This document shows positions 1 to 64,000 of a stretch of 64,000 nucleotides of DNA, one piece after another (position 1 is the first letter of the stretch; each line of letters opens with the position of its first letter). The position numbers and the translations under genes are program-made. The stretch lies in contig JANXCW010000008.1 in assembly GCA_025059775.1 (NCBI GenBank), positions 1-64,000 of the forward strand. The letters are read 5' to 3'. The notes under the pieces were generated by a model, which was not told the DNA's origin, did not search any database, and worked only from the letters and a program-made list of their open reading frames with translations. The stretch comes from Armatimonadota bacterium (GTDB lineage: Bacteria > Sysuimicrobiota > Sysuimicrobiia > Sysuimicrobiales > Sysuimicrobiaceae).

Positions 1-3000
1 CGATGATGGAGACCTCCGCGAGCCGCTCGGTGAGCGTCCGCGCGTCGAGCTCGCGCAACTCACTCGCGTGGAGCAGTCGGCCTGGGCCCACCGGGAGCCC
101 GGCCGCGCGGGCCACCGACTCCGCGGTGGCGGGGTGGTCACCCGTGATCATGATCACGCGTACGCCGGCCTCATGGCAGCGGCGCACGGCGTCCCGGACC
201 TGCGGCCGCAGCCCGTCGGCAATGCCAATCAGTCCCAGGGCGACGAGGTCCCTCGGGTCTTCCAGCGGCGTTTCGACAGCTCCCTCTGCCACGAGCAGCA
301 CCCGGAGGCCGTCACGCGCAAGTCCCAGCGCCGTCTCCTGTAAGGTCTCCAAGCGGTCCGGACTCGGATCTCCGGAAGGATTGGCCATCGCGGCGCAGCG
401 CGGCAAGAGGAACTCAGGGCTGCCCTTGAGGACCACCCGGTCGCGGAGCCTGACCGCATGGTACGGGCGGACGGAGTCGAAGGGCAGCTCCTCGAGTCGG
501 GCCGGACTGCCCGCATCCGGCAGGTCAAGGGCGCGGGCGGCCTCGAGGATCGCCGCATCCGTGGAGTGAGCGAGGGCGTCGCCGCGGTCGAGGGACGGAC
601 TCGCGAGGGCCGCCGCGGCCAACAGCCGGCGGGCGGGATCCGAGACGAGCGGGGAAACGTCCTCGGTCCCCGCCGCGGTCACGAGGCGCTGGACCCGGAG
701 CTGCCCGCGTGTCAGGGTGCCTGTCTTGTCCACACAGAGCACACTGACCCGCCCCAGGGCTTCCACGGCTGCGGGTCTCCTCGGGAGCACTCCCCGTCGG
801 GCCAAGCGGCGGGCGGTCGCGGCCTCACTCAAGCGCGCGAGCAGAGGCAGGCCTTCGGGCACCGCGGCCACGGTAAGACTTGCACCCAGGGCGACCTGAC
901 TGACCACGGGCGCACCCCGGGCGATCCCCGCGACCGTGACGAGCGCCCCCGCGGCGACCGACACCGGCAGACTGAGGCGCGTGAGCTGCGCTAGACGCGC
1001 AGCCAGGCGGTCCCCAGGAGGCAGTACGTCTCCCAAGGCTTGCCGGGTGGCCCCCAGGCGGGTATCCTCGCCGACCCCGACTACGACCGCCCTGGCGCTG
1101 CCACTGAGGACGTCCGTACCGGATAGGACGATGGCCCGCTCGTCATCCGCTCGGCTGTCCTTGACCACCGGCACCGACTCTCCCGTCAGCGCCGCTTCAT
1201 CCACCCGCAGGCTCTCGCTGTGGAGGAGCCTGGCGTCCGCGGGGACGCGGTCCCCGAAGCCGAGCAGGATCACGTCCCCGGGGACGAGCTCGGAGGGGGC
1301 GAGGAGTCGTTCGACCCCGTCGCGCAGCACACGGGCAGGCGGTGCACTCAGGCGGGCGAGGTGCGCAGTGGCCCGGGAGACGCTGTGCTCCTGCCAGCTG
1401 CCCACGGCCACATTGAAGAGAAGGGTTCCGAGGAGGATGACGAAGTCGAGGTGAGCACCTACCAGGAAGGAGAGCAGGGCGCCAGTAGCCAGGACAGCGA
1501 GAAGCGGTGAGTTCAGCTGATCCATGAGCGCCCGCCCCCAGGAACCCTCCGCCCGGTCGAGGGGCAGTGCCCTGCGACGCCGCCGGGCCTCCGCCTCACT
1601 CAGCCCCTCAGGCCGACTCTGCAGGTGCTCCAAGACCTCGGCCGGGGAGAGGCGGGCCCAGCGCTCCGGTTCGGGATCGACGAACCCAAAGCCCGTCGGG
1701 TCCTCCCCTCCCCGCAGACGCATCCAGCCGGCCACCAGGGCGAGGAACGCGCTTCCCGCGGACACCAGAGCGAGGGCCGGCGAGGGTCCCCCTCGGAGTC
1801 CGAGCCCCGCGGCGAGCCCGTTCGACGCCAGGGAGAGCGCCACACTATCGCGGACCGCGAGGTCGCGCCGATGCCCCGCTTCCACTAGAGCGGCCACCGA
1901 CGCGAGCCGTTGGACCACCGCGTCCGCGGTGGCATCGAGGGGACGCCGGTGGGGCGCCACGAGGACCGAAATGTGCGCCGCCGCGCAGGCCGGACCCGTC
2001 TGGCCATGGTCCGTCACGTAGAGGACGACCTCTCCCTGGGCCCGGAGGTGGTGGACGAGTTGCGCGGCATCGGGAGCCACTACCGTCTCCACGTCGGCCC
2101 CGCGGAGCCACGCGGGGACGGTCCCATGAGGGATCCGAACGAGGAGCCGCGCACCGGTTTGCGCACAGGCCCGGCGGAGGGGGTCGAGATCCGCCGAAAC
2201 CCTCGGCCGGAAGGTCCAGACGGCGACCACATCACCGGAGGGCACCCGCTCCAGGGCGAGGACCACGGGGGCCTCCGCATCAGCGGGTCTTGCCCCGTCC
2301 CGGTCCTCGTGCTTGCCCGGAGTCACGCGAACCAGCCGGTAGTGGGTCTGCACGTTCCTCACAGCAGCGACTGGGTCGGCGGGAGGAAACAGGCTCCGCC
2401 AAAGCGTGCCGTGGGCCGCCTCGCTGGCCCACACCGTCGCCTCGGCGACGCTCACCGACGGGTCGAGGATGTGGCATCTGTCTAGCTGGAGCCCGTCCAC
2501 GAGCAGAGCAGGATGGTCGAGGAGGACGACGGTGGGCCGGACCAGCCGACGGCCCGGGCGCAGGGCTGTGATGAGGGCTCCCCCTCGCAGAGCCCGGGCC
2601 ACCGCCCCGAGGTCTGCGGCCTCGGCTCCGATCAGGGCGGTCCGCGCGTTGACCAGGACCAACACCTGTGTCGCTATGCGCAGCGAACGGGTAACAGCCC
2701 CCGCCAGCCCGGCCGAGGCGAACGCCAGCGGAGTGATCAGCCGCAGGTACTGGGAGAGGACCCGGGGGTAGGGGGGCGCCGCGAGCAACCGCCGCGGCGG
2801 GGTCACCGGCCCCCAGACCCCCGTGAGTTCCCCGTCCATCACGAACGTGCCGGCAGGGAGCCGGATCGGCGCATAGCACAACTCCACGGTCCCGTCCGGC
2901 CGGATCACCAGCGCGCCCCCGCGGACGGCGTCCAGGTCGAAGGAGAGCCGGTCGGGAGCCCGCACCGCTGCCTCCCCACCCGGACGGCGGACCGGAGTCC

Positions 3001-4030
3001 GTAAAAGCATCGACTCATAGCGCTGCCATGCCCGCCTCCATGGGAACAGGGCAGAGAGGAGGCGGAGTCCTTCGGCGAAGCTGACCACGAGTCCGTGCTG
3101 CTGGCCATAGGCGGTGTGGGCGAAGATGCTCGCAGAGCTGGTCACGATATCCGCCGCGGCCGGGCCGACCGCCCGTCGGAGTCCTTCCCGAAAGGCCGGG
3201 AACCCCCGTGCGATGGTCACCCCGTCGGCGATCAGCGCGGGGACGGGGCTCGTAGCTAGGGGGAGGGGACGCCCCAACATCCTGCGGACTGCCAAAAAGA
3301 CGAGGGCTGCGCTCGCGGCCACGGTACGGCCAGCCGCGTACAGGAGGGGTCCGCGGTCGGTCGGAACGGTGGCTCGGTAACGGAGGAGAGGCTCTTCAGG
3401 GATCGGCAGGCCACTCAACGCCTCAAGGATCGCGTCCAGGTCCACGACGTCGGGGTCGTGCTCGACGAGCATCCGCCCGGTCGCCACACTCGCCCGGACG
3501 GTGACGGACCGGAGCGTCGACAGCAGGTGTTCGAGGTCTTGGGCCAGACGATGGTTCCCGTGAAGGCCCGCTACCCGGAGACGGACCCGCTGCCACCGGC
3601 GACCTTCGCGGTCGACCTGGACCGTGCGTTGATCGACGGCCACGCGATAGGGGGCAAGCGGAACGGAAAGGATCCGCGCGCCTTCCTCGTCGAGCGGCAG
3701 ACCTCCGCCGATCCCCTCGCGGATCGCTGCCACGATCTCGCCCTCGCTCGCCCCGTGCGGATCGTAACGGACGAGAAGGCTACCCGTCCACGGGTTGGCT
3801 TGGACCTGCAGCCCTCGCGCCCTTAACTCCCGCGCGAGCTCATCCAACCGGTGGGACTCAGCGCCATGGAGTCGAAAGCGGATCCGCCCGGGCAGCCGGT
3901 GTACCACGCGCAGTACGGCCGACCTGGGCGGTCGGGAACCCCTCCCCGCTGAGGCCGCGGGGCGCCCGGGAGGAGCATGGTCTACTTCGGCCGCCTGCTC
4001 CGCAGGCCCGGGGTTCGAGTCGACTGCCAT
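1..4030 (-). CDS. CtpI/CtpH-like giant P-type cation ATPase (3' end beyond window)
   Basis: ATP-driven cation pump of the inner membrane; the cargo ion cannot be read from the sequence. About 1343 residues are visible before the left edge. Translation shows two HMA-like beta-alpha modules without CxxC near residues 45-210, a long middle region, the actuator motif TGES near residue 949, a PEGLP membrane motif as in P2-type pumps, the phosphorylation motif DKTGT at D1101, a KGSPE nucleotide-binding segment and a TGDHPATA hinge close to the edge. Length and HMA-like N-terminus match the mycobacterial CtpH/CtpI group rather than ordinary 700-900-residue pumps. The ATG at 4030 is the first in-frame start and overlaps the preceding gene by 49 bases, so translational coupling is likely. 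The missing part should hold the last membrane helices. A metal-only P1B pump is less likely because of PEGLP. Confidence 0.9.
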   Translation of the reverse strand, partial: MAVDSNPGPAEQAAEVDHAPPGRPAASAGRGSRPPRSAVLRVVHRLPGRIRFRLHGAESHRLDELARELRARGLQVQANPWTGSLLVRYDPHGASEGEIVAAIREGIGGGLPLDEEGARILSVPLAPYRVAVDQRTVQVDREGRRWQRVRLRVAGLHGNHRLAQDLEHLLSTLRSVTVRASVATGRMLVEHDPDVVDLDAILEALSGLPIPEEPLLRYRATVPTDRGPLLYAAGRTVAASAALVFLAVRRMLGRPLPLATSPVPALIADGVTIARGFPAFREGLRRAVGPAAADIVTSSASIFAHTAYGQQHGLVVSFAEGLRLLSALFPWRRAWQRYESMLLRTPVRRPGGEAAVRAPDRLSFDLDAVRGGALVIRPDGTVELCYAPIRLPAGTFVMDGELTGVWGPVTPPRRLLAAPPYPRVLSQYLRLITPLAFASAGLAGAVTRSLRIATQVLVLVNARTALIGAEAADLGAVARALRGGALITALRPGRRLVRPTVVLLDHPALLVDGLQLDRCHILDPSVSVAEATVWASEAAHGTLWRSLFPPADPVAAVRNVQTHYRLVRVTPGKHEDRDGARPADAEAPVVLALERVPSGDVVAVWTFRPRVSADLDPLRRACAQTGARLLVRIPHGTVPAWLRGADVETVVAPDAAQLVHHLRAQGEVVLYVTDHGQTGPACAAAHISVLVAPHRRPLDATADAVVQRLASVAALVEAGHRRDLAVRDSVALSLASNGLAAGLGLRGGPSPALALVSAGSAFLALVAGWMRLRGGEDPTGFGFVDPEPERWARLSPAEVLEHLQSRPEGLSEAEARRRRRALPLDRAEGSWGRALMDQLNSPLLAVLATGALLSFLVGAHLDFVILLGTLLFNVAVGSWQEHSVSRATAHLARLSAPPARVLRDGVERLLAPSELVPGDVILLGFGDRVPADARLLHSESLRVDEAALTGESVPVVKDSRADDERAIVLSGTDVLSGSARAVVVGVGEDTRLGATRQALGDVLPPGDRLAARLAQLTRLSLPVSVAAGALVTVAGIARGAPVVSQVALGASLTVAAVPEGLPLLARLSEAATARRLARRGVLPRRPAAVEALGRVSVLCVDKTGTLTRGQLRVQRLVTAAGTEDVSPLVSDPARRLLAAAALASPSLDRGDALAHSTDAAILEAARALDLPDAGSPARLEELPFDSVRPYHAVRLRDRVVLKGSPEFLLPRCAAMANPSGDPSPDRLETLQETALGLARDGLRVLLVAEGAVETPLEDPRDLVALGLIGIADGLRPQVRDAVRRCHEAGVRVIMITGDHPATAESVARAAGLPVGPGRLLHASELRELDARTLTERLAEVSII

Positions 4031-4413
4031 TGTGCCCGAAGAGCTCTCGCTTCGGCGACGATGTCCTCGACTTCCTCCCGCACACGGGCAAGCAGGCCAC
4101 GCAGCCGCCGCGCCGCCACAGAACCGATCGCAGCGCCCCAGAGAATTGCCTCGTCCAGCAACTGCTCGGCCCGAGCCACAGCCGCGGGGACAGCCGGTTC
4201 CTCTGCTCCTTCCTCAGGGGCCCCCCTGCCTTGGGAGACCGCCCCCTCTCGCCCGACGCCCTCCGGTGGGGATGGACGATCCGCTTCCACGCTGCCTCCC
4301 ACCGGCCTGACCCGGCGACCTTCCGGACGGTCCGCAGGGCCCTCCGGTAGATCGGTCTCGTTGCGGGCCGGCTGCTCGGCTTCCGGCATCGTCGTCTCCC
4401 GATCGGACTCCAT
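3982..4413 (-). CDS. Small pump-companion protein with DUF5132/DUF1490-like segment
   Basis: Encodes 143 residues. The first 75 are polar, Pro/Glu/Arg-rich and probably disordered. They are followed by a short hydrophobic helix (around AILWGAAIGSVAA) and an amphipathic charged helix with REEVEDIVAEARA. The hydrophobic-then-acidic-helix pattern resembles the small DUF1490/DUF5132 proteins found beside P-type ATPases. In mycobacteria the DUF1490 PacL proteins are membrane scaffolds for such pumps. That relation is inferred from pattern and position, not from an alignment. No His/Asp-rich metal-binding tail is visible. The gene overlaps the ATPase start by 49 bases and follows another small membrane gene by 32 bases, so the three form an operon. 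Confidence 0.65.
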   Translation of the reverse strand: MESDRETTMPEAEQPARNETDLPEGPADRPEGRRVRPVGGSVEADRPSPPEGVGREGAVSQGRGAPEEGAEEPAVPAAVARAEQLLDEAILWGAAIGSVAARRLRGLLARVREEVEDIVAEARALRAQWQSTRTPGLRSRRPK

Positions 4414-4445
4414 GACCTCGTCCGGCGCCCTGAGGCGGCCGCTGC

Positions 4446-4748
4446 TCAGTTAGAACCCGCGAGCGCTGTGGAGCGCGGCCGGGCGCCCGAGCCCGCCAAA
4501 CCGTCCCGAACGCCGCGGAGGAGCGTTCGGGTGGTGGCGGCCGCTGCGAGGGCGCCCGCAATCCCGTACACGAGGCCCTGGCGGAGGGTACGTCGGACGC
4601 GCGGAGAGAACAGCAGGGCCGACGCGAGGAATGCGATTGCGGTTTCCGCTTCGACGTAGTCCTCCAGGTCCCACATCGTGTCCGCCTCCCCTTCCCCCTC
4701 CAGGACAAGATCCAGTATATCCCCGTCGTATTCCGTGTTCAACCGCAT
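4446..4748 (-). CDS. Small two-helix membrane protein, first gene of the P-type ATPase operon
   Basis: Encodes 100 residues from the ATG at 4748. A longer reading to 4844 is possible but adds an untypical N-terminus. The first 35 residues are acidic (DGDILDLVLEGEGEADTMW). Two hydrophobic stretches follow, AIAFLASALLF and VYGIAGALAAAATT, separated by the basic segment SPRVRRTLRQG. I do not recognise the family with certainty. SPRVRRALRxG-type segments occur in small proteins next to CtpI-like pumps, so a role as pump accessory is the best guess. It lies 32 bases before the next small gene. Confidence 0.6.
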   Translation of the reverse strand: MRLNTEYDGDILDLVLEGEGEADTMWDLEDYVEAETAIAFLASALLFSPRVRRTLRQGLVYGIAGALAAAATTRTLLRGVRDGLAGSGARPRSTALAGSN

Positions 4749-5039
4749 GGCTGTCCAGTACCCTCCCGCGCCTTGACTTCGATTCGAAGGCCATGACCCC
4801 GGAAAAGCCTCACGATGAAACGTTAAGGCCGCATTAAACGACACAGAAATTCCGTAGGGGTGCTCGCCGCGCTCCCTCCCTGCTCCGCGAACTCTGGCCT
4901 CCGCGTACTTCCGCTGGCCCTCCGAATCCGGTGCCTAGGGTCTTTCAGGCGCCGCCGCGCTCACGGATGGGAGTGGCATAACTCTTCGGGGAACACTCAG
5001 GGCCCACGGAACATTTGCCCACCGCGCGCTGCGCGGAGG

Positions 5040-5900
5040 TCACCGAGGGCCCCACGTGGTGACCCCTGGTGTCAGCCGCGCGAGCAGGTTCCCGTCTGTG
5101 TCCCGCAGGGTTACGACAACCCTGCGCACGATGGCCCGGCCCATCCCCTTCTGCCGATGCCAAGAGGCGCTTCCGTCCGCGCTGAGCTCGTGGACGACCA
5201 CGGCGGGCAGGTTTGGGCCCGCCTCCCACTCCAACGTCACCTTCCGCTGCCCGGGGTTGAGCTTGGCCGAAACCCGGAACCTCACCTCGTCCCCTACCCG
5301 CCTGCTCTCCACCGAGAAGTCCACGTGCCAAGTCCGGCCATCACCGCCCACCACCGTGCCTCGAAAGCGGAAAGAGGCTTCCTGACTGTCCGGCCACTGC
5401 CCCGCAGCAGCCGCACAGGCCCGCCGGCGCACCTTCAGCCCCTCGGCTTCTTTCCCACCGACCGCGATCACCGTGTCCCGGATCTGCGGCGGCAGCCGTC
5501 CCCGCCGGGTGCTCACAATGGGTCGGCCCGGGATGCTGATGACGTGGATCACCCCGGCGTCGTCCCATCTAAAGGCGAGGCGACCTCCGGATCGGTTCAG
5601 AAACTCGTAGTGGTAGAGGCCCTGTCCCGTTGGCTCATGCCTCACCCAGGACCGGTACCAGAACGGCCAGCTGCGGTGCTCGACTCTCCCGCCCGTCGAG
5701 CACCATTCTCCGGGTCTGGCCTCACGGGCATCCGACGCTGATTGGCTGGTGAGGATGAGGAGAAAGACCGCAACCCAGAGCGCCGTACCTGGCAAAAAGT
5801 CACGCCCATTGGCCCCGGGAGGATGCTCTATCGGCAACCTAGCGGTTCCTACCACCGCGAGCCTCTGCCCTCCTCCGCAGCCGTGCTGCTCACTGCCCAC
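5040..5900 (-). CDS. Secreted hypothetical protein
   Basis: Up to 286 residues; family not recognised. The credible N-terminus is a TTG at 5795, which gives MPGTALWVAVFLLILTSQS, a good Sec signal peptide ending near SASDA and a mature protein of about 230 residues. The ATG at 5900 would add 35 unlikely residues in front. The mature part is rich in beta-forming sequence (FRFRGTVVGGDGRTWHVDF, VTLEWEAGPNLPAVVV), with Cys near both ends of the first half and no enzyme motif. It stands alone between the ATPase operon and the broken HEPN gene; its start region overlaps the 3' end of that pseudogene. Cell-envelope or extracellular location is inferred from the signal peptide only. Confidence 0.6.
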   Translation of the reverse strand: MGSEQHGCGGGQRLAVVGTARLPIEHPPGANGRDFLPGTALWVAVFLLILTSQSASDAREARPGEWCSTGGRVEHRSWPFWYRSWVRHEPTGQGLYHYEFLNRSGGRLAFRWDDAGVIHVISIPGRPIVSTRRGRLPPQIRDTVIAVGGKEAEGLKVRRRACAAAAGQWPDSQEASFRFRGTVVGGDGRTWHVDFSVESRRVGDEVRFRVSAKLNPGQRKVTLEWEAGPNLPAVVVHELSADGSASWHRQKGMGRAIVRRVVVTLRDTDGNLLARLTPGVTTWGPR

Positions 5901-6498
5901 TCAGATACTTATCTACCTCGGTGAGAATATGCTTAGCGACACTAAGCAACGTGTCGGCCTTCACCTCCATTTCATCCCTCCTCCTAGGCCTGCGCATCCG
6001 GGGCTTGCCGGGTTCGGCGAGATCCATCTCATGAATGATCTCGTTCCTCGTATTCAATGCCCCCAATCGCCGCCTCGTGCTTTGCCAAGAACACGTCGGC
6101 AATCCCTAGGTATTGCTTAACACGCCGCAGCTGCTCATAGGACTGCATGCTCTCCGACAATAGGTCCTCCCGCAACATTGCAATGGCCCGCTTCTTCGGG
6201 CTCTCGCTAATGAGCAATTCCGCGAGGACCCTGCTGTCTGGTCCACCGTCGTCCCCGGCACGTCTGAGCCTTCTTGCCACGTAATCCTGTAGGGCTTCAT
6301 GCGTCATTTCCGACCGCTCGCACAATGTATCCAAAGCGTCCTGGTGAGTATCTGCTTCACGGTGGCATCAAGCCCCGCGCCAGCCATGACTACAACGGCT
6401 CGTAGCAAGTCTTGCTCCTCCGTTTTCGGCGCGCCGCCCCCTCACCTCTTTTGGAGATCGCCGTATATCTTTAGGAGATGCGAGCACGACTGCTTCAC
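5890..6498 (-). pseudogene. Broken HEPN-domain gene (RiboL-PSP-HEPN-like)
   Basis: Three reading frames together spell one HEPN-like protein. A GTG at 6498 opens MKQSCSHLLKIYGDLQKR, then a TGA at 6442-6444. The same frame continues with EEQDLLRAVVVMAGAGLDATVKQ. A frameshift around 6331-6337 leads into DTLCERSEMTHEALQDYV and about 90 further residues. A second shift in a run of five C at 6060-6064 leads into ALNTRNEIIHEMDL and the end. RNEIIH is the R-x4-H motif of HEPN ribonucleases, often part of toxin-antitoxin or abortive-infection modules. Base composition is clearly lower in GC than the surroundings, which suggests acquired DNA. No partner antitoxin or MNT gene is seen. Two small assembly errors plus one true stop would give the same picture. 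Confidence 0.6.
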
Positions 6499-6845
6499 AC
6501 TACGGTCCCTCCCACGACCTAATCCACTATTCGGATGCGCGACCGTCTGAGGCGCTTGTGGCGGACTTCTCCCGTACGGCGGCTCAGATTCGCGAACCTG
6601 GTGCGAGTTCCTGCACCCCATCCACTTCCAGCCAGTCGTGTTCCACCTAAGTCACCTCGTGCCAAGGGAACCGTGCCGGGTCGCGGAACCTCGTGCGGAC
6701 GCGGCGTGCTCCGACAGTCCGTCACCCCGTTGGACCCGGCGGGAATTGAGCCGACTTCGGCAAGAGGCCTTGCGTGCCGGCGTGTCACCTCAGAACGCTG
6801 GCCTGCACCTTCAGGAGGTTCGCGCGCCCCACGGTGCTGGGACTC
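6499..6845. other. Stretch without recognised gene
   Basis: About 350 bases between the HEPN remnant and the PadR-like gene. Short open frames exist on both strands but none has a convincing start, ribosome site or recognisable product. Near 6735-6770 the minus strand resembles the T-arm and 3' acceptor of a tRNA, but no 5' acceptor half or anticodon arm can be paired with it. It may be an integration scar or chance. Confidence 0.4.
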
Positions 6846-7214
6846 TCAGCCGCCGTACAGCTCCCGCATCGTCCGGTCGAAGAACTGCCGGCCCGCGTCC
6901 AGGCGCTTGCGGAACTCCCGCTTCAGTACCCGGAGGTGGACGCGGCCCGCGTCGGTGATGGAGAGGGCCCAGCGCCGGCGGCCCTCGGGGTTCACCCAGC
7001 GCCCCTCTACGTAGCCCTCCGCGATGAGGCCCCGGACCACCTTGGAGACCGTGCCCTTGTTGGGGACCCAGAACCCCTCCCCCCCCAGACCTCGGATCCT
7101 CCGCAGGAGGTCCGCCTCGCTGAGCCCGGAGGCACCTTCGAGGAAGTGCAAGACCAGCAGGGCCACAAGCCGCTGGGCGCTCGTGATCCCCAGGTTGATG
7201 GCGGTGGGCGGCAT
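6846..7214 (-). CDS. PadR-like winged-helix transcriptional regulator
   Basis: Encodes 122 residues from the ATG at 7214; an upstream in-frame ATG at 7295 adds 27 residues that look non-coding. Residues 10-85 form a winged helix: helix LVALLVLHFLEG, helix SEADLLRRI, recognition helix NKGTVSKVVRGLIAEGYVE, and the wing VNPEGRRRWALSITDAGR. The C-terminal 35 residues are a charged helix that probably dimerises. This layout fits PadR/MarR-type repressors. Its target is unknown. It lies alone, leftward, next to decayed genes, so it may be left over from a lost module. Confidence 0.65.
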   Translation of the reverse strand: MPPTAINLGITSAQRLVALLVLHFLEGASGLSEADLLRRIRGLGGEGFWVPNKGTVSKVVRGLIAEGYVEGRWVNPEGRRRWALSITDAGRVHLRVLKREFRKRLDAGRQFFDRTMRELYGG

Positions 7215-7367
7215 ACCCGATCTACCAAACAGAGATTCGCGGTCACCCGCCCGGTTCCTGCTGAGGGCTGCTGGCAGGAGACATGGCCCCACCACGCGTT
7301 TCCAGGCGAAAGCTCCGGCGGCCCGGGCGCTGCACCCGAGCCGCCGGAGCCGCGGTGGACGGGTCGC

Positions 7368-7601
7368 TTACCTCCTCGGGGTGTCCGGCCGCCCTCCGTC
7401 TCTGTCAGGCCCGCCGGGCGGCTCCCCGGGGGGAGGTGTCGGCACTATTGGTTGGCCGGGGCCAGGTCCAGGGGCTGTGATCATCTTTTGGTTTCTGAAC
7501 TCCACGTTGACGGTCTGGCCCGGGCCCACGGTGACCGACACGGAGGGTGGGGTCACCGGCGTCCACCCCGCCTGCACCACTTCCGACACCGTGTAGGTCA
7601 T
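7368..7601 (-). pseudogene. Remnant of a surface protein with a Cna-B/SdrD-type domain
   Basis: A 77-codon open frame whose first half, TYTVSEVVQAGWTPVTPPSV followed by VTVGPGQTVNVEFRNQK, matches the closing strands of B-type (prealbumin-like) repeats of surface proteins. The second half is a Pro/Gly tail with PGPGPGQP and PPPGEPPGG. The front part of the domain is missing: upstream the frame runs into the 5' region of the sigma-factor gene on the other strand. I read it as the 3' end of a larger secreted protein that has been lost. An intact very short protein is possible but would lack a complete fold. Confidence 0.45.
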
Positions 7602-7663
7602 GGGAGCCCCCGGGCTACCCGCAAGGACTGTCTTCGAGCCTACATACCGTGAGGAAAGCGAGG

Positions 7664-8209
7664 ATGGGGCAGGGCGAGGAGCCGGAAGCGCTTCTGGTCC
7701 GGCGACCGCGGCCGGGGACGAGGGGGCGTTTGAGGCCCTGTTCCGGAGGTTCGAGCGTCCTCTGTAACCGGTACTTCCTGAGGATGGTGGGGGACGGAGA
7801 CGCCGCGGAGGAGCTGGTGTGTGAGACCATGGCAGCGGTGTGGAAGAGCGCTTCCCGGTTCCGGGGAGAGGCGCGGGCCTCCAGTTGGATCTTCGGCATC
7901 GCGCACCGCCGGGCCCTCGATTTCCTGCGCCGGCAGCCGCGGCAGGTGTCTTTGGGGGACGCCGGAGCGCTTCCCGCGCAGATGGATCCGGAAGAGGAGG
8001 CAGAGCGGGCGGATTTGGTGGAGCGGGTGCGCAAAGCCCTCAGCCAGCTGTCGCCCGAGCACCGGGAGGTGGTGCACCTGGTGTTCGACGCCGGGTTGTC
8101 CTACCAGGAGGTCGCGGAGGTCCTGGGGGTACCGGTGAACACCGTGAAGACCCGGATGTTCCACGCGCGGCAGAAGCTGCGGGGGTTGCTGGAACGGGAG
8201 GGGGTGTAG
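7664..8209 (+). pseudogene. ECF-type RNA polymerase sigma factor with double frameshift
   Basis: Start ATG at 7664 behind GAGGAAAGCGAGG. The long frame encodes a clear ECF sigma factor from YFLRMVGDGDAAEELV (region 2) to LSPEHREVVHLVF and SYQEVAEVLGVPVNTVKTR (region 4). The conserved start of region 2 is in another frame: 7702-7764 reads ATAAGDEGAFEALFRRFERP and then meets TAA at 7765. Two compensating indels, near 7700 and 7765, therefore replace about 21 conserved residues by unrelated sequence. The protein could still be made as 181 residues, but core-polymerase binding should be damaged. It is followed by anti-sigma and protease genes that are also frameshifted. Confidence 0.7.
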
Positions 8210-8211
8210 GG

Positions 8212-8837
8212 ACGGCCGGAGAGTGCCCGCAGCCCGAGCTGGCCGGGCTGCTTCCGTGGTACGTGAACGGCTCGTTGCAGGAGGAGGAGCGGCGCCTAGT
8301 GGAAGGGCACCTGCAGACCTGTGAGGTCTGCCGGCGGGAAGCGGGGCTGCTGTCCGCCGTGCGCCGGGCGGTGGAGGCGGACAGGACCGAGCTGCGTCCC
8401 GCGACGGACCTGTATGCCCGGACGAGGGAGCGCCTGCGCGACCGATCCCTGCTGAGCCGGGCGGTCAGGGTGCTGGGTCGGGCGGTGGCGCCGGTCCCTC
8501 TGTATGCGCGGCTGGTTTTTGCCGCGCAGCTGGCGGTCATCGTGGTGCTGGTGGGGATTCCAGTTACGGAGCAGGCCCCTACCACCCTGTCCGGTCCGCC
8601 GGAGCCTGCGAGGGGTGGTGTGCGGATCCAGGTACTGTTCCGGGAGCAGGCAACGGCCGCGGAAATCAGCCGGGCCCTTTCCGCGGCGGGGGTGGGGACC
8701 GTGGACGGACCGAGCCCTCTGGGGGTGTATCTCGTCTCGTGGAGGCCGAAGCCGGAAAACCGGCTTCCGAGGTGCTCCGCCGGGTAAGGGATTCGGGCGT
8801 GGTGGCCTTTGCGGAGGTAGTGGAGCAGGGGAGGTAG
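8212..8837 (+). pseudogene. Zinc-finger anti-sigma factor, frameshifted near its end
   Basis: Follows the sigma gene directly. The reading shows the anti-sigma zinc-binding motif (GHLQTCEVC, H-x3-C-x2-C) near the N-terminus, a single membrane span (RLVFAAQLAVIVVLVGIPV) and a short outer domain (VRIQVLFREQATAAEISRAL). Near 8735 the frame must change to continue with VEAEAGKPASEVLRRV and VVAFAEVVEQ, ending in TAG at 8835-8837; without the change it stops at 8787. No ATG, GTG or TTG sits at the expected N-terminus in this frame, so the true start is also uncertain. In an intact form it would hold the upstream sigma factor at the membrane. Confidence 0.6.
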
Positions 8838-8841
8838 GGGC

Positions 8842-10050
8842 GTGGGACGGCAGTTGCTTGTGGGCGTGCTGGCCGTCCTGGCCGTGTGGTCCTCCGTGGC
8901 CGCCCGCCCCGCCAGAGCCCTCCACCCCTGCGCCCACACGGCAACCGCCCGAGCAAGTCATCGCCCTGCTCGCGGTCACGGACCCGGATCGGGCCGGTCG
9001 GGTGGCGGAGGAGATCGCGCGGCAGGTCAACGGCGTGGTCCGCTATGTGTACCCGCTGCTTTCCCAGGAGGCCACGCTCGTCGTCCTGGAGGTGTCGCCG
9101 CCCGCGAACCTAGCCATCGGGATTGCTCGCCGGCATCCTGAAGTGATCGAGGCCGATTTGAACAGCGCCTACGAGACCCAACAGGACCCTCTTGCGCGGC
9201 ATCAGGTTGCCTTGCGGGCGACGGGCGCGGACAGGGTGCACCGCTTTCTGAGGGGGCGAGGCGTGGCAGTAGCGGTGGTGGACACCGGGGTGGATGTGGC
9301 CATGAAGACCTGAGGGAGGCGGTGGAGGCCGCGGGGACCTTCGTGGAAGGGATGGCTGGGCTGACGGCCGACCTCCATGGGACGGAGGTGGCCGGCATCA
9401 TCGGAGCCCGGCGCAACGGGGTGGGGATTGTGGGGGTGGCGCCAGAAGCGCGGCTCGTGGCCTTGCAAGCCTGTGTACCGAAGCGACAGGGCGGCCGGGA
9501 AGGTGTCTGCCTGGGGCACCGGGTGGTGCGAGCCGTGGATACGGTCCTGAAACTCGGCGTGCGGATCCTGAACGTGAGTTTCGGAGGGCCGTCGAACCGG
9601 GCGGTGAACCGGGTGGTGCTGAGGGCCGTGGCGCAGGGGGTGGTGGTCGTGGCGGCGGCCGGGAACAACGGGCCTCAGGGGCCCTGGCTGTATCCCGCGG
9701 CGCTGCCGGGGGTGTTGGCGGTGGGCGCATCGGAACCTGGGGGCGAGCCCTGGTCTCGGTCAAACCTGGGAGGTCACGTGCGCCTGCTGGCCCCGGGAGT
9801 GGACGTGCTGACCACGCTGCCTTCGGACCGGTACGGGTTTGTAACAGGGATCTCCTACGCAGCCGCGGTGGCGAGCGGTGCAGTGGCGCCCGTGATGGAG
9901 GCGGTGCCGGACCTGTCGCCGGAACAGTTGACCGCTGCCCTCCGGCCCGCGGCGGCAGGAGGTAGGACCGGGGTGCCGGCTCAGCTCGACATCTGCAGGG
10001 CACTCGCCCGCATCGGGATTCCTGAGGTTTGTTTGTCGGGACACGGGTGA
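8842..10050 (+). pseudogene. Secreted S8 subtilisin-like protease, two frameshifts
   Basis: GTG at 8842 starts a signal peptide (LLVGVLAVLAVWSSVAARP). Near 8925 the frame changes to a propeptide-like part (EQVIALLAVTDPDRAGRV) and reaches the catalytic Asp motif AVAVVDTGVD. At 9300 one base is missing, and the rest continues in a third frame from HEDLREAV through the catalytic His motif HGTEVAGI, oxyanion-region NVSFGG, AAAGNNG and the catalytic Ser motif GISYAAAVASG. All three catalytic segments are present but in two frames, so no complete enzyme can be made without correction. Downstream position after sigma and anti-sigma genes suggests it belonged to that regulon. The Ser motif differs from the usual GTSMAAP. 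Confidence 0.7.
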
Positions 10051-10115
10051 GAGGGAAGCGGGAGCGGCTTCTCTTCCAGGGCGTCGCCCGGCGGAGGCAA
10101 TTCCGGACGCGGGGA

Positions 10116-10427
10116 TCAGCCCCAAGTGTCCACGAACCGGCTGATGTCGCCCGCGAGGAACCGAGCCAGCTGCGTCCGACGAAGGGTGAGGAGAGCGATG
10201 ATTCTGCGGTTCATCCGCAGGGCCGCGTCCAGCAAGGGCAAGGCTTCCCCCCGCAGCCGCACGCGGTCCTTCGGGTCTAGCGGGGGAAGGGATTCCACCG
10301 CCTCCATGAGTTCCTGGCGGCGGCGCAGGCATTCCGCCAGACGCTCGATCTCTCCCCGCTCTGCGGCAACCGCAGCCTGCTCGGTGCAATGCAGAATCTC
10401 CCGGTAGGTCTCGCGGTGGGCGTCCAT
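10116..10427 (-). CDS. fliT: FliT-like flagellar chaperone
   Basis: Encodes 103 residues, nearly all helical: a first helix TYREILHCTEQAAVAAERGEI, a second with LRRRQELMEAVESL, then LLDAALRMNRRIIALLTLRR. Size, helical make-up and place directly after fliS (3 bases apart) fit a FliT/FlgN-type chaperone, which in flagellates binds the cap protein FliD before export. Sequence conservation in this family is weak, so the name rests largely on context. It is the last gene of the leftward flagellar cluster. Confidence 0.65.
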   Translation of the reverse strand: MDAHRETYREILHCTEQAAVAAERGEIERLAECLRRRQELMEAVESLPPLDPKDRVRLRGEALPLLDAALRMNRRIIALLTLRRTQLARFLAGDISRFVDTWG

Positions 10428-10430
10428 GGA

Positions 10431-10808
10431 TCAGTGCACACCCGCCCGGGTCTTGCGCTCTGCCTCCGCCCACGCTTCCCGCAGCTCCGCCACCCACCCC
10501 CGCACCCGCTCCAGCTCCGCGGCATCCCGGTTGCGTCTGGCTTCCCCCATGCGTTCGAACAGGTACCGGTAAAGGCTGAGGAGGTGGTGGGCCAGCTCGT
10601 ACCGAAGATCCAGACAGGCCATGAGCTCCAGCACCACCTGCTCCGCCCGAACCACCGCCTGGTGGGCGGTGCTCTCGTTGCCCGCCCGGTAGGCGCGGAT
10701 GGCCTCGTCCAGAAACCGCACGGCACCGTCGTACAGCATGACCACCAGCTGCCCCGGGGTGGCAGTGGAGGCGTGAAAACTCCTGTAGGCAAGGGCCGCG
10801 GGCTTCAT
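10431..10808 (-). CDS. fliS: Flagellin export chaperone FliS
   Basis: Encodes 125 residues. The typical FliS start is visible: AYRSFHASTATPGQLVVMLYDGAVRFLDEA, followed by the helices VVRAEQVVLELMACLDLR and LLSLYRYLFERMGEA. FliS binds the C-terminal helices of flagellin in the cytoplasm, keeps it unpolymerised and delivers it to the export gate. The ATG at 10808 overlaps the fliD stop as ATGA, so the two are translationally coupled. An upstream start at 11003 would run through fliD and is a shadow. Confidence 0.93.
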   Translation of the reverse strand: MKPAALAYRSFHASTATPGQLVVMLYDGAVRFLDEAIRAYRAGNESTAHQAVVRAEQVVLELMACLDLRYELAHHLLSLYRYLFERMGEARRNRDAAELERVRGWVAELREAWAEAERKTRAGVH

Positions 10809-12145
10809 GAGCTCCTCCCTCCCAGGTTGCGGATCTGCATCGCAAGCCAGTCCCCTTGGCTGCGCAGCTGGCCCAGGCTCTTCTCCAGCTCCGTGAACAT
10901 GCGGACGAGCTGCTCCCGCTTGCGTTCCACCCGGTCCTCCCACCGCGCGATCTGCTGGTCGTAGGTGCGGATGCGGCTGTTGAGGGCGTCCACGGCCCCC
11001 CACACGGGGCCGTCCACCTTGGTGAGCCCGTCCGCCACCTCCCGTAGCCTGCTGCCCGCGGCCTCCAGCACCCGCCGCGCTTCGTCAAACCGGCCCTGCA
11101 GGGCGTCGGAGAGCTTCGACTCGTCCAGCGTGAGCCTGCCGTCCCGGCCCACCCGCACCCCCAGGTCGCTGAGCCGCCTGAGGGTCTGGTCGGCCACTTC
11201 CGTGCGGAGGACCGCGTCCGGCAGCTGGGCTTGGATCCGCTGGAGGGTCCCGTCGCCCTGCAGGGCCCCGCGCTGCCTGGTGTTTGGGTCGTACCGCCCG
11301 TACTGGCTGAGGGCGTCTGCGACGTCGTTGTACGCGGCCACGAACTCCCGCACCGCTCTTTTGACCGCTTCCACATCCTGCTCCACGGTCACGGTGGCCG
11401 TACCGGTGGCCGCCAGCGCCAGGGTGACCCCCGGCAGGAGGTCCGTGACCAGGTTGGTCGGACGGTGCGCCGTCACAGCCCCGCTGCCCGTACCCAACAC
11501 CACCTCCGCGTCCTGGGCCGGGCTGAGCTCGTGGGGGAAGCCCAGCGCCTGCGTGCCACCCACCAGGCCGCTGGCGTCCACGGACACCGCCCCCGCCTGC
11601 CCGGAGGTCCTGGAGGTGACCAGCAGGCGGTAGCCGCCGTCCACCTGGACCACCGCGGCGTACACGCCTGCGCTCGCGGCGTTGATGGCCGCCGCGATCC
11701 CCGAAAGGGAGTTCTGGCCGTCTGCGACGGTGACGTCCTTGGGGCTCCCGTTGACGGTGACGGTCAGGGTCCCGGTGCCGAACACCAGGGCGTCCTTGTC
11801 CGCAACGGTGTCGGTGCTCAGCTGGTGGGCGGAAGCCAGCCGGCTGACGGTGACCGTGTAGGTGCCGGGTGGAGCACCCGGGCCCGCGGAGGCCACCACG
11901 ACGCGGGTGTCGCTGCTGGTGGCCCTGGCAGCCTGGTAGGTGAGGCCCCTTGCCAGGGTCGCGGCCCGCTCTTCCAGGGCGGCCAGCTTGCTGTTCAGGG
12001 CCCGCCAGGCCCCAAGCCTCGCGTTGGCGTCGCTTTTCCGGGCCTGCAGCTTCCGGACCGGCGCCCGCTCCACCTCCAGCAGCTTGTTGATGACCTCCGT
12101 GGTGTTCAGGCCCGAGATCAAGCCGTCGACGCTGAACGTGGACAC
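10805..12145 (-). CDS. fliD: Flagellar filament cap protein FliD
   Basis: Encodes 446 residues. The N-terminus FSVDGLISGLNTTEVINKLLEVERAPV is the conserved FliD domain with its coiled coil. The middle contains the beta-rich cap domains (TVTVSRLASAHQLSTDTV, VTVNGSPKDV). The C-terminus has the second conserved domain (NDVADALSQYG, LSDLGVRVGRDGRLTLDESKL) and a closing coiled coil. FliD sits as a multimer on the filament tip and guides flagellin folding outside the cell. The GTG/ATG choice at 12145 gives the family start. It is followed by fliS with a 4-base overlap and preceded by flaG after 76 bases. Confidence 0.95.
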   Translation of the reverse strand: MSTFSVDGLISGLNTTEVINKLLEVERAPVRKLQARKSDANARLGAWRALNSKLAALEERAATLARGLTYQAARATSSDTRVVVASAGPGAPPGTYTVTVSRLASAHQLSTDTVADKDALVFGTGTLTVTVNGSPKDVTVADGQNSLSGIAAAINAASAGVYAAVVQVDGGYRLLVTSRTSGQAGAVSVDASGLVGGTQALGFPHELSPAQDAEVVLGTGSGAVTAHRPTNLVTDLLPGVTLALAATGTATVTVEQDVEAVKRAVREFVAAYNDVADALSQYGRYDPNTRQRGALQGDGTLQRIQAQLPDAVLRTEVADQTLRRLSDLGVRVGRDGRLTLDESKLSDALQGRFDEARRVLEAAGSRLREVADGLTKVDGPVWGAVDALNSRIRTYDQQIARWEDRVERKREQLVRMFTELEKSLGQLRSQGDWLAMQIRNLGGRSS

Positions 12146-12221
12146 TTCAGCCCTCCTCCGCCCCTCCCTGCCCGGGGACCGGGGCCAGCTTCAGGACACG
12201 CAAGGACCGTGCCGCACCCTC

Positions 12222-12524
12222 TCACACCCGCACGTCCAGGCCGCCCGCGCCCAGGAGGAACTCCACCACCTGGTTGGGCGGGATGGTCCGGATGGTCTCG
12301 CCGGTGCGGGTGTCGTAGATGCGGACCAGCACCCGGCCTGTGCGTTCGTCCACCACGAACTGGGCGGCCACGTCCAGGGCCGAAGCCACAGGCTGCCGCT
12401 GCACCCCGCCCTGCTGGGCCGGGCCCTGGCCGTTGCCGCCGCGGACCCGCTCTTCCCGTGCCGGCTGTGGCTCGGGCTTTTTCGGGCTGCCTGAGCTCGG
12501 CGGAGGGACCTGCATCGTCACCAC
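12222..12524 (-). CDS. flaG: FlaG-family flagellar protein
   Basis: Encodes 100 residues. A Pro/Gln/Gly-rich, probably unfolded first half is followed by the FlaG domain LDVAAQFVVDERTGRVLVRI, then the conserved core TGETIRTIPPNQVVEFL. FlaG affects filament length in several bacteria, but its mechanism is not settled. It lies between flagellin and fliD. A strong GC hairpin separates it from flagellin, so it is probably expressed at a lower level than flagellin. Confidence 0.9.
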   Translation of the reverse strand: MVTMQVPPPSSGSPKKPEPQPAREERVRGGNGQGPAQQGGVQRQPVASALDVAAQFVVDERTGRVLVRIYDTRTGETIRTIPPNQVVEFLLGAGGLDVRV

Positions 12525-12534
12525 CTCCCCGCCC

Positions 12535-12563
12535 GGGGGCGGGGCCTACCCGGCCCCGCCCCC
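12535..12563 (-). terminator. GC-rich hairpin after flagellin
   Basis: A 12-base-pair stem, GGGGGCGGGGCC pairing with GGCCCCGCCCCC, with a 5-base loop. It lies between the flagellin stop and the flaG start. No T-run follows, so it is either a partial terminator or a 3' stabiliser of the flagellin message. Confidence 0.6.
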
Positions 12564-12575
12564 GAAGCCCTCCGC

Positions 12576-13793
12576 TTACCGCAGCAGCTGCAGCACCACC
12601 TGCGGCGCGGCGTTGGCCTGCGCCAGCATGGCGGTGCCCGCCTGGAGCAGGATCTGGTTGCGGGTGAACCGCACCATCTCCTGCGCCATGTCCACGTCCC
12701 GGATGCGGGACTCAGATGCCGTCAGGTTCTCGTGCTGCACGCCCAGGTTGGCGATCGCGTGCTCCAGCCGGTTCTGCACCGCACCCAGCCCGGACCGGAC
12801 ACCGTTCACGTAGCTGATCGCATCGTCCACGGCGTCGATGAGGTCCTTGGCTGCGTTAACTTGCGCCGAATTGTCGTTCGTACCAATGGCTGACTGGAGC
12901 GCACCAATCGCCAAACCCAACCCTGTCATCTGGTTGGCCGTGCCGCCAACGATGCGCACGTCGCTGAAACTCACGCTGAAGGAATGCGTCGAATTGGGTC
13001 CGATCTGCATGTTGGCCGAGCCTGTACCAGAAGCGGTCGTGATCGACCGGGTGTCAAACGAGTTCCCGATGGCGCCGGCGTCCGTGAAGCCTCCGGTCGT
13101 CGTGACCGTCAGCTTGACCCCGAGCGCGGAGAAGTTCAGCTCCAGCCTCTGCCCAGCGCTTAAGCCACCAGAGAGAGTAACGTACTGTTGCGCGTTGTCA
13201 CTCGACCGGGTCAGCGTCAGTCGTCCCGTGGACGAGTCATAGCTGAACGTGTAGGTTTCGCCGGGACGGGCTCCGCTCACGTCCAGAGCGATGATGTGGC
13301 CAGAGTCGGTGCCGTCCGTGACGGTAGAGCCAACCTCCAAGTCGCTGCCCGCATCGACCGTCGTCACGAGGCTTCCGTTCAGCAGTTGCTTGCCGTTGAA
13401 GGTCGTACGGTCGACGATCGAGTCGATCTCCGTCTGGAGCGCCTGCAGCTCCCCGAGGATGGCCGCACGGTCCTCGGTGGTCAGGGTGTCGTTTGCCGCC
13501 TGGACGGCCAGCTCCCGCATGCGCTGGAGCATCGAGTGCACCTCGTTGAGTGCGCCCTCGGCCGTCTGGATCATCGACACACCGTCCTGCGCGTTGCGGA
13601 TGGCCTGTGCGACACCCCGGACCTGCGCCCGCAGCTTTTCCGAAAGAGCCAACCCCGCGGCGTCGTCCGCGGAGCGGTTGATCCGGAAGCCGCTGCTGAG
13701 CCTCTCCAGCGACTTGCTCAACGCGTTGTCCGTGGCCACCAAGTTCCGGTGGGCGTTGAGCGCGGCGATGTTCTGGTTGATCCTGAGTCCCAT
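12576..13793 (-). CDS. hag: Flagellin
   Basis: Encodes 405 residues from the ATG at 13793, preceded by AAGGAGG; the frame open to 13859 is not needed. The N-terminal D0/D1 domain is classic (MGLRINQNIAALNAHRNL, LSSGFRINRSADDAAGLA, RNAQDGVSMIQTAEGAL). The C-terminal D1/D0 domain is equally clear (RSGLGAVQNRLEHAI, RIRDVDMAQEMVRFTRNQIL). The variable middle of about 170 residues is Ser/Thr/Gly-rich and lower in GC than its flanks. The protein polymerises into the filament outside the cell. Two sigma-28-like promoters precede it. The ribosome site contains an A-N-GGA motif, so CsrA repression relieved by FliW, as known for Bacillus hag, is plausible with csrA and fliW just upstream. Confidence 0.97.
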   Translation of the reverse strand: MGLRINQNIAALNAHRNLVATDNALSKSLERLSSGFRINRSADDAAGLALSEKLRAQVRGVAQAIRNAQDGVSMIQTAEGALNEVHSMLQRMRELAVQAANDTLTTEDRAAILGELQALQTEIDSIVDRTTFNGKQLLNGSLVTTVDAGSDLEVGSTVTDGTDSGHIIALDVSGARPGETYTFSYDSSTGRLTLTRSSDNAQQYVTLSGGLSAGQRLELNFSALGVKLTVTTTGGFTDAGAIGNSFDTRSITTASGTGSANMQIGPNSTHSFSVSFSDVRIVGGTANQMTGLGLAIGALQSAIGTNDNSAQVNAAKDLIDAVDDAISYVNGVRSGLGAVQNRLEHAIANLGVQHENLTASESRIRDVDMAQEMVRFTRNQILLQAGTAMLAQANAAPQVVLQLLR

Positions 13794-13890
13794 GACCTCG
13801 TTCCTCCTTGAACTTGGTTTTCCGGGCCTCCGTGCCCGGGTGTGGAGTTGCCGGCTCATTGGAGGCGGGCCGGCGCCGCCTTTCGGGTTT

Positions 13891-13916
13891 TTATCGCCGC
13901 TTGTCCCCCGCTCTCA
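13891..13916 (-). promoter_or_regulatory. Sigma-28-like promoter, proximal, before flagellin
   Basis: On the minus strand TGAG, 14 bases, then GGCGATAA. The sigma-28/sigma-D consensus is TAAA-N15-GCCGATAA, so the -10 differs in one position and the -35 in one. It lies about 100 bases before the flagellin start. Confidence 0.5.
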
Positions 13917-13950
13917 CCCGCCTTTCCTCCGAAGACATTTCCACCTACGG

Positions 13951-13976
13951 ATATCGGCGGGCGGACGAAAACCTTA
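13951..13976 (-). promoter_or_regulatory. Sigma-28-like promoter, distal, before flagellin
   Basis: On the minus strand TAAG, 14 bases, then GCCGATAT, close to the sigma-28 consensus TAAA-N15-GCCGATAA. Its -35 overlaps the stop codon of csrA. It would give flagellin a promoter of its own under FlgM control. Confidence 0.55.
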
Positions 13977-14207
13977 AGGGGCGGACGCCGTAGGCCGCAG
14001 GACCGTGCGGAGCTCCTCGGGCCCGGCCTGCGTAGCCTCCTGATTCTCCCGCTGGATTTCCCGGTACACCTCCTCGCGGTGTACGGGGATCCAACGGGGG
14101 GCGGTGATTCCCAGCCGCACCTGGCCGCCCTCGATCCCCAGCACCCGGACCTCCACCTCCTGGCCGATGCGGATGGCTTCGTTGAGCTTCCGGGTGAGCA
14201 CGAGCAC
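13974..14207 (-). CDS. csrA: Carbon storage / translation regulator CsrA
   Basis: Encodes 77 residues. The start [16 protein letters not shown], the core [16 protein letters not shown] and [17 protein letters not shown] are diagnostic. CsrA is a dimeric RNA-binding protein that blocks ribosome access at GGA motifs. It sits 8 bases after fliW and directly before flagellin. In Bacillus and relatives FliW captures CsrA until flagellin binds FliW, which couples flagellin synthesis to export. The same trio in the same order suggests the same control here. Confidence 0.97.
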
Positions 14208-14215
14208 GGAGCGCC

Positions 14216-14638
14216 TCAGCCAAGACAGATGGGCTGGCGAACCGAGTACGGAGTGTGCGTCAGGATCTTCTGGCGGCCGATCCGGGAGGTGGTGTTGAGC
14301 AGGATGGGTGCCGCCAGGTTCGCGGTGGCCCGGAGGGGGTCCCTGCGCACGGTGACCACCACCAGGACCGCCACCTCCCGGGGATCCGAAACCGCCAGGA
14401 CTTCCATGTCCTCCTCCTCCAGAGGCACCTCGTAGCCCGGGAAAAGACCGAAAGGGTCGGCCACGGGCAACGCCACCTCCGGGTCATCCACCGCCTGCAG
14501 CCACAGGAACGCGCTCCCCTCCTCCCCCAGGAGCACGAACCGACGGCAGTGCGCAAATCCCGGGATTCCCTCGGGGAAATGGATCACCCGATCCTCCGCA
14601 ACCTCCTGCACGCCCCAGTGGCGGGTCCGGACCTCCAC
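14216..14638 (-). CDS. fliW: Flagellar assembly factor FliW
   Basis: Encodes 140 residues. Key stretches are [18 protein letters not shown] near the N-terminus, [16 protein letters not shown], then [18 protein letters not shown] and the end TPYSVRQPI. FliW is a cytoplasmic protein that binds either CsrA or flagellin. It lies between flgL (3 bases upstream) and csrA (8 bases downstream), as in Firmicutes and spirochaetes. Slightly shorter than the usual 140-160 residues, but complete. Confidence 0.95.
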
Positions 14639-14641
14639 GGT

Positions 14642-15508
14642 CTACCTCAGGAAGTCCACGAGGGAGGGCTGGATCAGGCGCGCGCCCGTGGCCAGCGCGG
14701 CCCGGTACACGTTCTCCTCCGTCTGCAGTTGCACCACCACCTCCGCGATGTCCACGTCCTCCCGCGCGCTCAGAAGTTCCCGCACCCCTAACTCCAGCTC
14801 CGCCATGCGCGACTGCACCACCTCCACCCGGTTCGCCCGGGCGCCCAGCTCCGCGAGGGCGGCCAGCATTTGATCCAGGGCCGCATCGAGATCCGAGAGG
14901 GTGGCCCGTACTGCATCGGGGTCTCCGGCTTCCAGGGCACCCTGCAGGGTCTGAGCCGCAGAAAAGGCCTGGGAGAAGGCGAGGTCTCCTGGGATGGTGG
15001 CCTCAAGGACGATCCCTCGGTCCACCTCGCGGCGGATCCGGTTGCCGTTCCCCAGGTAGTTCCCATTCAGGTCAAAGGGAGGGGCGGTGGTGCGGGTGCC
15101 CCCGAAGAGGTACCTGCCGGCCACCTGGGTGTTGCCCAGGCTCACGAGCTCCCCCCGCAGCTCCTGCACTTCCCTGGCCAGGGCCACCATATCGGAGGGG
15201 GAGAGGGTGCCGTTTGCGCCCTGGACGGCCAGCTCCCGCAGCCGGTGGAGGATCTGGACCCCATCCTGCAAGGCCCGCTGGCCCGCGTCCAGCAGGGTCT
15301 TGGTGTCCTCCAGGTTGCGGCCGTACTGCTGCACCGCGTTGAGAGCATCCCGCATGACCAGCACGGGCGGGAGGTTGGGAGGATCGTCGGAGGGGCGGTG
15401 CATGCGCTTGCCCGTGGCGAGCTGCTCCTGGAGCTTCAGGAGCCGTTCCAGATTCGCGTTGAGGTTGCGCAGGAAGTTCAGGGTGAGGCTGTTGAGGGTG
15501 ATCCGCAT
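14642..15508 (-). CDS. flgL: Flagellar hook-associated protein 3 (hook-filament junction)
   Basis: Encodes 288 residues. The flagellin-like N-terminus ITLNSLTLNFLRNLNANLERLLKLQEQLATGKRMHRPSDD and the segment RYLFGGTRTTAPPF are typical for FlgL, as is the C-terminal helix DVDIAEVVVQLQTEENVYRAAL. It forms the second ring between hook and filament. The start overlaps the flgK stop region by one base (both at 15508), showing tight coupling. Length is normal for the family. Confidence 0.95.
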   Translation of the reverse strand: MRITLNSLTLNFLRNLNANLERLLKLQEQLATGKRMHRPSDDPPNLPPVLVMRDALNAVQQYGRNLEDTKTLLDAGQRALQDGVQILHRLRELAVQGANGTLSPSDMVALAREVQELRGELVSLGNTQVAGRYLFGGTRTTAPPFDLNGNYLGNGNRIRREVDRGIVLEATIPGDLAFSQAFSAAQTLQGALEAGDPDAVRATLSDLDAALDQMLAALAELGARANRVEVVQSRMAELELGVRELLSAREDVDIAEVVVQLQTEENVYRAALATGARLIQPSLVDFLR

Positions 15509-16914
15509 CAGCCGCCCACCATCCCGAGAAGGGTCCGGATCATCTCGTCCACGGTTCGCACCATGCGGGCTGCGGCCTCGTACGCATGCTGGTAGCGAAG
15601 CATCTGGGTCATCTCCTCGTCCAGGGACACACCGCTGGTGGCCTCCCGCCGCAGCTGCAGCTGGTCTGTGAGGAGATCCCGGTAGGCCACCTGGCGGCCC
15701 GCCTCTTGGGCCCCCACGCCCACCTCCGTCACCAGCATCCGGTAAAGCCCGTCCATCTCCTCGCTGCCCCGCAGCTGCGCGATCTGAAGGGCCACTTCTC
15801 CGTTTCCGGGCTCCCCGCCTCCGGCCCAGCTGCCCGCGGCCGCGATCTTACGGGGATCCGTGAGGATGTCACTGTGTACCCGGAGGGTGCTGGCATCCAC
15901 GGGCGGGCCCGGCGGGACGTCCTCGGCCGGGTCGTGGAAGAAGGGCCGGCCAGTTTCCCCATCGAGGTTGTAGCCACCCCGGTGCAGGGAGTTCACCCGC
16001 TCGAAGAGGTTTCGGGCCAGCGTATCCAGCCGGTCCCGGAGCTCTGTTGTGCTCTCGTCCCGCGCCTGCAGCACCGCGGCAAGTGCCCCGCGGCGGACCA
16101 CGAGGTCTTGGCCGTCCGGCCACCCAAACCCGTGCACCCCGCCGGGAAGGGGTTCTGTGATCCGGATCTCCGTGGTCCGTCCTCCCGGCCCCACCAGCTC
16201 CCGTCCCTGCAGGTACACCAGCAACTCCCCCGTCTCCGTCTCCGTGTAGGTGACGTCCGCGAGCTCCTCCAGCTCCGCCAGCAGCCGCTCCCGGTGGTCC
16301 CGCAGGTCCAGGGCCCGCCCGCCGGTAAGCTCCAGGCGGCTGATCTGGGTGTTGAGGTCTGCGAGCTCCCGACCGAGCTGGTTGATGCGCTGAACATAGC
16401 CCGTGGCCACGGCGTCCAGGTGCTGACGCATCTCCTGGAGGCGCTGCGCGGACTGGTGGAGGGCGTCCGTGAGGACTTGGGCCTGCTGCACCAGGGATGT
16501 CCGGGCTGCCAGGGACTCGGGGTTCAGGCTCACCTCCTGCCAGGCGTTCCAGAACCGGGCTAATAGCTCCCCCAGCCCGGTGTCCGACGGCTCTGGGAAC
16601 ACCGCTTCGACCTGTGTCCAGAAGTCCGCCCGAGCCCTCCACTCCGCGGAGCTCTGCCGGCTCTCGCGCAGCTGCCGGTCCAGGAAGAGGTCCCGGGCCT
16701 GCCGCAGGGCCGCCACCTGTACCCCACTTCCCACAAGCAACGTGGTCCCGAATCGAGAGAGGCCACCGGGCGGCGGGACCGAGGCCAGCACGGCCTCCTG
16801 CCGCGTGTAGCCCGGGGTGTTGACGTTGGCGATGTTGTGGCCGGTGACGTCCATCGCCCGCTGCTGGGCGAAGAGGGCCCGACGCAGCACCTCCAGGGCA
16901 GCGAAGGACGACAC
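15508..16914 (-). CDS. flgK: Flagellar hook-associated protein 1
   Basis: Encodes 468 residues. It begins with the rod/hook family signature (AQQRAMDVTGHNIANVNTPGYTRQ) and contains the coiled DAVATGYVQRINQLGRELADLN stretch. The C-terminus is VSLDEEMTQMLRYQHAYEAAARMVRTVDEM, characteristic of FlgK. The protein forms the first junction ring between hook and filament. It is slightly short compared with enteric FlgK (about 550) but like those of Gram-positive flagellates. It is followed by flgL and preceded by its probable export chaperone flgN. Confidence 0.96.
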   Translation of the reverse strand: MSSFAALEVLRRALFAQQRAMDVTGHNIANVNTPGYTRQEAVLASVPPPGGLSRFGTTLLVGSGVQVAALRQARDLFLDRQLRESRQSSAEWRARADFWTQVEAVFPEPSDTGLGELLARFWNAWQEVSLNPESLAARTSLVQQAQVLTDALHQSAQRLQEMRQHLDAVATGYVQRINQLGRELADLNTQISRLELTGGRALDLRDHRERLLAELEELADVTYTETETGELLVYLQGRELVGPGGRTTEIRITEPLPGGVHGFGWPDGQDLVVRRGALAAVLQARDESTTELRDRLDTLARNLFERVNSLHRGGYNLDGETGRPFFHDPAEDVPPGPPVDASTLRVHSDILTDPRKIAAAGSWAGGGEPGNGEVALQIAQLRGSEEMDGLYRMLVTEVGVGAQEAGRQVAYRDLLTDQLQLRREATSGVSLDEEMTQMLRYQHAYEAAARMVRTVDEMIRTLLGMVGG

Positions 16915-16923
16915 AGATCCCTC

Positions 16924-17382
16924 CTAGACCCTCTGGTCCACCCGCAGGCTCGTGGGACCGTCGTGCGCGCCCGTGAGCAGGGAGACCACGGTCCGTACGT
17001 ACTGCAGATGGGAGGAGATGAGGAGCGCGTTGGCCTTGTTCACGTCCGCGAGCTCCCGCACGAGCTGGGCCAGCACCGTCCGCTGGTGCTCGAACCGCCG
17101 GGCCACCTCCGGCCGGCTGAGACGGGCAAGCTCCGCGAGGGTGAGCTCCCGCACGGACCGCCCCTCCCGATCCGCCACGAGCTCCAAGAGCTGTACCCGG
17201 GCCCGCTCCAGGGCCCGGATCTCGGCCACCACCCGCTCCTGCTCCGCCACCAGCCTGCCCACCGCTTCCGCGTCCCCCCGCACCAGGGCCCGCTGCTCCG
17301 CCCGCGCGAGATCCAGCAACCTCCGGTGGGCCTCGATCTCCTCGTCCAGCAACCCCACCACGGTCTCAAAGGGGTCGTTCAT
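16924..17382 (-). CDS. flgN: FlgN-family flagellar export chaperone
   Basis: Encodes 152 residues from the ATG at 17382. The long helices ETVVGLLDEEIEAHRRLLDLARAEQRALVRGD and LVAEQERVVAEIRALERARVQLL have the FlgN pattern, and a C-terminal helix carries LADVNKANALLISSHLQY. FlgN binds FlgK and FlgL before export. It starts within the last codons of flgM (16-17 base overlap) and ends 9 bases before flgK. The open frame continues to 17517, but that part is antisense-like to nothing and overlaps flgM, so the shorter start is chosen. Confidence 0.88.
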   Translation of the reverse strand: MNDPFETVVGLLDEEIEAHRRLLDLARAEQRALVRGDAEAVGRLVAEQERVVAEIRALERARVQLLELVADREGRSVRELTLAELARLSRPEVARRFEHQRTVLAQLVRELADVNKANALLISSHLQYVRTVVSLLTGAHDGPTSLRVDQRV

Positions 17383-17626
17383 GGTGGCCCTCTTGAGCGG
17401 CGCGGAGGATGGCCCGGGCGATGGCGTCCAGGGGGAGGTGGTAGTGGCCCTGGAGGATCGCTTCCCGCAGGGCCTCCAGGCGCAGCCGGCGGCCGTCCAC
17501 GGTCCGGCCTGGATCACCGCCCAGGTCTAGCCGGTCATGGGGCTCCCGGGCAGCCTCCCGTGGTCCCGTACCCTTCGGCCGTCCTCCGGGCGGGATTCCC
17601 GGCGGACCTACCGGATGGATCTCCAC
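17366..17626 (-). CDS. flgM: Anti-sigma-28 factor FlgM
   Basis: Encodes 86 residues. The first 40 are Gly/Pro/Arg-rich and unstructured. The C-terminal half VDGRRLRLEALREAILQGHYHLPLDAIARAI is the sigma-28-binding helix pair of FlgM (RLEALRxAIxxGxYxxxxxxIA). FlgM keeps the flagellar sigma factor inactive until the hook is finished and FlgM is exported. The presence of sigma-28-like boxes before flagellin fits. No fliA gene is in this window. It overlaps flgN by 17 bases. Confidence 0.85.
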   Translation of the reverse strand: MEIHPVGPPGIPPGGRPKGTGPREAAREPHDRLDLGGDPGRTVDGRRLRLEALREAILQGHYHLPLDAIARAILRAAQEGHHERPL

Positions 17627-17689
17627 GTTCCCCTCCGCGCACGCATCTCCGCTACCTCTGTTATCGGCACCCTCGCGCCCTCCTTGAGC

Positions 17690-18100
17690 TCACCACAGGT
17701 CGAACCGCTCCGGGGCCTCCTCCCTCCGGATCCTCCGCCGCCGGGGCGGCGCGGTCTGGGGCAGTCGCTCGAGGGCTTGACGCAGCCCGCGGAGGGCTAC
17801 GAGGAACTCCGCTCGGCAACCCGGGCACAGAAGCCCCAGGGAGATCCGCCGGCCGCACCGCCGGCACCGCACCTCCACCCCCGCCACCATGAGTCTCCCC
17901 TCCCGAAGCCAGCGGAGGACCCGGTCGAGGGGAATGCCGGTCTGCTCCGCGATCTCCTCCACAGGAAGCGGGCCGTGCGTGTTGAGGTAAGTCCGCAGCC
18001 GCCGCAGCTGCGCGTGCTCCTCCTCGACGCACGCCGGGCACTGCCCCCGCAGCAGAAAGGCCGATAGCCGGCCGCAGCGGGGGCAGCTCACCACGGGCAT
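17690..18100 (-). CDS. YvyF-like flagellar operon zinc-ribbon / helix-turn-helix protein
   Basis: Encodes 136 residues. It begins with a zinc ribbon (CPRCGRL, then CPACVEEE), continues with a winged helix (LPVEEIAEQTGIPLDRVLRWLREGRL) and has a second cysteine pair set (VRCRRCGRRISLGLLCPGC). This is the layout of the flagellar operon protein family TIGR03826 (Bacillus YvyF), found upstream of flgM. A regulatory role in flagellar gene expression is assumed for the family. It overlaps flgJ by 13 bases and precedes flgM by 63. Confidence 0.85.
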   Translation of the reverse strand: MPVVSCPRCGRLSAFLLRGQCPACVEEEHAQLRRLRTYLNTHGPLPVEEIAEQTGIPLDRVLRWLREGRLMVAGVEVRCRRCGRRISLGLLCPGCRAEFLVALRGLRQALERLPQTAPPRRRRIRREEAPERFDLW

Positions 18101-18363
18101 CCCCGCCTCCGCAAGGCCTCTTCCAGGGCCCGGGCAAGGCCCAGCCCGCCCGAGCGGGCCACCGCCAGGGCGAAGGACTCATCCAGCAGCTCCTGCGCAA
18201 GGCTCCGGCCCGCGAAGGATACATGTGAACCGAGGCTTTCCGCGGCCCGGCGCATGGTCCGCAGCACCTGGGTGAGGAACACCGCCTCGAACTCCTGCGT
18301 AACCCGCCGGAGCCGCAGGAGCTCCGCGGGTTCCCTTCCCGCGCGCGCCGCCTCGACCCGCAT
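18088..18363 (-). CDS. flgJ: FlgJ-type rod-binding protein (N-terminal domain only)
   Basis: Encodes 91 residues from the ATG at 18363, which overlaps the flgI stop as ATGA. The segment LRRVTQEFEAVFLTQVLRTMRRA, then FAGRSLAQELLDESFALAVARSGGLGLARAL, is the rod-binding domain of FlgJ. The muramidase domain found in enteric FlgJ is absent, as in many other bacteria, so another enzyme must open the peptidoglycan. It caps the growing rod in the periplasm. Confidence 0.88.
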   Translation of the reverse strand: MRVEAARAGREPAELLRLRRVTQEFEAVFLTQVLRTMRRAAESLGSHVSFAGRSLAQELLDESFALAVARSGGLGLARALEEALRRRGCPW

Positions 18364-19463
18364 CACTGGATCACCAGCTCCCCCTGCAACGCCCCCGCGG
18401 CCTTGAGGGCCTGCAGGATGGCGATGAGGTCCCGCGGGCTTACCCCGAGGGCGTTGAGAGCCCTCGCCAGATCCTGGACGGAGTTGGTGCCTGGGATGGG
18501 GACCAGGGCTCCGGACTCCGGAGTCACCGAGACCCGGGTTCGCGGGGCCACCCGGGTCTCGCCCCGGGAGAGGGGCGGCGGCTGGGATACCTGGGGCTCG
18601 GCCTGGACCTCGATGCGCAGGTTGCCGTGGGCGATCACCACGGGTAACAGCCGCACCGCGCCCCCGATCACCACGGTGCCCGTGCGCTCGTTGACGACTA
18701 CCCGGGCGCTCACATCCGGCCGCACCCGGAAGGACTCCACCCGGGCCACGAAGGCTGCGAGCCCGCCGGGGTAGTCCACCGGCACGCTCACGTCTACCCG
18801 GGCCGCATCCACCGCGGTAGCGAGGTTCCGTCCGAGTCCTCGGTTGATGGCCTCCGCCACCCGCACCGCGGTGGAGAAGTCCGGCTGCAGGAGCACCACG
18901 CTCACCACGTGGTTCTCGGCCACGGTGCTGACGACCGCGCGCTCCACCACGGCTCCTCCCGGCACCCGCCCTACGGTGAGGTGGTTGATCTGGGCTTTGC
19001 TCCCGCCCGCACTCTCGCCTGCACCGCCCACGGCCACGGGCCCCTGGGCCACCGCGTACACGTTCCCGTCCGCGGCCTGCAGAGGCGTCTGCAGCAGCAC
19101 CCCGCCCACCAGGCTGCGGGCATCTCCGAGGGAGGAGAGGGTGACGTCCAGCCGGTCGCCCTCCCGGGCGAAGGGCGGGAGCTCCGCGGTGGCCATGACC
19201 GCGGCCACGTTTCGCACCCGCAGCCGGGAAGGAGGGACTACGATGCCGAGCCGGTTCAGCATGTTGGCCACGGACTGCACGGTGAAGAACGCTCCACTGC
19301 CGTCCCCGGTGCCCGCGAGCCCCACCACAAGCCCGTAGCCGAAGAGCTGGTTGGAGCGCACCCCGCTCAGCCGGGCGATGTCCTTGATGCGCACCTCCGG
19401 CTCCTGCCCCGCGCCCGGAGCGCCCAGGGCTATCGCCAGGAGTACGCACAACAAAACCCCCAT
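18363..19463 (-). CDS. flgI: Flagellar P-ring protein FlgI
   Basis: Encodes 366 residues. A short signal peptide (MGVLLCVLLAIALGAPGAGQ) is followed by VRIKDIARLSGVRSNQLFGYGLVVGLAGTGD, the diagnostic FlgI start, then SVANMLNRLGIVVP, NVAAVMATAELPPFAR and GGVLLQTPLQAADGNVYAVAQG. The end VSPRDLIAILQALKAAGALQGELVI is also typical. FlgI forms the peptidoglycan-level bushing of the rod. Family length is about 365-370, so it is complete. It follows flgH closely and precedes flgJ with a 3-base overlap. Confidence 0.97.
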   Translation of the reverse strand: MGVLLCVLLAIALGAPGAGQEPEVRIKDIARLSGVRSNQLFGYGLVVGLAGTGDGSGAFFTVQSVANMLNRLGIVVPPSRLRVRNVAAVMATAELPPFAREGDRLDVTLSSLGDARSLVGGVLLQTPLQAADGNVYAVAQGPVAVGGAGESAGGSKAQINHLTVGRVPGGAVVERAVVSTVAENHVVSVVLLQPDFSTAVRVAEAINRGLGRNLATAVDAARVDVSVPVDYPGGLAAFVARVESFRVRPDVSARVVVNERTGTVVIGGAVRLLPVVIAHGNLRIEVQAEPQVSQPPPLSRGETRVAPRTRVSVTPESGALVPIPGTNSVQDLARALNALGVSPRDLIAILQALKAAGALQGELVIQ

Positions 19464-19482
19464 GCGCCGCACGGTTCCCCTC

Positions 19483-20100
19483 CTACTCCAGCCAGCTGAA
19501 CAGGAACCGCAGGAGCGCCCCGAACCCGTCGAGGATCCACTGGAGCGGGTTGTTGCCCGTGAAGGGGCGCCGCGGCCCTTCCAGCACGATGCGGACGTCC
19601 GAGAGGCGGTCCGAGCTGACGGTGTTGTCGCCCTGGATGTCCGTCCGCCGTACGAACCCCGTGATCCGCAGCCGGTACGGCTCCTCCCGCAGCAGCAGCT
19701 CCCGCTCGCCCGCCAGCCGCAGCACTCCCCGCGGCAGCACCTCCACCACCCGCAGGGTGATGCGGGCCTGCACGCCCACGTTGCTCCCCACCGCCCGGCT
19801 GGTGCTGGCGTCCTGCCCGGATTCAAATCCCGCCGCGGGAAAGAGGCTCAAGGCTCCGCTCCCACCGCCCAGATCCAGGGTGATAGACCGGGCGGAACTG
19901 GTGCGGCTCTGGGTCTGGGCGGAGATGCCCTCGGTCACCACCACGGTCACGAGATCCCCCACGGCTCCGGCCCGCTGGTCCGTGAACAGGGAGGACCCGT
20001 TCTGGGGCCACAGGGAGCCGGCCGCCGCGGGCACCGCCCAGAGCGTCAGGAGGACAAAGACCTCAGAACACCACCGCCACCAGCTCCGGCCGCACCACAC
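19483..20100 (-). CDS. flgH: Flagellar L-ring protein FlgH, without lipobox
   Basis: Encodes up to 205 residues. The L-ring core is clear: SLWPQNGSSLFTDQRAGAVGDLVTVVV, then FESGQDASTSRAVGSNVGVQARITLRVVEVLP, TDIQGDNTVSSDRLSDVRI and the C-terminal LQWILDGFGALLRFLFSWLE. Normal FlgH is an outer-membrane lipoprotein with a Cys after its signal peptide. Here the signal region (VFVLLTLWAVPAAAG) shows no lipobox Cys at the expected cleavage site. The start at 20100 overlaps flgA by 38 bases; no better-spaced ATG exists, so the exact N-terminus is open. Confidence 0.93.
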   Translation of the reverse strand: MWCGRSWWRWCSEVFVLLTLWAVPAAAGSLWPQNGSSLFTDQRAGAVGDLVTVVVTEGISAQTQSRTSSARSITLDLGGGSGALSLFPAAGFESGQDASTSRAVGSNVGVQARITLRVVEVLPRGVLRLAGERELLLREEPYRLRITGFVRRTDIQGDNTVSSDRLSDVRIVLEGPRRPFTGNNPLQWILDGFGALLRFLFSWLE

Positions 20101-20563
20101 GGGCTGCCACCTCCCTCCGGGTGGGGATCACCCGGACCCGGATCACCTGCCCGGGATCCCCGCTCTCCAGGGCCACGCCAGGGGCACTCACCCGGATCGC
20201 CCCCACCGCGGCCACCACCCGCACCGCACTTCCCCGACGCACCGCGGCGGAGCGGTCCGTGCGCCGCACCAGCACCTCCCGCGCCCCGGTCAGACGAAGG
20301 CGATCCGCATCGAACCCCGCCTGCACCAGGGCATCCAGGACCTCCCGCGCAGAAAGGCGCAGGGTCTGCCCCGGCCGCAGACCGGTCCGTACCACGACCC
20401 GCTCCAGGGCCTGCACCATGCGCTCCGGTCCCCCGAGGGAGGCGATCTCCCCCAGGGTCACCTCCGGGTCGTCCACGAAGGCGTTTCCGTGGAGCCGCAC
20501 GGTGACCGCGGTCTGAGACGCCGAGAGGGCGAGGAGCAGGCCAACCAGCAGGAGGGGTTTCAC
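20063..20563 (-). CDS. flgA: Flagella basal body P-ring formation protein FlgA
   Basis: Encodes 166 residues. Signal peptide MKPLLLVGLLLALSASQT, then the FlgA/SAF-type sequence with VTLGEIASLGG, TGLRPGQTLRLSAREV, and the second half VRRGSAVRVVAAVGAIRVSAPGVALESGDPGQVIRVRV. FlgA is the periplasmic chaperone for FlgI polymerisation. Its position immediately before flgH and flgI matches that function. The family is 140-230 residues, so it is complete. Confidence 0.92.
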   Translation of the reverse strand: MKPLLLVGLLLALSASQTAVTVRLHGNAFVDDPEVTLGEIASLGGPERMVQALERVVVRTGLRPGQTLRLSAREVLDALVQAGFDADRLRLTGAREVLVRRTDRSAAVRRGSAVRVVAAVGAIRVSAPGVALESGDPGQVIRVRVIPTRREVAARVVRPELVAVVF

Positions 20564-20566
20564 GGA

Positions 20567-21355
20567 CTACCTCCGCATGTTGTTAGCCTGGGCCATCATC
20601 TCGTCCGCGGTGCTCACCACCTTGCTGATGGCCTCATACGCCCGCTGGGCTGCGATCATCCGCACCATCTCTTCCACCACCTGCACGTTGCTGGATTCCA
20701 GGAACCCCTGGGCCAGAGTGCCCATGCCCTCCGAGCCCGGCTGCCCCGTGACGGGCTCGCCGGAGGCAGGGGTGGGAGTGAAGAGGTTGCGGCCGATCGC
20801 TTCCAGCCCCGCGGGGTTGCTGAACCGGGCCAGCTCGATCCGGCCCACCTCCGTGGGCGCGGACTCTCCGGGCAGCACCGCGGAGACGATGCCGTTGGCG
20901 CTGATGGTGATCTTGGAAGCCCCGGGCGGGATGGTGAGGTTGGGCTCCAGCAACAGGCCGTCGCTGGTGACGAGCCTCCCCTCCGCGTCCAGCTTGAACG
21001 TGCCGTCCCGGGTATAGGCCAGGGTGCCGTCCGGCAGGCGCACCTGGAAGAACCCGTCGCCCTCGATGGCCAGGTCCAGGGGGTTCCCCGTGTACTGAAA
21101 GTCGCCCTGACCGAACAGCCGCTGCACCGCGGAGACCCGGGTCCCCAGCCCCACCTGGGCCGCGGTGGGGACCACCGCGGCGTTGTCCGCGGGGGCTCCC
21201 GCGGCCCGGAAGCCCAGGGACATGAGGTCCTGGAACTCCGCCCGCGCCTTCTTGAACCCCGTGGTGTTCACGTTCGCGAGGTTGTGGGCGATCACGTCGA
21301 TCTCCGCCTGCTTGGCCATCATCCCCGTAGCTGCGGTCCACAGCGCCCGGATCAT
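20567..21355 (-). CDS. flgG: Flagellar distal rod protein FlgG
   Basis: Encodes 262 residues, the exact family length. Starts MIRALWTAATGMMAKQAEID, continues IAHNLANVNTTGFKKARAEFQDL, has the central GNPLDLAIEGDGFFQVRLPDG, and ends LESSNVQVVEEMVRMIAAQRAYEAISKVVSTADEMM. It forms the outer part of the rod crossing the envelope. It sits 14 bases after the flgF-like gene and 3 bases before flgA. Confidence 0.97.
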   Translation of the reverse strand: MIRALWTAATGMMAKQAEIDVIAHNLANVNTTGFKKARAEFQDLMSLGFRAAGAPADNAAVVPTAAQVGLGTRVSAVQRLFGQGDFQYTGNPLDLAIEGDGFFQVRLPDGTLAYTRDGTFKLDAEGRLVTSDGLLLEPNLTIPPGASKITISANGIVSAVLPGESAPTEVGRIELARFSNPAGLEAIGRNLFTPTPASGEPVTGQPGSEGMGTLAQGFLESSNVQVVEEMVRMIAAQRAYEAISKVVSTADEMMAQANNMRR

Positions 21356-21369
21356 CCGGCATCACCTCC

Positions 21370-22074
21370 CTAGATGCGCAGGACTTCCGCAAGGCGGCCC
21401 ATGGTCTCGTCCGCCACCTGCGCGCACTTCGCGGCGGCCTCGTACGCCCGCAGGCCCGCCAGCAGCTGCACCAGTTCCCCCACGGGATCCACGGACGGCT
21501 GCTCATGAAAGCCCGTGCGTACGCGCGCGGGGGCATCCTGCAGGGTGCCGGGAGGTGCCTGGTACAGCGCGGGACCCACCACGGAGAGGGAGGCAGCCCG
21601 CACCACCCGCAACCGGCCCACCACCCGATCCTCCACCACCACGGTCCCGTCGGGCTGCACCGTAAAGGCCGTGCCGGCCACCCGGATGGGGCCTTCCCGC
21701 CCTTCTACCCGGATCCCCCGGAGGGTAAGGTAGCCCTCCGCGTCCACCCCGAGCCGGCCGCTGCTCGCCAGCCGACTCCCCTCGAGCACCAGGAATCCTC
21801 CCTCCACCGCGAGATCCCGGGGATCCCCCGTGGGCACCAGGACCCCGGGCCTGGGATCCACCGTCGCCTGGAGCGCCTCCGGTCCTCCGGGGAGGGAGCC
21901 GAGCGCGGTACCCGTGTCCCGGCGGTGGAGGGCCGCCTCCTGCCCGGTCCGCACCGCCACCACCAGCCGGTGGAACCCGGAGCTCTGCGCGTTGCTGAGG
22001 TTGTGGGCGATGAGGTCTACCCGCACCTGCCCCGCGGTCATGGCGGAGGCCGCGGACCGCAACACGTGCAGCAT
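21370..22074 (-). CDS. flgF: FlgF-like proximal rod protein
   Basis: Encodes 234 residues from the ATG at 22074. The N-terminus LRSAASAMTAGQVRVDLIAHNLSNAQSSGFHRLVVA and the end VDPVGELVQLLAGLRAYEAAAKCAQVADETMGRLAEVL are those of rod/hook proteins. The central DLAVEGGFLVLEGSRLASSGRLGVDAEGYL corresponds to the FlgF/FlgG core. Position directly before flgG supports FlgF. It diverges more than FlgG (NAQSSGF instead of NVNTTGF), so assignment as FlgF rather than another rod protein is by context. Confidence 0.85.
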   Translation of the reverse strand: MLHVLRSAASAMTAGQVRVDLIAHNLSNAQSSGFHRLVVAVRTGQEAALHRRDTGTALGSLPGGPEALQATVDPRPGVLVPTGDPRDLAVEGGFLVLEGSRLASSGRLGVDAEGYLTLRGIRVEGREGPIRVAGTAFTVQPDGTVVVEDRVVGRLRVVRAASLSVVGPALYQAPPGTLQDAPARVRTGFHEQPSVDPVGELVQLLAGLRAYEAAAKCAQVADETMGRLAEVLRI

Positions 22075-22133
22075 ACACACCTCCCGGGCCGAGGACTCCG
22101 ATCCCGGGGCTTGCAACTTCGGTGCCGCAACGG

Positions 22134-22925
22134 CTAGAAGGGGTAGGGCACAAGGGCCAGGGAGGTGCGATCCGGGGTCCGGGTGACCGCCACCAGCCAC
22201 AGTCCGAAGGCCCGGGTACGGCGGCGGTGGTCTCCCTGATCCAGGTACTCCACCGCCTGGAGGAGTCGGAATACCTCCTTGGGGTCCACGGATCCTCCCG
22301 CGACCTCGTTGAGGAAGGTGCCAAGCAGGCTCTCCTCCCAGAGGGCCGGCCGAGGGCCGGAGAGCATTCCGCCTCCCACCGTGCCCTCCGCGCAGACCAG
22401 CAGAAGCCACAGCCCACGCTCCGGCTGGGCGTAGCTGCGCAGCTCCAGTCCCTCCCAGGCCCGTTCCTCGGTGCGGATGGGACCCGTGAAGCGGAACCGG
22501 TAGCCCTGGACGAGGGGGCCCACCTCCAACACCCCCACCTGGGCCCGGCAGAAGGGGGGAGGGGTTTTCCGCGGGGGCCAGGCGCTGAGGGCCCGGAGGG
22601 CGTCCGTGAGCTCCGCGAGTAAAGCCGCGTGGACCGCGGGAGTCTCCAGAGGAGCGGTGACCGTCTGCCCCTTCCCCGGCAGCTCCGTGCGGATTCCGGC
22701 CTCCGCCCGAAACCGGTCGTAAGCCGCCCGCTGTACAGGGTCGGAGAGCACCCGGTAGGCCTCGTTGATGAGCTGGGCCATCCGCACGTCCCCGCCCAGG
22801 TCCGGGTGGTGCCGGAGATCCCGCATGAGCACGTGGTACACCTTCTGGATGACCAGCGGGTGGGCCCGCGGGTGCACCTGCAGCACCTCGTAGTAGTCCA
22901 CGTCCTTCCGGAACTCCCCCGCCAT
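22134..22925 (-). CDS. J-domain protein of unknown role upstream of the flagellar cluster
   Basis: Encodes 263 residues from the ATG at 22925. Residues 8-75 are a J domain: YYEVLQVHPRAHPLVIQKVYHVLMRDLRHHPDLGG with the HPD motif, then AQLINEAYRVLSDPVQRAAYDRF. The remaining 190 residues have no DnaJ zinc or Gly/Phe region and are not recognised. J domains recruit DnaK to a client, here unknown. The gene is 59 bases before the flgF-like gene in the same direction and divergent from trxB. It could be the first gene of the flagellar transcript. The open frame beyond 22925 is antisense to trxB. Confidence 0.8.
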   Translation of the reverse strand: MAGEFRKDVDYYEVLQVHPRAHPLVIQKVYHVLMRDLRHHPDLGGDVRMAQLINEAYRVLSDPVQRAAYDRFRAEAGIRTELPGKGQTVTAPLETPAVHAALLAELTDALRALSAWPPRKTPPPFCRAQVGVLEVGPLVQGYRFRFTGPIRTEERAWEGLELRSYAQPERGLWLLLVCAEGTVGGGMLSGPRPALWEESLLGTFLNEVAGGSVDPKEVFRLLQAVEYLDQGDHRRRTRAFGLWLVAVTRTPDRTSLALVPYPF

Positions 22926-23030
22926 CCCTTGCCAGGAATCCGTCGGAGAAAGCAAAATTCCTGCCAGTGGGAATCGCCGGCTCCAACCCGACGTTCCGGC
23001 AGGTGACCAAACCCGTCCAGGAGGAACTCC

Positions 23031-23954
23031 ATGCGGAACGTGATCATCCTGGGGAGCGGGCCCGCAGGGCTCACCGCGGCCATCTACACGGCCCGGGCGA
23101 ACCTGCAGCCTCTGGTGATCGAAGGGAGTGCCCCCGGCGGGCAGCTCATGCTCACCACGGAGGTGGAGAACTTCCCGGGCTTCGCGGACCCCATCCTGGG
23201 GCCGGAGCTCATGCAGCGGATGCGCCAGCAGGCGGAGCGGGTGGGCGCGGAGTTCGTCTCGGACGACGCGGTGGCCGTGGACTTCTCCCGACGGCCCTTC
23301 CGCATCACCGTGGGGAACGGAGAGACGTACGAGGCGCGGGCGGTGATCGTAGCCACGGGTGCCCGGCCCCGGATGCTGGGCCTTCCCTCCGAGCAGGAAT
23401 ACCTGGGCTATGGGGTCTCCACCTGCGCCACCTGCGACGGCTACTTCTTCCGCGGCAAGCCCGTGCTGGTGGTGGGCGGTGGGGACACGGCCATGGAGGA
23501 GGCCCTGTACCTGGCGAACCTGGCCAGCTCCGTCACCGTGGTGCACCGCCGGGGGGAGCTCCGAGCCAGCAAGATCCTGCAGGACCGGGCCTTCCGCAAC
23601 CCGAAGATCTCCTTCATCTGGAACCACGTGGTGGAGGAGATCCTGGGGAGCGGGGGTCGTGTGACCGGTGCCCAGCTGCGCCACGTGCAGACGGGGGAGA
23701 CCCGGGTGGTGGAGGCGGAAGGGATCTTCGTGGCCATCGGCCACATCCCCAACACGGATCTGTTCCGAGGCCAGCTGGAGCTCGACGAGGCGGGCTACAT
23801 CGTGCTCAAGCGGGGCATGATGACCAGCGTGGAAGGGGTATTCGCCGCAGGGGACGTGCACGACCGGACCTACCGGCAGGCGGTGACGGCCGCGGGCTAC
23901 GGGTGCCAGGCGGCTATCGAGGCGGAACGCTGGCTGGGCGCGCAGGCGGGGTGA
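23031..23954 (+). CDS. trxB: Thioredoxin reductase
   Basis: Encodes 307 residues with the ATG at 23031 behind AGGAGG. FAD-binding motif GSGPAGLTAAIY at the N-terminus, redox-active CATCDGYFF around residue 130, NADPH-binding GGGDTAMEEALYL, and the closing GVFAAGDVHDRTYRQAVTAAGYGCQAA. It transfers electrons from NADPH to thioredoxin in the cytoplasm. A thioredoxin gene lies 340 bases downstream on the opposite strand. Length and motifs are normal. Confidence 0.97.
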   Translation: MRNVIILGSGPAGLTAAIYTARANLQPLVIEGSAPGGQLMLTTEVENFPGFADPILGPELMQRMRQQAERVGAEFVSDDAVAVDFSRRPFRITVGNGETYEARAVIVATGARPRMLGLPSEQEYLGYGVSTCATCDGYFFRGKPVLVVGGGDTAMEEALYLANLASSVTVVHRRGELRASKILQDRAFRNPKISFIWNHVVEEILGSGGRVTGAQLRHVQTGETRVVEAEGIFVAIGHIPNTDLFRGQLELDEAGYIVLKRGMMTSVEGVFAAGDVHDRTYRQAVTAAGYGCQAAIEAERWLGAQAG

Positions 23955-23982
23955 GGACAAAACTCAGCCGAGGAGGCGCGGC

Positions 23983-24291
23983 ATGCAGGCGGAACCCAGG
24001 GGATTCTTCGAGGCCCTCTTCGATTTCTCGTTTACCTCCTTGGTCACCACCCGGCTCGTCCGGGTCCTCTACATCCTCACCGTGATCCTCACGGGCGTCT
24101 GGAGCCTGTTCTTCCTCCTGGCGGGCCTGAGCCGGGGCGGGGGAGCGGGACTGGTGAGCCTCGTGCTGGCCCTCCTCGGATTCCTGGTGGCGGTGACCTA
24201 CACCCGGGTGCTCCTGGAGGTGCTCGTGGTGATCTTCCGGATCCACGAGAACGTCCAGGAGCTGGTCTCCCGCAGCCGCGCGGGCCAGTAG
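23983..24291 (+). CDS. DUF4282-family small membrane protein
   Basis: Encodes 102 residues. Starts EPRGFFEALFDFSFTSLVTTRLVRVLYILTVILTGVWSLFFLL and has a second span LVSLVLALLGFLVAVTY, ending in a charged helix with RIHENVQEL. The FFEALFDFSFTSLVTTRLV start and the RIHEN motif are characteristic of DUF4282. Function unknown. It follows trxB by 28 bases and is probably co-transcribed; it meets trxA convergently with 4 bases between. Confidence 0.85.
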   Translation: MQAEPRGFFEALFDFSFTSLVTTRLVRVLYILTVILTGVWSLFFLLAGLSRGGGAGLVSLVLALLGFLVAVTYTRVLLEVLVVIFRIHENVQELVSRSRAGQ

Positions 24292-24295
24292 GCGC

Positions 24296-24634
24296 CTACA
24301 CCGTGGCTCCCACCGCGGCCTCGATGCGCCGGCGGAGCTCCGCTTTGGGCATGTAGCCGATGAGGCGGCCGACCATCTCCCCGCCTCGGAAGATGCCCAG
24401 GGTGGGGATGGACATCACGTTGTACTGGATGGCCAGGTTCGGGTTACGGTCCACATCCACCTTCGCGAACTTGATACGGCCCTCGTACTCCGCCGCGAGT
24501 TCCTCCACGATGGGCGCGATCATGCGGCACGGTCCGCACCACACCGCCCAGAAGTCTACGACCACGGGGATCTCCGACTGCAGCACTTCCTGCTCGAAGG
24601 TCGCCTCAGTGACCTCCACCGGCTTTGCGGCCAT
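24296..24634 (-). CDS. trxA: Thioredoxin
   Basis: Encodes 112 residues. Shows the active site WCGPC in the segment DFWAVWCGPCRMIAPIVEEL, the cis-Pro loop MSIPTLGIFRGGE and the strand IKFAKVDVDRNPNLAIQYNV. It is a cytoplasmic dithiol reductant that works with the neighbouring TrxB. The start at 24634 gives the standard N-terminus with ATFEQEVLQSEIPVVVDF. Divergent from the site-2 protease gene; the region between holds promoters for both. Confidence 0.97.
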   Translation of the reverse strand: MAAKPVEVTEATFEQEVLQSEIPVVVDFWAVWCGPCRMIAPIVEELAAEYEGRIKFAKVDVDRNPNLAIQYNVMSIPTLGIFRGGEMVGRLIGYMPKAELRRRIEAAVGATV

Positions 24635-24748
24635 GCGCGTACCCTCCTGTGCGTGGTTCTACGCAACCAAACGCGGGGTCCTCCCCCAGAATTCCCCTCC
24701 GGCGGACCCGCGCCGGCTTTCTATCGTACCATAGGGCCGGAGGCCCGG

Positions 24749-25864
24749 GTGGGCGGATCCTTCCGAATCGGGAAGATCCTGGGGATCACCGTCCAGGTGC
24801 ACTACACCTGGTTCGTGGCCCTCTGGGCCCTCGCGTTCTCCCTGGCCCGTGGCGTTTTCCCGGAGCAGATCCCAGGGCTCCCGTCCGAGACGTACTGGAC
24901 CATGGGAGCGGTGGGCGCGGTGCTGCTCTTCAGCTCCGTGCTGGTGCACGAATTGGGGCACGCCCTCGTGGCCCGGCTTTACCAGATTCCTACCCGCAGC
25001 ATCACCCTCTTCCTCTTCGGCGGGGTGGCCCACATTGCCAGGGAGCCGGAGCGACCCGGACACGAGTTCTGGGTGGCTATCGCGGGTCCCGCCACCTCCC
25101 TCGGTCTCGCGGGCGTCTTCTGGGTCCTCACCCCCCGGGGGGAACCTGCGCCCGCCACCGCCCTTATGGGGTACCTCGCGTGGGCCAATCTCCTGCTCGC
25201 GGCCTTCAACATGCTCCCCGCTTTCCCCCTGGACGGGGGGCGGGTGCTGCGGGCGGTTCTGTGGGCCTTCTATGGATACGAGCGGGCCACGAGGATCGTC
25301 ACCTTGCTGGGGCAGGTTACCGCGGGCGCCTTCATCCTCCTCGGGGTGGTGGGCGTGTTTACGGGCCGCGTGCTCAACGGACTGTGGCTCATCCTCATCG
25401 GGTGGTTTCTGGAGCAGGCGGCCTCTGCCAGCTACCAGCAGGCGGTTCTGCGGCGAATCCTGGGTGGGATCCGGGTGGCGGACATCATGACCCGGGAGGT
25501 GCGGGTGCTCCCCGCGGAACTTACCTTGGAGGAGGCGGTACACGACTACTTCCTCCCCTACAAGCACGGCGGATATCCGGTGGTGTACGGGGAACGGCTC
25601 GTGGGTATTTTCACCCTGCACGACCTCCGGCGGGTGCCCCGGGAACGGTGGCGGGAGGTCCGGGTGCGGGAGGCCATGACGCCCATCGCGCAGGCGAAGG
25701 CGGTGCGGCCGGAGCTCAGCGCCTACGAGGCCCTGGCCCGCATGCTGCAGGACGGGGTCGGGCGGCTGCTGGTGGTGGACGAAGAGGGGGACTTGGTGGG
25801 CCTCGTGACCCGCAGCGATCTCATGCACCTCATCCGGGTGCGCGCGGAGCTGGGCGTGGACTAG
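24749..25864 (+). CDS. Site-2-type M50 metalloprotease with tandem CBS domains
   Basis: Encodes 371 residues from a GTG at 24749 (GGSFRIGKILGITVQVHYTW is the family start; the frame is open further upstream). Multi-span membrane protein with zinc motif HELGH at residues 67-71 and the third ligand in NMLPAFPLDGGRVLRA. The C-terminal 140 residues are two CBS domains (VADIMTREVRVLPAELTLEEAV and VREAMTPIAQAKAV to GLVTRSDLMHLI). The SpoIVFB-like S2P group cleaves membrane-bound regulators inside the bilayer, with CBS domains sensing nucleotides. The substrate is unknown. It ends 4 bases into the convergent TPR gene. Confidence 0.93.
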   Translation: MGGSFRIGKILGITVQVHYTWFVALWALAFSLARGVFPEQIPGLPSETYWTMGAVGAVLLFSSVLVHELGHALVARLYQIPTRSITLFLFGGVAHIAREPERPGHEFWVAIAGPATSLGLAGVFWVLTPRGEPAPATALMGYLAWANLLLAAFNMLPAFPLDGGRVLRAVLWAFYGYERATRIVTLLGQVTAGAFILLGVVGVFTGRVLNGLWLILIGWFLEQAASASYQQAVLRRILGGIRVADIMTREVRVLPAELTLEEAVHDYFLPYKHGGYPVVYGERLVGIFTLHDLRRVPRERWREVRVREAMTPIAQAKAVRPELSAYEALARMLQDGVGRLLVVDEEGDLVGLVTRSDLMHLIRVRAELGVD

Positions 25865-26370
25865 CCCACGGCCCTTCGACCCAGGGCGGCCAGCGCGGCC
25901 AGGAGCAACAGGGGGAGGCAGCCCGTGCGGCCCTCAGAGGCCTGAGCACGGGCCATGAGGTGGGTCGCTTGCTTCATGTGCCGCACGAAGGCCCCGTAGT
26001 CCCCCAGCTGCCGGTAGAGGGCCGCGAGGTTCTGGTGGGCGATCCAGTACTCGGGGTCCACCTCTAGGGCCTTCCGGTAGGCCTGCAGGGCCTCCTCCAG
26101 GCGTCCCTGCTCGTGGTAGACGGCCCCCAGGTTGGTGTAGGCGGGTGCGTAGCGGGGATCCAGCTCGATGGCCCGATGCAGGACCGCCGCCGCCTCCTGG
26201 TAGCGTCCCTGTCGTGCGAGCGCCGCCCCCAGCTTGCTGTGAGCCCGGGCGGAGCGGGGTTCGCACGCCACCGCCTCCCGCAGGAGCGCCTCCGCCTCCT
26301 GGAGCTCTCCAGCCTCCAGGAGACGCTCCCCCCGGGCCAGGAGCTCCTCGAATCCGCTCTCCACGCCCAT
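25861..26370 (-). CDS. TPR protein with C-terminal membrane anchor
   Basis: Encodes 169 residues from the ATG at 26370. Contains about three tetratricopeptide repeats: AEALLREAVACEPRSARAHSKLGAALARQGRY, EAAAVLHRAIELDPRYAPAYTNLGAVYHEQGRL and EALQAYRKALEVDPEYWIAHQNLAALYRQLGDY. The end GCLPLLLLAALAALG is a hydrophobic tail, so the repeats face the cytoplasm from a tail anchor. It starts 7 bases after serS and is probably the last gene of the serine operon, though a functional link is not evident. Confidence 0.85.
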   Translation of the reverse strand: MGVESGFEELLARGERLLEAGELQEAEALLREAVACEPRSARAHSKLGAALARQGRYQEAAAVLHRAIELDPRYAPAYTNLGAVYHEQGRLEEALQAYRKALEVDPEYWIAHQNLAALYRQLGDYGAFVRHMKQATHLMARAQASEGRTGCLPLLLLAALAALGRRAVG

Positions 26371-26377
26371 ACGCCCC

Positions 26378-27646
26378 CTAACGCGCGGGACGCAGGATCT
26401 CGAAGCCCACATACGGCACCAGGGCTTCCGGAACCCGGACGCTTCCGTCCGGCTGCTGGTAGTTCTCCAGAATGGCCAGCAGGGTTCGGGTCATGGCGAG
26501 AGCGGTGCCGTTGAGGGTGTGCACGTAGTCCGTGCGGTCCCCCTCCCGGAACCGGATGCCGAGCCTGCGGGCCTGGAAGTCTGTACAGTTGCTGCAGGAA
26601 TGGGTCTCCCCGTAGTCTCCGCGGCCCGGCATCCACACTTCCAGATCGTACTTCTTCGCCGCGGGGTCACCCAGATCCCCACCGCAGATGAGGACCACCC
26701 GGTAGGGGAGCCCCAGCCGCTGCACCAGACCTTCCTCGAGACCCACCAAGTACTCGTGCTCCTCCCACGACCGGTCGGGGTGCGCGAACGAGACCATCTC
26801 CACCTTGTCGAACTGGTGGACCCGATACAGCCCCCGGCTCTCCCGGCCGTAGGTGCCCGCCTCCCGCCGGTAGCAGGTGGAGATCCCCACGTAGCGGAGG
26901 GGGAGCTGAGCAGCGTCCAGCACCTCGCCCATGTGCATGGCCACGATGGGGTGCTCCGAAGTACCCACCAGGCACAGATCGTCCTGCGCCACCCGGTACA
27001 CCATCTGCTCATCCAACTCCGCCCCGCCCATGGCGCCCAGCACCACTTGGGAACGCACCAGGGTGGGCGGGTAGACGGGCACGAACCCCTCTGCGACCAG
27101 GAAGTCCAGGGCGAACCGGGTGAGGGCCAGCTGCAGCCGCACCCCATCGCCCCGGAGGAAGTAGAAGCGGGTGCCGCTCGTGGAAGCCGCCCGCTCGAAG
27201 TCCAGGATCCCAAGCCCGAGGCCGAGCGAGACGTGGTCCTTGGGAGGGGAATCGAACTGGGGTTTAGCGCCCCAGTACCGGACCGGCACGTTGTCGCGCT
27301 CGTCCGCGCCAGCGGGGACCGAGGGGTGCGGCGGATTGGGGAGCTGCAGGAGCAGCCGATCCAGTTCCTCCCGCCTCGCCCGAGTCTCCTGCTCCGCCTC
27401 GCGAATGGAAGCCGCTAGCTCCCGCAACTGTTGGAGGCGGTGCTGCCTTTCCTCCCCTTCGAGCCGGGGGACTTCCTGGCTTAGGCGGTTCTGCTGGGCC
27501 CGCAGCTCGTCCAGGCGGTGCTGGGAGGCGCGCCACGCCCGATCCGCCTCCAGCACCCGGTCCACGAGGCCTGGATTCCGGTTCTTGTGCCGCAGCGCCC
27601 ACCGGAAGAACTCCGGATCCTCCCGCAGTTTCCGGAGGTCGATCAT
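26378..27646 (-). CDS. serS: Seryl-tRNA synthetase
   Basis: Encodes 422 residues, the usual length. The N-terminal coiled coil is visible (AWRASQHRLDELRAQQNRLSQEVPRLEGEER and the following helix). The class II catalytic core has motif 2 CYRREAGTYGRESRGLYRVHQFDKVEM and motif 3 with TLNGTALAMTRTLLAILENYQ. It charges tRNA-Ser in the cytoplasm. It is the third gene behind the T-box leader, 9 bases after serA, so serine biosynthesis and charging respond to the same signal. Confidence 0.97.
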   Translation of the reverse strand: MIDLRKLREDPEFFRWALRHKNRNPGLVDRVLEADRAWRASQHRLDELRAQQNRLSQEVPRLEGEERQHRLQQLRELAASIREAEQETRARREELDRLLLQLPNPPHPSVPAGADERDNVPVRYWGAKPQFDSPPKDHVSLGLGLGILDFERAASTSGTRFYFLRGDGVRLQLALTRFALDFLVAEGFVPVYPPTLVRSQVVLGAMGGAELDEQMVYRVAQDDLCLVGTSEHPIVAMHMGEVLDAAQLPLRYVGISTCYRREAGTYGRESRGLYRVHQFDKVEMVSFAHPDRSWEEHEYLVGLEEGLVQRLGLPYRVVLICGGDLGDPAAKKYDLEVWMPGRGDYGETHSCSNCTDFQARRLGIRFREGDRTDYVHTLNGTALAMTRTLLAILENYQQPDGSVRVPEALVPYVGFEILRPAR

Positions 27647-27655
27647 GACGCCTCC

Positions 27656-29242
27656 TCACAGTTGTACGGGCTGGACGCCGTAGATGCCATCCACCCGCCG
27701 GATCTCCTCCACCGCCTCCGGGGGCGTGGGCTGATCCGTGGTGAGCACCATCACTGCCACCCCGCCCGGTGCGGCCCGACCCAGGTACATCCCCGCGATG
27801 TTCACCGCGTGCCGGCCTAGGATGGTGCCCACCTTGCCGATCATGCCGGGGCGGTCCAGGTTCCACACGAAGAGCATGTGCGGTGCGGGTGCGAGGTCAA
27901 TGGTGTGCTCGTTGATGCGCACAATCCGGGGCTCCCGCCGACCGAACAGGGTTCCGCCCAGCACCCACGTTCCCTCGTCCGTGTGGGTGGTGGCCAGCAT
28001 GAGGCTACTGAAGTCCTCCGCCTGCTCCTGCCGCACTTCCACCACCCGCAGCCCTCGTTCGGAGGCCACCACGTGGGCGTTCACCAAGTTCACGGTGCGC
28101 TCCACCACCCCTTCGAGCAGCCCCACGAGGAAGGAGGCGCTCAGCAGCTGCCCTTCCACGCGGCTCAGCTCCCCCTCCAGCCGCACCTCCACGGACCGGA
28201 TGCGGCCCCGGGCTAGCTGTCGGCTGAGCCCCCCCAGGATGCGGGCGAGCTCTAGGTGCGGGGCGATGCGGTCCCACGATTCCGTGCGGTACGCGGCCAC
28301 GTTCACGGCACCCCGGGGGAGCCGACCCGCCAGGGCTTCCAGCACCTGTTCCGCCACCTCCAATCCGATGGCCTCCTGCGCTTCCCGGGTGGAGGCCCCC
28401 AGGTGAGGGGTCGCCACCACCCGGGGGTGCCGCACCAGGCGCAGGTCCCGGGGCGGTTCCGTCTCGAAGACGTCCAGGGCCGCACCCGCCACGTGTCCCT
28501 CCTCCAGGGCCCCCAAAAGCGCCTCCTCGTCCACCAGCCCCCCCCGGGCGCAGTTCACGATGCGAACTCCCCGCTTGGCCCTCCGCAGCGCCTCCGCGTT
28601 GAGCATTCCGCGGGTCTGCGGATTCAAAGGGAGGTGGAGGGTGATGAAGTCGGACTCCCGGAGGAGGACCTCGAAGGGTACCAGGGTCACGCCCAGCTGG
28701 GCCGCCCGCTCGTCGCTGAGATAGGGGTCGTGGGCGATGATCCGCATACCGAAGGACTGGGCGCGCCGGGCCACCTCGCTCCCGATGCGGCCGAGCCCCA
28801 CGATGCCCAGGGTCTTCCCGTACAGCTCCGTTCCCACGAACCGCTCCCGCGCCCACTCCCCCTCCCGAAGGGCCGCGTTGGCCTGCGGGATGTTCCGGCA
28901 CAGGGCCAGGAGAAGGGCCAGGGTGTGCTCCGCGGTGGCCCGCACGCTGGCCTCCGGGGTGTTCAGCACCAGCACGCCGGCCCGGGTGGCCGCCTCCACA
29001 TCCACGTTGTCGGTGCCCACACCGGCCCTGGCCACCACCCGCAGCCGGTCCGCGACCTGGAAGACGGAGGCGGTGACCCGGGTCTGGCTGCGCACAATGA
29101 GGGCGTCCACGCCTCGGATGCGCTCCCGCAGGGCCGCCTCCTCGAGGCCCCGGTGCACCTCCACCTCTGCGGCTTCCCGCAGCCTGCGGAGGCCTGTCTC
29201 GCTGAGGCCGTCCGCCACTAGGATCCTCGGTCGCGCCTCCAC
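27656..29242 (-). CDS. serA: D-3-phosphoglycerate dehydrogenase
   Basis: Encodes 528 residues from a GTG at 29242, 2 bases after the preceding stop. Oxidises 3-phosphoglycerate to 3-phosphohydroxypyruvate, the first step to serine. Seen: VRSQTRVTASVFQVADRLRVVARAGVGTDNVD, the NAD motif GIVGLGRIGSEVARRA, catalytic-loop NCARGGLVDEEAL, and ATPHLGASTREAQ with the catalytic His. Then an ASB (intervening) domain and a C-terminal ACT domain starting MLFVWNLDRPGMIGKVGTIL. This is the long, type-I form that is usually feedback-regulated by serine. The open frame to 29500 runs into the aminotransferase gene. Confidence 0.97.
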   Translation of the reverse strand: MEARPRILVADGLSETGLRRLREAAEVEVHRGLEEAALRERIRGVDALIVRSQTRVTASVFQVADRLRVVARAGVGTDNVDVEAATRAGVLVLNTPEASVRATAEHTLALLLALCRNIPQANAALREGEWARERFVGTELYGKTLGIVGLGRIGSEVARRAQSFGMRIIAHDPYLSDERAAQLGVTLVPFEVLLRESDFITLHLPLNPQTRGMLNAEALRRAKRGVRIVNCARGGLVDEEALLGALEEGHVAGAALDVFETEPPRDLRLVRHPRVVATPHLGASTREAQEAIGLEVAEQVLEALAGRLPRGAVNVAAYRTESWDRIAPHLELARILGGLSRQLARGRIRSVEVRLEGELSRVEGQLLSASFLVGLLEGVVERTVNLVNAHVVASERGLRVVEVRQEQAEDFSSLMLATTHTDEGTWVLGGTLFGRREPRIVRINEHTIDLAPAPHMLFVWNLDRPGMIGKVGTILGRHAVNIAGMYLGRAAPGGVAVMVLTTDQPTPPEAVEEIRRVDGIYGVQPVQL

Positions 29243-29244
29243 GG

Positions 29245-30396
29245 CTAGACCGTCACCTCCTGCAGGGCCTCCTCCGCGGCCCGCACGCCCGAGCCACGGG
29301 CGACGGGAACGCCGAGGAGGGTGAGCACATCCTCCAGAGCTTCCATGCACCGGAGAATGTCCTCCGGACGGACGTGCCCCAGATGCCCGATCCGGAAGAC
29401 CCTGCCGCTGAGCTTGCCCTGCCCGCCTGCCAGCACGATGCGGTGGCGCTCGTACATGGCGTCCACCAGGGCCCGGACACTGGTACCCTCCGGAGCCCAT
29501 ACCGCGGTGACCGCGCTGCTGGCGTGGGCGCTATCCCCCACGGGCCGCAATCCCAGCGCCTCTACCCCCGCCCGTACCGCCCGCGCGAGCCGGCGATGGC
29601 GGGCGAAGCTGGCCTCCAGTCCCTCCTCCCGCAGCAACCGCAGCCCCTCCTGGAGGGCATAGAAGATGGAGATGGCAGGGGTAAAGGGCGTCTCCGGGAT
29701 CTCCTGCTCCAGGGAGGTCAGGAGCAGGGTGAAGTCCCAGTAGAAGCGGGGCATGCGGGCGGCCCGGTGGGCCTCCCAGGCCCGGTCGCTTGCGGCCGCG
29801 AAGCCCACCCCAGGAGGGCAACCAAGAGCCTTCTGGCTGGCGGCCACCACCACGTCCAGGCCCCAAGCGTCCATCTCCAGGGGCACGGCACCCAGGGAGG
29901 AGACCGCATCCACCAGCAGCAGCGCCGGATGGTCTCCCCGTGCTCGGGCGATGGCCTTGAGGTCGTTGGCAATGCCCGTGGAGGTCTCGTTATGGGTCAC
30001 CAGCACCGCGCGCACGTCCGGATTGCGGCGCAGCTGCTCCGCCACCAGATCCGGCGGAACCGCACTCCCCCACTCTACCTCCACCCGGATGACACGGGCC
30101 CCGTAAACCTCCGCGATCCGCGCGAACCGATCTCCGAAGGCTCCGCACACCAGGGCCAGCACGGAGTCCCCCGGGGAAAGGGTGTTCACCACCGCGGCCT
30201 CCAGCACCCCGGTCCCGGAGGAGGCGTAGGGGAGTACGGGAGCGCTCGTCCGGTACACCCACCGCATCCCCTCCAGCACCTCCCGGAGGACCCGGGCGAA
30301 GGCTGCGCTCCGGTGGTTCACCAGGGGGCGAGCAGAAGCCGCCCGTACGGACGACGGGACCGGAGTGGGTCCCGGGATCAGCAGCAGGTCCTCCAT
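29245..30396 (-). CDS. Class V aminotransferase (serine pathway; AGXT/SGAT family)
   Basis: Encodes 383 residues from the ATG at 30396. PLP enzyme of the alanine/serine-glyoxylate aminotransferase family: LLIPGPTPVPSSVRAA start, SGTGVLEAAVVNTLSPGD, VTHNETSTGIANDL, VDAVSSLGAVPLEMDAWGLDVVVAASQKALGCPPG with the PLP-binding Lys, and the C-terminal FRIGHLGHV. Placed first in an operon with serA and serS behind a T-box, it most likely aminates 3-phosphohydroxypyruvate in place of a classical SerC. The specificity cannot be proved from sequence, and a serine-glyoxylate role remains possible. No serB-like phosphatase is in the window. Confidence 0.92.
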   Translation of the reverse strand: MEDLLLIPGPTPVPSSVRAASARPLVNHRSAAFARVLREVLEGMRWVYRTSAPVLPYASSGTGVLEAAVVNTLSPGDSVLALVCGAFGDRFARIAEVYGARVIRVEVEWGSAVPPDLVAEQLRRNPDVRAVLVTHNETSTGIANDLKAIARARGDHPALLLVDAVSSLGAVPLEMDAWGLDVVVAASQKALGCPPGVGFAAASDRAWEAHRAARMPRFYWDFTLLLTSLEQEIPETPFTPAISIFYALQEGLRLLREEGLEASFARHRRLARAVRAGVEALGLRPVGDSAHASSAVTAVWAPEGTSVRALVDAMYERHRIVLAGGQGKLSGRVFRIGHLGHVRPEDILRCMEALEDVLTLLGVPVARGSGVRAAEEALQEVTV

Positions 30397-30672
30397 GGTT
30401 TCCCTCCCGAAATAAAAAATCCTCCACGTCCCACAGAGACGGGAGGAGCATCCCGCGGTGCCACTCTGCTTCCGGTGCGAGTACACCGGCCCTCGATCCG
30501 CGGTATCGGGCGCTCCCGGCGGCCTTCCACCACAAGACGGCCTGGGCCGCGGCTCCGGAGCTGGAGGGCACCGCGCGCACCGGCCGGATTCCACCTCTCC
30601 CGACTCGCTGGACTGTGGCGCGCGCGGCGCAGGCCCCGTCCTCGCCGTACACCCTACGCTCGGGCTTCTCTT
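30397..30672 (-). promoter_or_regulatory. T-box leader (probably tRNA-Ser sensing)
   Basis: On the minus strand the leader contains AGAGTGGCACCGCGG (30454-30468), matching the T-box consensus AGGGTGGNACCGCG. Right after it comes a GC hairpin followed by TTTTTT (about 30414-30448), the terminator that competes with the T-box antiterminator. Further upstream AGCGAG...GGTGGAA resembles the distal Stem I motifs. The specifier side of Stem I contains TCC and AGC, both serine codons, in the stretch GCCCTCCAGCTCC. Uncharged tRNA-Ser would pair and allow read-through into the aminotransferase-serA-serS operon. The exact specifier register was read by eye. Confidence 0.88.
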
Positions 30673-30678
30673 TAAGGT

Positions 30679-30707
30679 ACGATAGGACCAACCGTCCCGG
30701 CCGTCAA
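30679..30707 (-). promoter_or_regulatory. Sigma-70-type promoter of the serine operon
   Basis: Minus strand TTGACG, 17 bases, TATCGT. The start of transcription would fall near 30672, just ahead of the T-box Stem I. Spacing is ideal and the -35 is one base from consensus. Confidence 0.75.
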
Positions 30708-31201
30708 ATGCCCCGCGCCCCGCGGGCCCGGAGGCGATCGCCCCGCCATCCGTACAGCCTTCGTTTGGCCACCTCCACCAGCAAGTAGGTACCTTGCCAC
30801 CGCCCTTGCCTGCCAGGGGCCCGCGCGGTGCGGATGACGAAGACCACCAGGCACTGGTCACCATGGACTCCACGAACCAGCCGGTTTGAAAGAAGGACTC
30901 GGGGGCGCGGAAGACGTGCAGCAGGACCCCAGCTGGGCCTCGGGCTTTCAGGGCCAGGACAACGCGGTGCTTGTGGGCCGGTGTCATGCGTGCGAAGACG
31001 TCCGTCAGCAGGGCTTGGTCGAAGGGGCTTGGGAGGATGCGCTGACGGGCCATGCGCACGGCCCCCTGCGCGAGGGTGACGATCATGGGCAAGGACTCCG
31101 GCGTCAACCCCACGGCCAGGGCCGGCCGCCTCACGGCCAGGCTCACGGACAGCACCAGGAGCACCGCTGACCACGGAAGAGCCCATGAACACCAGGTGCA
31201 T
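30704..31201 (-). pseudogene. Hypothetical protein split over two frames
   Basis: Two overlapping frames look like one protein. The frame starting at 31164 gives a signal-like LLVLSVSLAVRRPALAVG, then LTPESLPMIVTLAQGAVRMARQRILPSPFDQ and HRVVLALKARGPAGVLLHVF up to TGWFVESMVTS near 30860. The frame ending at 30704 continues with QCLVVFVIRTARAPGRQ, GTYLLVEVAKRRLYGWRGD. A single-base shift near 30855-30865 would join them. I do not recognise the family. Its end overlaps the serine promoter. It could be a real frameshift, an assembly error, or two shadow frames. Confidence 0.4.
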
Positions 31202-31243
31202 CCGGACCGCCCGTGGTAGCTCCGTTCGGATCCGCCACCGCCC

Positions 31244-31657
31244 CTACACGTCCACGTACACCACCGCCACCCAGTGAGCCCCTTCCCGCTCCACCCGGGC
31301 TTGGTGATAGGTGGCGGCCTTCACCTCGATGCCGCGGGGGTGACGCTGTGGATCGAAGGGCTCTCCGTAGACCCGGGCCCGCAGGCGACCGTTGGAGACC
31401 TCCAGGATCTCGGCTTCATGGGCCACCAGGCCGTCCCGACCGTTGAGGTGGAGGAGCTCGTTGAGCCACTCCACGGCTAGAGCCACCCGGTCCGGGGCCT
31501 CCACGGTCACCTCCCAGGCGCGCTCCGGGCGCACCGCGGCGGGATCCGTGATGAGGGAAAACAGACCCATGCACAGGTCCCGGAACAGGCCTTCCAGGCT
31601 CTCCGCCTCTACCCGCAGGCCAACTTCCGCGGTGTGCTCCAGGACCTCGAACGGCAT
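31244..31657 (-). CDS. Archease
   Basis: Encodes 137 residues. FEVLEHTAEVGLRVEAESLEGLFRDLCMGLF is the archease start, followed by EWLNELLHLNGRDGLVAHEAEI and the end RGIEVKAATYHQARVER. Archease is the cofactor that activates the RNA ligase RtcB for multiple turnover. No rtcB is present in the window. It lies just after the lysR-type gene, starting one base before that gene's stop codon, so both may be co-transcribed. Metal-binding Asp/His residues are in the expected places (HTAEVG). Confidence 0.93.
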   Translation of the reverse strand: MPFEVLEHTAEVGLRVEAESLEGLFRDLCMGLFSLITDPAAVRPERAWEVTVEAPDRVALAVEWLNELLHLNGRDGLVAHEAEILEVSNGRLRARVYGEPFDPQRHPRGIEVKAATYHQARVEREGAHWVAVVYVDV

Positions 31658-32590
31658 CTACGAGACCGCTGCCTCGCTCGTGGAAGTGCCCTCTGAGACC
31701 GGCAATGCCTGCACGCTCGTGAGCAGATCGAGGAAGGTGCGCAGCAGGGCGTTCAACCGCTTTTCCCCGTGCCGCACCGCCCACAGGGTACGCACGGGGC
31801 GAAAGTCCGGGATCTCCAGGATCACCACCCGTCCCGCCCGCAGGGCTCCCTCCACCGCGATCCGGGAAACGATGCCCACCCCCAGGTTCGCCGCCGCGGC
31901 CTGGATGACCGCTTCCGTACTGGGCAGCTCCATGGCAGGGCTGATGGGAAGACCCAGGTTGCGGAAGGCCTGCTCCACCACCTCCCGGGTGCCGCTCCCC
32001 CGTTCCCGGAGGATGAGCCGCTCCCGCGCCAGCTCCCTGGCGGTGAGCTCCCCGCGCCGCGCCACGGCGCTGTCGGGGGCCGCCACAGGAACCAACTCGT
32101 CCGTGCGGTAGGGAACGTAGATCAGGGCCTCGTGGCGGAGGCTGGGGCCCACGATGCCGCAGTCCAGCTCATTGCGGAGGAGCTTCTCCTGAATCCGACG
32201 GGCCTCGTGGATCTCCAGGGTAATCAGGGCCTCCGGGAACCTCGATCGGAGTTCCCGGAGGACCTGGGGAAGCAGATAGGTACCCGCGGTGGACTCCGCG
32301 CCCACCCGGAGGGTCCCCCCCAAGCAACCCCGCACCTCCCGGACCGCCTGCTCCGCCTCCTCCAGCAGGCCCAGGATGCGGGAGGCGTACTCCTCCAGGA
32401 CCCTCCCCGCCTCCGTGAGGTAGGTGCGCTTGCCGATCTGCTCGAAGAGCTCCACCCCCAGGGCTCGCTCCAGGTCCCGCACCTGGATGCTCACGGAGGG
32501 CTGGGTGATCCCCAGGGCTTCCGCGGCACGGGAGAAGGACCCCGCCCGGGCCACGGTGTGGAAGATCTTGAGCTGGTGGACGTTCAGCAT
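31658..32590 (-). CDS. LysR-family transcriptional regulator
   Basis: Encodes 310 residues. N-terminal helix-turn-helix HQLKIFHTVARAGSFSRAAEALGITQPSVSIQVRDLERALGVELFEQIGKRTYLTEAG, then a substrate-binding domain with GTLRVGAESTAGTYLLPQVL and NLGVGIVSRIAV. The effector domain resembles the CysB/CbbR-like group but the ligand is unknown. It is divergent from selD. A -10-like TATAGT lies at 32602-32607, about 11 bases before the ATG, so its leader would be only a few bases long. Confidence 0.93.
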   Translation of the reverse strand: MLNVHQLKIFHTVARAGSFSRAAEALGITQPSVSIQVRDLERALGVELFEQIGKRTYLTEAGRVLEEYASRILGLLEEAEQAVREVRGCLGGTLRVGAESTAGTYLLPQVLRELRSRFPEALITLEIHEARRIQEKLLRNELDCGIVGPSLRHEALIYVPYRTDELVPVAAPDSAVARRGELTARELARERLILRERGSGTREVVEQAFRNLGLPISPAMELPSTEAVIQAAAANLGVGIVSRIAVEGALRAGRVVILEIPDFRPVRTLWAVRHGEKRLNALLRTFLDLLTSVQALPVSEGTSTSEAAVS

Positions 32591-32704
32591 CCCCTACCTG
32601 CACTATACGCGAGGGAATTCCCCACCCACCAGAGGGATCCGCGTGCGTCTCCCGAACTTTCGGGGGGATAATTAGGTTGCGGAAGCGTCCCTTTGGAGGT
32701 TCCT

Positions 32705-33754
32705 TTGACCGAGCGGGAGAGGGTACGGCTCACCAGCCTCGTGGACTGCGCGGGTTGAGCGTCCAAGCTGGGTCCGGAGGACCTGGCCCAGATCCTGGCG
32801 TGGATCCCGCCGACTCCTGACCCCAACCTTCTGGTGGGGCTGGAGGCCCGGGATGATGCCGCGGTTTACCGGCTGGACGCCCAGCGGGCCCTCGTCCTCA
32901 CCATCGACGTGTTCACGCCGGTGGTGGACGACCCGTACACCTATGGGGCCATCGCGGCCGCGAACAGCCTCTCGGACATCTACGCCATGGGGGCCCGGCC
33001 GTTCCTGGCCCTCAACCTCCTCGCCTACCCGCAGGGCCGGCTGGACCGGGAGGTGGTGGAGGAGATCGTCCGGGGGGGGACGGAAAAGATGCGGGAGGCG
33101 GGGGTGGTGGTGGCGGGGGGGCACTCCCTCGACGATCCCCAGCCCAAGTTCGGGTACGCGGTGGCAGGGTTCGTGCATCCGGAGCGGGTGATCACGAATG
33201 CGGGCGCCCGGCCCGGCGACCGCCTCCTCCTCACCAAGCCCCTTGGCATCGGGGTGATCACCACGGGGATCAAGCGGGAGCAGGCCGGTCCGGAGGCGGT
33301 GGAGGCCGCGACCCGGGTGATGCTGGAACTCAACCGGGCCGCCTCGGAGGCCATGACGGAGGTCGGTGTGCACGCGTGCACCGACGTCACCGGCTACGGG
33401 CTTGTGGGCCACCTGCACGAGCTGGCGGCAGCCTCCCGGGTAGATGTGCGGGTTTCCGCCTCCCGGGTCCCCGTCCTGGAGGAGGCCTGGGCCCTCGCCC
33501 GCAAGGGCGTTTTCCCAGGCGGCACGCACCGCAACCGGCGCGCGGCCTCCCGGTACACCCGGTGGCACCCCGAACTCCCGGAGACCCTGCAGCTCCTGTT
33601 GTGCGACGCGCAGACGAGCGGTGGGCTGCTGCTGGCGGTTGGCCCGGATCGACTCGTAGCCCTCCAGGATGCCCTCACGGCCCGGGGCGTGCAGGCCGCG
33701 GAGATCGGGGAGGTCCTGGAGGAAGGGGAGGGGCGCATCGAGGTGGTGCCGTGA
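32705..33754 (+). CDS. selD: Selenophosphate synthetase, itself a selenoprotein
   Basis: Makes selenophosphate from selenide and ATP for selenocysteine and selenouridine synthesis. The reading starts at a TTG at 32705, behind TTGGAGG with 5-base spacing, and contains an in-frame TGA at 32756-32758. Read as Sec it gives LVDCAGUASKL with U18 and K21, the U-x-x-K active-site pattern of SelD (E. coli C17/K20). The rest is typical: DDAAVYRLD, TIDVFTPVVDDPYTYGAIAAANSLSDIYAMGA, ALNLLAYPQ, GGHSLDDPQPKFGYAVAGFV, TDVTGYGLVGHLHEL. Total 349 residues. A stem-loop stands 12 bases after the TGA. Gene callers that ignore recoding will start it at 32834. selA, selB and selC are not in this window. Confidence 0.95.
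32768..32786 (+). promoter_or_regulatory. Candidate bacterial SECIS hairpin in selD
   Basis: CTGGGTCC-GGA-GGACCTGG folds into an 8-pair stem (5 Watson-Crick pairs GGTCC/GGACC plus C-G, U-G and G-U below) with a 3-base loop. It begins 9-12 bases after the TGA, where SelB-dependent SECIS elements lie. Confidence 0.6.
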
Positions 33755-34170
33755 GGCGAACGCCTGAGCGGGTTGACGGAACGGGGTCCGTGTGGAAGCT
33801 GGAAGTGCGCCGCCCCTCGGAGAACGACGGCTACGGAGGCTCCCTCTCTTCGCCGCGCGTCCCCTGCCCCAAGCTCCCCCGGCGCGCGTACCGTGGAGGG
33901 TCGCCCGTGCGGCAGCACCGTCCGACCATGGATCCCCGGATCCTCCGGGACGAGCGGTTCGGGCGCCTGAGCGCCGCCGCCAAGCTCCTGTGGTACCACC
34001 TCGCGTTCTCATGCCCGCACATGGGGCTCTCCCTGGAGGAGATCTGTCGGGGGCTGGTGGAGCTGGGAGATCCGGAGCTCCTGGGGTATCTCTGCCGGTA
34101 CGCCATGCCGCACCACCCGAAGGAGGGGGCACCATGGCCAAGCGGAGAACGGCGGCGCCGGGCGCGGTAG
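33751..34170 (+). CDS. Hypothetical protein between selD and a ParB-like gene
   Basis: An open frame starting with GTG at 33751, overlapping the selD stop as GTGA, gives 139 residues; an ATG at 33928 gives only the last 80. The C-terminal part DPRILRDERFGRLSAAAKLLWYHLAFSCPHMGLSLEEICRGL looks like a small helical, helix-turn-helix-like domain. I do not recognise a family. The end overlaps the start of the ParB-like gene by 37 bases. The N-terminal part up to 33928 is Arg/Ser/Pro-rich and may be non-coding. Confidence 0.45.
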   Translation: MRRTPERVDGTGSVWKLEVRRPSENDGYGGSLSSPRVPCPKLPRRAYRGGSPVRQHRPTMDPRILRDERFGRLSAAAKLLWYHLAFSCPHMGLSLEEICRGLVELGDPELLGYLCRYAMPHHPKEGAPWPSGERRRRAR

Positions 34171-34970
34171 CGCAGGCCTTTCCCTTTGTGGATCCCCACC
34201 GGGGCCAGGAGCTCCTGTTCATCGTGGTGCCCGTGGATCGGCTGGAGGTCATCGCCCACCAGCGCAAACCCAGCACGGGACTCGTGCGGCGTCTGGTGAC
34301 CTCCATCCAGCGGCTGGGGTTCCTGGTGCCCGTGGTGGCGGTGCCCAAATCGGGCCGCAAGGGGGAGTACGTGATCATCGACGGCCAGCACCGGTTCCTG
34401 GCCGCCCGACAGCTGGGCCTGCGGGAGCTTCCGGTGATCGTGGTGCCGGAGTCCCTCGCGGAGCGCATGATGAACCTCAACATCGAGAAGGAGCCCAACA
34501 TCCGGGAGAAGGCCCAGGTGGCCCTGGCCATCTACCGCCAGCATCTCCAGGCCCGGCCTGAACTTCCTGAAAACGACCCCGAGATCGTGGACACCCTGGA
34601 GCACCCCTACTTCGTGACCCTGGGGATCGCCTACGAGCAGCAGGAGAAGCTGGTGGGCAGTGCCTTCGAGCAGCTCCTGCGGCGGTGCGACGGGTTTGTG
34701 TCGGAGCCCCTCCGCGCCGCCTATGAGACCCGTACTCGGCGCGCCGCGAAGCTCCTGGAGGCGGACCGGCTCGTGCACGCGGTGGCGGCCCGCCTGCGGG
34801 AGGCGGGTGTTGCGCACCCCTACGTCTACCACCAGATCGTCACCGCCGCAAACCCGCACCGCCGCAAGCGTACGCCCGTGGCGTTCGACGCCCTCTTCGA
34901 CGTGCTCCTCGAGCGACTCCGGGAACTGGAGCAAGACCCGCAGCGGGTGTTCGCGGAAGAGGAAAGCTAG
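34134..34970 (+). CDS. ParB/sulfiredoxin-like domain protein (not the chromosomal ParB)
   Basis: Encodes 278 residues from the ATG at 34134 behind AAGGAGGGGG. Residues 30-110 form a ParB N-terminal-type domain: VPVDRLEVIAHQRKPSTGLVRRLVTSIQRLGFLVPVVAV, then YVIIDGQHRFLAARQLGLRELPVIVVPESLAERMM. The C-terminal half is helical and unique (NIEKEPNIREKAQVALAIYRQHL and later). The DGQHR motif is typical of stand-alone ParB-like proteins, some of which hydrolyse CTP/ATP. True ParB is encoded at 58.4 kb, so this one has another, unknown role. Confidence 0.8.
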   Translation: MAKRRTAAPGAVAQAFPFVDPHRGQELLFIVVPVDRLEVIAHQRKPSTGLVRRLVTSIQRLGFLVPVVAVPKSGRKGEYVIIDGQHRFLAARQLGLRELPVIVVPESLAERMMNLNIEKEPNIREKAQVALAIYRQHLQARPELPENDPEIVDTLEHPYFVTLGIAYEQQEKLVGSAFEQLLRRCDGFVSEPLRAAYETRTRRAAKLLEADRLVHAVAARLREAGVAHPYVYHQIVTAANPHRRKRTPVAFDALFDVLLERLRELEQDPQRVFAEEES

Positions 34971-36400
34971 GCCTGCTCCGGCCACAACCGCACGTCCTCG
35001 CAGCGGTAGGGGAAGGGCGGCGCCCAGTCCGGAGGCGGAGGGGGGTACCGCCCGGGATCCAGGTCCGGGTTCTCCGCGGCGGCGCCCGCGTGCACGTTGA
35101 GGAATACCCCGCCAAGGGTTACCCGCTCGACCTGCTCCAGGGGGATCACCACGCCCCGCTCCCACAGGGGCCCCGCGGGGTGCGGGGGTGCACCTGCCTC
35201 CGGAAAGTCGCCGTGCACCACCACCGCCACAACCCGGCGGCTTGCGGGGTCCACCACCACCGCCCCCACCCGGCCCACCTCTACGTCCGTGGCGAACACG
35301 GGTTGCCCAACCTCCGGCTGCACCACCCGGGCCCAGCTCTCCGGGATTCCGGGAGCCGCCAGGCGGTTGCTGACCGCCCGCACCCCGGGCAGCGTCGCCA
35401 CCGTGCGCTCCACCTCCCGGGCATCCTCCAGGGTGGGCGCAGACCCCGTGAGCTCCACGGTCCCTTCCCGCACCCGGACGTGTACGGGGAGGTGCCGCAC
35501 CCTCGGGTTGGCTACCAGGGCCGCGGAGACCTGTTGGAGCAACTCCAGGTCCACCACCAGCCCGAGTTCCACGTCCAGCACCCCCGGAACAGAGCGGGCC
35601 AGTTCCTCGGCCCGGGCCGCAAGCGCCCGGTTGTGCACGTGCCCCCGCAGGGACACCACCCCGTCCTCCACCTCAACCCGGATCGGAAGTCCCAGTACCC
35701 GCAGCAGCTCGTCCCGCTGCAGCGCCTCCTCCACGTCCCGCCGCAGCTCGTCGTCGGGACGGTACAGGGGTAGGCGCGCCACCGCCTCCCGGGAGGCCTC
35801 GAGGATCACCGCGTTGGGGGTAATGGTGCCCACCCAATCCGCGGGGACCGCCACGTCCCGGCTGAACAACAGCCCTTGACGAACCACCAGGTGCTGGACC
35901 TTTCCGGTTTCCGCGTCCACCAGGACCATATCCACCCGCCCGATCGGGCCATCGTGACACACCACCCGCTGCCCCCGGCGGATGGTGGCGAAGGGCTCCC
36001 CGGGCCGGGCCTCGGCCTCGGCCTCCACCCGGCGTTCCATTCCCTCCATCCGGCGCAGGGGCCCCGGAAGCCGCAACAGCGCGCCGTCCGAGCGCAACCC
36101 CTTCCAACCGGGCCAGGTGAGGCTTGCGGGCGCGTGATCCGCGGGTCGGTACGGATCCAGCTGGCCGAGGTCCGAAAGCCCCAGCGTGAGGCGGACCACT
36201 TCCTCCGTGGCGTCCGCCACGCGGTCCACGGGTACGAGGACCTCGCGGCCTGCAGGATCCCGTACCACCAGGGCCCGGATGCGCCGCTCCCTCGGGCTGA
36301 TCACCACCTGTGTGACCTGGCCCGCGGGTCCGTCCGTGGCCTCCACCCGGGCACCGAGCCGGATCTCCAGCCGATGGGTCTCGGGATCACGCGTGCCCAT
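34967..36400 (-). CDS. PRC-barrel / BON multidomain protein
   Basis: Encodes 477 residues from the ATG at 36400. Domain order: PRC-barrel (LGARVEATDGPAGQVTQVVI), second PRC-barrel (GQRVVCHDGPIGRVDMVLVD), BON domain 1 (IRVEVEDGVVSLRGHVHNRALAARAEELA), BON domain 2 (VHVRVREGTVELTGSAPTLEDAREVERTVA), third PRC-barrel (GQPVFATDVEVGRVGAVVVD) and a Pro-rich tail. There is no signal peptide or membrane span, so it is probably cytoplasmic or membrane-associated. PRC barrels bind RNA or protein partners; BON domains bind lipids or membranes. I know no established function for this combination. It meets the ParB-like gene convergently with a 4-base overlap. Confidence 0.8.
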   Translation of the reverse strand: MGTRDPETHRLEIRLGARVEATDGPAGQVTQVVISPRERRIRALVVRDPAGREVLVPVDRVADATEEVVRLTLGLSDLGQLDPYRPADHAPASLTWPGWKGLRSDGALLRLPGPLRRMEGMERRVEAEAEARPGEPFATIRRGQRVVCHDGPIGRVDMVLVDAETGKVQHLVVRQGLLFSRDVAVPADWVGTITPNAVILEASREAVARLPLYRPDDELRRDVEEALQRDELLRVLGLPIRVEVEDGVVSLRGHVHNRALAARAEELARSVPGVLDVELGLVVDLELLQQVSAALVANPRVRHLPVHVRVREGTVELTGSAPTLEDAREVERTVATLPGVRAVSNRLAAPGIPESWARVVQPEVGQPVFATDVEVGRVGAVVVDPASRRVVAVVVHGDFPEAGAPPHPAGPLWERGVVIPLEQVERVTLGGVFLNVHAGAAAENPDLDPGRYPPPPPDWAPPFPYRCEDVRLWPEQA

Positions 36401-36437
36401 GCTATCCTCTTCGTGAATCCCCGCAGGGAGTTTTTGG

Positions 36438-37355
36438 GTGAGCGCGATGAGCGTCCTCGATGTGCTCTGGCTGTTCTTTATCATATCCGCGCTGCAGCCC
36501 GTGGTTCAACGCCGCTGGCTGGAGGCGGCCCGCATGCGCCTGCTGCGGGAGTTGGAGCGCAAGCGCAACAGCCGCGTCATCGCCCTCATCCACCGGCAGG
36601 AGACCATGAGCCTCCTGGGCTTTCCCATCATGCGGTACATCGACATCCACGACTCCGAAGAAGTCCTGCGGGCCATCCGGCTCACCCCGCCGGAGATGCC
36701 CATCGACCTCATCCTGCACACCCCCGGGGGGCTCGTGCTGGCCGCGGAGCAGATCGCCCGGGCCCTACGGGAGCGGCCCGGCAAGGTCACGGTGTTCGTA
36801 CCGCACTACGCCATGTCCGGCGGTACCCTGATCGCCCTTGCCGCAGACGAGATCGTGATGGATCCCCACGCGGTGCTGGGACCCGTGGATCCCCAGCTGG
36901 GTCAGTTCCCCGCAGCCAGCATCCTGCGGGTGCTGCACACCAAGCCCCTCAACGAGGTGGAGGACCAGACCATCATCCTCGCGGACATCGCGGAGAAGGC
37001 CCTCCGGCAGGTCCGCGAGACGGTACAGGGGCTCCTTTCGGACAAGCTCCCGCCCGCGCGGGTGGAGGAGGTGGCGGAGCGGCTGTCCTCGGGGCGGTGG
37101 ACCCACGACTACCCCATCACCGTGGAGGAGGTGCGGGCCCTGGGGTTGCGGGTCTCCACGGAAATGCCCCGGGAGATCTACGCCCTCATGGACCTCTACC
37201 CGCAGGCCCCGCAGCGCCGGCCCTCCGTGGAGTACATCCCCGTCCCCTACCGACCCCCCGCGCCCGTCCGTACCCCGGGAGGGGCCGAGCGACGGGAAGC
37301 TGGAGGCTACTCCTGGCCGATGAGACCTGGGTCCGGGGAGGGAAGCCTGAGGTAG
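36438..37355 (+). CDS. ClpP-class serine protease of the SDH (serine dehydrogenase proteinase) family, membrane-anchored
   Basis: Encodes 305 residues (GTG 36438; ATG at 36447 is an alternative). N-terminal hydrophobic helix VLDVLWLFFIISALQP anchors it, followed by a charged helix EAARMRLLRELERKRNSRVIALIHRQE. The crotonase-like core has IDLILHTPGGLVLAAEQIARAL, the nucleophile in YAMSGGTLIALAADEIVMDPHAVLGPVDPQ. This matches PF01972-type proteases related to SppA. Function: membrane-linked protein degradation, exact substrates unknown. It overlaps the convergent phosphatase gene by 49 bases. Confidence 0.85.
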   Translation: MSAMSVLDVLWLFFIISALQPVVQRRWLEAARMRLLRELERKRNSRVIALIHRQETMSLLGFPIMRYIDIHDSEEVLRAIRLTPPEMPIDLILHTPGGLVLAAEQIARALRERPGKVTVFVPHYAMSGGTLIALAADEIVMDPHAVLGPVDPQLGQFPAASILRVLHTKPLNEVEDQTIILADIAEKALRQVRETVQGLLSDKLPPARVEEVAERLSSGRWTHDYPITVEEVRALGLRVSTEMPREIYALMDLYPQAPQRRPSVEYIPVPYRPPAPVRTPGGAERREAGGYSWPMRPGSGEGSLR

Positions 37356-37954
37356 CAGGTGTCGTTGAGGGTGACGATGCGGACCTCCTCCGGGGGGGCG
37401 GCCTCGATGAGGTTCACGGCGCCGTTGTGCTGCTGGAGGCGAAAGTAGGCGCCGAGGGGCGCTCCGAGCAGGGTGAGGAGGATCAGACGGTTGATGCCCG
37501 CATGGGACACCACCACCACGGTCTCGCCGGGATGCTCCGCTACGATGCGCCAAAAGGCCCGCATGGCCCGGTCCCGGGCCTCCTCCAGGGTCTCTCCGCC
37601 CGGCAGGCGCACGCGGGCCGGATCCCGCCACCACCGGCGCACGAGTTCTCCCACCTCCGCCTCCATCTCCTCCACCCGAAGGCCATCGAGGATCCCGTGG
37701 TTCAGCTCCACCAGGTCTGGCTCCGGGATGGGCTCCAGCCCGTGTAGGGCCGCGATGCGCTCCGCGCCCCACCGGCACCGGCCGAGGGGGCTCGTGTACA
37801 CCGCGGCCACGGGTTCCTGAGCAAGGGCCGCGGCGAGCCGGCGCATCTGGTCCCGCCCGAGGGAGGTGAGGGGGGAGTCGGAGCGGCCCTGGTAGCGACG
37901 CTGGGCGTTCCACTCCGTCTGCCCATGGCGCACCAGGAACACCCGGGTGGTCAT
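37307..37954 (-). CDS. Histidine phosphatase superfamily protein
   Basis: Encodes 215 residues from the ATG at 37954. The phospho-histidine motif is LVRHGQTEWNAQRRYQGRSDSPLTSLG at the N-terminus; YTSPLGRCRWGAE and VVVVSHAGINRLILL carry the remaining catalytic Arg and His. Related enzymes are CobC and broad-specificity phosphatase PhoE. Substrate not determinable. The start overlaps the rsgA stop as ATGA. Confidence 0.9.
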   Translation of the reverse strand: MTTRVFLVRHGQTEWNAQRRYQGRSDSPLTSLGRDQMRRLAAALAQEPVAAVYTSPLGRCRWGAERIAALHGLEPIPEPDLVELNHGILDGLRVEEMEAEVGELVRRWWRDPARVRLPGGETLEEARDRAMRAFWRIVAEHPGETVVVVSHAGINRLILLTLLGAPLGAYFRLQQHNGAVNLIEAAPPEEVRIVTLNDTCYLRLPSPDPGLIGQE

Positions 37955-38871
37955 GCGTACCGCTCCCGCTCCGCCTCCTCCGCCTCCAACAGCAGGCGCA
38001 GGTAGCTCTCGTACCGGCTGAGGGGGATCTGCCCGGTCTCTACCGCCTCCCGGACCGCGCAGCCCGGCTCCGCCCGGTGCAGGCAGTCCCCGAAGGCGCA
38101 CGCCTCCGCCCGCTCCCGGATCTCTGCAAAGCACCGGCCGACCTCCTCCGGCCGGAGGTGCACGAACTCCAGGACCTGGACTCCCGGGGTATCCACCACG
38201 AAGGCGTCCTCCCCCACCACCACCAGCTCCGCGGCGGTGGTGGTGTGCCGCCCTCGCCCCGTGCGGGGGCTCACCTCCCCCACCCGGAGACGGCGGGTGC
38301 GCAGCAGGGCGTTGAGCAGACTGCTTTTGCCCACCCCGCTGGGTCCCACGATGACCGTGAGGTGCCCGCGCAGGACCTCCCGGAGGACCTCCAGTCCCTC
38401 ACCGGTGAGGGCACTCGTGCGCAGCACGGGATAGCCGATGCGCTCGTACAGGGCCCTCAACTCCCCGGGGTCACCCAGGTCCACCTTATTGAAGCACAGG
38501 AAGGGGTGCAGGCCGCTGCCTTCTGCCAGGACCAGGAAGCGGTCGATGGCGTGGGGGTCCGGGTCGGGCTGACGGCTGGCGAACACCACGCAGGCCTGAT
38601 CCACGTTCGCCGCGAGGATCTGGAGACGGTGGGGGTCTGCCGCCGCGGGCTTTGTGAGCTGCTGGGTCCGCGGCAGCACTTCTTCGATGACCCCCTCCTC
38701 CGAGGAGAGGGGCACAAACCGGACCCGATCCCCCGGCACGATGCGGCCGGGGGCTTCTCCCGCCGCGACCCGGCGGCGCAGCTTCCCCCGGGCCACGCAC
38801 CGGTAGGTGCGGCCCTCGTGGTACACGAAGAAGAAGCCGCCCACGGCCTTGGTGACGATTCCCTCCCGCAT
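37951..38871 (-). CDS. rsgA: Ribosome small-subunit biogenesis GTPase RsgA
   Basis: Encodes 306 residues from the ATG at 38871. N-terminal OB fold (GIVTKAVGGFFFVYHEGRTYRCVARGKL), then the circularly permuted GTPase: G4 FNKVDLG before G1 GPSGVGKSSLLNALL and G3 VDTPGVQ. The C-terminal zinc domain has CAFGDCLHRAEPGC. RsgA helps maturation of the 30S subunit. Length is normal. The open frame beyond 38871 is antisense to the divergent ABC gene. Confidence 0.96.
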   Translation of the reverse strand: MREGIVTKAVGGFFFVYHEGRTYRCVARGKLRRRVAAGEAPGRIVPGDRVRFVPLSSEEGVIEEVLPRTQQLTKPAAADPHRLQILAANVDQACVVFASRQPDPDPHAIDRFLVLAEGSGLHPFLCFNKVDLGDPGELRALYERIGYPVLRTSALTGEGLEVLREVLRGHLTVIVGPSGVGKSSLLNALLRTRRLRVGEVSPRTGRGRHTTTAAELVVVGEDAFVVDTPGVQVLEFVHLRPEEVGRCFAEIRERAEACAFGDCLHRAEPGCAVREAVETGQIPLSRYESYLRLLLEAEEAERERYA

Positions 38872-38910
38872 GCGCCATCCTAGGAAGTTGGCGACGGAGG
38901 TGGAAATCCC

Positions 38911-39840
38911 TTGTCCGTGACCGTGGTGGAGGCGCAAAACCTCGTCAAGCGGTTCGGAACGGTCCTCGCGGTGGATGGCATCTCCTTCGAGGTCCGTGCG
39001 GGGGAGTGCTTCGGGTTTCTGGGCCCCAACGGCGCGGGCAAGACTACCACCATGAAGATGATCTATTGCGCGGCCCGGCCCACGGACGGCGTGCTGCGGG
39101 TGTTCGGCCTGGATGTGCGGCACCACTCCCGACGCATCAAGCAACAGATCGGCGTGGTCCACCAGGCGGCCACCCTGGACGAAGCCCTCACGGTTCGGGA
39201 GAACCTCTTGGTGTACGGCCGGTACTACGGGTTGAGCTGGGCGGAGGCGGCCCGGCGGGCGGAGCGGCTGCTGGAGTTCGTGGAGCTTCAGGGCCGCGCC
39301 CACGAGCGCGTCCCGCGCCTGAGCGGCGGGATGCAGCGCCGGCTGATGATCGCCCGGGCCCTCATCAGCGACCCGCGCCTGCTGATCCTGGACGAGCCTA
39401 CCACGGGCCTTGACCCGCAGGCCCGGCACGCGGTGTGGGAGCGGCTGCGCCAGCTTAAGCGGGCGGGGATCACGCAGATCCTCACCACCCACTACATGGA
39501 GGAGGCGGAGCAGCTGTGCGACCGGGTGGCCATCGTGGACGGCGGCCGCATCGTGGCGGAGGGAGCGCCCCGGGAGCTCGTGGAGCGGTACGCGGGGCGG
39601 GAGGTGGTGGAGGTGCAGCTCGCACCGGACGGCTCCGCGGCCGCGGTGGTGGAGCGGCTGCGCCCGCTGGCGGAGGCCCATGAGGTGACGGGGGACCGGA
39701 TCCTGCTGCACACCCGGGACGGGGAACGGGTGGTCCACCAGGTGCGGAGCCTCGACCTCCCCATCGAGGGTGTGGCCCTACGGCGAGCCACCCTGGAGGA
39801 CGTGTTTCTGCGGCTCACAGGGAGGAGGCTGCGGGAGTGA
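38911..39840 (+). CDS. ABC-2-type transporter ATP-binding protein (NodI/DrrA-like)
   Basis: Encodes about 309 residues; TTG at 38911 or GTG at 38917 as start. Walker A GPNGAGKTTT, Q-loop in IGVVHQAATLDEALTVRENLLVYGRYYG, signature LSGGMQRRLMIARAL, Walker B LLILDEPTTGLDPQ, switch His in THYMEEAEQLCDRV. The C-terminal 80 residues are the DrrA/NodI-type extension. It powers the following permease; cargo could be a lipid-like compound or drug. The stop overlaps the next start as TGATG. Confidence 0.93.
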   Translation: MSVTVVEAQNLVKRFGTVLAVDGISFEVRAGECFGFLGPNGAGKTTTMKMIYCAARPTDGVLRVFGLDVRHHSRRIKQQIGVVHQAATLDEALTVRENLLVYGRYYGLSWAEAARRAERLLEFVELQGRAHERVPRLSGGMQRRLMIARALISDPRLLILDEPTTGLDPQARHAVWERLRQLKRAGITQILTTHYMEEAEQLCDRVAIVDGGRIVAEGAPRELVERYAGREVVEVQLAPDGSAAAVVERLRPLAEAHEVTGDRILLHTRDGERVVHQVRSLDLPIEGVALRRATLEDVFLRLTGRRLRE

Positions 39841-40601
39841 TGGACCTGTCGGTGCGGGGAGCCCTCCGGTTCTGGCAGCGCAACCTCCTCATCTTCCGGC
39901 GGATCTTCCTCACCGCCCTGCCGGAGAACTTCCTGGAGCCCGTGCTCTACTTGGTCGCCTTGGGCGTGGGACTGGGAAGCTACCTGCGGGAGGTGGACGG
40001 GATTCCGTACATGGCCTTCGTGGCCACGGGGCTCGCCGCCTCCGCGGCCATGTACGGGGCTACTTTCGAGTGCACCTACAACGCCTACGTACAGTTCGCC
40101 TACGACCGCGCCTATGAAGCCATCATCACCACCCCGCTTTCGGCGGAGGACCTGGCGGTGGGAGAGGTGCTGTGGGGGGCAACCCGCAGCGTGCTCTACG
40201 GGAGCGCCTTCGTGGCCGTGGCGACCCTCTTCGGCGCGGTGCAGTCCCTGTGGGCCCTCCTGCTCCCCACGGTGTTCTTCGCCTCGGGTCTCGTGTTCTC
40301 CGCGCTCGGGTTGGCCTTCACCGCCCTCACGCCCTCCATCGACCTTTTCACGTACTACTTCTCCCTGTGGATCACCCCTCAGTTCATGTTCAGCGGGATC
40401 TTCTTCCCCCTGGAGGCCCTCCCGGGATGGGTGCAGCGGGTCGCCTGGTTCACGCCCCTCTACCACGCGGTCCGCGCCTCCCGGGCCCTCGCCCTCGGGA
40501 ATCCCTCGGCCGCCTGGGAAAGCCTCCTGTGGCTTGCCCAGGCGGCCCTGGTGTTCCTTCCCGTCCCCGCGGTGCTCCTGCGGCGCCGCCTTGTCCAGTG
40601 A
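39840..40601 (+). CDS. ABC-2-type transporter permease (NodJ/DrrB-like)
   Basis: Encodes 253 residues. Six hydrophobic spans are visible, including ENFLEPVLYLVALGVGLGSYL, FVATGLAASAAMYGATFE, LLLPTVFFASGLVFSALGLAF and ALVFLPVPAVLLRRRL. The motif FMFSGIFFPLEALPGWVQRVAWFTPLYHAVRASRAL is the ABC-2 signature. It forms the membrane channel of a one-ATPase, one-permease exporter with the preceding gene. Its 3' 150 bases overlap the end of the metallopeptidase frame on the other strand. Confidence 0.92.
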   Translation: MDLSVRGALRFWQRNLLIFRRIFLTALPENFLEPVLYLVALGVGLGSYLREVDGIPYMAFVATGLAASAAMYGATFECTYNAYVQFAYDRAYEAIITTPLSAEDLAVGEVLWGATRSVLYGSAFVAVATLFGAVQSLWALLLPTVFFASGLVFSALGLAFTALTPSIDLFTYYFSLWITPQFMFSGIFFPLEALPGWVQRVAWFTPLYHAVRASRALALGNPSAAWESLLWLAQAALVFLPVPAVLLRRRLVQ

Positions 40602-40977
40602 GGCGGAGGTAGTGGCGGTAGTACCGCTCCACGGTGCGCCGGTTGATGGCGAACGATCCGGACCGCTCAGGGCGCAGGCCGCCGCTGAAGGTCTGCGGGA
40701 TGTGGAGGAGTTCGTGGAGGATCACCCGATCCTGCTCGTCCGGGGGGAGCCGGCTGAAGGCGGGCTCCAGGAACTCGATGACGTAGACAGGACCGAGCCC
40801 CAGGACCTCCTGGAAGACGCGGGGAAGTCCCCAGATGCGGGCCCAGGCGTTGGCCCGGGCCCCATAGGCCCGCACACACATCACCCGCTCCGGCCGAACG
40901 TGACGGAACCCCAGGACCCGGACAAACGCCACCAGACGACCGTGCAGATCAGGGGCGGGAATCCAGCGGACGGGCAT
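40450..40977 (-). CDS. Putative zinc metallopeptidase (HELLH) with run-on C-terminus
   Basis: Encodes 175 residues. The zinc motif is HELLHIPQTFSGGLRPE, preceded by YVIEFLEPAFSRLPPDEQDRVI and followed by INRRTVERYYRHYLRLTG, as in the putative phage/archaeal metallopeptidase family (PF18894-like). After about residue 126 the sequence becomes Gly/Pro/Arg-rich and is simply antisense to the permease gene, so the original stop was probably lost. The start overlaps the methyltransferase end by 29 bases. Whether it processes proteins or is inactive cannot be told. Confidence 0.7.
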   Translation of the reverse strand: MPVRWIPAPDLHGRLVAFVRVLGFRHVRPERVMCVRAYGARANAWARIWGLPRVFQEVLGLGPVYVIEFLEPAFSRLPPDEQDRVILHELLHIPQTFSGGLRPERSGSFAINRRTVERYYRHYLRLTGQGGAAGAPRGREGTPGPPGQATGGFPRRPRDSRGRGPGRRGPRGRGA

Positions 40978-41950
40978 GCGGGAGGAGAGGCTTCAGCTGG
41001 GCATCGGTCCGGACCCTCCACCGTCCTTCTCCCACGGGGGAGCGGAGGCCCACCCTCCGAAACTCCACCACCAGCTGCCCCGAGCGTACCCGGAGGGGTT
41101 CACCCAACCTGCCGTAGGCGTACTCCACGTACTTGGGGACAATGTCATATCCTACCGCGTTCCGGCCAAGGTGCAGGGCCACTTTCACCGTCTGCCCCGA
41201 GCCCAGAAAGGGGTCCAGCACCGTATCCCCTGGGTAAGAATACAGTTGGATCAAGCGGTAGGGGATCTCCTCGGGAAAAGGACAGGGGTGGTCCAACTTA
41301 CCCGGCGGGACCGGCGCGATGTGCCAGACGTTGTTTGCAACATCCCGCACGAACACGTCCCCGACCTCCACCCGGGATTGCTCCCGCTCCTCCCCGGTCC
41401 TCCCCCGGTAGATGGCGGGGCCCGGCTTCCGGAAGACCAGAATGTACTCCGTCATGATGTTGGGGTGGTAGTAACCCGGGTAGGGCTTCTGGATGAATAC
41501 CCCGGCCCTGCGTACGCCTGCCGTGGTCTTGTGCCAGATGATGTCCTGCACGAACTCCCAACCGGATCTCGCAAGACGGCTGGTGAGATCAAACGGAACA
41601 GGAAACGAGCGGCCCTTGTAGAGCACGGTTCCTATCACCACACAGAGGTACCCCCCAGGCTTGGTGACCCGGAGGACCTCCCGGAAAGCCGCACCCAACC
41701 ATCTCAAGTACCCCTCATAATCGGTGTAGCCGCTTCGGTAGGAGCGGGTACGGTACCATTGGTTCGGGTCTTCCGCATGCCGATCGTAGTCAACGGCGTT
41801 CCAGTACGGGGGGGACGTCACGGTCAAGGCTATCTCTTCGTCCCGCAGCTCCGACATCCACAGGCTATCGCCCGTGAACAACCGGGCGTAGATGGTTCCA
41901 CGGCGGTAGACGAGTGGTGTGCGCACGACAGCTCCCCGGACGGCCAACAT
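40949..41950 (-). CDS. Site-specific DNA methyltransferase (beta-class, N4-cytosine/N6-adenine)
   Basis: Encodes 333 residues from the ATG at 41950. Catalytic motif IV is TSPPYW at residues 45-50 and the AdoMet motif I is DPFLGSGQT near residue 260, i.e. IV before I, the beta-class order. TSPPYW favours N4-cytosine methylation. Also seen: VTKPGGYLCVVIG, WHKTTAG, YHPNIMTEYILVFRKPGP. No restriction endonuclease or specificity subunit is nearby, so it is an orphan; the only neighbour in the operon is a putative metallopeptidase. GC is slightly below that of the flanks. Confidence 0.9.
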   Translation of the reverse strand: MLAVRGAVVRTPLVYRRGTIYARLFTGDSLWMSELRDEEIALTVTSPPYWNAVDYDRHAEDPNQWYRTRSYRSGYTDYEGYLRWLGAAFREVLRVTKPGGYLCVVIGTVLYKGRSFPVPFDLTSRLARSGWEFVQDIIWHKTTAGVRRAGVFIQKPYPGYYHPNIMTEYILVFRKPGPAIYRGRTGEEREQSRVEVGDVFVRDVANNVWHIAPVPPGKLDHPCPFPEEIPYRLIQLYSYPGDTVLDPFLGSGQTVKVALHLGRNAVGYDIVPKYVEYAYGRLGEPLRVRSGQLVVEFRRVGLRSPVGEGRWRVRTDAQLKPLLPHARPLDSRP

Positions 41951-42008
41951 AAGCGCACAGACGTTCCCTAGAATTCGCGGTGGGGCCCGAAAACTCCTTC
42001 CCCGGTGG

Positions 42009-42014
42009 TACAAT
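42009..42014 (+). promoter_or_regulatory. -10 box directly before the FAD oxidoreductase start
   Basis: TACAAT followed by six bases and then the GTG start at 42021. Transcription would begin at or next to the start codon, so the message should be leaderless; there is no room for a ribosome site. Confidence 0.55.
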
Positions 42015-42020
42015 CCTCCC

Positions 42021-43262
42021 GTGCCGCACCTGATCGCCTTCCGCGCCACCGGCCTCGCCCAAGGCGGCACGCTCTCCTTGTGGCTCGATGCGCCGTACAA
42101 GCCCCGACCGCCCCTCCGGGGTGACCTCCGGGTTCAGGTGGCGGTGGTGGGAGGAGGGATTACGGGGATTTCCGTGGCGTACTGGCTGAGTCGGGAGGGG
42201 GTGGACTGCTGCGTGCTGGAGCGGGACGTGGTGGCGGGTGGCGCTACCGGCCGCAACGGAGGGTTCGTGCAGGAGGGCACCACTCCGGGATACGCGGACC
42301 TCATCGCCCGGTTCGGCCGGGCGGAGGCTCGGGCGCTCTGGGCCTTCACCGTGGAGAACCGAGAGCGCATGGTGCAGGTGTGTGCGGAGGAGGGGATCGA
42401 GGCGGAGGTGGATCCCTGCGGGAGCGTGGCCCTAGCTTCTGATTCCCACGAGCTGGAGGAGTTTGCACGCGAGGCGGCCCTGCTTTCTCTAGACGGATTT
42501 CCGGTGCAGCTCCTCGACGCGGAGGAGGTGGCGGGGCGCCTCGGACGCCCCGGATTCACAGGCGGGATGTTCAACCCCCGGGATATCGGCATCCACCCCG
42601 TCCGGTTTACCCGGGGGCTTGCGGGGGCGGCGGAGCGCCGCGGGGCCCGGATCTTCGAGGGTACCCCCGTGGTGGGGATCGAGCGGGAAGGGGCGGGCTG
42701 GCGGGCAGTGACCCATGCCGGAACGGTTCGGGCGGAGCGGCTGGTGCTCGCCCTGGACGCCTATACGGAGAACCTGGAGGCCCCCTGGGTCCGGTGGATC
42801 CGGGCGGTACGCGGCCAGGTGCTCGCCACGGCCCCCTTTCCCCGGCGGTTTGCCCACCTGTTCTACGCGAACGGTGGCCTCGAATACTGGCGGCAGATCC
42901 CCTCCGGCCGCGTGGTGCTGGGCGGGCTGCGGCGCCTGCACGCCCAGGAGGAGGTGGGGACGGAGGACCGGCTGCATCCCCGCATCCAGGAGGCCCTGGA
43001 GGCCTACCTGCGGGATCTCGGGGTGCCGCCCGAGGTCGCCGTCACACATCGGTGGAGCGGGGCTCTCGGCATCAGCAGGGATCACCTGCCCCTGCTCGGG
43101 CCTGTTCCGGACGAACCCGGTCTCCTGCTGGCAGCCGGCTACACGGGGCAGGGGCTCGCCTTCGCCTTCCTCGCGGGCCGCATGATCACGGAGCTCATCG
43201 TGTCAGGTTCCACCGATTCCCCGCACGTCCTCCTCCCGGCCCGCCTAGCACGCAGGGGCTGA
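42021..43262 (+). CDS. FAD-dependent oxidoreductase of the DAO family (PuuB/OrdL-like)
   Basis: Encodes 413 residues from a GTG at 42021. The Rossmann motif VAVVGGGITGISVAYWLSREGVDCCVLERD, the second flavin segment GGATGRNGGFVQEG and C-terminal WSGALGISRDHLPLLGPV with AAGYTGQGLAFAFLAGRM are typical of amine/amino-acid oxidases such as gamma-glutamylputrescine oxidase. The substrate is probably an amino acid or amine. No cognate ligase or transporter is adjacent. It is divergent from the methyltransferase. Confidence 0.9.
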   Translation: MPHLIAFRATGLAQGGTLSLWLDAPYKPRPPLRGDLRVQVAVVGGGITGISVAYWLSREGVDCCVLERDVVAGGATGRNGGFVQEGTTPGYADLIARFGRAEARALWAFTVENRERMVQVCAEEGIEAEVDPCGSVALASDSHELEEFAREAALLSLDGFPVQLLDAEEVAGRLGRPGFTGGMFNPRDIGIHPVRFTRGLAGAAERRGARIFEGTPVVGIEREGAGWRAVTHAGTVRAERLVLALDAYTENLEAPWVRWIRAVRGQVLATAPFPRRFAHLFYANGGLEYWRQIPSGRVVLGGLRRLHAQEEVGTEDRLHPRIQEALEAYLRDLGVPPEVAVTHRWSGALGISRDHLPLLGPVPDEPGLLLAAGYTGQGLAFAFLAGRMITELIVSGSTDSPHVLLPARLARRG

Positions 43263-43265
43263 AGC

Positions 43266-43523
43266 CTATCCGCCGAACCGCAGCCAGGCCGGGCCGAAGA
43301 GCAGCGTCACGATGCCCAGCAGGGCCCACAGACTGCTCTTGAGTCCCTCGATCCGCTCGCCCTCCCGGAATTCCCGGGCCGCCCCGACCAGGGGGAGTAT
43401 GGTCAGGAGGAGTGCGAACCACGGACCCACCACATGGAACGGCTCAGGAAGCGTCCCGGCGATCCGGCGATACCCCTCCGCGATGGCGGCGAGGATCCAT
43501 AGAAAGGCTAGCCCCAACCGCAT
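43266..43523 (-). CDS. Small membrane protein, unknown
   Basis: Encodes 85 residues with three hydrophobic stretches: LGLAFLWILAAIAEGY, WFALLLTILPLVGAA and SSLWALLGIVTLLFGPAW. The central charged loop REFREGERIEGLK lies between spans two and three. No family recognised. It ends 4 bases from the convergent oxidoreductase and stands 69 bases after the DinB gene, which it may share a transcript with. Confidence 0.6.
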   Translation of the reverse strand: MRLGLAFLWILAAIAEGYRRIAGTLPEPFHVVGPWFALLLTILPLVGAAREFREGERIEGLKSSLWALLGIVTLLFGPAWLRFGG

Positions 43524-43592
43524 CCGTGCACCTCGTCCCCGGAGTGACGCCCCTTCCCCCCGGTGACCTTCGGACGGACGTGGGACCAGGCC

Positions 43593-44048
43593 TCAGGAGG
43601 CCAGGAGCCTGGCGTAGATGCGCAGCTGTCCCAGATGGTAGCTGTAGTGGGAAATCGTGTGGAGGATGGCGTACCGCTTCGTGGCCATACCTGTCTCGCT
43701 TCCCCTCTGGACCTCCACGGTCTCCTCCAGGGCCGCGTCCGGAAGGCCCTGAAGGATCCGGCAGGTGCGCTCCGCCACCCGTCGGATCTCCTCCAGCACC
43801 TCTGCCTTGCGCACCGGAACGTCCAGGGCGAACTCCGCCTCCCGATCCCGCTGGAAGGCCTCCCCGCCGACGATCCGGTGGATCCAGTACCGCTCCGACC
43901 CCGCAAGATGCCGCAGGAGGATCCCTGGGGTGTTCAGTAGGCCCGGCGGCCTCCGGTTCAGCTGGTCCTCGCTCAGGGGGGCCGCGGTCCGGAGCACTGC
44001 TTCCCGGACCTCCTCGAGGTATGCCCCAAGCCTCTGCGCCTCTCCCAT
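43593..44048 (-). CDS. DinB-family protein
   Basis: Encodes 151 residues from the ATG at 44048. A four-helix bundle with the three DinB metal-binding histidines in HLAGSERYWIHR and HTISHYSYHLGQLRIYARL, plus the typical PGLLNTPGILLRHLAGSE start. DinB/YfiT proteins include thiol-dependent transferases and stress-linked proteins. The reaction here is not determinable. It lies before a strong bidirectional terminator. Confidence 0.88.
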   Translation of the reverse strand: MGEAQRLGAYLEEVREAVLRTAAPLSEDQLNRRPPGLLNTPGILLRHLAGSERYWIHRIVGGEAFQRDREAEFALDVPVRKAEVLEEIRRVAERTCRILQGLPDAALEETVEVQRGSETGMATKRYAILHTISHYSYHLGQLRIYARLLAS

Positions 44049-44116
44049 GGCCTCCTCCGTACACTTTCCTCCCCAGTTTACCGGATGGAGGGGGCAGAAG
44101 AAGACCCTCCACGACA

Positions 44117-44145
44117 AAGACGCCCGGGGGATCCCCGGGCGTCTT
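44117..44145. terminator. Bidirectional terminator between HU and dinB-like gene
   Basis: Perfect inverted repeat AAGACGCCCGGGG / CCCCGGGCGTCTT with a loop of 2-3 bases. It lies 20 bases after the HU stop on the minus strand and gives a 13-pair GC-rich stem ending in T residues. Confidence 0.8.
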
Positions 44146-44165
44146 CGGCTTGCGCGGCCCCGCGA

Positions 44166-44453
44166 TCAGCGGCGGCGGGCTCCGGCCACCGCGGTCCGCA
44201 GCTCCTTGCCGGCGGTGAAGGCGGGCACCTTCCGGGCTGGGATCCGGATCTTCTCCCCGGTCTGCGGGTTGCGGCCCTCCCGGGCCCGCCGCTCCCGAAC
44301 CTGGAAGGTGCCGAAGCCCACCAGGGTGACCTTCTCCCCACGTCTCAGGGCCGTCTTGATGGCATCCAGCGCGGCATCCAGAGCTGCGTTCGCGTCCTTC
44401 TTGCTGAGGCCGGCTACCTGCGCGATGCGCTCCACAAGCTGCTCCTTGTTCAT
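44166..44453 (-). CDS. hup: HU-family nucleoid protein
   Basis: Encodes 95 residues: MNKEQLVERIAQVAGLSKKDANAALDAALDAI, then the DNA-binding arm VTLVGFGTFQVRERRAREGRNPQTGEKIRIPARKVPAFTAGKEL. HU bends DNA and supports replication initiation among other roles. It stands alone with its own terminator, 115 bases downstream of gyrA in the same direction. Confidence 0.97.
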   Translation of the reverse strand: MNKEQLVERIAQVAGLSKKDANAALDAALDAIKTALRRGEKVTLVGFGTFQVRERRAREGRNPQTGEKIRIPARKVPAFTAGKELRTAVAGARRR

Positions 44454-44540
44454 CTCCTCCCTCCTCCCGCTGCGGTGTGCTTTCCGGCCGGCAAATTTCT
44501 ACAACCCGCGTCCCGACTCCTTTCTAGCCTCCACGGGGAT

Positions 44541-44576
44541 TTTTAAAAATCATCCCTGTTTTAAAAATCATCCCTG
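44541..44576. repeat. Tandem 18-base duplication at the gyrA 3' end
   Basis: TTTTAAAAATCATCCCTG occurs twice in direct succession (44541-44558 and 44559-44576). The second copy contains the gyrA stop codon (TCA at 44568-44570). The AT-rich sequence is very unlike its surroundings. Confidence 0.85.
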
Positions 44577-46997
44577 CGGCGGCTCCACCACCGCCACCGC
44601 GCTCACCCGGTCGCCCGGATCCAGCCGCATCACCCGCACCCCCTGGGCGCCCCGGCCCACCATGCGGATTTCCCGCACCCACGTCCGGAGGATCTGCCCC
44701 TGCTCGGACGCCAGGAGCACCTCGTCGTCTGGACCTACCCCCCGAATGGCCACCACCCGGCCGTTCTTAGGCCCCACCCGCACGTTCCGGACGCCAGCCC
44801 CGCCCCGGGCCTGCAGGCGGTACTCCTCCACCCGGGTTCGGGTGGCATAGCCCTGGTCCGTCACCGTAAGCACCTCGGGCTTCTCGCCCACCACCGCGGC
44901 CCCCACCACCTCGTCGCCCTGCCGTAGCCGGATGCCCAGGACTCCCGCCGCGGCCCGGCCCATCTCCCGCACCCCTGCTTCCCGAAACCGGATGCACTGC
45001 CCTTCCCGGCTTCCCAGGATGACCTCCCGCCTGCCATCCGTGCGTCGCACGGCCACCAGCTCATCCCCCGGCTTGAGGGTGATGGCCACGAGGCCCGTCC
45101 GGCGGGTCCCCAGGAACTCCATCAGGCCCGTCTTCTTCACCAACCCTTGCTTGGTCACCATGAGGAGGTATCCCCCGTCCTCGAAGGACCGCACGGGGAT
45201 CACCGCGGTGACCCGCTCCGCGGGTCCCAGGCTCACCAAGTTCATGAGCCCTGTACCGCGGGCGGTGCGTCCTGACTCCGGCACATCAAAGGCCCGCAGC
45301 CGGTAGGCCTTACCCCGGTTGGTGAAGAACAGCAAGTAGGTGTGGTTGGTGGTGACCAGCAGGTGCTCCACGAAGTCCTCTTCCCGGGCCGCGGCACCCA
45401 CCACCCCCCGGCCACCTCGGCGCTGGGCCCGATAGGTCTCCAGCGGCACCCGCTTGATGAACCCGTCCCGGGTGAGGGTAATCACCACCTCCGTATCGGG
45501 GATGAGGTCCTCCTCCTCGAGGGTCACCTCCTCCGCGGTGGTGATCTTCGTGCGCCGGGGATCCCCGTACTTCTGTTTGATCTCCAGGATCTCCTCCCGG
45601 AGGATGGCGTCCACCTTCCGGGGATCCCGCAGCACGTCCTGGTAGTAGGAAATGGCCTTGAGAAGCTCCCGGTACTCCTCCTCCACCTTGCTGCGTTCCA
45701 GGCCCGTGAGACGCTGCAGCCGCATCTCCAGGATGGCCTCCGCCTGCCGCTCGCTGAGCCCGAAGGTCTTCATGAGCCCTTCCCGGGCCGTGGGGACGTC
45801 CCGGCTCGCCCGGATGAGGGCGATCACCCGGTCCAGGTGGTCCAGGGCCACCTTCAACCCCTCCAGGATGTGGGCGCGCTCCTCCGCCCGGGCCAGCTCA
45901 AACCGCACCCGGCGGGTGGTGACGTTGCGCCGGTGCTCCAGGTAGTGCCACAGCAAGTCCCGCAGGGTAAGCTGGCGGGGCACTCCGCCCACCAGGACCA
46001 GGAGAATGGCCCCGAAGTTCGTCTGCATCTGGGTGTGCTTGTAGAGTTGATTTAAGACCACCTGCGGGTTTGCCTCCCGCCGCAGCTCGATCACCACCCG
46101 GATGCCTTCCCGGTCCGACTCGTCCCGGAGATCGCCGATGCCCTGGATCCTCTTCTCCCGCACCAGCTCCGCGATGCGGCTGATGAGGGCGGCCTTGTTC
46201 ACCATGTAGGGGAGCTCCGTGACCACGATGGCAGCCCTCCCGCCCCGCAGCTCCTCGATGTGGGCCTTGGCCCGCATCACGATGGTGCCCCGGCCCTTGG
46301 TGTACGCCTCCCGGATCCCCTCCCGACCCAGGATGAGGCCGCCCGTGGGGAAGTCCGGCCCCCGCACGATCTTCATGAGCTCCTCGGTGGAAAGCGCGGG
46401 ATCCTCCAGGAGGGCTACGAGGGCATCGCAGATCTCCCGGAGGTTGTGGGGGGGAATGTTGGTGGCCATGCCCACCGCGATCCCGCTCGCGCCGTTCGCG
46501 AGGAGGTTGGGAAAGCGGGCGGGCAGGACCGTGGGCTCCTGACGGCTCTGGTCGAAGTTGGGGACGAAGTCCACGGTGTCCTTGTCGAGGTCCGCCAGCA
46601 TTTCCATGGCCACGGCCGTGAGCCGGGCTTCCGTGTAGCGCATCTGGGCCGGCGGGTCGTCGTCGATGCTCCCGAAGTTGCCCTGGCCGTCCACCAGCGG
46701 GTAGCGCATCACCCACTCCTGAGCCATGCGCACCAGGGTGGGGTAGATGACGCCCTCCCCGTGCGGGTGGTAGTTGCCGGAGGTGTCCCCGCAGATCTTC
46801 GCGCACTTCCGGTAGGGACGGTTCGGGGCCAGCCCCAGGTCGTGCATGGCCACAAGAATCCGACGCTGCACGGGCTTGAGGCCGTCCCGCACATCGGGAA
46901 GCGCCCGGGACACGATGACGGACATGGCGTAGTCCAGGTACGCCTCCTGCATCTCGCGCTCCACGGGTTTGGGCAGGACCCGCTCGTCCACCGCCAT
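44568..46997 (-). CDS. gyrA: DNA gyrase subunit A
   Basis: Encodes 809 residues. Starts [41 protein letters not shown]; the catalytic Tyr is in [20 protein letters not shown]. The C-terminal beta-pinwheel contains the GyrA box QRRGGRG and repeats such as [10 protein letters not shown]. With GyrB it introduces negative supercoils using ATP. It follows gyrB by 14 bases, the standard order near the origin. Length is typical. Confidence 0.98.
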
Positions 46998-47011
46998 GGC
47001 GTTCCCTCACC

Positions 47012-48955
<1,944 letters not shown>

Positions 48956-49044
48956 TTAACAGATGAAAGGATACTGGAAAGGCGGAAGGCCGTCAACGGC
49001 CCAAAGCCTTTTGGGAAGCGGGTTTCCGGCTAAGAGTCCCGCCT

Positions 49045-49287
49045 TCACCAGCCCGTCTGGGCCCTCCGGGCCAAGGTCTTCGGGGAGACGGAACTGGCGT
49101 ACACCCCTCTTACGGTCACCACCAGGGCCCGGGCGCGGCTGAGGTCGGTCCCGAAGAGCCGGCCTGCCTCCGCGGTCCGCCGTAGGAAGGCCTGGTTGGC
49201 TTCCGAGGCCTGGATGCACCGAAGATCCAGAATGCCCACGATCTCCCGGAAGGGCACCACGAGGTCACCACCCAGGTGCAGGTACAT
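49045..49287 (-). CDS. remB: RemB-like (DUF370) regulatory protein
   Basis: Encodes 80 residues. MYLHLGGDLVVPFREIVGILDLRCI and the C-terminal ALVVTVRGVYASSVSPKTLARR are the DUF370/YaaB signature. In Bacillus RemA/RemB promote biofilm-matrix gene expression; yaaB stands between recF and gyrB there, as here. The location supports orthology. About 140 bases separate it from gyrB; no gene is seen in that gap, which probably holds the gyrB promoter. Confidence 0.88.
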   Translation of the reverse strand: MYLHLGGDLVVPFREIVGILDLRCIQASEANQAFLRRTAEAGRLFGTDLSRARALVVTVRGVYASSVSPKTLARRAQTGW

Positions 49288-49326
49288 GAGGAATTTCCCC
49301 TCCTGATCCAGGAACCACGCGGCTGC

Positions 49327-49620
49327 TCAGTTCCGGGTTCCCTGGACCACCCGGATGGTTCGGACGAGGGCCCGGCCCAGCCGCCGGTTCAGCTCCGCCT
49401 GGAAGGCGGCCCGCCGGAGGCTCGCCTCCTGCGCCGCGGCCGCGTTCCGGGCCGAGAGAATGAGGGTTCCGGCCCGGAAGGCCTCCGCCCGGACATCCCG
49501 CTCTGTTCCATACAGAGCCTGCCATGCGGCTAGGACCTCCGCCTCCTCCAGCGCACCCATCACCCCCAGCCGCGCCGCGCAGGTACGCAGGAGCTCCCCC
49601 AGACGCACCGGGCCCTTCAT
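49327..49620 (-). CDS. DUF721 (DciA-like) protein
   Basis: Encodes 97 residues from the ATG at 49620, overlapping the recF stop as ATGA. VRLGELLRTCAARLGVMGALEEAEVLAAWQALYG and FRAGTLILSARNAAAAQEASLRRAAFQAELNRRLG follow the DUF721 pattern of a KH-like fold. DciA proteins load the replicative helicase in bacteria lacking DnaC/DnaI. Its place in the origin operon agrees, but short DUF721 proteins also occur without proven loader function. Confidence 0.85.
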   Translation of the reverse strand: MKGPVRLGELLRTCAARLGVMGALEEAEVLAAWQALYGTERDVRAEAFRAGTLILSARNAAAAQEASLRRAAFQAELNRRLGRALVRTIRVVQGTRN

Positions 49621-50672
49621 CGCGCCCCCAGCTCCAGCACGTGCACCTCCCGGGCAGGCAGGTGGGAGCGGTCTGTGGCGGTGAAGATGGCCTGCGGACC
49701 CTCGGACAGCAGCCGCAGGAGCTCCTGGGTCCGCCGCGCGTCCAGCTCCGCCCCGGCATCGTCCAGGAGCATCACCGGGTCCTCTCCCGTCTCCTGCCGC
49801 ACCACCTCCCGCTCCGCAAGCCGCAGGCTCAGGACCGCGGCCCGCTGCTGTCCCCTGGATCCGTATGCCCGCAGGGGAACCCCATCGAGGGTGATCTCCA
49901 GCTCGTCCCGGTGCGGCCCCGAGAGGGTCATGCCCCTGCGGTACTCCTCCCGGCGCTGACGGAACAGCATCGCCCGGGCTCTCTCCGGAAGGTCTTCCCC
50001 CAGTTCCCACGAAGGCCGATACACCACCCGGAGCACCCCCCCCGCCATAGGCCCTCCCACCTCGTGGACAATGGGCTCCAGACGGCTCACCAGCTCCGCC
50101 CGTCGCTCCGTGATGGCACACCCTACTTCCACCAGCTGCTCGTCCCACACCTCCAGCAGGTGCGGAGGGGCCTGGGCCCGCAGGAGGCGGTTGCGCTGTT
50201 GCACCACCCGGGTGTACCGCAAGAGGTTGTGGTAGTAGGAGGGGCTCAGCTGGCAGAGAAGCCCGTCCAGCAACCGTCTCCGGTACACGGAGGGCCCGTG
50301 TACCACCCCCGCGTCCTCTGGCCCAGCGAGAACCCGGACCGCGCGACCCAAAAGATCCCCCCGGTGCACCCGGTTTCCCTGCACCCGGATGGTCTTCAGC
50401 CCCGTCCGCTCCAGCCGTACTTCTACGGTGTGGATCCCATGCCGTCGCTCCAAGGTGGCCCGCACCAGGGCCCAGGGTGCGCCGAACCGGATAGCGTCCG
50501 CCTCCCGCACGGCCCTATGGCTGCGGCCCGTCACCACGAGGTCGATGGCTTCCAGCACGTTGGTCTTGCCCGCGCCGTTCGGGCCTACCAGGAGGTTGAG
50601 CCCGGGCGCGAACGCCAGTTCTGCGCGGGCGTAGTTCCGGAATTCAAGGAGAAAAAGCGTGCGCACCAGCAT
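49617..50672 (-). CDS. recF: DNA repair and gap-filling protein RecF
   Basis: Encodes 351 residues. Starts LVRTLFLLEFRNYARAELAFAPGLNLLVGPNGAGKTNVLEAI with Walker A; SMC-like signature LSLRLAEREVVRQ and Walker B PVMLLDDAGAELDARRTQELLRLL near the end. RecF with RecO and RecR loads RecA at single-strand gaps. It overlaps the S4-domain gene by 29 bases and the DUF721 gene by 4. Confidence 0.96.
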   Translation of the reverse strand: MLVRTLFLLEFRNYARAELAFAPGLNLLVGPNGAGKTNVLEAIDLVVTGRSHRAVREADAIRFGAPWALVRATLERRHGIHTVEVRLERTGLKTIRVQGNRVHRGDLLGRAVRVLAGPEDAGVVHGPSVYRRRLLDGLLCQLSPSYYHNLLRYTRVVQQRNRLLRAQAPPHLLEVWDEQLVEVGCAITERRAELVSRLEPIVHEVGGPMAGGVLRVVYRPSWELGEDLPERARAMLFRQRREEYRRGMTLSGPHRDELEITLDGVPLRAYGSRGQQRAAVLSLRLAEREVVRQETGEDPVMLLDDAGAELDARRTQELLRLLSEGPQAIFTATDRSHLPAREVHVLELGAR

Positions 50673-50886
50673 TCCCGCCCGCCCGCACCACCAGGACCCT
50701 TCCCCCTACCTCCACCACGTCCCCCGGACGGAGTACCCTTCCCCGCCGCCGTTCCACTTGACCGTTCACCCGGACCCACCCGGCCTGGATCCAGTACTTT
50801 GCCTCCCCCCCGCTGCGCACCACATGGGCCCACTTCAGGAAGGCTCCGAGGGCAATGGTGGGGGTTCGAATCGGCACCTCCTGCAT
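50644..50886 (-). CDS. yaaA: S4-domain RNA-binding protein (YaaA type)
   Basis: Encodes 80 residues. PTIALGAFLKWAHVVRSGGEAKYWIQAGWVRVNGQVERRRGRVLRPGDVVEV is the YaaA-like S4 domain. Bacillus YaaA acts in 50S subunit assembly and stands between dnaN and recF, as here. Starts one base after the dnaN stop. Its C-terminus (GGNAGAHAF) overlaps recF by 29 bases. Confidence 0.93.
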   Translation of the reverse strand: MQEVPIRTPTIALGAFLKWAHVVRSGGEAKYWIQAGWVRVNGQVERRRGRVLRPGDVVEVGGRVLVVRAGGNAGAHAFSP

Positions 50887-50887
50887 C

Positions 50888-51994
50888 CTACCCGTACACC
50901 CGAACCGGAGCCAGGACGTAGACGTAGTCCTCGCTTCCCGCGGGGCGTAAGGCCCCTGGGGAGAGGGGACCTGTAAGCTCCAGCACCATCTCTCCGGTCT
51001 CTATGACGGCCAGGGCATCGAGGAGGTAACGGGCGTTGAAGGCCACCTCCATGGGCTCGCCCTCCAGCGCCACCTCCAGCTCCTCGTAGGCGGAGCCCAC
51101 CTCCGGGGTGTTGGACTCCAGCCGCAGGACTCCCTCCCCGGCCCGGAACCGCACCACGCTCGCGGAATCCCGCGCGGTGATGGCTACCCGCCGCACCGCG
51201 GCCCGCAGCGCTTCCGTCCCCACCTGCACCCGCAGCTTCCACTCCCGGGGGATCACCTGCTCGTACTGAGGAAAGTTCCCCGCGATGAGCCGGGAGGTGA
51301 GCCGCACGTTCGGCAGGGTCACCACCACCTGTCCAGCACCCAGGGCGATCTCCACCTCCTCCTCCAAGCCCCCCAAGGCCCGATCCAGCTCCCGCATGGC
51401 CCGGGCGGGCACAATGGCGCTCATCTCCCCGGCTTCCGAGCTCAATCGGGCTCTCCGCAGGCTCAACCGGCCCCCATCCGTGGCCACCGCCCGGATCTCC
51501 CGTCCACTCGTCACCACGTACACCCCCGTGAGGAAGGGCCGGGTCTCGTCCGTGCTGGCCGCAAAGAGGGTGGACCGGATGAGGGTCCTGAGCAGTGGGG
51601 CCTGGATGGAGCAGATGGGCTTTGCCTCCTCCTGCGGACCCCGGGGGAAGTCCGAGGCCGGAAGGCCCAAGAGCTCGAACGCCCCTCGTCCGCACCGGAT
51701 GTACCCGGTGGTGGATCCCTCGGGCACCTCCAGCTCCACCGTCGAGGGGGGTAGAGCTCCCACGATCTCCCCCACCAAGCGCGCGGGCAACGCCACGCTG
51801 CCCGGTCGGTCCACGTGGGCGGGCAAGGCGGTGCGCATGGCGATCTCCAGATCCGTGGCCGAGATCTCCAGCTGCGCGTCCGTAGCCTCGAACAGCAGAT
51901 AGGAAAGGATGGGCAGGGTGGTGCGGGTGCTCACCGCCCTCTGGACGAGGTGCACGCCCTGCTCAAGAACTCCCTGCTCGCACGAAACCCTCAT
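50888..51994 (-). CDS. dnaN: DNA polymerase III beta sliding clamp
   Basis: Encodes 368 residues from the ATG at 51994. MRVSCEQGVLEQGVHLVQRAVSTRTTLPILSYLLFEA, then VPARAMRELDRALGG, LPNVRLTSRLIAGNFPQYEQVIP and the end LTGPLSPGALRPAGSEDYVYVLAPVRV. Three repeated clamp domains are evident. It forms the ring that tethers the polymerase. Follows dnaA after a 211-base gap with DnaA-box-like sites. Confidence 0.98.
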   Translation of the reverse strand: MRVSCEQGVLEQGVHLVQRAVSTRTTLPILSYLLFEATDAQLEISATDLEIAMRTALPAHVDRPGSVALPARLVGEIVGALPPSTVELEVPEGSTTGYIRCGRGAFELLGLPASDFPRGPQEEAKPICSIQAPLLRTLIRSTLFAASTDETRPFLTGVYVVTSGREIRAVATDGGRLSLRRARLSSEAGEMSAIVPARAMRELDRALGGLEEEVEIALGAGQVVVTLPNVRLTSRLIAGNFPQYEQVIPREWKLRVQVGTEALRAAVRRVAITARDSASVVRFRAGEGVLRLESNTPEVGSAYEELEVALEGEPMEVAFNARYLLDALAVIETGEMVLELTGPLSPGALRPAGSEDYVYVLAPVRVYG

Positions 51995-52026
51995 GGTTCT
52001 CGTTCCTCCGGGCTCAAGCTGGAAGT

Positions 52027-52205
52027 TCAAAAGATTTTGTCGTCATCGTCGTCGGCCCTGTGGAGAACGGGGAAAAGCGCCGAAACCATTGTACGACGCA
52101 GCCCCAGAAGGGGCACAGGATGTGGACTTCGGAAGGTACTGCCCGTGGACAGAGGGAGCGCACGGGGCGGCCGGAGAGGAGGCGTGTGGACAACCCAGGA
52201 GCGGC
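52027..52205. other. dnaA-dnaN intergenic region with DnaA-box-like sites
   Basis: Contains TGTGGACAA at 52185-52193 (TTGTCCACA on the other strand, one mismatch to TTATCCACA), and weaker TGTGGACTT at 52121-52129 and TGTGGAGAA at 52059-52067. A TTGTGCACA lies at 52213-52221 in the end of dnaA. It could be the second half of a bipartite origin or an autoregulatory site. A GTCGTCATCGTCGTC repeat stands near 52040. Confidence 0.5.
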
Positions 52206-53566
<1,361 letters not shown>

Positions 53567-53570
<4 letters not shown>

Positions 53571-54349
53571 GCTCCTCCTCCGGCTTTGAAGACCTTATCG
53601 AGGTACCGGACGCCCTCCTCCGTGAGGGTGCGCCGGCCGCCCGCGTGCGATTGGACGAGCCCCATCTCCTCGAGGGCCGCGAGTTCCCGGTACGCGGTGC
53701 TCAGGCTGATATCCAGCTCCCGGGCCACGGTGGTGGGTCCGGCGCTACCGAACTCCGCCACCAGCAACAGCACCCGCCCCTGCCGCTCCGTGAGCCGGGG
53801 CTCGGCCCGCTCCCCAGGCCGAGGAGCGGGCCGGGGGGGGTTCATCTGAAGGGTCACCACCGTCCCGCCGTTGAGGTTGTCCTCGATGGAGATCATTCCG
53901 CCCAGGAAGCTCAACTGCTCCCGGGCGATGGGGAGCCCGCTTCCCACCCCCCGGATGTACTTCCGCATGGTGGCCGTGGCCGTGGTAAACCCGGGCTGCA
54001 TGGCCTTCTCCTTGTCCCGAATGCCCGGGCCCTGGTCCGAGATCCGGATGGTGTTTCCGTCCTCGCTGATGGTGATCACCGCGTTCTTGAAGTGCGCGTG
54101 GATCAGGTTCTCCACGATCTCCCGGATCACCACGAAGGGGATGCGGCTGCCCCGCCGCTGCGCGTGCTCGTAGGTGGCCGCGGCCAGCTTCCCCACGAGT
54201 TCGTGGAAGTCGTCGCTGGAGAGGGAGATCACCCGGGGCTCCGCGAGGGGGGAGTCGTAGATGGCAAGGCGCACCTCCGGAGTCCCCTCGGGCTCTGCCC
54301 TCCCCTCCTGCTCCCGGATGATCTGGTCCAGCAACTCCCGCAGCGACAT
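53567..54349 (-). CDS. GHKL-type ATPase fused to a winged helix, coupled to dnaA
   Basis: Encodes 260 residues from the ATG at 54349. Residues 1-60 are a short helical start (SLRELLDQIIREQEGRAEP) and a beta segment. Residues 70-180 are a histidine-kinase-like ATPase domain with N box IREIVENLIHAHF, G1 DQGPGI, and G2 GVGSGLPIAREQLSFLGG, ending NGGTVVTLQM. The C-terminal 70 residues form a winged helix (LTERQGRVLLLVAEFGSAGPTTVARELDISLSTAYRELAALEEMGLVQ). No phospho-acceptor His domain is visible, so it is not a classic sensor kinase. Its stop overlaps the dnaA start. A role in controlling dnaA or the origin is inferred from this coupling only. Confidence 0.8.
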
Positions 54350-54799
54350 TCCACTCACCCCGATGGCGAGAGGGATCAATTGCACGACCCCTGGCCGATT
54401 CCTCCTCCTCGACCTCCCCGCAGCTCCCTTTCGCCCCTTTCCACCGGGATTCTTCCCTTGTTGGGGAAGGCTCTCAAAAAGGCCTCGAAAACCACGCCAG
54501 GCCGACCCGAAAACGAGGCCTTCCCTTCCCCCACCACCGCCCGTGACCGTAATGGTATCGCGCCTGCCGGAAGTTATCCACAACCCGTGAAAAACCTGTT
54601 GATAATCCTCCTCCCACCGGCCCGCCTCCCCGCTCCCGAGGCGGTTGGGGAGCGGGGGTGGGATCCGTCTGGCCCAAGCCACGGGGTCCGGGCGCCCCGA
54701 AAAGTTGTGGAAAACTGCTGGTTTGTCCACAGGCTGTCCACAGACCGGGGAGTCCGGGGATGCTATACTAGGCGGGGCTCGCGTGGGGTGAGGGGAGGC
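54350..54799. other. oriC: Probable replication origin oriC
   Basis: Non-coding region of 450 bases between the two divergent arms. DnaA boxes: TTATCCACA at 54574-54582 (perfect), TGTGGAAAA at 54706-54714 (minus strand), TTGTCCACA at 54723-54731 and CTGTCCACA at 54734-54742. All genes to the left for 10 kb run leftward and those to the right run rightward. No clear AT-rich unwinding element is seen; the moderately AT-rich part is 54580-54612 (GTGAAAAACCTGTTGATAAT). Confidence 0.75.
54764..54769 (+). promoter_or_regulatory. -10 box of the rnpA/rpmH operon
   Basis: TATACT, about 30 bases before the rnpA ATG. The expected -35 position has no good match and is next to two DnaA boxes (54723-54742), so DnaA could influence this promoter. 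Confidence 0.5.
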
Positions 54800-55342
54800 A
54801 TGACGCAGGACCAGGAGGGTATCCTTGAAGCGGACGTACCAGCCAAAGCGTCGGAAGCGCAAGCGGACCCACGGGTTCCTGGTACGGATGCGCACGCCCG
54901 GGGGCCGGAACGTCCTCAAGCGCAGGCGGCAGAAGGGGCGCAAGCGGCTGACCGCGTAAGGACCCCTCCTTGCGGGCGGCGGAGCCCCTGGCCTACTCTC
55001 CGGACCCGGCAGGAGTTCCAGGCGGTGTACATGGAAGGGGAGCGGCACGGAGGGATCCTGGTGGTGGTCTACCGCCGGGTGCGGCCCGGGCCCACACGGG
55101 TGGGAATTTCCGTGGGACGCAAACTCGGAAAGGCGGTCGTGCGCAACCGGATCCGACGCAGGATCCGGGAGATCCTGAGGCTCTTGCCCCTGCGGCCCGA
55201 CCAGGAAGTGGTGGTAGTGGCCCGCAGCCAGGCAGCCCAGGCCAGTTGGGAGGGGCTGCGCGCGGAGCTGGTGGGGCTGTTGGATGCCAGCGGCGCCCTG
55301 ACAGGGACGGGGCTCCGGGAGGGCACGTGGTGCGGCTCGTAG
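54800..55342 (+). CDS. rnpA: RNase P protein component with N-terminal extension, overlapping all of rpmH
   Basis: Encodes 180 residues from the ATG at 54800. The RnpA fold runs from [19 protein letters not shown] through [31 protein letters not shown] (the RNR motif) to LRAELVGLL. Between the rpmH stop and LRTRQEF there is no ATG, GTG or TTG in this frame, nor any inside rpmH; a GTG at 55024 would cut the conserved start. The first available starts are the ATG at 54800 and a GTG at 54788. The protein therefore gains about 65 acidic and Ala/Pro-rich residues ([20 protein letters not shown]). This repeats the Thermus arrangement. GGGGAGG is only one base from the ATG, so initiation may be weak. 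Confidence 0.85.
54825..54959 (+). CDS. rpmH: Ribosomal protein L34
   Basis: Encodes 44 residues from a TTG at 54825 with AGGAGGG at a 5-base spacing: [21 protein letters not shown], then [21 protein letters not shown]. The sequence is unmistakable L34 of the 50S subunit. It lies entirely inside the rnpA frame. The ribosome site is far better placed than that of rnpA, so much more L34 than RnpA should be made from the same message. Confidence 0.97.
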
Positions 55343-55548
55343 GGAAGCTGCTGGTCCTCGGGATCCGGGCCTACCAGCGCCTGATCTCGCCCCTCCTGCC
55401 CCGCACGTGCCGGTTTGTGCCCTCGTGCTCGGAGTACGCGGCACAGGCCATCCAGGCCCACGGTCCCCTCCGGGGGACCTGGCTCGCCCTGCGCCGCCTG
55501 AGTCGCTGCCACCCCTTCCATCCTGGGGGATACGATCCCGTGCCCTAG
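55330..55548 (+). CDS. yidD: Membrane protein insertion efficiency factor YidD
   Basis: Encodes 72 residues from a GTG at 55330 (or 55327), overlapping the rnpA end by 13 bases. [32 protein letters not shown] and [28 protein letters not shown] are the full YidD signature with its cysteines. Helps YidC-dependent insertion at the inner membrane. Standard order rpmH-rnpA-yidD-yidC. Confidence 0.96.
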
Positions 55549-55568
55549 CACCGGGCAGGAGGAGAACG

Positions 55569-56324
55569 GTGTTCGGATGGCTCGTGGCACAGCTCAATCA
55601 TGCCCTTCAGTTCTTCTACGGGATCACGGGCTCTTACGGATGGGCCATCATCCTCCTCACCCTCGCGGTGAAACTGGTCCTCCACCCCCTTACCCGGAAG
55701 CAGCTGCGCTCCATGAAGGAGATGCAGAAGCTCCAGCCCCACATCCAGGCCCTCCAGCGGAAGTACCGAGACGATCCCCAGCGGCTCAACCGGGAGATGA
55801 TGGACCTGTACCGGGCCCATGGGGTGAACCCCTTCGGAGGGTGTCTGCCCATGCTCCTGCAGATGCCCGTGCTGTTCGCCCTGTATCAGGTGCTCAGCAC
55901 TCCCGCTCACTTCGTCTCCCGCACCGGGGAGGTCCTCAAGACCGTCCCCTTTGGGCCCTGGGATCTCCTGGTACACCCCATCACCGTGCTGGCGGATCCC
56001 GGGAAATACGGGATCGCCGCGGCGGTGGCCTACGCCCTCGTGCCCGTGCTCATCGGCGCCAGCACCTACTTCCAGCAGCGGGTTTCCGTGACAGATCCCC
56101 AGCAATCCCGCATGTTCCTGTTCATGCCGTTCCTCATCGGCTACTTCAGCTTGAACTTCCCGGTGGGACTGTCCCTGTACTGGTTCGTGTCCACGGTGGC
56201 GTACGTGGCCGAATACCTGTCCGTGGTGGGGCTTCCGAAGTCCCAAAAAAGACCGCAGGGGGAGGCCCCGGCCGGTGGTCGCCGGAGGCGGAAGAGCGCG
56301 GAAGCGGAGGTCAGGGGAACGTGA
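55569..56324 (+). CDS. yidC: Membrane protein insertase YidC (short form)
   Basis: Encodes 251 residues from a GTG at 55569 behind AGGAGGAG. Five membrane spans; FYGITGSYGWAIILLTLAVKLVLHPLTRKQLRSMKEMQKLQPHIQALQRKY has the conserved Arg in the first span and the C1 hairpin; VNPFGGCLPMLLQMPVLFALYQVL and FSLNFPVGLSLYWFVSTV follow. The large periplasmic domain of proteobacterial YidC is absent, as in Gram-positive SpoIIIJ. No lipobox Cys at the start. Basic C-terminal tail. Overlaps jag by 4 bases. Confidence 0.96.
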   Translation: MFGWLVAQLNHALQFFYGITGSYGWAIILLTLAVKLVLHPLTRKQLRSMKEMQKLQPHIQALQRKYRDDPQRLNREMMDLYRAHGVNPFGGCLPMLLQMPVLFALYQVLSTPAHFVSRTGEVLKTVPFGPWDLLVHPITVLADPGKYGIAAAVAYALVPVLIGASTYFQQRVSVTDPQQSRMFLFMPFLIGYFSLNFPVGLSLYWFVSTVAYVAEYLSVVGLPKSQKRPQGEAPAGGRRRRKSAEAEVRGT

Positions 56325-57007
56325 GGGAGTTCATCGGATCCGGTCGTACCGTGGAGGAGGCCATCGAAGCCGCACTGCGCATGTCCGGGCTTTCCCGGGA
56401 GGAGGCGGAGATCGAGGTCCTGGATGAGGGCTCCAGGGGGTTCCTGGGGTTCGGAGGGAGGGAGGCGAGGGTTCGGGTGGTGCCGAAGGGCACCACGGCC
56501 CCGGAGGCGGATCGGGCCGCGGAGATCGCCCAGACCCTCCTGCGACATATGGGGCTGCAGGGCACGGTGCGGGCGCGGCAGTTGGAGCAAGGAGTGGCGG
56601 TGGAGGTAGAGGGGGAGGACCTCGCGGCCCTCATCGGGCGCCACGGGAGGGGCTTGCAGGCCTTTGAGGCGGTGCTGTCGCTCCTGGTGCACCGTGCGGT
56701 GGGACGGGCGGTACCCGTGGAGGTGGACGCGGCGGGGTACCGGGAGCGCCGCCGGGCCTCCCTGGTGGCCATGGCGCAGCGGGCTGCCCAGCGGGCAGTG
56801 CGGGAGGGCCGGGCTGTCCACCTCCCGCCCATGGATCCCAAAGAGCGGCGGATCGTGCACACGGCCCTGGCCTCCCACCCTGAGGTGACCACCCACAGCG
56901 AGGGGGAGGGTAAGGACCGCCACGTGGTGGTGGAACCCCGGAAGCGGTCCCGGCCGCGGGGAAGGCGGCCGATCCGCAGACCGCGGACCACGCCGCATGA
57001 CGCTTGA
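56321..57007 (+). CDS. jag: Jag/KhpB RNA-binding protein
   Basis: Encodes 228 residues from a GTG at 56321. Jag-N domain VREFIGSGRTVEEAIEAALRMSGLSREEAEIEVLDEGSRGFLGFGG, KH domain with VEGEDLAALIGRHGRGLQAFEAVLSLLV, and R3H domain RRIVHTALASHPEVTTHSEGEGKDRHVVV. KhpB works with KhpA in RNA binding that affects cell-wall growth and division. Basic tail. Overlaps rsmG by 11 bases. Confidence 0.95.
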   Translation: MREFIGSGRTVEEAIEAALRMSGLSREEAEIEVLDEGSRGFLGFGGREARVRVVPKGTTAPEADRAAEIAQTLLRHMGLQGTVRARQLEQGVAVEVEGEDLAALIGRHGRGLQAFEAVLSLLVHRAVGRAVPVEVDAAGYRERRRASLVAMAQRAAQRAVREGRAVHLPPMDPKERRIVHTALASHPEVTTHSEGEGKDRHVVVEPRKRSRPRGRRPIRRPRTTPHDA

Positions 57008-57623
57008 GGAAGCCGCGGCTGCCCTGGGTCTGGCGTTGGACGGGCCGCAGCTCCGCCGCCTGGAGCGACACCTGGATCTCGTAATGGCCTGGAACGTGCG
57101 GGTGGACCTAGTGGCTCCCGCGTCCCGGGAGGAACTGATGAAGCGGCACCTGCTCGATAGCCTGCTCCTCCTCGTCATGGCCGATCCCCCTCGTGAATCG
57201 TGGGTGGCGGATGTGGGCAGCGGGGCTGGGTTTCCGGGCCTCGTGTGGGCCATCGCCAGGCCCGATCTCCGGTTAGTCCTACTCGAACCCCGACAGAGGC
57301 GGGCCGCATTCCTGGAGCGGGCGGTCCTGGAACTCCAGGTACCCCGGGTGGAGGTGGTGGCCCGGAGGGCGGAGGAGGCGGCCCAGATGCCCGAACACCA
57401 CCTTCGATACCACCTCGTGGTGGCCCGGGCCGTGGCTCCCCCCCTCGCGGTCCGGGAACTCGCGCAGGGCCTCGTGCGACCGGATGGACGGATTTTCATC
57501 CCCCTGGGGCCGGAGGCGGAAACCCCGAAGGGAGGAGAGGTGGTAGAGCGGGAGATCCCCTGGGCCCCGGGAAGGATCCGGCGGGCCGTGGTATTTCCCG
57601 AGAAATCATGGCGGCCGTCTTAG
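56997..57623 (+). CDS. rsmG: 16S rRNA (guanine-N7) methyltransferase RsmG
   Basis: Encodes 208 residues. LDLVMAWNVRVDLVAPASREELMKRHLLDSLLLL, AdoMet motif VADVGSGAGFPGLVWAI and ARAVAPPLAVRELAQGLVRPDGRIFIPLG. Methylates G527 of 16S rRNA (E. coli numbering). Its last codons include a parS-like palindrome and the parA start codon. Confidence 0.95.
   Translation: MTLEEAAAALGLALDGPQLRRLERHLDLVMAWNVRVDLVAPASREELMKRHLLDSLLLLVMADPPRESWVADVGSGAGFPGLVWAIARPDLRLVLLEPRQRRAAFLERAVLELQVPRVEVVARRAEEAAQMPEHHLRYHLVVARAVAPPLAVRELAQGLVRPDGRIFIPLGPEAETPKGGEVVEREIPWAPGRIRRAVVFPEKSWRPS
57592..57607. other. parS: parS-like site immediately before parA
   Basis: TATTTCCCGAGAAATC, an imperfect inverted repeat with the TTTC-N-CG-N-GAAA pattern of parS (TGTTTCACGTGAAACA). 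It ends one base before the parA ATG and lies inside the rsmG end. ParB bound here could repress its own operon as well as organise the origin. Confidence 0.6.
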
Positions 57624-58390
57624 CGGTGGTGAACCAGAAAGGCGGGGTGGGGAAATCCACCACGGCCCTCAACCTCTCCGCGGCCCTGGCTCGCAGGGGA
57701 CGCAGGGTCCTGCTGGTGGACCTGGATCCCCAGGGCAACGCTACAAGCGGCCTCGGGATCCCCAAGGAGGGGCTCCGGTCCTCCGTATACGACGTCCTCC
57801 TCCGGCGCCTTCCCCTCCGGGCCGTGCTGCTCCCCACCGCGGTGGACGGCCTGGAGGTGGCCCCCAGCACCGTGGAGCTCGCGGGCGCGGAGGTGGAGCT
57901 CGCCACGGAGGTGGACCGGGAGGGGAGGCTCCGGGAGGCCCTGGAGGGCCTACGGGACCGCTACGATCTCGTGGCGGTGGATTGTCCCCCGTCCCTGGGG
58001 CTGCTGACCCTCAACGCCCTGGTGGCCGCGGACCAAGCCCTCTTGCCCATCCAGTGCGAGTACTACGCCCTCGAGGGCCTCTCCCTGCTCCTGCGCACCC
58101 TGGAACTCGTCCGGGAGTCCCTGAATCCGCAGCTCCGCGTGGGAGGGGTAGTGCTCACCATGTACGATCCGCGCACCAAGCTCAGCGAGCAGGTGGCCCG
58201 GGAGGTGCGGGCCTTCTTCGGGGGGGAGGTTTTCCGGACCGTGATCCCGCGCACCGTGCGGCTCGCGGAGGCTCCCAGCCATGGGCAACCCATCTTCCTG
58301 TACGATCCCCACTCCCGGGGCGCGGCCGCCTACGACGCTCTGGCGGAGGAGGTGGCGGAGCGGCTGTGGGGGGAGGGCAAGGATGGGTGA
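57608..58390 (+). CDS. parA: Chromosome partitioning ATPase ParA/Soj
   Basis: Encodes 260 residues from the ATG at 57608. Deviant Walker A KGGVGKSTTALNLSAAL, Walker A' VDLDPQGNATSGLG, Walker B DLVAVDCPPSLGLLTLNAL, and TMYDPRTKLSEQVAREVRAFF. ATP-bound dimers bind DNA non-specifically and are released by ParB. Overlaps parB by 8 bases. Confidence 0.97.
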   Translation: MAAVLAVVNQKGGVGKSTTALNLSAALARRGRRVLLVDLDPQGNATSGLGIPKEGLRSSVYDVLLRRLPLRAVLLPTAVDGLEVAPSTVELAGAEVELATEVDREGRLREALEGLRDRYDLVAVDCPPSLGLLTLNALVAADQALLPIQCEYYALEGLSLLLRTLELVRESLNPQLRVGGVVLTMYDPRTKLSEQVAREVRAFFGGEVFRTVIPRTVRLAEAPSHGQPIFLYDPHSRGAAAYDALAEEVAERLWGEGKDG

Positions 58391-59243
58391 GCGGCAGAGA
58401 AGGGGGCTCGGAAAAGGACTGGGGGCCCTTATCCCGGGGGCCGGAGGGGTAGCGCGCGGGGAACCCGTGGAGCTCCTGCCCCTGGAACGGATCCGACCCA
58501 GCCGGGTCCAGCCCCGTCAGGAGATCTCCCCGGAATCCCTGGAGGAGCTCGTGGCCTCCATCCGGACGCACGGGGTCCTGCAGCCCGTCCTGGTGCGGCC
58601 TGTGGGAGGGGAGTACGAGCTGGTGGCCGGGGAGCGGCGGTGGCGGGCTGCGGTTCTGGCGGGCCTGGAGCGGATCCCGGCCCTGGTGCGCCCCCTCTCG
58701 GACGCCCAGGCCCTTCAGGTAGCCCTGGTGGAGAACCTCCAGCGGGAGGACCTGAACCCCGTGGAGCGGGCCCGGGCCTTCCACCGCTTGCTGAACGAGT
58801 TCGGGCTCACCCAGCGGCAGGTGGCGGAGGCGGTGGGCCTGAGCCAGCCCGCGGTGGCGAATGCCCTGCGCCTGCTCACCCTGCCCGAGCCCATCCTCCG
58901 CAGCCTCGAGGAAGGTCGACTATCGGAGGCCCACGGCCGGCTGCTCCTCACCGTGGAGGACCCGGCCGTCCGGAAGCGGCTGTGGCGGGCCGCGCTGGAG
59001 CAGGGGTTATCGGTTCGGGCCCTGGAGGAGCGCATCGCCCTGGAAGGCCATAAGCGGCCCAGACCCCAGGGCTCCCGCCGGATGGACCCCGATGTGGAGG
59101 CGGTGCTGGAGGCCTTGCGGGAGAAGTTCCAAACCCAGGTACGGATCCGGCGGGGGCGGCGCAAGGGGGTCCTGGAGATGGAGTTCTACTCGGAAGAGGA
59201 TCTGGCCCGGCTCTGCGACCTCCTCCTGGGCGGTCCTGCCTAG
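58383..59243 (+). CDS. parB: Chromosome partitioning protein ParB/Spo0J
   Basis: Encodes 286 residues from the ATG at 58383. N-terminal RGLGKGLGALIP with the ParA-stimulating Arg/Lys region; CTPase domain with ELVAGERRWRAAVLAGLERIPALV (GERRxRA) and VENLQREDLNPVERARAFHRLL; helix-turn-helix LTQRQVAEAVGLSQPAVANALRLL; C-terminal dimer domain with EDLARLCDLLLG. ParB loads at parS and slides as a CTP clamp. Confidence 0.97.
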   Translation: MGERQRRGLGKGLGALIPGAGGVARGEPVELLPLERIRPSRVQPRQEISPESLEELVASIRTHGVLQPVLVRPVGGEYELVAGERRWRAAVLAGLERIPALVRPLSDAQALQVALVENLQREDLNPVERARAFHRLLNEFGLTQRQVAEAVGLSQPAVANALRLLTLPEPILRSLEEGRLSEAHGRLLLTVEDPAVRKRLWRAALEQGLSVRALEERIALEGHKRPRPQGSRRMDPDVEAVLEALREKFQTQVRIRRGRRKGVLEMEFYSEEDLARLCDLLLGGPA

Positions 59244-59245
59244 GG

Positions 59246-59261
59246 TATTTCTCGAGAAATA
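59246..59261. other. parS: parS-like site after parB
   Basis: TATTTCTCGAGAAATA, a perfect 16-base palindrome, 2 bases after the parB stop. Matches the parS scheme TTTC-N-CG-N-GAAA; compared with TGTTTCACGTGAAACA it differs at the outer and centre-flanking positions in a symmetric way. Confidence 0.7.
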
Positions 59262-59276
59262 TCTTGGGAGGGAGCT

Positions 59277-60509
59277 GTGCGCGCGGACCTAGAGCGGCTC
59301 ATGGTGGAACGGGGCTACGATGCCCTGGTGGGCATGGGGGGGAGTGAGGACCCGAATCTGTTCTACGTGATGCGCGGGGCCCCCATCTACGCGGGAGCCC
59401 TCTACATCCACCGCCGGGGGCACCCCCCGGTTCTCTGCCACGGCACCATGGAGCGGGGGGAGGCGGAGAAGACCGGGCTACGGACCCGCAACCTGGGTCT
59501 CTACAACTTCAAGCAGATGCTCGAAGAGGCGGGCGGGGACTTCTTGCGGGCCCACGTGGCCCTTCTGCGGAGGGTATTCGAGGAGGAGGGCGTGCGGGGC
59601 CGGGTGCTCTTTTTCGGGCAGATGGACCGGGGGGCCGCCTACCTCCTGCTGCGGGCCATCGCGGAGGGGATTCCTGGAATCGAGGTGGTGGGGGAGTACG
59701 ACCGCCCCTTGGTGACCGTGGCCCGCATGACCAAGGAACCCGAGGAGATCGAGGCTATCCGCCGGACAGGGGAGGCTACGGGGCGGGTGGTGCAGAAGGT
59801 GGCGGGTTTCCTCCGCACCCTCCGATCTCGTGGTGATCGCCTCGTCCAGGAGAACGGGGAGCCCGTGACCATCGGAGAAGTGAAGCGGCGGATCCGGATG
59901 TGGCTCGCGGAGGAAGGGCTACAGGACACCGGGACCATCTTCAGCCAAGGCCGGGACGCTGGTTTACCGCACTCCCGGGGGGAGGATGGCCAGTTCCTCC
60001 GGCCCGGGCAGCCCCTGGTCCTCGACATCTTCCCCAGGCCCGCGGGGGGCGGGTACTGCTTCGACATGACCCGGACATGGGTGGTGGGAAAGCCGTCGGA
60101 GCGGTTGCGGCAGGTGTACCGGGATGTGCTGGAGTGCTACCACGCGGTGGTGAAGCATCTCGGGCCCGGGGTTTCCTGTCGGGAGCTGCAGCAGCGGGCG
60201 TGTGCCTTCTTCGAGGAGAGGGGACATCCCACCGTGGGCTCGGATCCCACCACCCAGGTGGGCTACGTGCACTCCCTGGGCCATGGGTTGGGGCTCGAGG
60301 TACACGAGCTCCCGCGGCTTGCGGACTTCCCGGGGAACGAGGATGTGCTGGAGCCTGGGATGGTGTTCACAGTGGAGCCCGGCCTTTACTATCCCGAGGA
60401 GGGCATCGGGGTCCGGCTGGAGGACACCTGGGCTTTGGATGCGGAGGGAAGGCCGTTAAACCTCGGGGGCTATCCCATGGACTTAGTGATCTCGGGGGAG
60501 GAGGTATGA
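59277..60509 (+). CDS. M24-family metallopeptidase (Xaa-Pro aminopeptidase/creatinase-like)
   Basis: Encodes 410 residues from a GTG at 59277. N-terminal creatinase-like domain (MVERGYDALVGMGGSEDPNLFYVM), then the pita-bread domain with metal ligands in LVLDIFPRPAGGGYCFDMTRTW, HSLGHGLGLEVHE, FTVEPGLYYPEEG and GVRLEDTW. Acts on proline-containing peptides or related small substrates in the cytoplasm. The stop overlaps the next start as ATGA. Confidence 0.92.
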   Translation: MRADLERLMVERGYDALVGMGGSEDPNLFYVMRGAPIYAGALYIHRRGHPPVLCHGTMERGEAEKTGLRTRNLGLYNFKQMLEEAGGDFLRAHVALLRRVFEEEGVRGRVLFFGQMDRGAAYLLLRAIAEGIPGIEVVGEYDRPLVTVARMTKEPEEIEAIRRTGEATGRVVQKVAGFLRTLRSRGDRLVQENGEPVTIGEVKRRIRMWLAEEGLQDTGTIFSQGRDAGLPHSRGEDGQFLRPGQPLVLDIFPRPAGGGYCFDMTRTWVVGKPSERLRQVYRDVLECYHAVVKHLGPGVSCRELQQRACAFFEERGHPTVGSDPTTQVGYVHSLGHGLGLEVHELPRLADFPGNEDVLEPGMVFTVEPGLYYPEEGIGVRLEDTWALDAEGRPLNLGGYPMDLVISGEEV

Positions 60510-61060
60510 ACCGGGAGGAAGCCTGGGCGCTGGTGTGCGAGTGGGTGCAGAATCCGAACCTGCGCAAGCACCTGCGGGCGGTGGAGGCGGCCATGCGGAC
60601 TTATGCCCGGAGATTCGGGGAGGACGAGGAGGCGTGGGGGATCGTGGGTCTCCTGCACGACCTGGACTACGAGCGACACCCCTCTCTGGAGGAGCACCCC
60701 TTCGTGGCCGCAGAGGAGCTGCGGCGGCGCGGGGTCCCAGAGCCGTGGGTGCGGGCCGTGCTGGCGCACGGGGATCACACCGGCGTGAAGCGGGAGACCC
60801 CCATGGAGCGGGCCCTGTTCGCCTGCGACGAGATGGTGGGGTTCGTGATCGCGGTGGCTCTGGTGAAGGGGAGATCCCTCCAGAAGGTGGATCCGGACTC
60901 CGTGCGCCGGAAGATGAAGGACAAGGCCTTTGCCCGGGCCGTGCGGCGGGAGGACTTGGTGCGGGGCGCGGAGGAGCTGGGGGTTCCTCTGGACGAGCAC
61001 ATCGCCACGGTGGTGGAGGCCCTGCGGTCCATCGCTCCCGAGCTGGGGCTAGAAGGCTAA
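60506..61060 (+). CDS. HD-domain hydrolase
   Basis: Encodes 184 residues from the ATG at 60506. Metal-binding motifs of an HDIG-type domain: NLRKHLRAVEAAMRTYARRF, VGLLHDLDYERHP and VRAVLAHGDHTG, then ERALFACDEMVGFVIAVALVKGRSL. Small stand-alone HD proteins of this kind are usually phosphohydrolases of unknown substrate. Translationally coupled to the M24 peptidase gene. Confidence 0.9.
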   Translation: MNREEAWALVCEWVQNPNLRKHLRAVEAAMRTYARRFGEDEEAWGIVGLLHDLDYERHPSLEEHPFVAAEELRRRGVPEPWVRAVLAHGDHTGVKRETPMERALFACDEMVGFVIAVALVKGRSLQKVDPDSVRRKMKDKAFARAVRREDLVRGAEELGVPLDEHIATVVEALRSIAPELGLEG

Positions 61061-61062
61061 CT

Positions 61063-62577
61063 TCACCGGTCCAGCCAGGCATCCGCAGGCCGCCAGAGCA
61101 ATCCCTTCCACTGGAGGTGGAAGGTGTCCCGCACATACCGCTGCAGCACGTACATGGCGCCAGAGTGCACCACGGGGATGAGGTCCGCCTCCCGGATGAG
61201 CAAGCGGTTGAGCCGCCGCATCTTCACCACCTCCGGGGTCCGGGTCTTCCGGGCCTCGTGGTAGGCCTGCTCCAGGCCCGCGGGCCGCTTCCAGCTGGCG
61301 AAGGCTAAGGGGCCGAAGAAGTGGGTGCCCAGGGTATCGACGAGGTCGGCCTGATACACGAGGTTGTAGAACAGTAGTCCACTCCACCCCCGCTGGATCC
61401 GCTCCACCCACCCGCCCGGAGAGAGGGGCCGGAGTTCCACCCGGATCCCCACCTGCCCCAGCTGGTGCTGGATGGCGCTCATCACGTCCGGCATGCGGCC
61501 GGTAGGGAGGGTGAGCTCGGTGCGGAACCCCTGGGGGTATCCCGCCTCCGCCAGCAGCCTCCGGGCCTGCTCGGGGTCGTGTTTGGGCCCCTGGATGGCC
61601 GGATCGTACTCCGGGGAGGGGAAGGCCGCGAGCTGGTACTCCGCCCGGTAGCGCCCGTAGCCCAGGGCCCGGGCGATGCCCTCCCGGTCCAGGGCGAGCC
61701 AGGTGGCCATGCGCACCCGGGCGTCCGCGAAGGGGCTGGTGGGGTTTGCGCTGTCGGGGATGAGGAGGTTGGGCGCGACGCGGCCGGTGATGGAGGGGTA
61801 TCCCATCTGCACAAGGGAGTAGCCGATGTCCGGGATCGCCCCCACGTTGATCACGTCGAGCCGGCCGGCCAGGAACCCAGCCCGCATGGTCTGGAGGTCC
61901 GGGATGAACGCGTATTCGATCTCCTGGAGATAGGGCTTGCCGCGCTGCCAGTACCCCTCAAACCGCCGGTACCGTATCCCTACGTCCCGCTCGAACCGCA
62001 CGAGTCGGAAAGGTCCTGTCCCCACCGGGTTCCACCGGGCTCCCTCCATCCCGCTCCGCTCTACGGACGCGGGCGAGACCACAAGCCCCTCCGGCCCTGA
62101 GAGGGCGCTGAGGAGGCGGTTGTCCCACTCCGCCAGCTCCAGGCGCACCCGGTAACGATCCACCACCCGCACCCCCCGCACCCACGGCAGCCGCTTGGCC
62201 TGGATCTGCCGCTCCAGGTTCCACCGCACCGCCTCCGCGTCGAACTCCGTCCCGTCGTGGAACCGCACCCCTTGTCGGAGCAAGAGGGTAATGGCGGAGA
62301 GGTCCGGGCTGATCTCCCACCGCTCCGCCAGTCCCGGGTGGATCCGCCTCTGCCGGTCCACCCACACCAGGGGCTCCAGCACCGGCATCGCGGAGGGCAT
62401 GGAGGCCGCGGACATCTCCCACGGGAGGAAGGGGGTGTTGGGGATGGCATCGGAAACCCGAAGGATCCCGCCCCGCTTAGGACCCACGGGGGCGGTCTCC
62501 CCTAACCCCCGGCCAGCCCAGACCATCACGAGCACCAGGCCGATGGCCCCCAGCGCCCGCCACGCGCGACTCCGCAT
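61063..62577 (-). CDS. ABC transporter substrate-binding protein, family 5 (peptide/nickel type)
   Basis: Encodes 504 residues. Signal peptide RALGAIGLVLVMVWAGRGLG without lipobox Cys. Family 5 features: GGILRVSDAIPNTPFLPWEM, LVWVDRQRRIHPGLAERWEISPDLSAITLLLRQGVRFHDGTEFDAEAVRWNLERQ, NPVGTGPFRL, DRVREGIA-like VRMATWLALDREGIARALGYG, DPEQARRLLAEAGYPQG. Binds peptides, sugars or nickel complexes outside the membrane. No permease or ATPase genes are next to it, so it may be an orphan or use a distant transporter. Confidence 0.93.
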   Translation of the reverse strand: MRSRAWRALGAIGLVLVMVWAGRGLGETAPVGPKRGGILRVSDAIPNTPFLPWEMSAASMPSAMPVLEPLVWVDRQRRIHPGLAERWEISPDLSAITLLLRQGVRFHDGTEFDAEAVRWNLERQIQAKRLPWVRGVRVVDRYRVRLELAEWDNRLLSALSGPEGLVVSPASVERSGMEGARWNPVGTGPFRLVRFERDVGIRYRRFEGYWQRGKPYLQEIEYAFIPDLQTMRAGFLAGRLDVINVGAIPDIGYSLVQMGYPSITGRVAPNLLIPDSANPTSPFADARVRMATWLALDREGIARALGYGRYRAEYQLAAFPSPEYDPAIQGPKHDPEQARRLLAEAGYPQGFRTELTLPTGRMPDVMSAIQHQLGQVGIRVELRPLSPGGWVERIQRGWSGLLFYNLVYQADLVDTLGTHFFGPLAFASWKRPAGLEQAYHEARKTRTPEVVKMRRLNRLLIREADLIPVVHSGAMYVLQRYVRDTFHLQWKGLLWRPADAWLDR

Positions 62578-62596
62578 GGTCCTCCCCCTCCTTACC

Positions 62597-64000
62597 TTAG
62601 CTCTCCCGGGTTATGGGCACGAGCAGATAGGCGTCCCACTTGCCCCCCAGGTACAGGGTGTGCCGCCCCCGGTTCACCGTCTCCCGGTAGTCCATGAAGA
62701 TCCCGGGATCCTCGCCGTTGCGGTAGCGGCCGGAGATCTCCAGGCGGAGGACGTCCCCGGCCCGGAACAGGGTGGCGCTAGGCAGCACAGGGATCTCACA
62801 GTCCACGATGCTTCCCGGGCTCACCTTCGCTCCTCCCTCCACCACGGACCTGGGGTACGGCTCCCATAGGGTGGACTTCTCCGGGTCCAGCTCCCGACAG
62901 GAGAGCCGCAGCCACCCCAAAGCCACCGGCCACCGCTCGGGTGCGAGATCGCTGTCGAACCACACCTCCTGTCCGTCCCGGTTCAGCTTGCGTACGGTCA
63001 CGAACAGGTCCATGTCGTCCGCATCCCTTGGGCTTACCCACAGCCGCAACTTCATGTACCCCACGACCTCCGTGTCCCGCTCGAACCGGTAGTCGAACCA
63101 GGCAGCGCCGGAATTCCCGTCGTAGGTAACCTCCGCCTCCTCCGGGGGACGGCTGGGCTGCAGGGTTCCATTGCCCGTGAGGTAAAGGGGGCGGTACAGG
63201 GTTCCGGGGACCGGGAAGTCCCGTTCGTACCGCACGAAGTAGTGGTGCAGATCCTCCCGGACCTCTAGCCGGACGGGCGGGGTCTCTAGGATACGGCGGT
63301 CCGTGCCCTTGAGGAAGCAGTCGAAGAAGAGCAGGCGGCTGGCCATGGCCTCCACCGTATAGAAGGTGGCCCACTTCTGCCGGCCGTGGGTATACAGCCA
63401 CTTGTGCGGGGACCGGATCTTCCGGAAGGCCCGGAAGGATCCCCGGGTGTGCGCCCCGTGATCCGCCCAGGTCCCGCAGATGAGGGCGGGCACGGTGATC
63501 TGGGCAAGGAAGTCGTCTTCCTCCATGGGGAGGGGAGTCGGCGGGTCCTCGTGCTCCGGAGGGGGCCAGGCTGGGGAGGGCTCGGGCCCGCGGTAGCCCC
63601 GGCGGGTGAAGCGGGTCTCGGGAATGCCGCCGGGGTACATCACATCCCGGTACACATCCGTCATAGCCTCCCACGGGCAGATGGCCTTGAGGTGCGGTGG
63701 GGCCATCGCGGCCACCCGCCACTGACTGAACCCCAGGATGGAAACCCCGCTGAGGCCCACGTTCCCATTGCTCCACGGCTGCTGGCCCGCCCATTGGATG
63801 GCGTCGTACATGTCCCGGGCCCACAGCCCATCCCGAACCACCCCCACCGCGGTTCCCCCCGCGCTCTCCGTCGCCACCCGCCGACCCGGGGATCGCCCGA
63901 ATCCCCGGGGATCCACGATCACGAGGGCGTACCCGTTGCGCACCCAGAACTCGGGGTCCTCCGCCTCGAAGGGAGTGGTGGCGGTGAGGGTAGCGGACCA
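62597..64000 (-). CDS. CocE/NonD-family hydrolase (5' part beyond window)
   Basis: About 467 residues visible; the frame stays open to the right edge. The alpha/beta-hydrolase part has VIVDPRGFGRSPGR, WSNGNVGLSGVSILGFSQW with the likely nucleophile Ser, ICGTWADHGAHTRGS with the acid region and KWLYTHGRQKW with the His. The C-terminal jelly-roll starts about FPVPGTLYRPLYL and includes GYMKLRLWVSPRDADDMDLFVTVRKLN. This is the X-Pro dipeptidyl-peptidase/cocaine esterase architecture. Substrate unknown. It stands 19 bases before the binding-protein gene, so both may be one operon. Confidence 0.9.
   Translation of the reverse strand, partial: WSATLTATTPFEAEDPEFWVRNGYALVIVDPRGFGRSPGRRVATESAGGTAVGVVRDGLWARDMYDAIQWAGQQPWSNGNVGLSGVSILGFSQWRVAAMAPPHLKAICPWEAMTDVYRDVMYPGGIPETRFTRRGYRGPEPSPAWPPPEHEDPPTPLPMEEDDFLAQITVPALICGTWADHGAHTRGSFRAFRKIRSPHKWLYTHGRQKWATFYTVEAMASRLLFFDCFLKGTDRRILETPPVRLEVREDLHHYFVRYERDFPVPGTLYRPLYLTGNGTLQPSRPPEEAEVTYDGNSGAAWFDYRFERDTEVVGYMKLRLWVSPRDADDMDLFVTVRKLNRDGQEVWFDSDLAPERWPVALGWLRLSCRELDPEKSTLWEPYPRSVVEGGAKVSPGSIVDCEIPVLPSATLFRAGDVLRLEISGRYRNGEDPGIFMDYRETVNRGRHTLYLGGKWDAYLLVPITRES

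Follow-up and report, generated by a model that had tools for sequence, protein, structure and literature searches.

Three neighbouring genes at 7664-10050, identified by Pfam as those for an ECF sigma factor, a ZAS-type zinc-finger anti-sigma factor and an S8 subtilase, are crossed by several changes of reading frame, and the question they raise is whether these mark an operon that has recently died, an error in the assembled consensus, or a locus whose shifts are switched or bypassed. The window referred to throughout is the whole 64,000-nucleotide stretch analysed, C8:1-64000 of a 2.35-Mb genome (G000) assembled in 59 contigs. We suggest, with a probability of about 0.7, that the window operon, with its ECF sigma factor, anti-sigma factor and subtilase, is a second copy that has recently been inactivated. 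The features on which this suggestion draws are collected in Table 1.

Table 1. Coordinates of the broken operon, its neighbours, its intact relatives and the frame-split orthologues on the same contig
Feature	Location	Strand	Evidence or remark
PadR-like regulator, intact	window 6846..7295	-	
77-aa open frame	window 7368..7601	-	between PadR and sigma gene
ECF sigma-70 factor gene	window 7664..8209	+	Pfam Sigma70_r2 / r4_2, frame mapping, NCBIfam read-through gain
Anti-sigma factor	window 8224..8837	+	Pfam zf-HC2, alignment to three intact relatives; start approximate
Secreted S8 subtilase	window 8842..10050	+	Pfam Peptidase_S8, frame mapping
Flagellar FliT-like, FliS, FliD genes	window 10116..12145	-	near end of 66-kb block inverted vs G001
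Intact operon, G000:C26	L039 3169-5983		
Intact operon, G001:C5	L040 12014-14845		
Intact operon, G006:C34	L041 3448-6172		
Intact anti-sigma, G000:C26	L039 4797-5372		
Intact anti-sigma, G001:C5	L040 12637-13212		
Intact anti-sigma, G006:C34	L041 5037-5618		
RACo-type corrinoid activation gene	C8:72.83-72.89 kb (L060 about 8828-8888)		frame-split row
Gene at 54.35 kb	C8		frame-split row; N-terminal only
Gene at 98.1 kb	C8		frame-split row; with deletion

Frame changes in the three genes

The earlier note had described at least five frameshifts, two in the sigma gene, one in the anti-sigma gene and two in the protease gene, and all of the genes and shifts were recovered where it had placed them. 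In the sigma gene, conserved peptides fall successively in frames 2, 1 and 2, with frame changes at 7702-7706 and 7760-7764. The second of these was also recovered by frameshift-aware alignment against a profile built from three intact relatives. Reading through the shifts raised the score of NCBIfam PRK12513 from 97.2 to 119.4 bits and moved the start of the match from residue 36 to residue 6, spanning both pieces, while PRK12518 rose from 80.2 to 94.5 bits (start at residue 6) and PRK12534 from 74.7 to 94.7 bits (start at residue 13); the gain for Pfam Sigma70_r2 was only 1.7 bits. The first sigma shift, whose support lies in these profile gains, is weaker than the second, and the fit of the frame-2 N-terminal peptide to the adjoining register reaches the 3.5% level only. 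The frame-1 piece can also start at its own ATG, at 7600, so that the strict minimum is four shifts.

Membership of the ECF family is indicated by scores above the cut-off for both Sigma70_r2 (51.2 bits; cut-off 24) and Sigma70_r4_2 (57.4 bits; cut-off 25.7), and the sigma frame is open throughout 7664-8206 (181 aa), matching Sigma70_r2 from profile position 11 and Sigma70_r4_2 nearly whole. It might accordingly be asked whether the sigma factor still functions, the two compensating shifts exchanging about 20 residues, with only the anti-sigma factor and the protease dead. We consider this very improbable. For the residues encoded by about 7705-7764, which make up the first helix of region 2, conservation is seen only in a different frame, and no single reading frame holds a complete region 2. 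Against an ECF profile built from at most 11 ECF sequences, with other-strand loci left out, the frame-1 helix piece scored +15.6 bits and the frame-2 segment that replaces it -25.0; the frame-1 score, in the best of three registers, is equalled by a fraction of about 1e-4 among 185,866 background segments. A sigma factor left unrestrained would, moreover, probably be costly.

The anti-sigma gene encodes a zf-HC2 domain (31.8 bits; cut-off 22.2) with an HxxxCxxC motif, whose His and both Cys are invariant across four anti-sigma sequences, followed by one transmembrane stretch and a C-terminal prodomain-like part. Conserved peptides place a cut in this last part at 8737-8738, with the second piece at 8739-8837, and the frameshift-aware alignment puts the same shift at 8760.

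The subtilase gene is divided into a signal peptide (8842-8919), a prodomain with the catalytic Asp motif (8945-9298) and a part bearing the His, Asn and Ser motifs (9301-10050), with shifts at 8920-8944 and at 9299-9300, the latter placed at 9301 by the alignment. All four motifs of the S8 family are thus present, spread over two frames, and read-through raised the Peptidase_S8 match from 117.9 bits (profile 54-279) to 138.2 bits (1-279). The shift at 8920-8944 rests on gene architecture rather than on homology: frame 1 from 8842 offers a ribosome-binding site, a GTG and a typical signal peptide, and the prodomain lies in frame 2. A further shift at 9956 proposed by the frameshift-aware alignment was judged spurious, as the C-terminus aligns by eye without one. 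A single residue of the window subtilase is suspicious, the Ile that replaces Thr in the catalytic GTS motif. Thr stands at this position in all 25 counted locus entries with a GTS-type motif, a tally that is partly circular (7 of 17 pattern strings were dropped by eye as non-motif, and some loci overlap) and whose pattern missed the C26 subtilase and one G001 subtilase, both of which carry GTS. Homology firmly establishes three of the five shifts, namely the second in sigma, that in the anti-sigma gene and that at 9299-9300 in the subtilase gene, and a total of five across the operon is likely.

Intact relatives and the inversion junction

Operons with the same gene order occur intact on contig C26 of the same genome, in a genome of the same genus (G001:C5) and in a further genome (G006:C34), and in these three, unlike the window operon, the sigma, anti-sigma and subtilase frames that were examined run on unbroken. 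Identity to the C26, G001 and G006 copies, respectively, is 47%, 45% and 46% for the window subtilase and 47%, 47% and 44% for the window sigma factor; at 44-47% identity, the window operon is an old paralogue rather than a recent duplicate. The three intact subtilases also differ from that of the window in having some 150 additional N-terminal residues ahead of the prodomain. Modelled on these relatives, the working form would be one in which a membrane-bound zinc-finger anti-sigma factor holds the sigma factor until an outside signal frees it, and the sigma factor would then activate the very operon to which it belongs, and with it the gene for the secreted subtilase. The indels would split the subtilase between its Asp and His motifs, separate it from its signal peptide, interrupt the outer domain of the anti-sigma factor, and scramble about 20 residues of sigma region 2.

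Full-length matches to the anti-sigma profile were found in three of 43 genomes (G000, G001 and G006), and they number four if the broken copy, with a match that stops at 171 of 194, is counted; in the remaining genomes the profile matched the zinc-finger part or scattered pieces only. No close orthologue emerged, either from the anti-sigma search of 43 genomes of the order or from a subtilase search of the genome contigs, which returned 22 loci at 27-40% identity. A search of plasmids gave no match to the anti-sigma factor, and at the DNA level it gave one 64-base match to the sigma gene.

The genomic setting is that of a rearrangement. The segment C8:10118-76041 is collinear with G001:C1:370825-298896 but inverted relative to it, as a block of 66 kb, and the PadR gene (6850-7262) matches G001:C1:298415-298827, beside the other end of the block. 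Lying between the PadR gene and the flagellar block, the broken operon therefore sits at the inversion junction. Alignments of G001, G002, G004, G005 and G006 stop at 10118-10480, close to where the flagellar genes finish, and no operon-like sequence was found at that place in these five genomes. The 77-aa open frame next to the PadR gene resembles, by eye, the C-terminus of a secreted beta-domain protein, had no Pfam match and no relative among six other genomes searched, and is perhaps a truncated gene at the junction. At the start of the window, 2-4030 on the minus strand holds the gene for a very long P-type ATPase (1343 aa) with a heavy-metal-associated domain, open at the contig end.

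Recent decay, consensus error or programmed shifting

A pseudogene is disrupted relative to intact homologues in the organism itself; here the disruption was seen by alignment, in the assembled consensus. An obvious concern is therefore that the consensus is locally wrong, the three genes being actually intact and the shifts arising in a poorly covered or strain-mixed stretch of the metagenome. We judge this unlikely, largely on the distribution of the shifts. With the same-genus G001 as reference, 3 of 106 orthologues on C8 were frame-split over 92,358 nt of coding sequence, and in the reverse direction (G000 as reference, G001 tested) 0 of 104; stop-only rows, many of them antisense or over-extended, had been set aside by eye from both counts (five of eight flagged rows on C8, eight of eight on G001). 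These figures agree with the statement of the earlier note that the rest of the window is nearly free of shifts. The background rate, which comes from conserved genes kept open by selection, leads by hand arithmetic to about 0.08 shifts expected in 2.4 kb, against five observed, and an even error rate would thus not yield five in such a span. Nor do homopolymers account for the sites: the stretch 7601-10060 contains no run as long as 6 bases, and at sites 1 and 2 no run reaches 4. The nearest paralogue is 47% identical in protein, which makes a collapsed repeat unlikely.

Other broken genes in the genome were also noted. The RACo-type gene is split by one frame change, and its G001 orthologue is intact (617 aa, Pfam RACo_C_ter). 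At C8:97.96-98.41 kb (L061), G000 keeps just the two ends, in different frames, of a G001 gene of ~300 aa, with a deletion. A second ECF sigma gene, at L043 3281-3741 on the minus strand (G000:C22:6280-6740), has regions 2 and 4 in different frames, and its orthologue at G001:C1:380407-380865 is in a single frame. Three other approaches to counting shifts were given up. A codon-usage model of reading frame that allowed for frameshifts mistook overlapping genes on the minus strand for shifts and overlooked the operon, since the shifted frames run into stops at short range; a count of gaps of non-multiple-of-three length against G001 (263 over 100,924 aligned bases) lumps intergenic gaps together with compensated ones; and an earlier orthologue comparison was polluted by antisense open frames.

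The composition of the genes bears on the age of any decay. The fragments have a GC3 of 0.81-0.88, where 65 contig genes average 0.86 (sd 0.05) and the C26 genes range over 0.83-0.88; an apparently low GC3 in 150-base windows of the operon proved wrong once it was calculated per fragment. None of 21 near-invariant residues is changed in the S8 domain (26 sequences) and none of 7 in the sigma factor (30 sequences), and no in-frame nonsense codon occurs over 741 codons. Only 2.6% of single changes create a nonsense codon, so that none would be expected after neutral divergence of a few per cent. Normal GC3, the retention of conserved residues and the lack of nonsense codons together mean that decay, if it has occurred, is of recent date, and there is little sign that the operon has been released from selection. 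The same three observations fit recent decay and local consensus error alike, and the division of the genome into 59 contigs, with a few other single shifts, is likewise in keeping with error. On the other side, decay is favoured by the gathering of the shifts in one operon, by the lack of homopolymers at least 6 bases long and by how seldom genes elsewhere are split (103 of 106 contig orthologues are not). The intact operons, the Ile in the GTS motif and the position at the inversion junction count on this side too. We infer that the indels are real and recent, and that they are tolerated because the C26 operon can do the same job.

Conserved sequence flanks every shift, as it might if the locus were phase-variable or recoded, its shifts being switched or bypassed and all three proteins made. 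The earlier note had ranked this behind decay, and rightly so: the five sites are unrelated and without long tracts, the repeat tract by which phase variation is recognised is lacking, and the intact relatives need no recoding, all of which makes such a locus scarcely credible. The note's preferred description, a real and recent decay of one regulon, fares well as to decay, given the clustered shifts and the intact relatives, and is too strong as to "one regulon", since the intact C26 operon remains and the C22 ECF sigma gene and the RACo-type gene are also frameshifted. Recent pseudogene clusters are common in bacterial genomes, and with an intact relative in its own genome the broken operon is itself ordinary; it is nevertheless a clean example of decay picked out by frame-by-frame reading.

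A subtilase prodomain on the intact anti-sigma factors

The architecture of the intact copies is the more useful by-product, as it proposes a testable sensor for secreted protease activity. Each intact anti-sigma factor consists of a zf-HC2 domain, a membrane segment and a C-terminal Fervidolysin_NPro-like prodomain, and its gene adjoins that of an S8 subtilase. The prodomain (PF22148) was above the cut-off of 21 in all three (22.0, 25.1 and 29.5 bits); in the window anti-sigma factor it stayed below the Pfam cut-off, even on read-through. Classical ECF sigma / ZAS anti-sigma pairs are of the RpoE-RseA and SigR-RsrA type. The present module shares with them sigma regions 2 and 4, an HxxxCxxC zinc finger and, as in most, a membrane anchor; it differs in the subtilase-prodomain outer domain of the intact relatives, in having a subtilase as third gene and, for the window copy, in its broken frames. 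The prodomain family is that of the fervidolysin-type subtilases (PF22148 + PF00082), in which the prodomain precedes the protease in one chain, whereas in the intact relatives it is carried on the anti-sigma factor. In the subtilases of the module itself the prodomain has diverged (E 0.26 in G001). No description of an anti-sigma factor with a subtilase prodomain was found in the open-licence part of the literature.

Tentatively, this domain arrangement suggests the hypothesis that the anti-sigma factor uses its borrowed external prodomain to sense a neighbouring or rival secreted subtilase, which may dock on it or cut it, with the window copy being a second one that died beside the inversion junction; we hold this scheme to be possible rather than probable. 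Besides the Pfam matches of the intact copies, the fact that the anti-sigma profile also touches two subtilase open frames, at G001:C5:54490 and G000:C19:2264 (E about 7e-4), speaks for it. Searched against solved structures, the outer domain had no match (best E 0.11). Against the hypothesis stand the window copy, which stays under the Pfam threshold, and the weak similarity given by a profile comparison of the outer domain with the prodomains of the module's own subtilases (probability 34.5%, 28 columns, E 0.00042).

Follow-up and report, generated by a model that had tools for sequence, protein, structure and literature searches.

Known GHKL proteins and regulators of dnaA

CapK, an HTH-STAS-GHKL kinase, is activated by ssDNA and controls an adjacent immune operon, and CapS is a separate STAS-wHTH substrate (PMC13373217). 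A gene next to dnaA in the window (the whole stretch of 64,000 nucleotides analysed here), for which we use the working label kin, encodes a GHKL ATPase-winged helix protein that resembles CapK/CapS in its GHKL and HTH domains, in its place at the head of an operon, whose control by the kin protein is proposed here, and in a possible link to the state of DNA. Unlike CapK, the kin protein has its GHKL domain before the wHTH domain, lacks a STAS domain and is encoded beside dnaA. The SpoIIAB/RsbW anti-sigma kinases share the N-box Glu and the G1 region with the kin protein, but they have no DNA-binding domain, and kin has no adjoining sigma or STAS gene. The N-box E-x3-N is also common to the GyrB/MutL/Hsp90 ATPases, and its residues E77 and N81 are invariant in kin, where they presumably have a catalytic role; however, in these ATPases a transducer (S5-like) domain follows the ATPase domain, whereas kin has a winged helix there. 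Two-component histidine kinases have HATPase_c in common with kin but carry a HisKA/DHp phospho-acceptor domain, which kin does not. DIP2311 of Corynebacterium diphtheriae, which we take to belong to the COG2865-type family, also has an ATPase-like fold followed by a winged helix, although it is much longer (477-556 residues) and its domains are placed differently. Its structure (PDB 3lmm) is the best solved Foldseek match over both kin domains (E 8e-08 to 3e-07, at a low TM-score of 0.4-0.5), followed by many histidine kinases and branched-chain ketoacid dehydrogenase kinase. With winged-helix regulators, the kin protein shares the fold and a conserved recognition helix, and predicted site-specific DNA binding, with a candidate element in the kin leader, may be a further likeness.

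SeqA, Fis, IciA/ArgP and QseB are listed as regulators of dnaA expression in PMC8203912. They are comparable to the kin protein if it acts, as we propose, on the origin or the promoter of dnaA, but none of them is described there as a dnaA-operon ATPase-winged helix protein.

The kin gene and its protein

The window was placed in the CSP1-3/Sysuimicrobiota group, whose MAGs include CSP1-3 itself (L058) and in which one locus has the taxonomy Candidatus Sysuimicrobiota. The genes and domains of the locus are as follows.

52206..53570, minus strand: dnaA (PF00308, E 2.1e-73); its start overlaps the kin stop as ATGA
53567..54349, minus strand: kin, GHKL ATPase-winged helix gene (260 aa, ATG start)
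53600..53794, minus strand: winged helix of kin, residues ~186-250, with invariant R221 in the recognition helix
53840..54130, minus strand: GHKL domain of kin, residues 74-170 (Pfam HATPase_c, E 6e-14, above cut-off); N-box E77xxxN81, G1 D105xG107xG109, G2 G134xGxG138, G3 G162-T163

The preliminary description had read the protein as an ATPase of the histidine-kinase fold that lacks a phospho-acceptor domain and is fused to a DNA-binding domain, and each part of this reading is borne out. HATPase_c covers residues 74-170 with an intact nucleotide site; the C-terminal winged helix matches HTH_IclR above cut-off, with TrmB and HVO_A0261_N just below theirs (Pfam); and no HisKA/DHp family is among the Pfam matches listed for kin or for the 39 members scanned, all of which have HATPase_c. 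The refined structure model has a mean pLDDT of 89.6. The reading frame is open 5' as far as a TTG at 55597, and the ATG start is supported by an N-terminus, MSLR..., that is common to relatives. In 85 kin sequences, P71, E77, N81, H84, A85, D105, G107, G109, G120, G134, G138, G151, R221 and L226 are invariant, covering the GHKL N, G1 and G2 boxes and the recognition-helix Arg. The dN/dS value against a same-genus relative is 0.044, similar to that of dnaA (0.063), and kin is thus a functioning gene; it is a real gene under purifying selection. In several Coriobacteriales members (L114-L131), a long Gln/Pro-rich linker connects the ATPase domain to the winged helix, and the protein reaches 330-440 aa.

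Linkage of kin to dnaA

Among 61 relatives, strong kin matches were found throughout the order of the window's genome and in one genome of another lineage (G057), and in members of the order dnaA directly follows kin in every locus with enough contig. A contig scan with the single kin protein gave no matches; a profile scan succeeded and yielded 80 loci, among others from CSP1-3, UBP13 (L073), Aquicultor, Oleimmundimicrobium, Coriobacteriia, Atopobium and Olsenella. For loci L071-L131, dnaA lies downstream of kin on the same strand in 58/61, and in the remaining three (L086, L100, L123) the contig stops within ~700 nt of kin. When 340 relatives and domain-wide genomes were sampled, kin matches were confined to the order and three UBP13-type genomes, few candidates being scored per genome, so that weak homologues could be missed.

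Sampled Actinomycetota carry a kin match at E <= 1e-15 in 124 of 297 genomes, among them named Olsenella, Atopobium and Aquicultor; the other 173 have none, and therefore DnaA can work without kin. Adjacency was checked in the 73 Actinomycetota genomes with coordinates for both genes. They are adjacent on the same strand in 67. Of the other six, three run into a contig end, and in three a single contig opens with dnaA and closes with kin. These last three are the ends of full-length chromosome contigs, and once both situations are allowed for the genes are linked in 73/73. In G266, the contig stops 21 nt past the kin match. Each genome has one strong kin match and no strong paralogue elsewhere.

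A phylogenetic check of kin with dnaA had been proposed beforehand, and in more than 100 genomes kin does not lie away from dnaA in most relatives; no clear case of a separate kin was found in three phyla and well over 100 genomes. Trees of kin and DnaA from 70 loci have 44/67 splits in common, and 36 of the 40 well-supported kin splits also occur in the DnaA tree, as against at most two shared splits with shuffled labels. The gene is thus linked exclusively to dnaA and co-inherited with it. The gene order rpmH, rnpA, yidC, dnaN, recF in the oriC region is conserved anyway, and linkage alone is therefore no proof of kin function.

The junction with dnaA and the origin region

The preliminary description had also proposed that kin is translationally coupled to dnaA by ATGA. 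This overlap exists in the window but is not general, as it was found only in G000 and G001, which belong to one genus. Outside this genus the spacing is usually 4-100 nt: gaps of mostly ~9-98 nt separate the genes in other CSP1-3 members, deep Actinomycetota often have 4-40 nt, and Coriobacteriales reach ~300 nt. The conserved trait is the operon position of kin, not the ATGA overlap, and to judge by this position kin probably stands first in the dnaA transcript. Upstream of kin, the following elements were located.

54395..54441, minus strand: weak local two-block leader element, GAAAGGGGCGAAAGGG at -92 and GGAGGAATCGG at -56
54449..54477, minus strand: possible kin-dnaA operon promoter, TTGAGA-17-AAGAAT (9/12, consensus match only)
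54574-54582, plus strand: oriC DnaA box in the kin-rpmH interval (<=1 mismatch)
54597-54605, minus strand: oriC DnaA box, same interval (<=1 mismatch)
54706-54714, minus strand: oriC DnaA box, same interval (<=1 mismatch)
54723-54731, plus strand: oriC DnaA box, same interval (<=1 mismatch)

The window contains nine DnaA boxes with at most one mismatch, against 2.56 expected. Their cluster at 54574..54731 places oriC between kin and rpmH, on the side of kin opposite dnaA, and confirms that kin is next to the origin, as had been claimed. The rpmH-kin interval likewise holds DnaA boxes in nearly every CSP1-3 and deep Actinomycetota locus. A recurrent DnaA-box triple, TTTTCCACA-TGTGGAAA-TTGTGGATAA, is found upstream of kin in the origin region of deep Actinomycetota (L074-L090 and similar). 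Promoter-like matches in the region number 2, against 0.2 expected.

In CSP1-3 kin leaders, the blocks GTGAAA ... GTAGGA stand ~30 nt apart near -85/-52 and score well above shuffles. Other CSP1-3 members show this lineage-specific two-block element more clearly than the genome of the window, where it is weak; the pattern GTGAAA-N20-27-GTAGGA has four matches in nine genomes, three of them at the kin locus. The element could serve as an operator, form part of a promoter or act as a signal in the leader. Beyond it, CSP1-3 kin leaders have a conserved AGGA ... CCAAT series at ~-90 to -20, which could be a leader signal.

Most Coriobacteriales loci have a strong palindrome, GAAANNTTTC, upstream of kin, which at first sight resembles an operator. 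The box-recognition motif of DnaA in this group is altered from GGRDHTTV to GGR/GNR-[ST]HAT[VI] (L101, L103, L104, L106, L108, L111, L118, L124, L125, L131), and canonical DnaA boxes are nearly gone from the same loci. Boxes of the TTTTCNNCA type are enriched on either side of kin and in the dnaA-dnaN spacer, and both GAAANNTTTC and TTTTCNNCA sites are enriched around the Coriobacteriales oriC. Because of the changed DnaA motif and this enrichment of TTTTCNNCA boxes near kin and dnaA, we do not assign GAAANNTTTC to the kin protein as its operator; an altered DnaA box is the likelier reading. DnaA and its box have apparently changed together in Coriobacteriales.

Possible functions of the kin protein

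We hypothesize, with about even confidence, that the kin protein is an ATP-gated DNA-binding regulator of the dnaA operon, the adjacent origin or both. The GHKL domain would bind ATP and, with E77, may hydrolyse it; the protein is probably dimeric, and its nucleotide state would set the geometry of the C-terminal winged helices. These may bind DNA in the rpmH-kin intergenic region, which holds oriC and presumably the operon promoter, and binding would tune the supply of DnaA or the firing of the origin. That the protein dimerises, that ATP gates it, which DNA it targets and in which direction it acts are all inferred. The linkage to dnaA, the single match per genome, co-inheritance, the invariant ATP site and R221, the upstream DnaA boxes, the locus-linked two-block leader and the absence of the partners that define known GHKL kinases favour such a regulator. 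Against it stand the weakness of the candidate operator in the window and its restriction to one lineage, the likelier reading of the Coriobacteriales palindrome as a DnaA box, the oriC gene order that is conserved anyway and the Actinomycetota genomes without a match.

The kin protein could instead be a SpoIIAB-like Ser/Thr kinase that uses E77 as general base and has DnaA, or some other protein of replication or transcription, as its substrate; the winged helix would then localise the kinase or sense a signal, by analogy with the ssDNA switching of CapK; we consider this unlikely, though it deserves some weight. The N-box E-x3-N and G1 region resemble those of SpoIIAB (TIGR01925, E 2.2e-6; PDB 1til/1l0o), but the score of 27.6 bits is far under the 135-bit cut-off. 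Branched-chain ketoacid dehydrogenase kinase comes first in the kin profile search, and CapK/CapS shows that a GHKL kinase joined to an HTH domain can sense ssDNA and control a neighbouring operon. Kinase activity is conceivable since an invariant N-box Glu is also what a Ser kinase of the SpoIIAB type would have. However, the kin genes have no separate conserved partner gene except dnaA, and in a search of ten carriers no STAS protein was matched in six (G000, G001, G003, G010, G020, G066) and one was present in the four others; hence these six, which include the window's genome, have no SpoIIAA-type partner or CapS-type substrate.

It is likewise improbable that the kin protein is a regulator with targets elsewhere, for instance in growth or nucleotide stress, which stays near dnaA through the conserved oriC gene order. 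The neighbours yidC, dnaN and recF are conserved though not all of them act in initiation, and the lack of a kin match in 173 of the 297 sampled Actinomycetota would fit a passenger. Yet no kin was seen away from dnaA across three phyla, the two genes are only a few nucleotides apart in many lineages and no strong kin paralogue exists elsewhere. An ordinary histidine-kinase fragment or degenerate kinase, which the HATPase_c fold and the many histidine kinases in the Foldseek output might suggest, is very improbable and largely ruled out by the lack of HisKA/DHp (0/39 members, among the Pfam families listed), the lack of an invariant His outside the N-box or before residue 71 (85 sequences), the invariant ATP site and strong purifying selection.

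Implications for replication control

To our knowledge, how bacteria control initiation and the supply of DnaA is understood in detail for a few model species only. No description of the kin family was found in the open PMC papers searched. The gene occurs in CSP1-3, in UBP13 and in many lineages of Actinomycetota, and other lineages lack it. An ATP-gated regulator of this distribution might be an ancient switch, of an undescribed kind, that ties initiation and the supply of DnaA to the state of nucleotide or ssDNA at the origin, a reading that we put forward tentatively and with more doubt than belief. Carriers of kin include cultivated human-associated Coriobacteriia. A single-copy gene held between oriC and dnaA in three phyla is a strong pointer to overlooked initiation control, and from where it lies we suspect an undescribed regulator that governs either the supply of the replication initiator or the firing of the origin.
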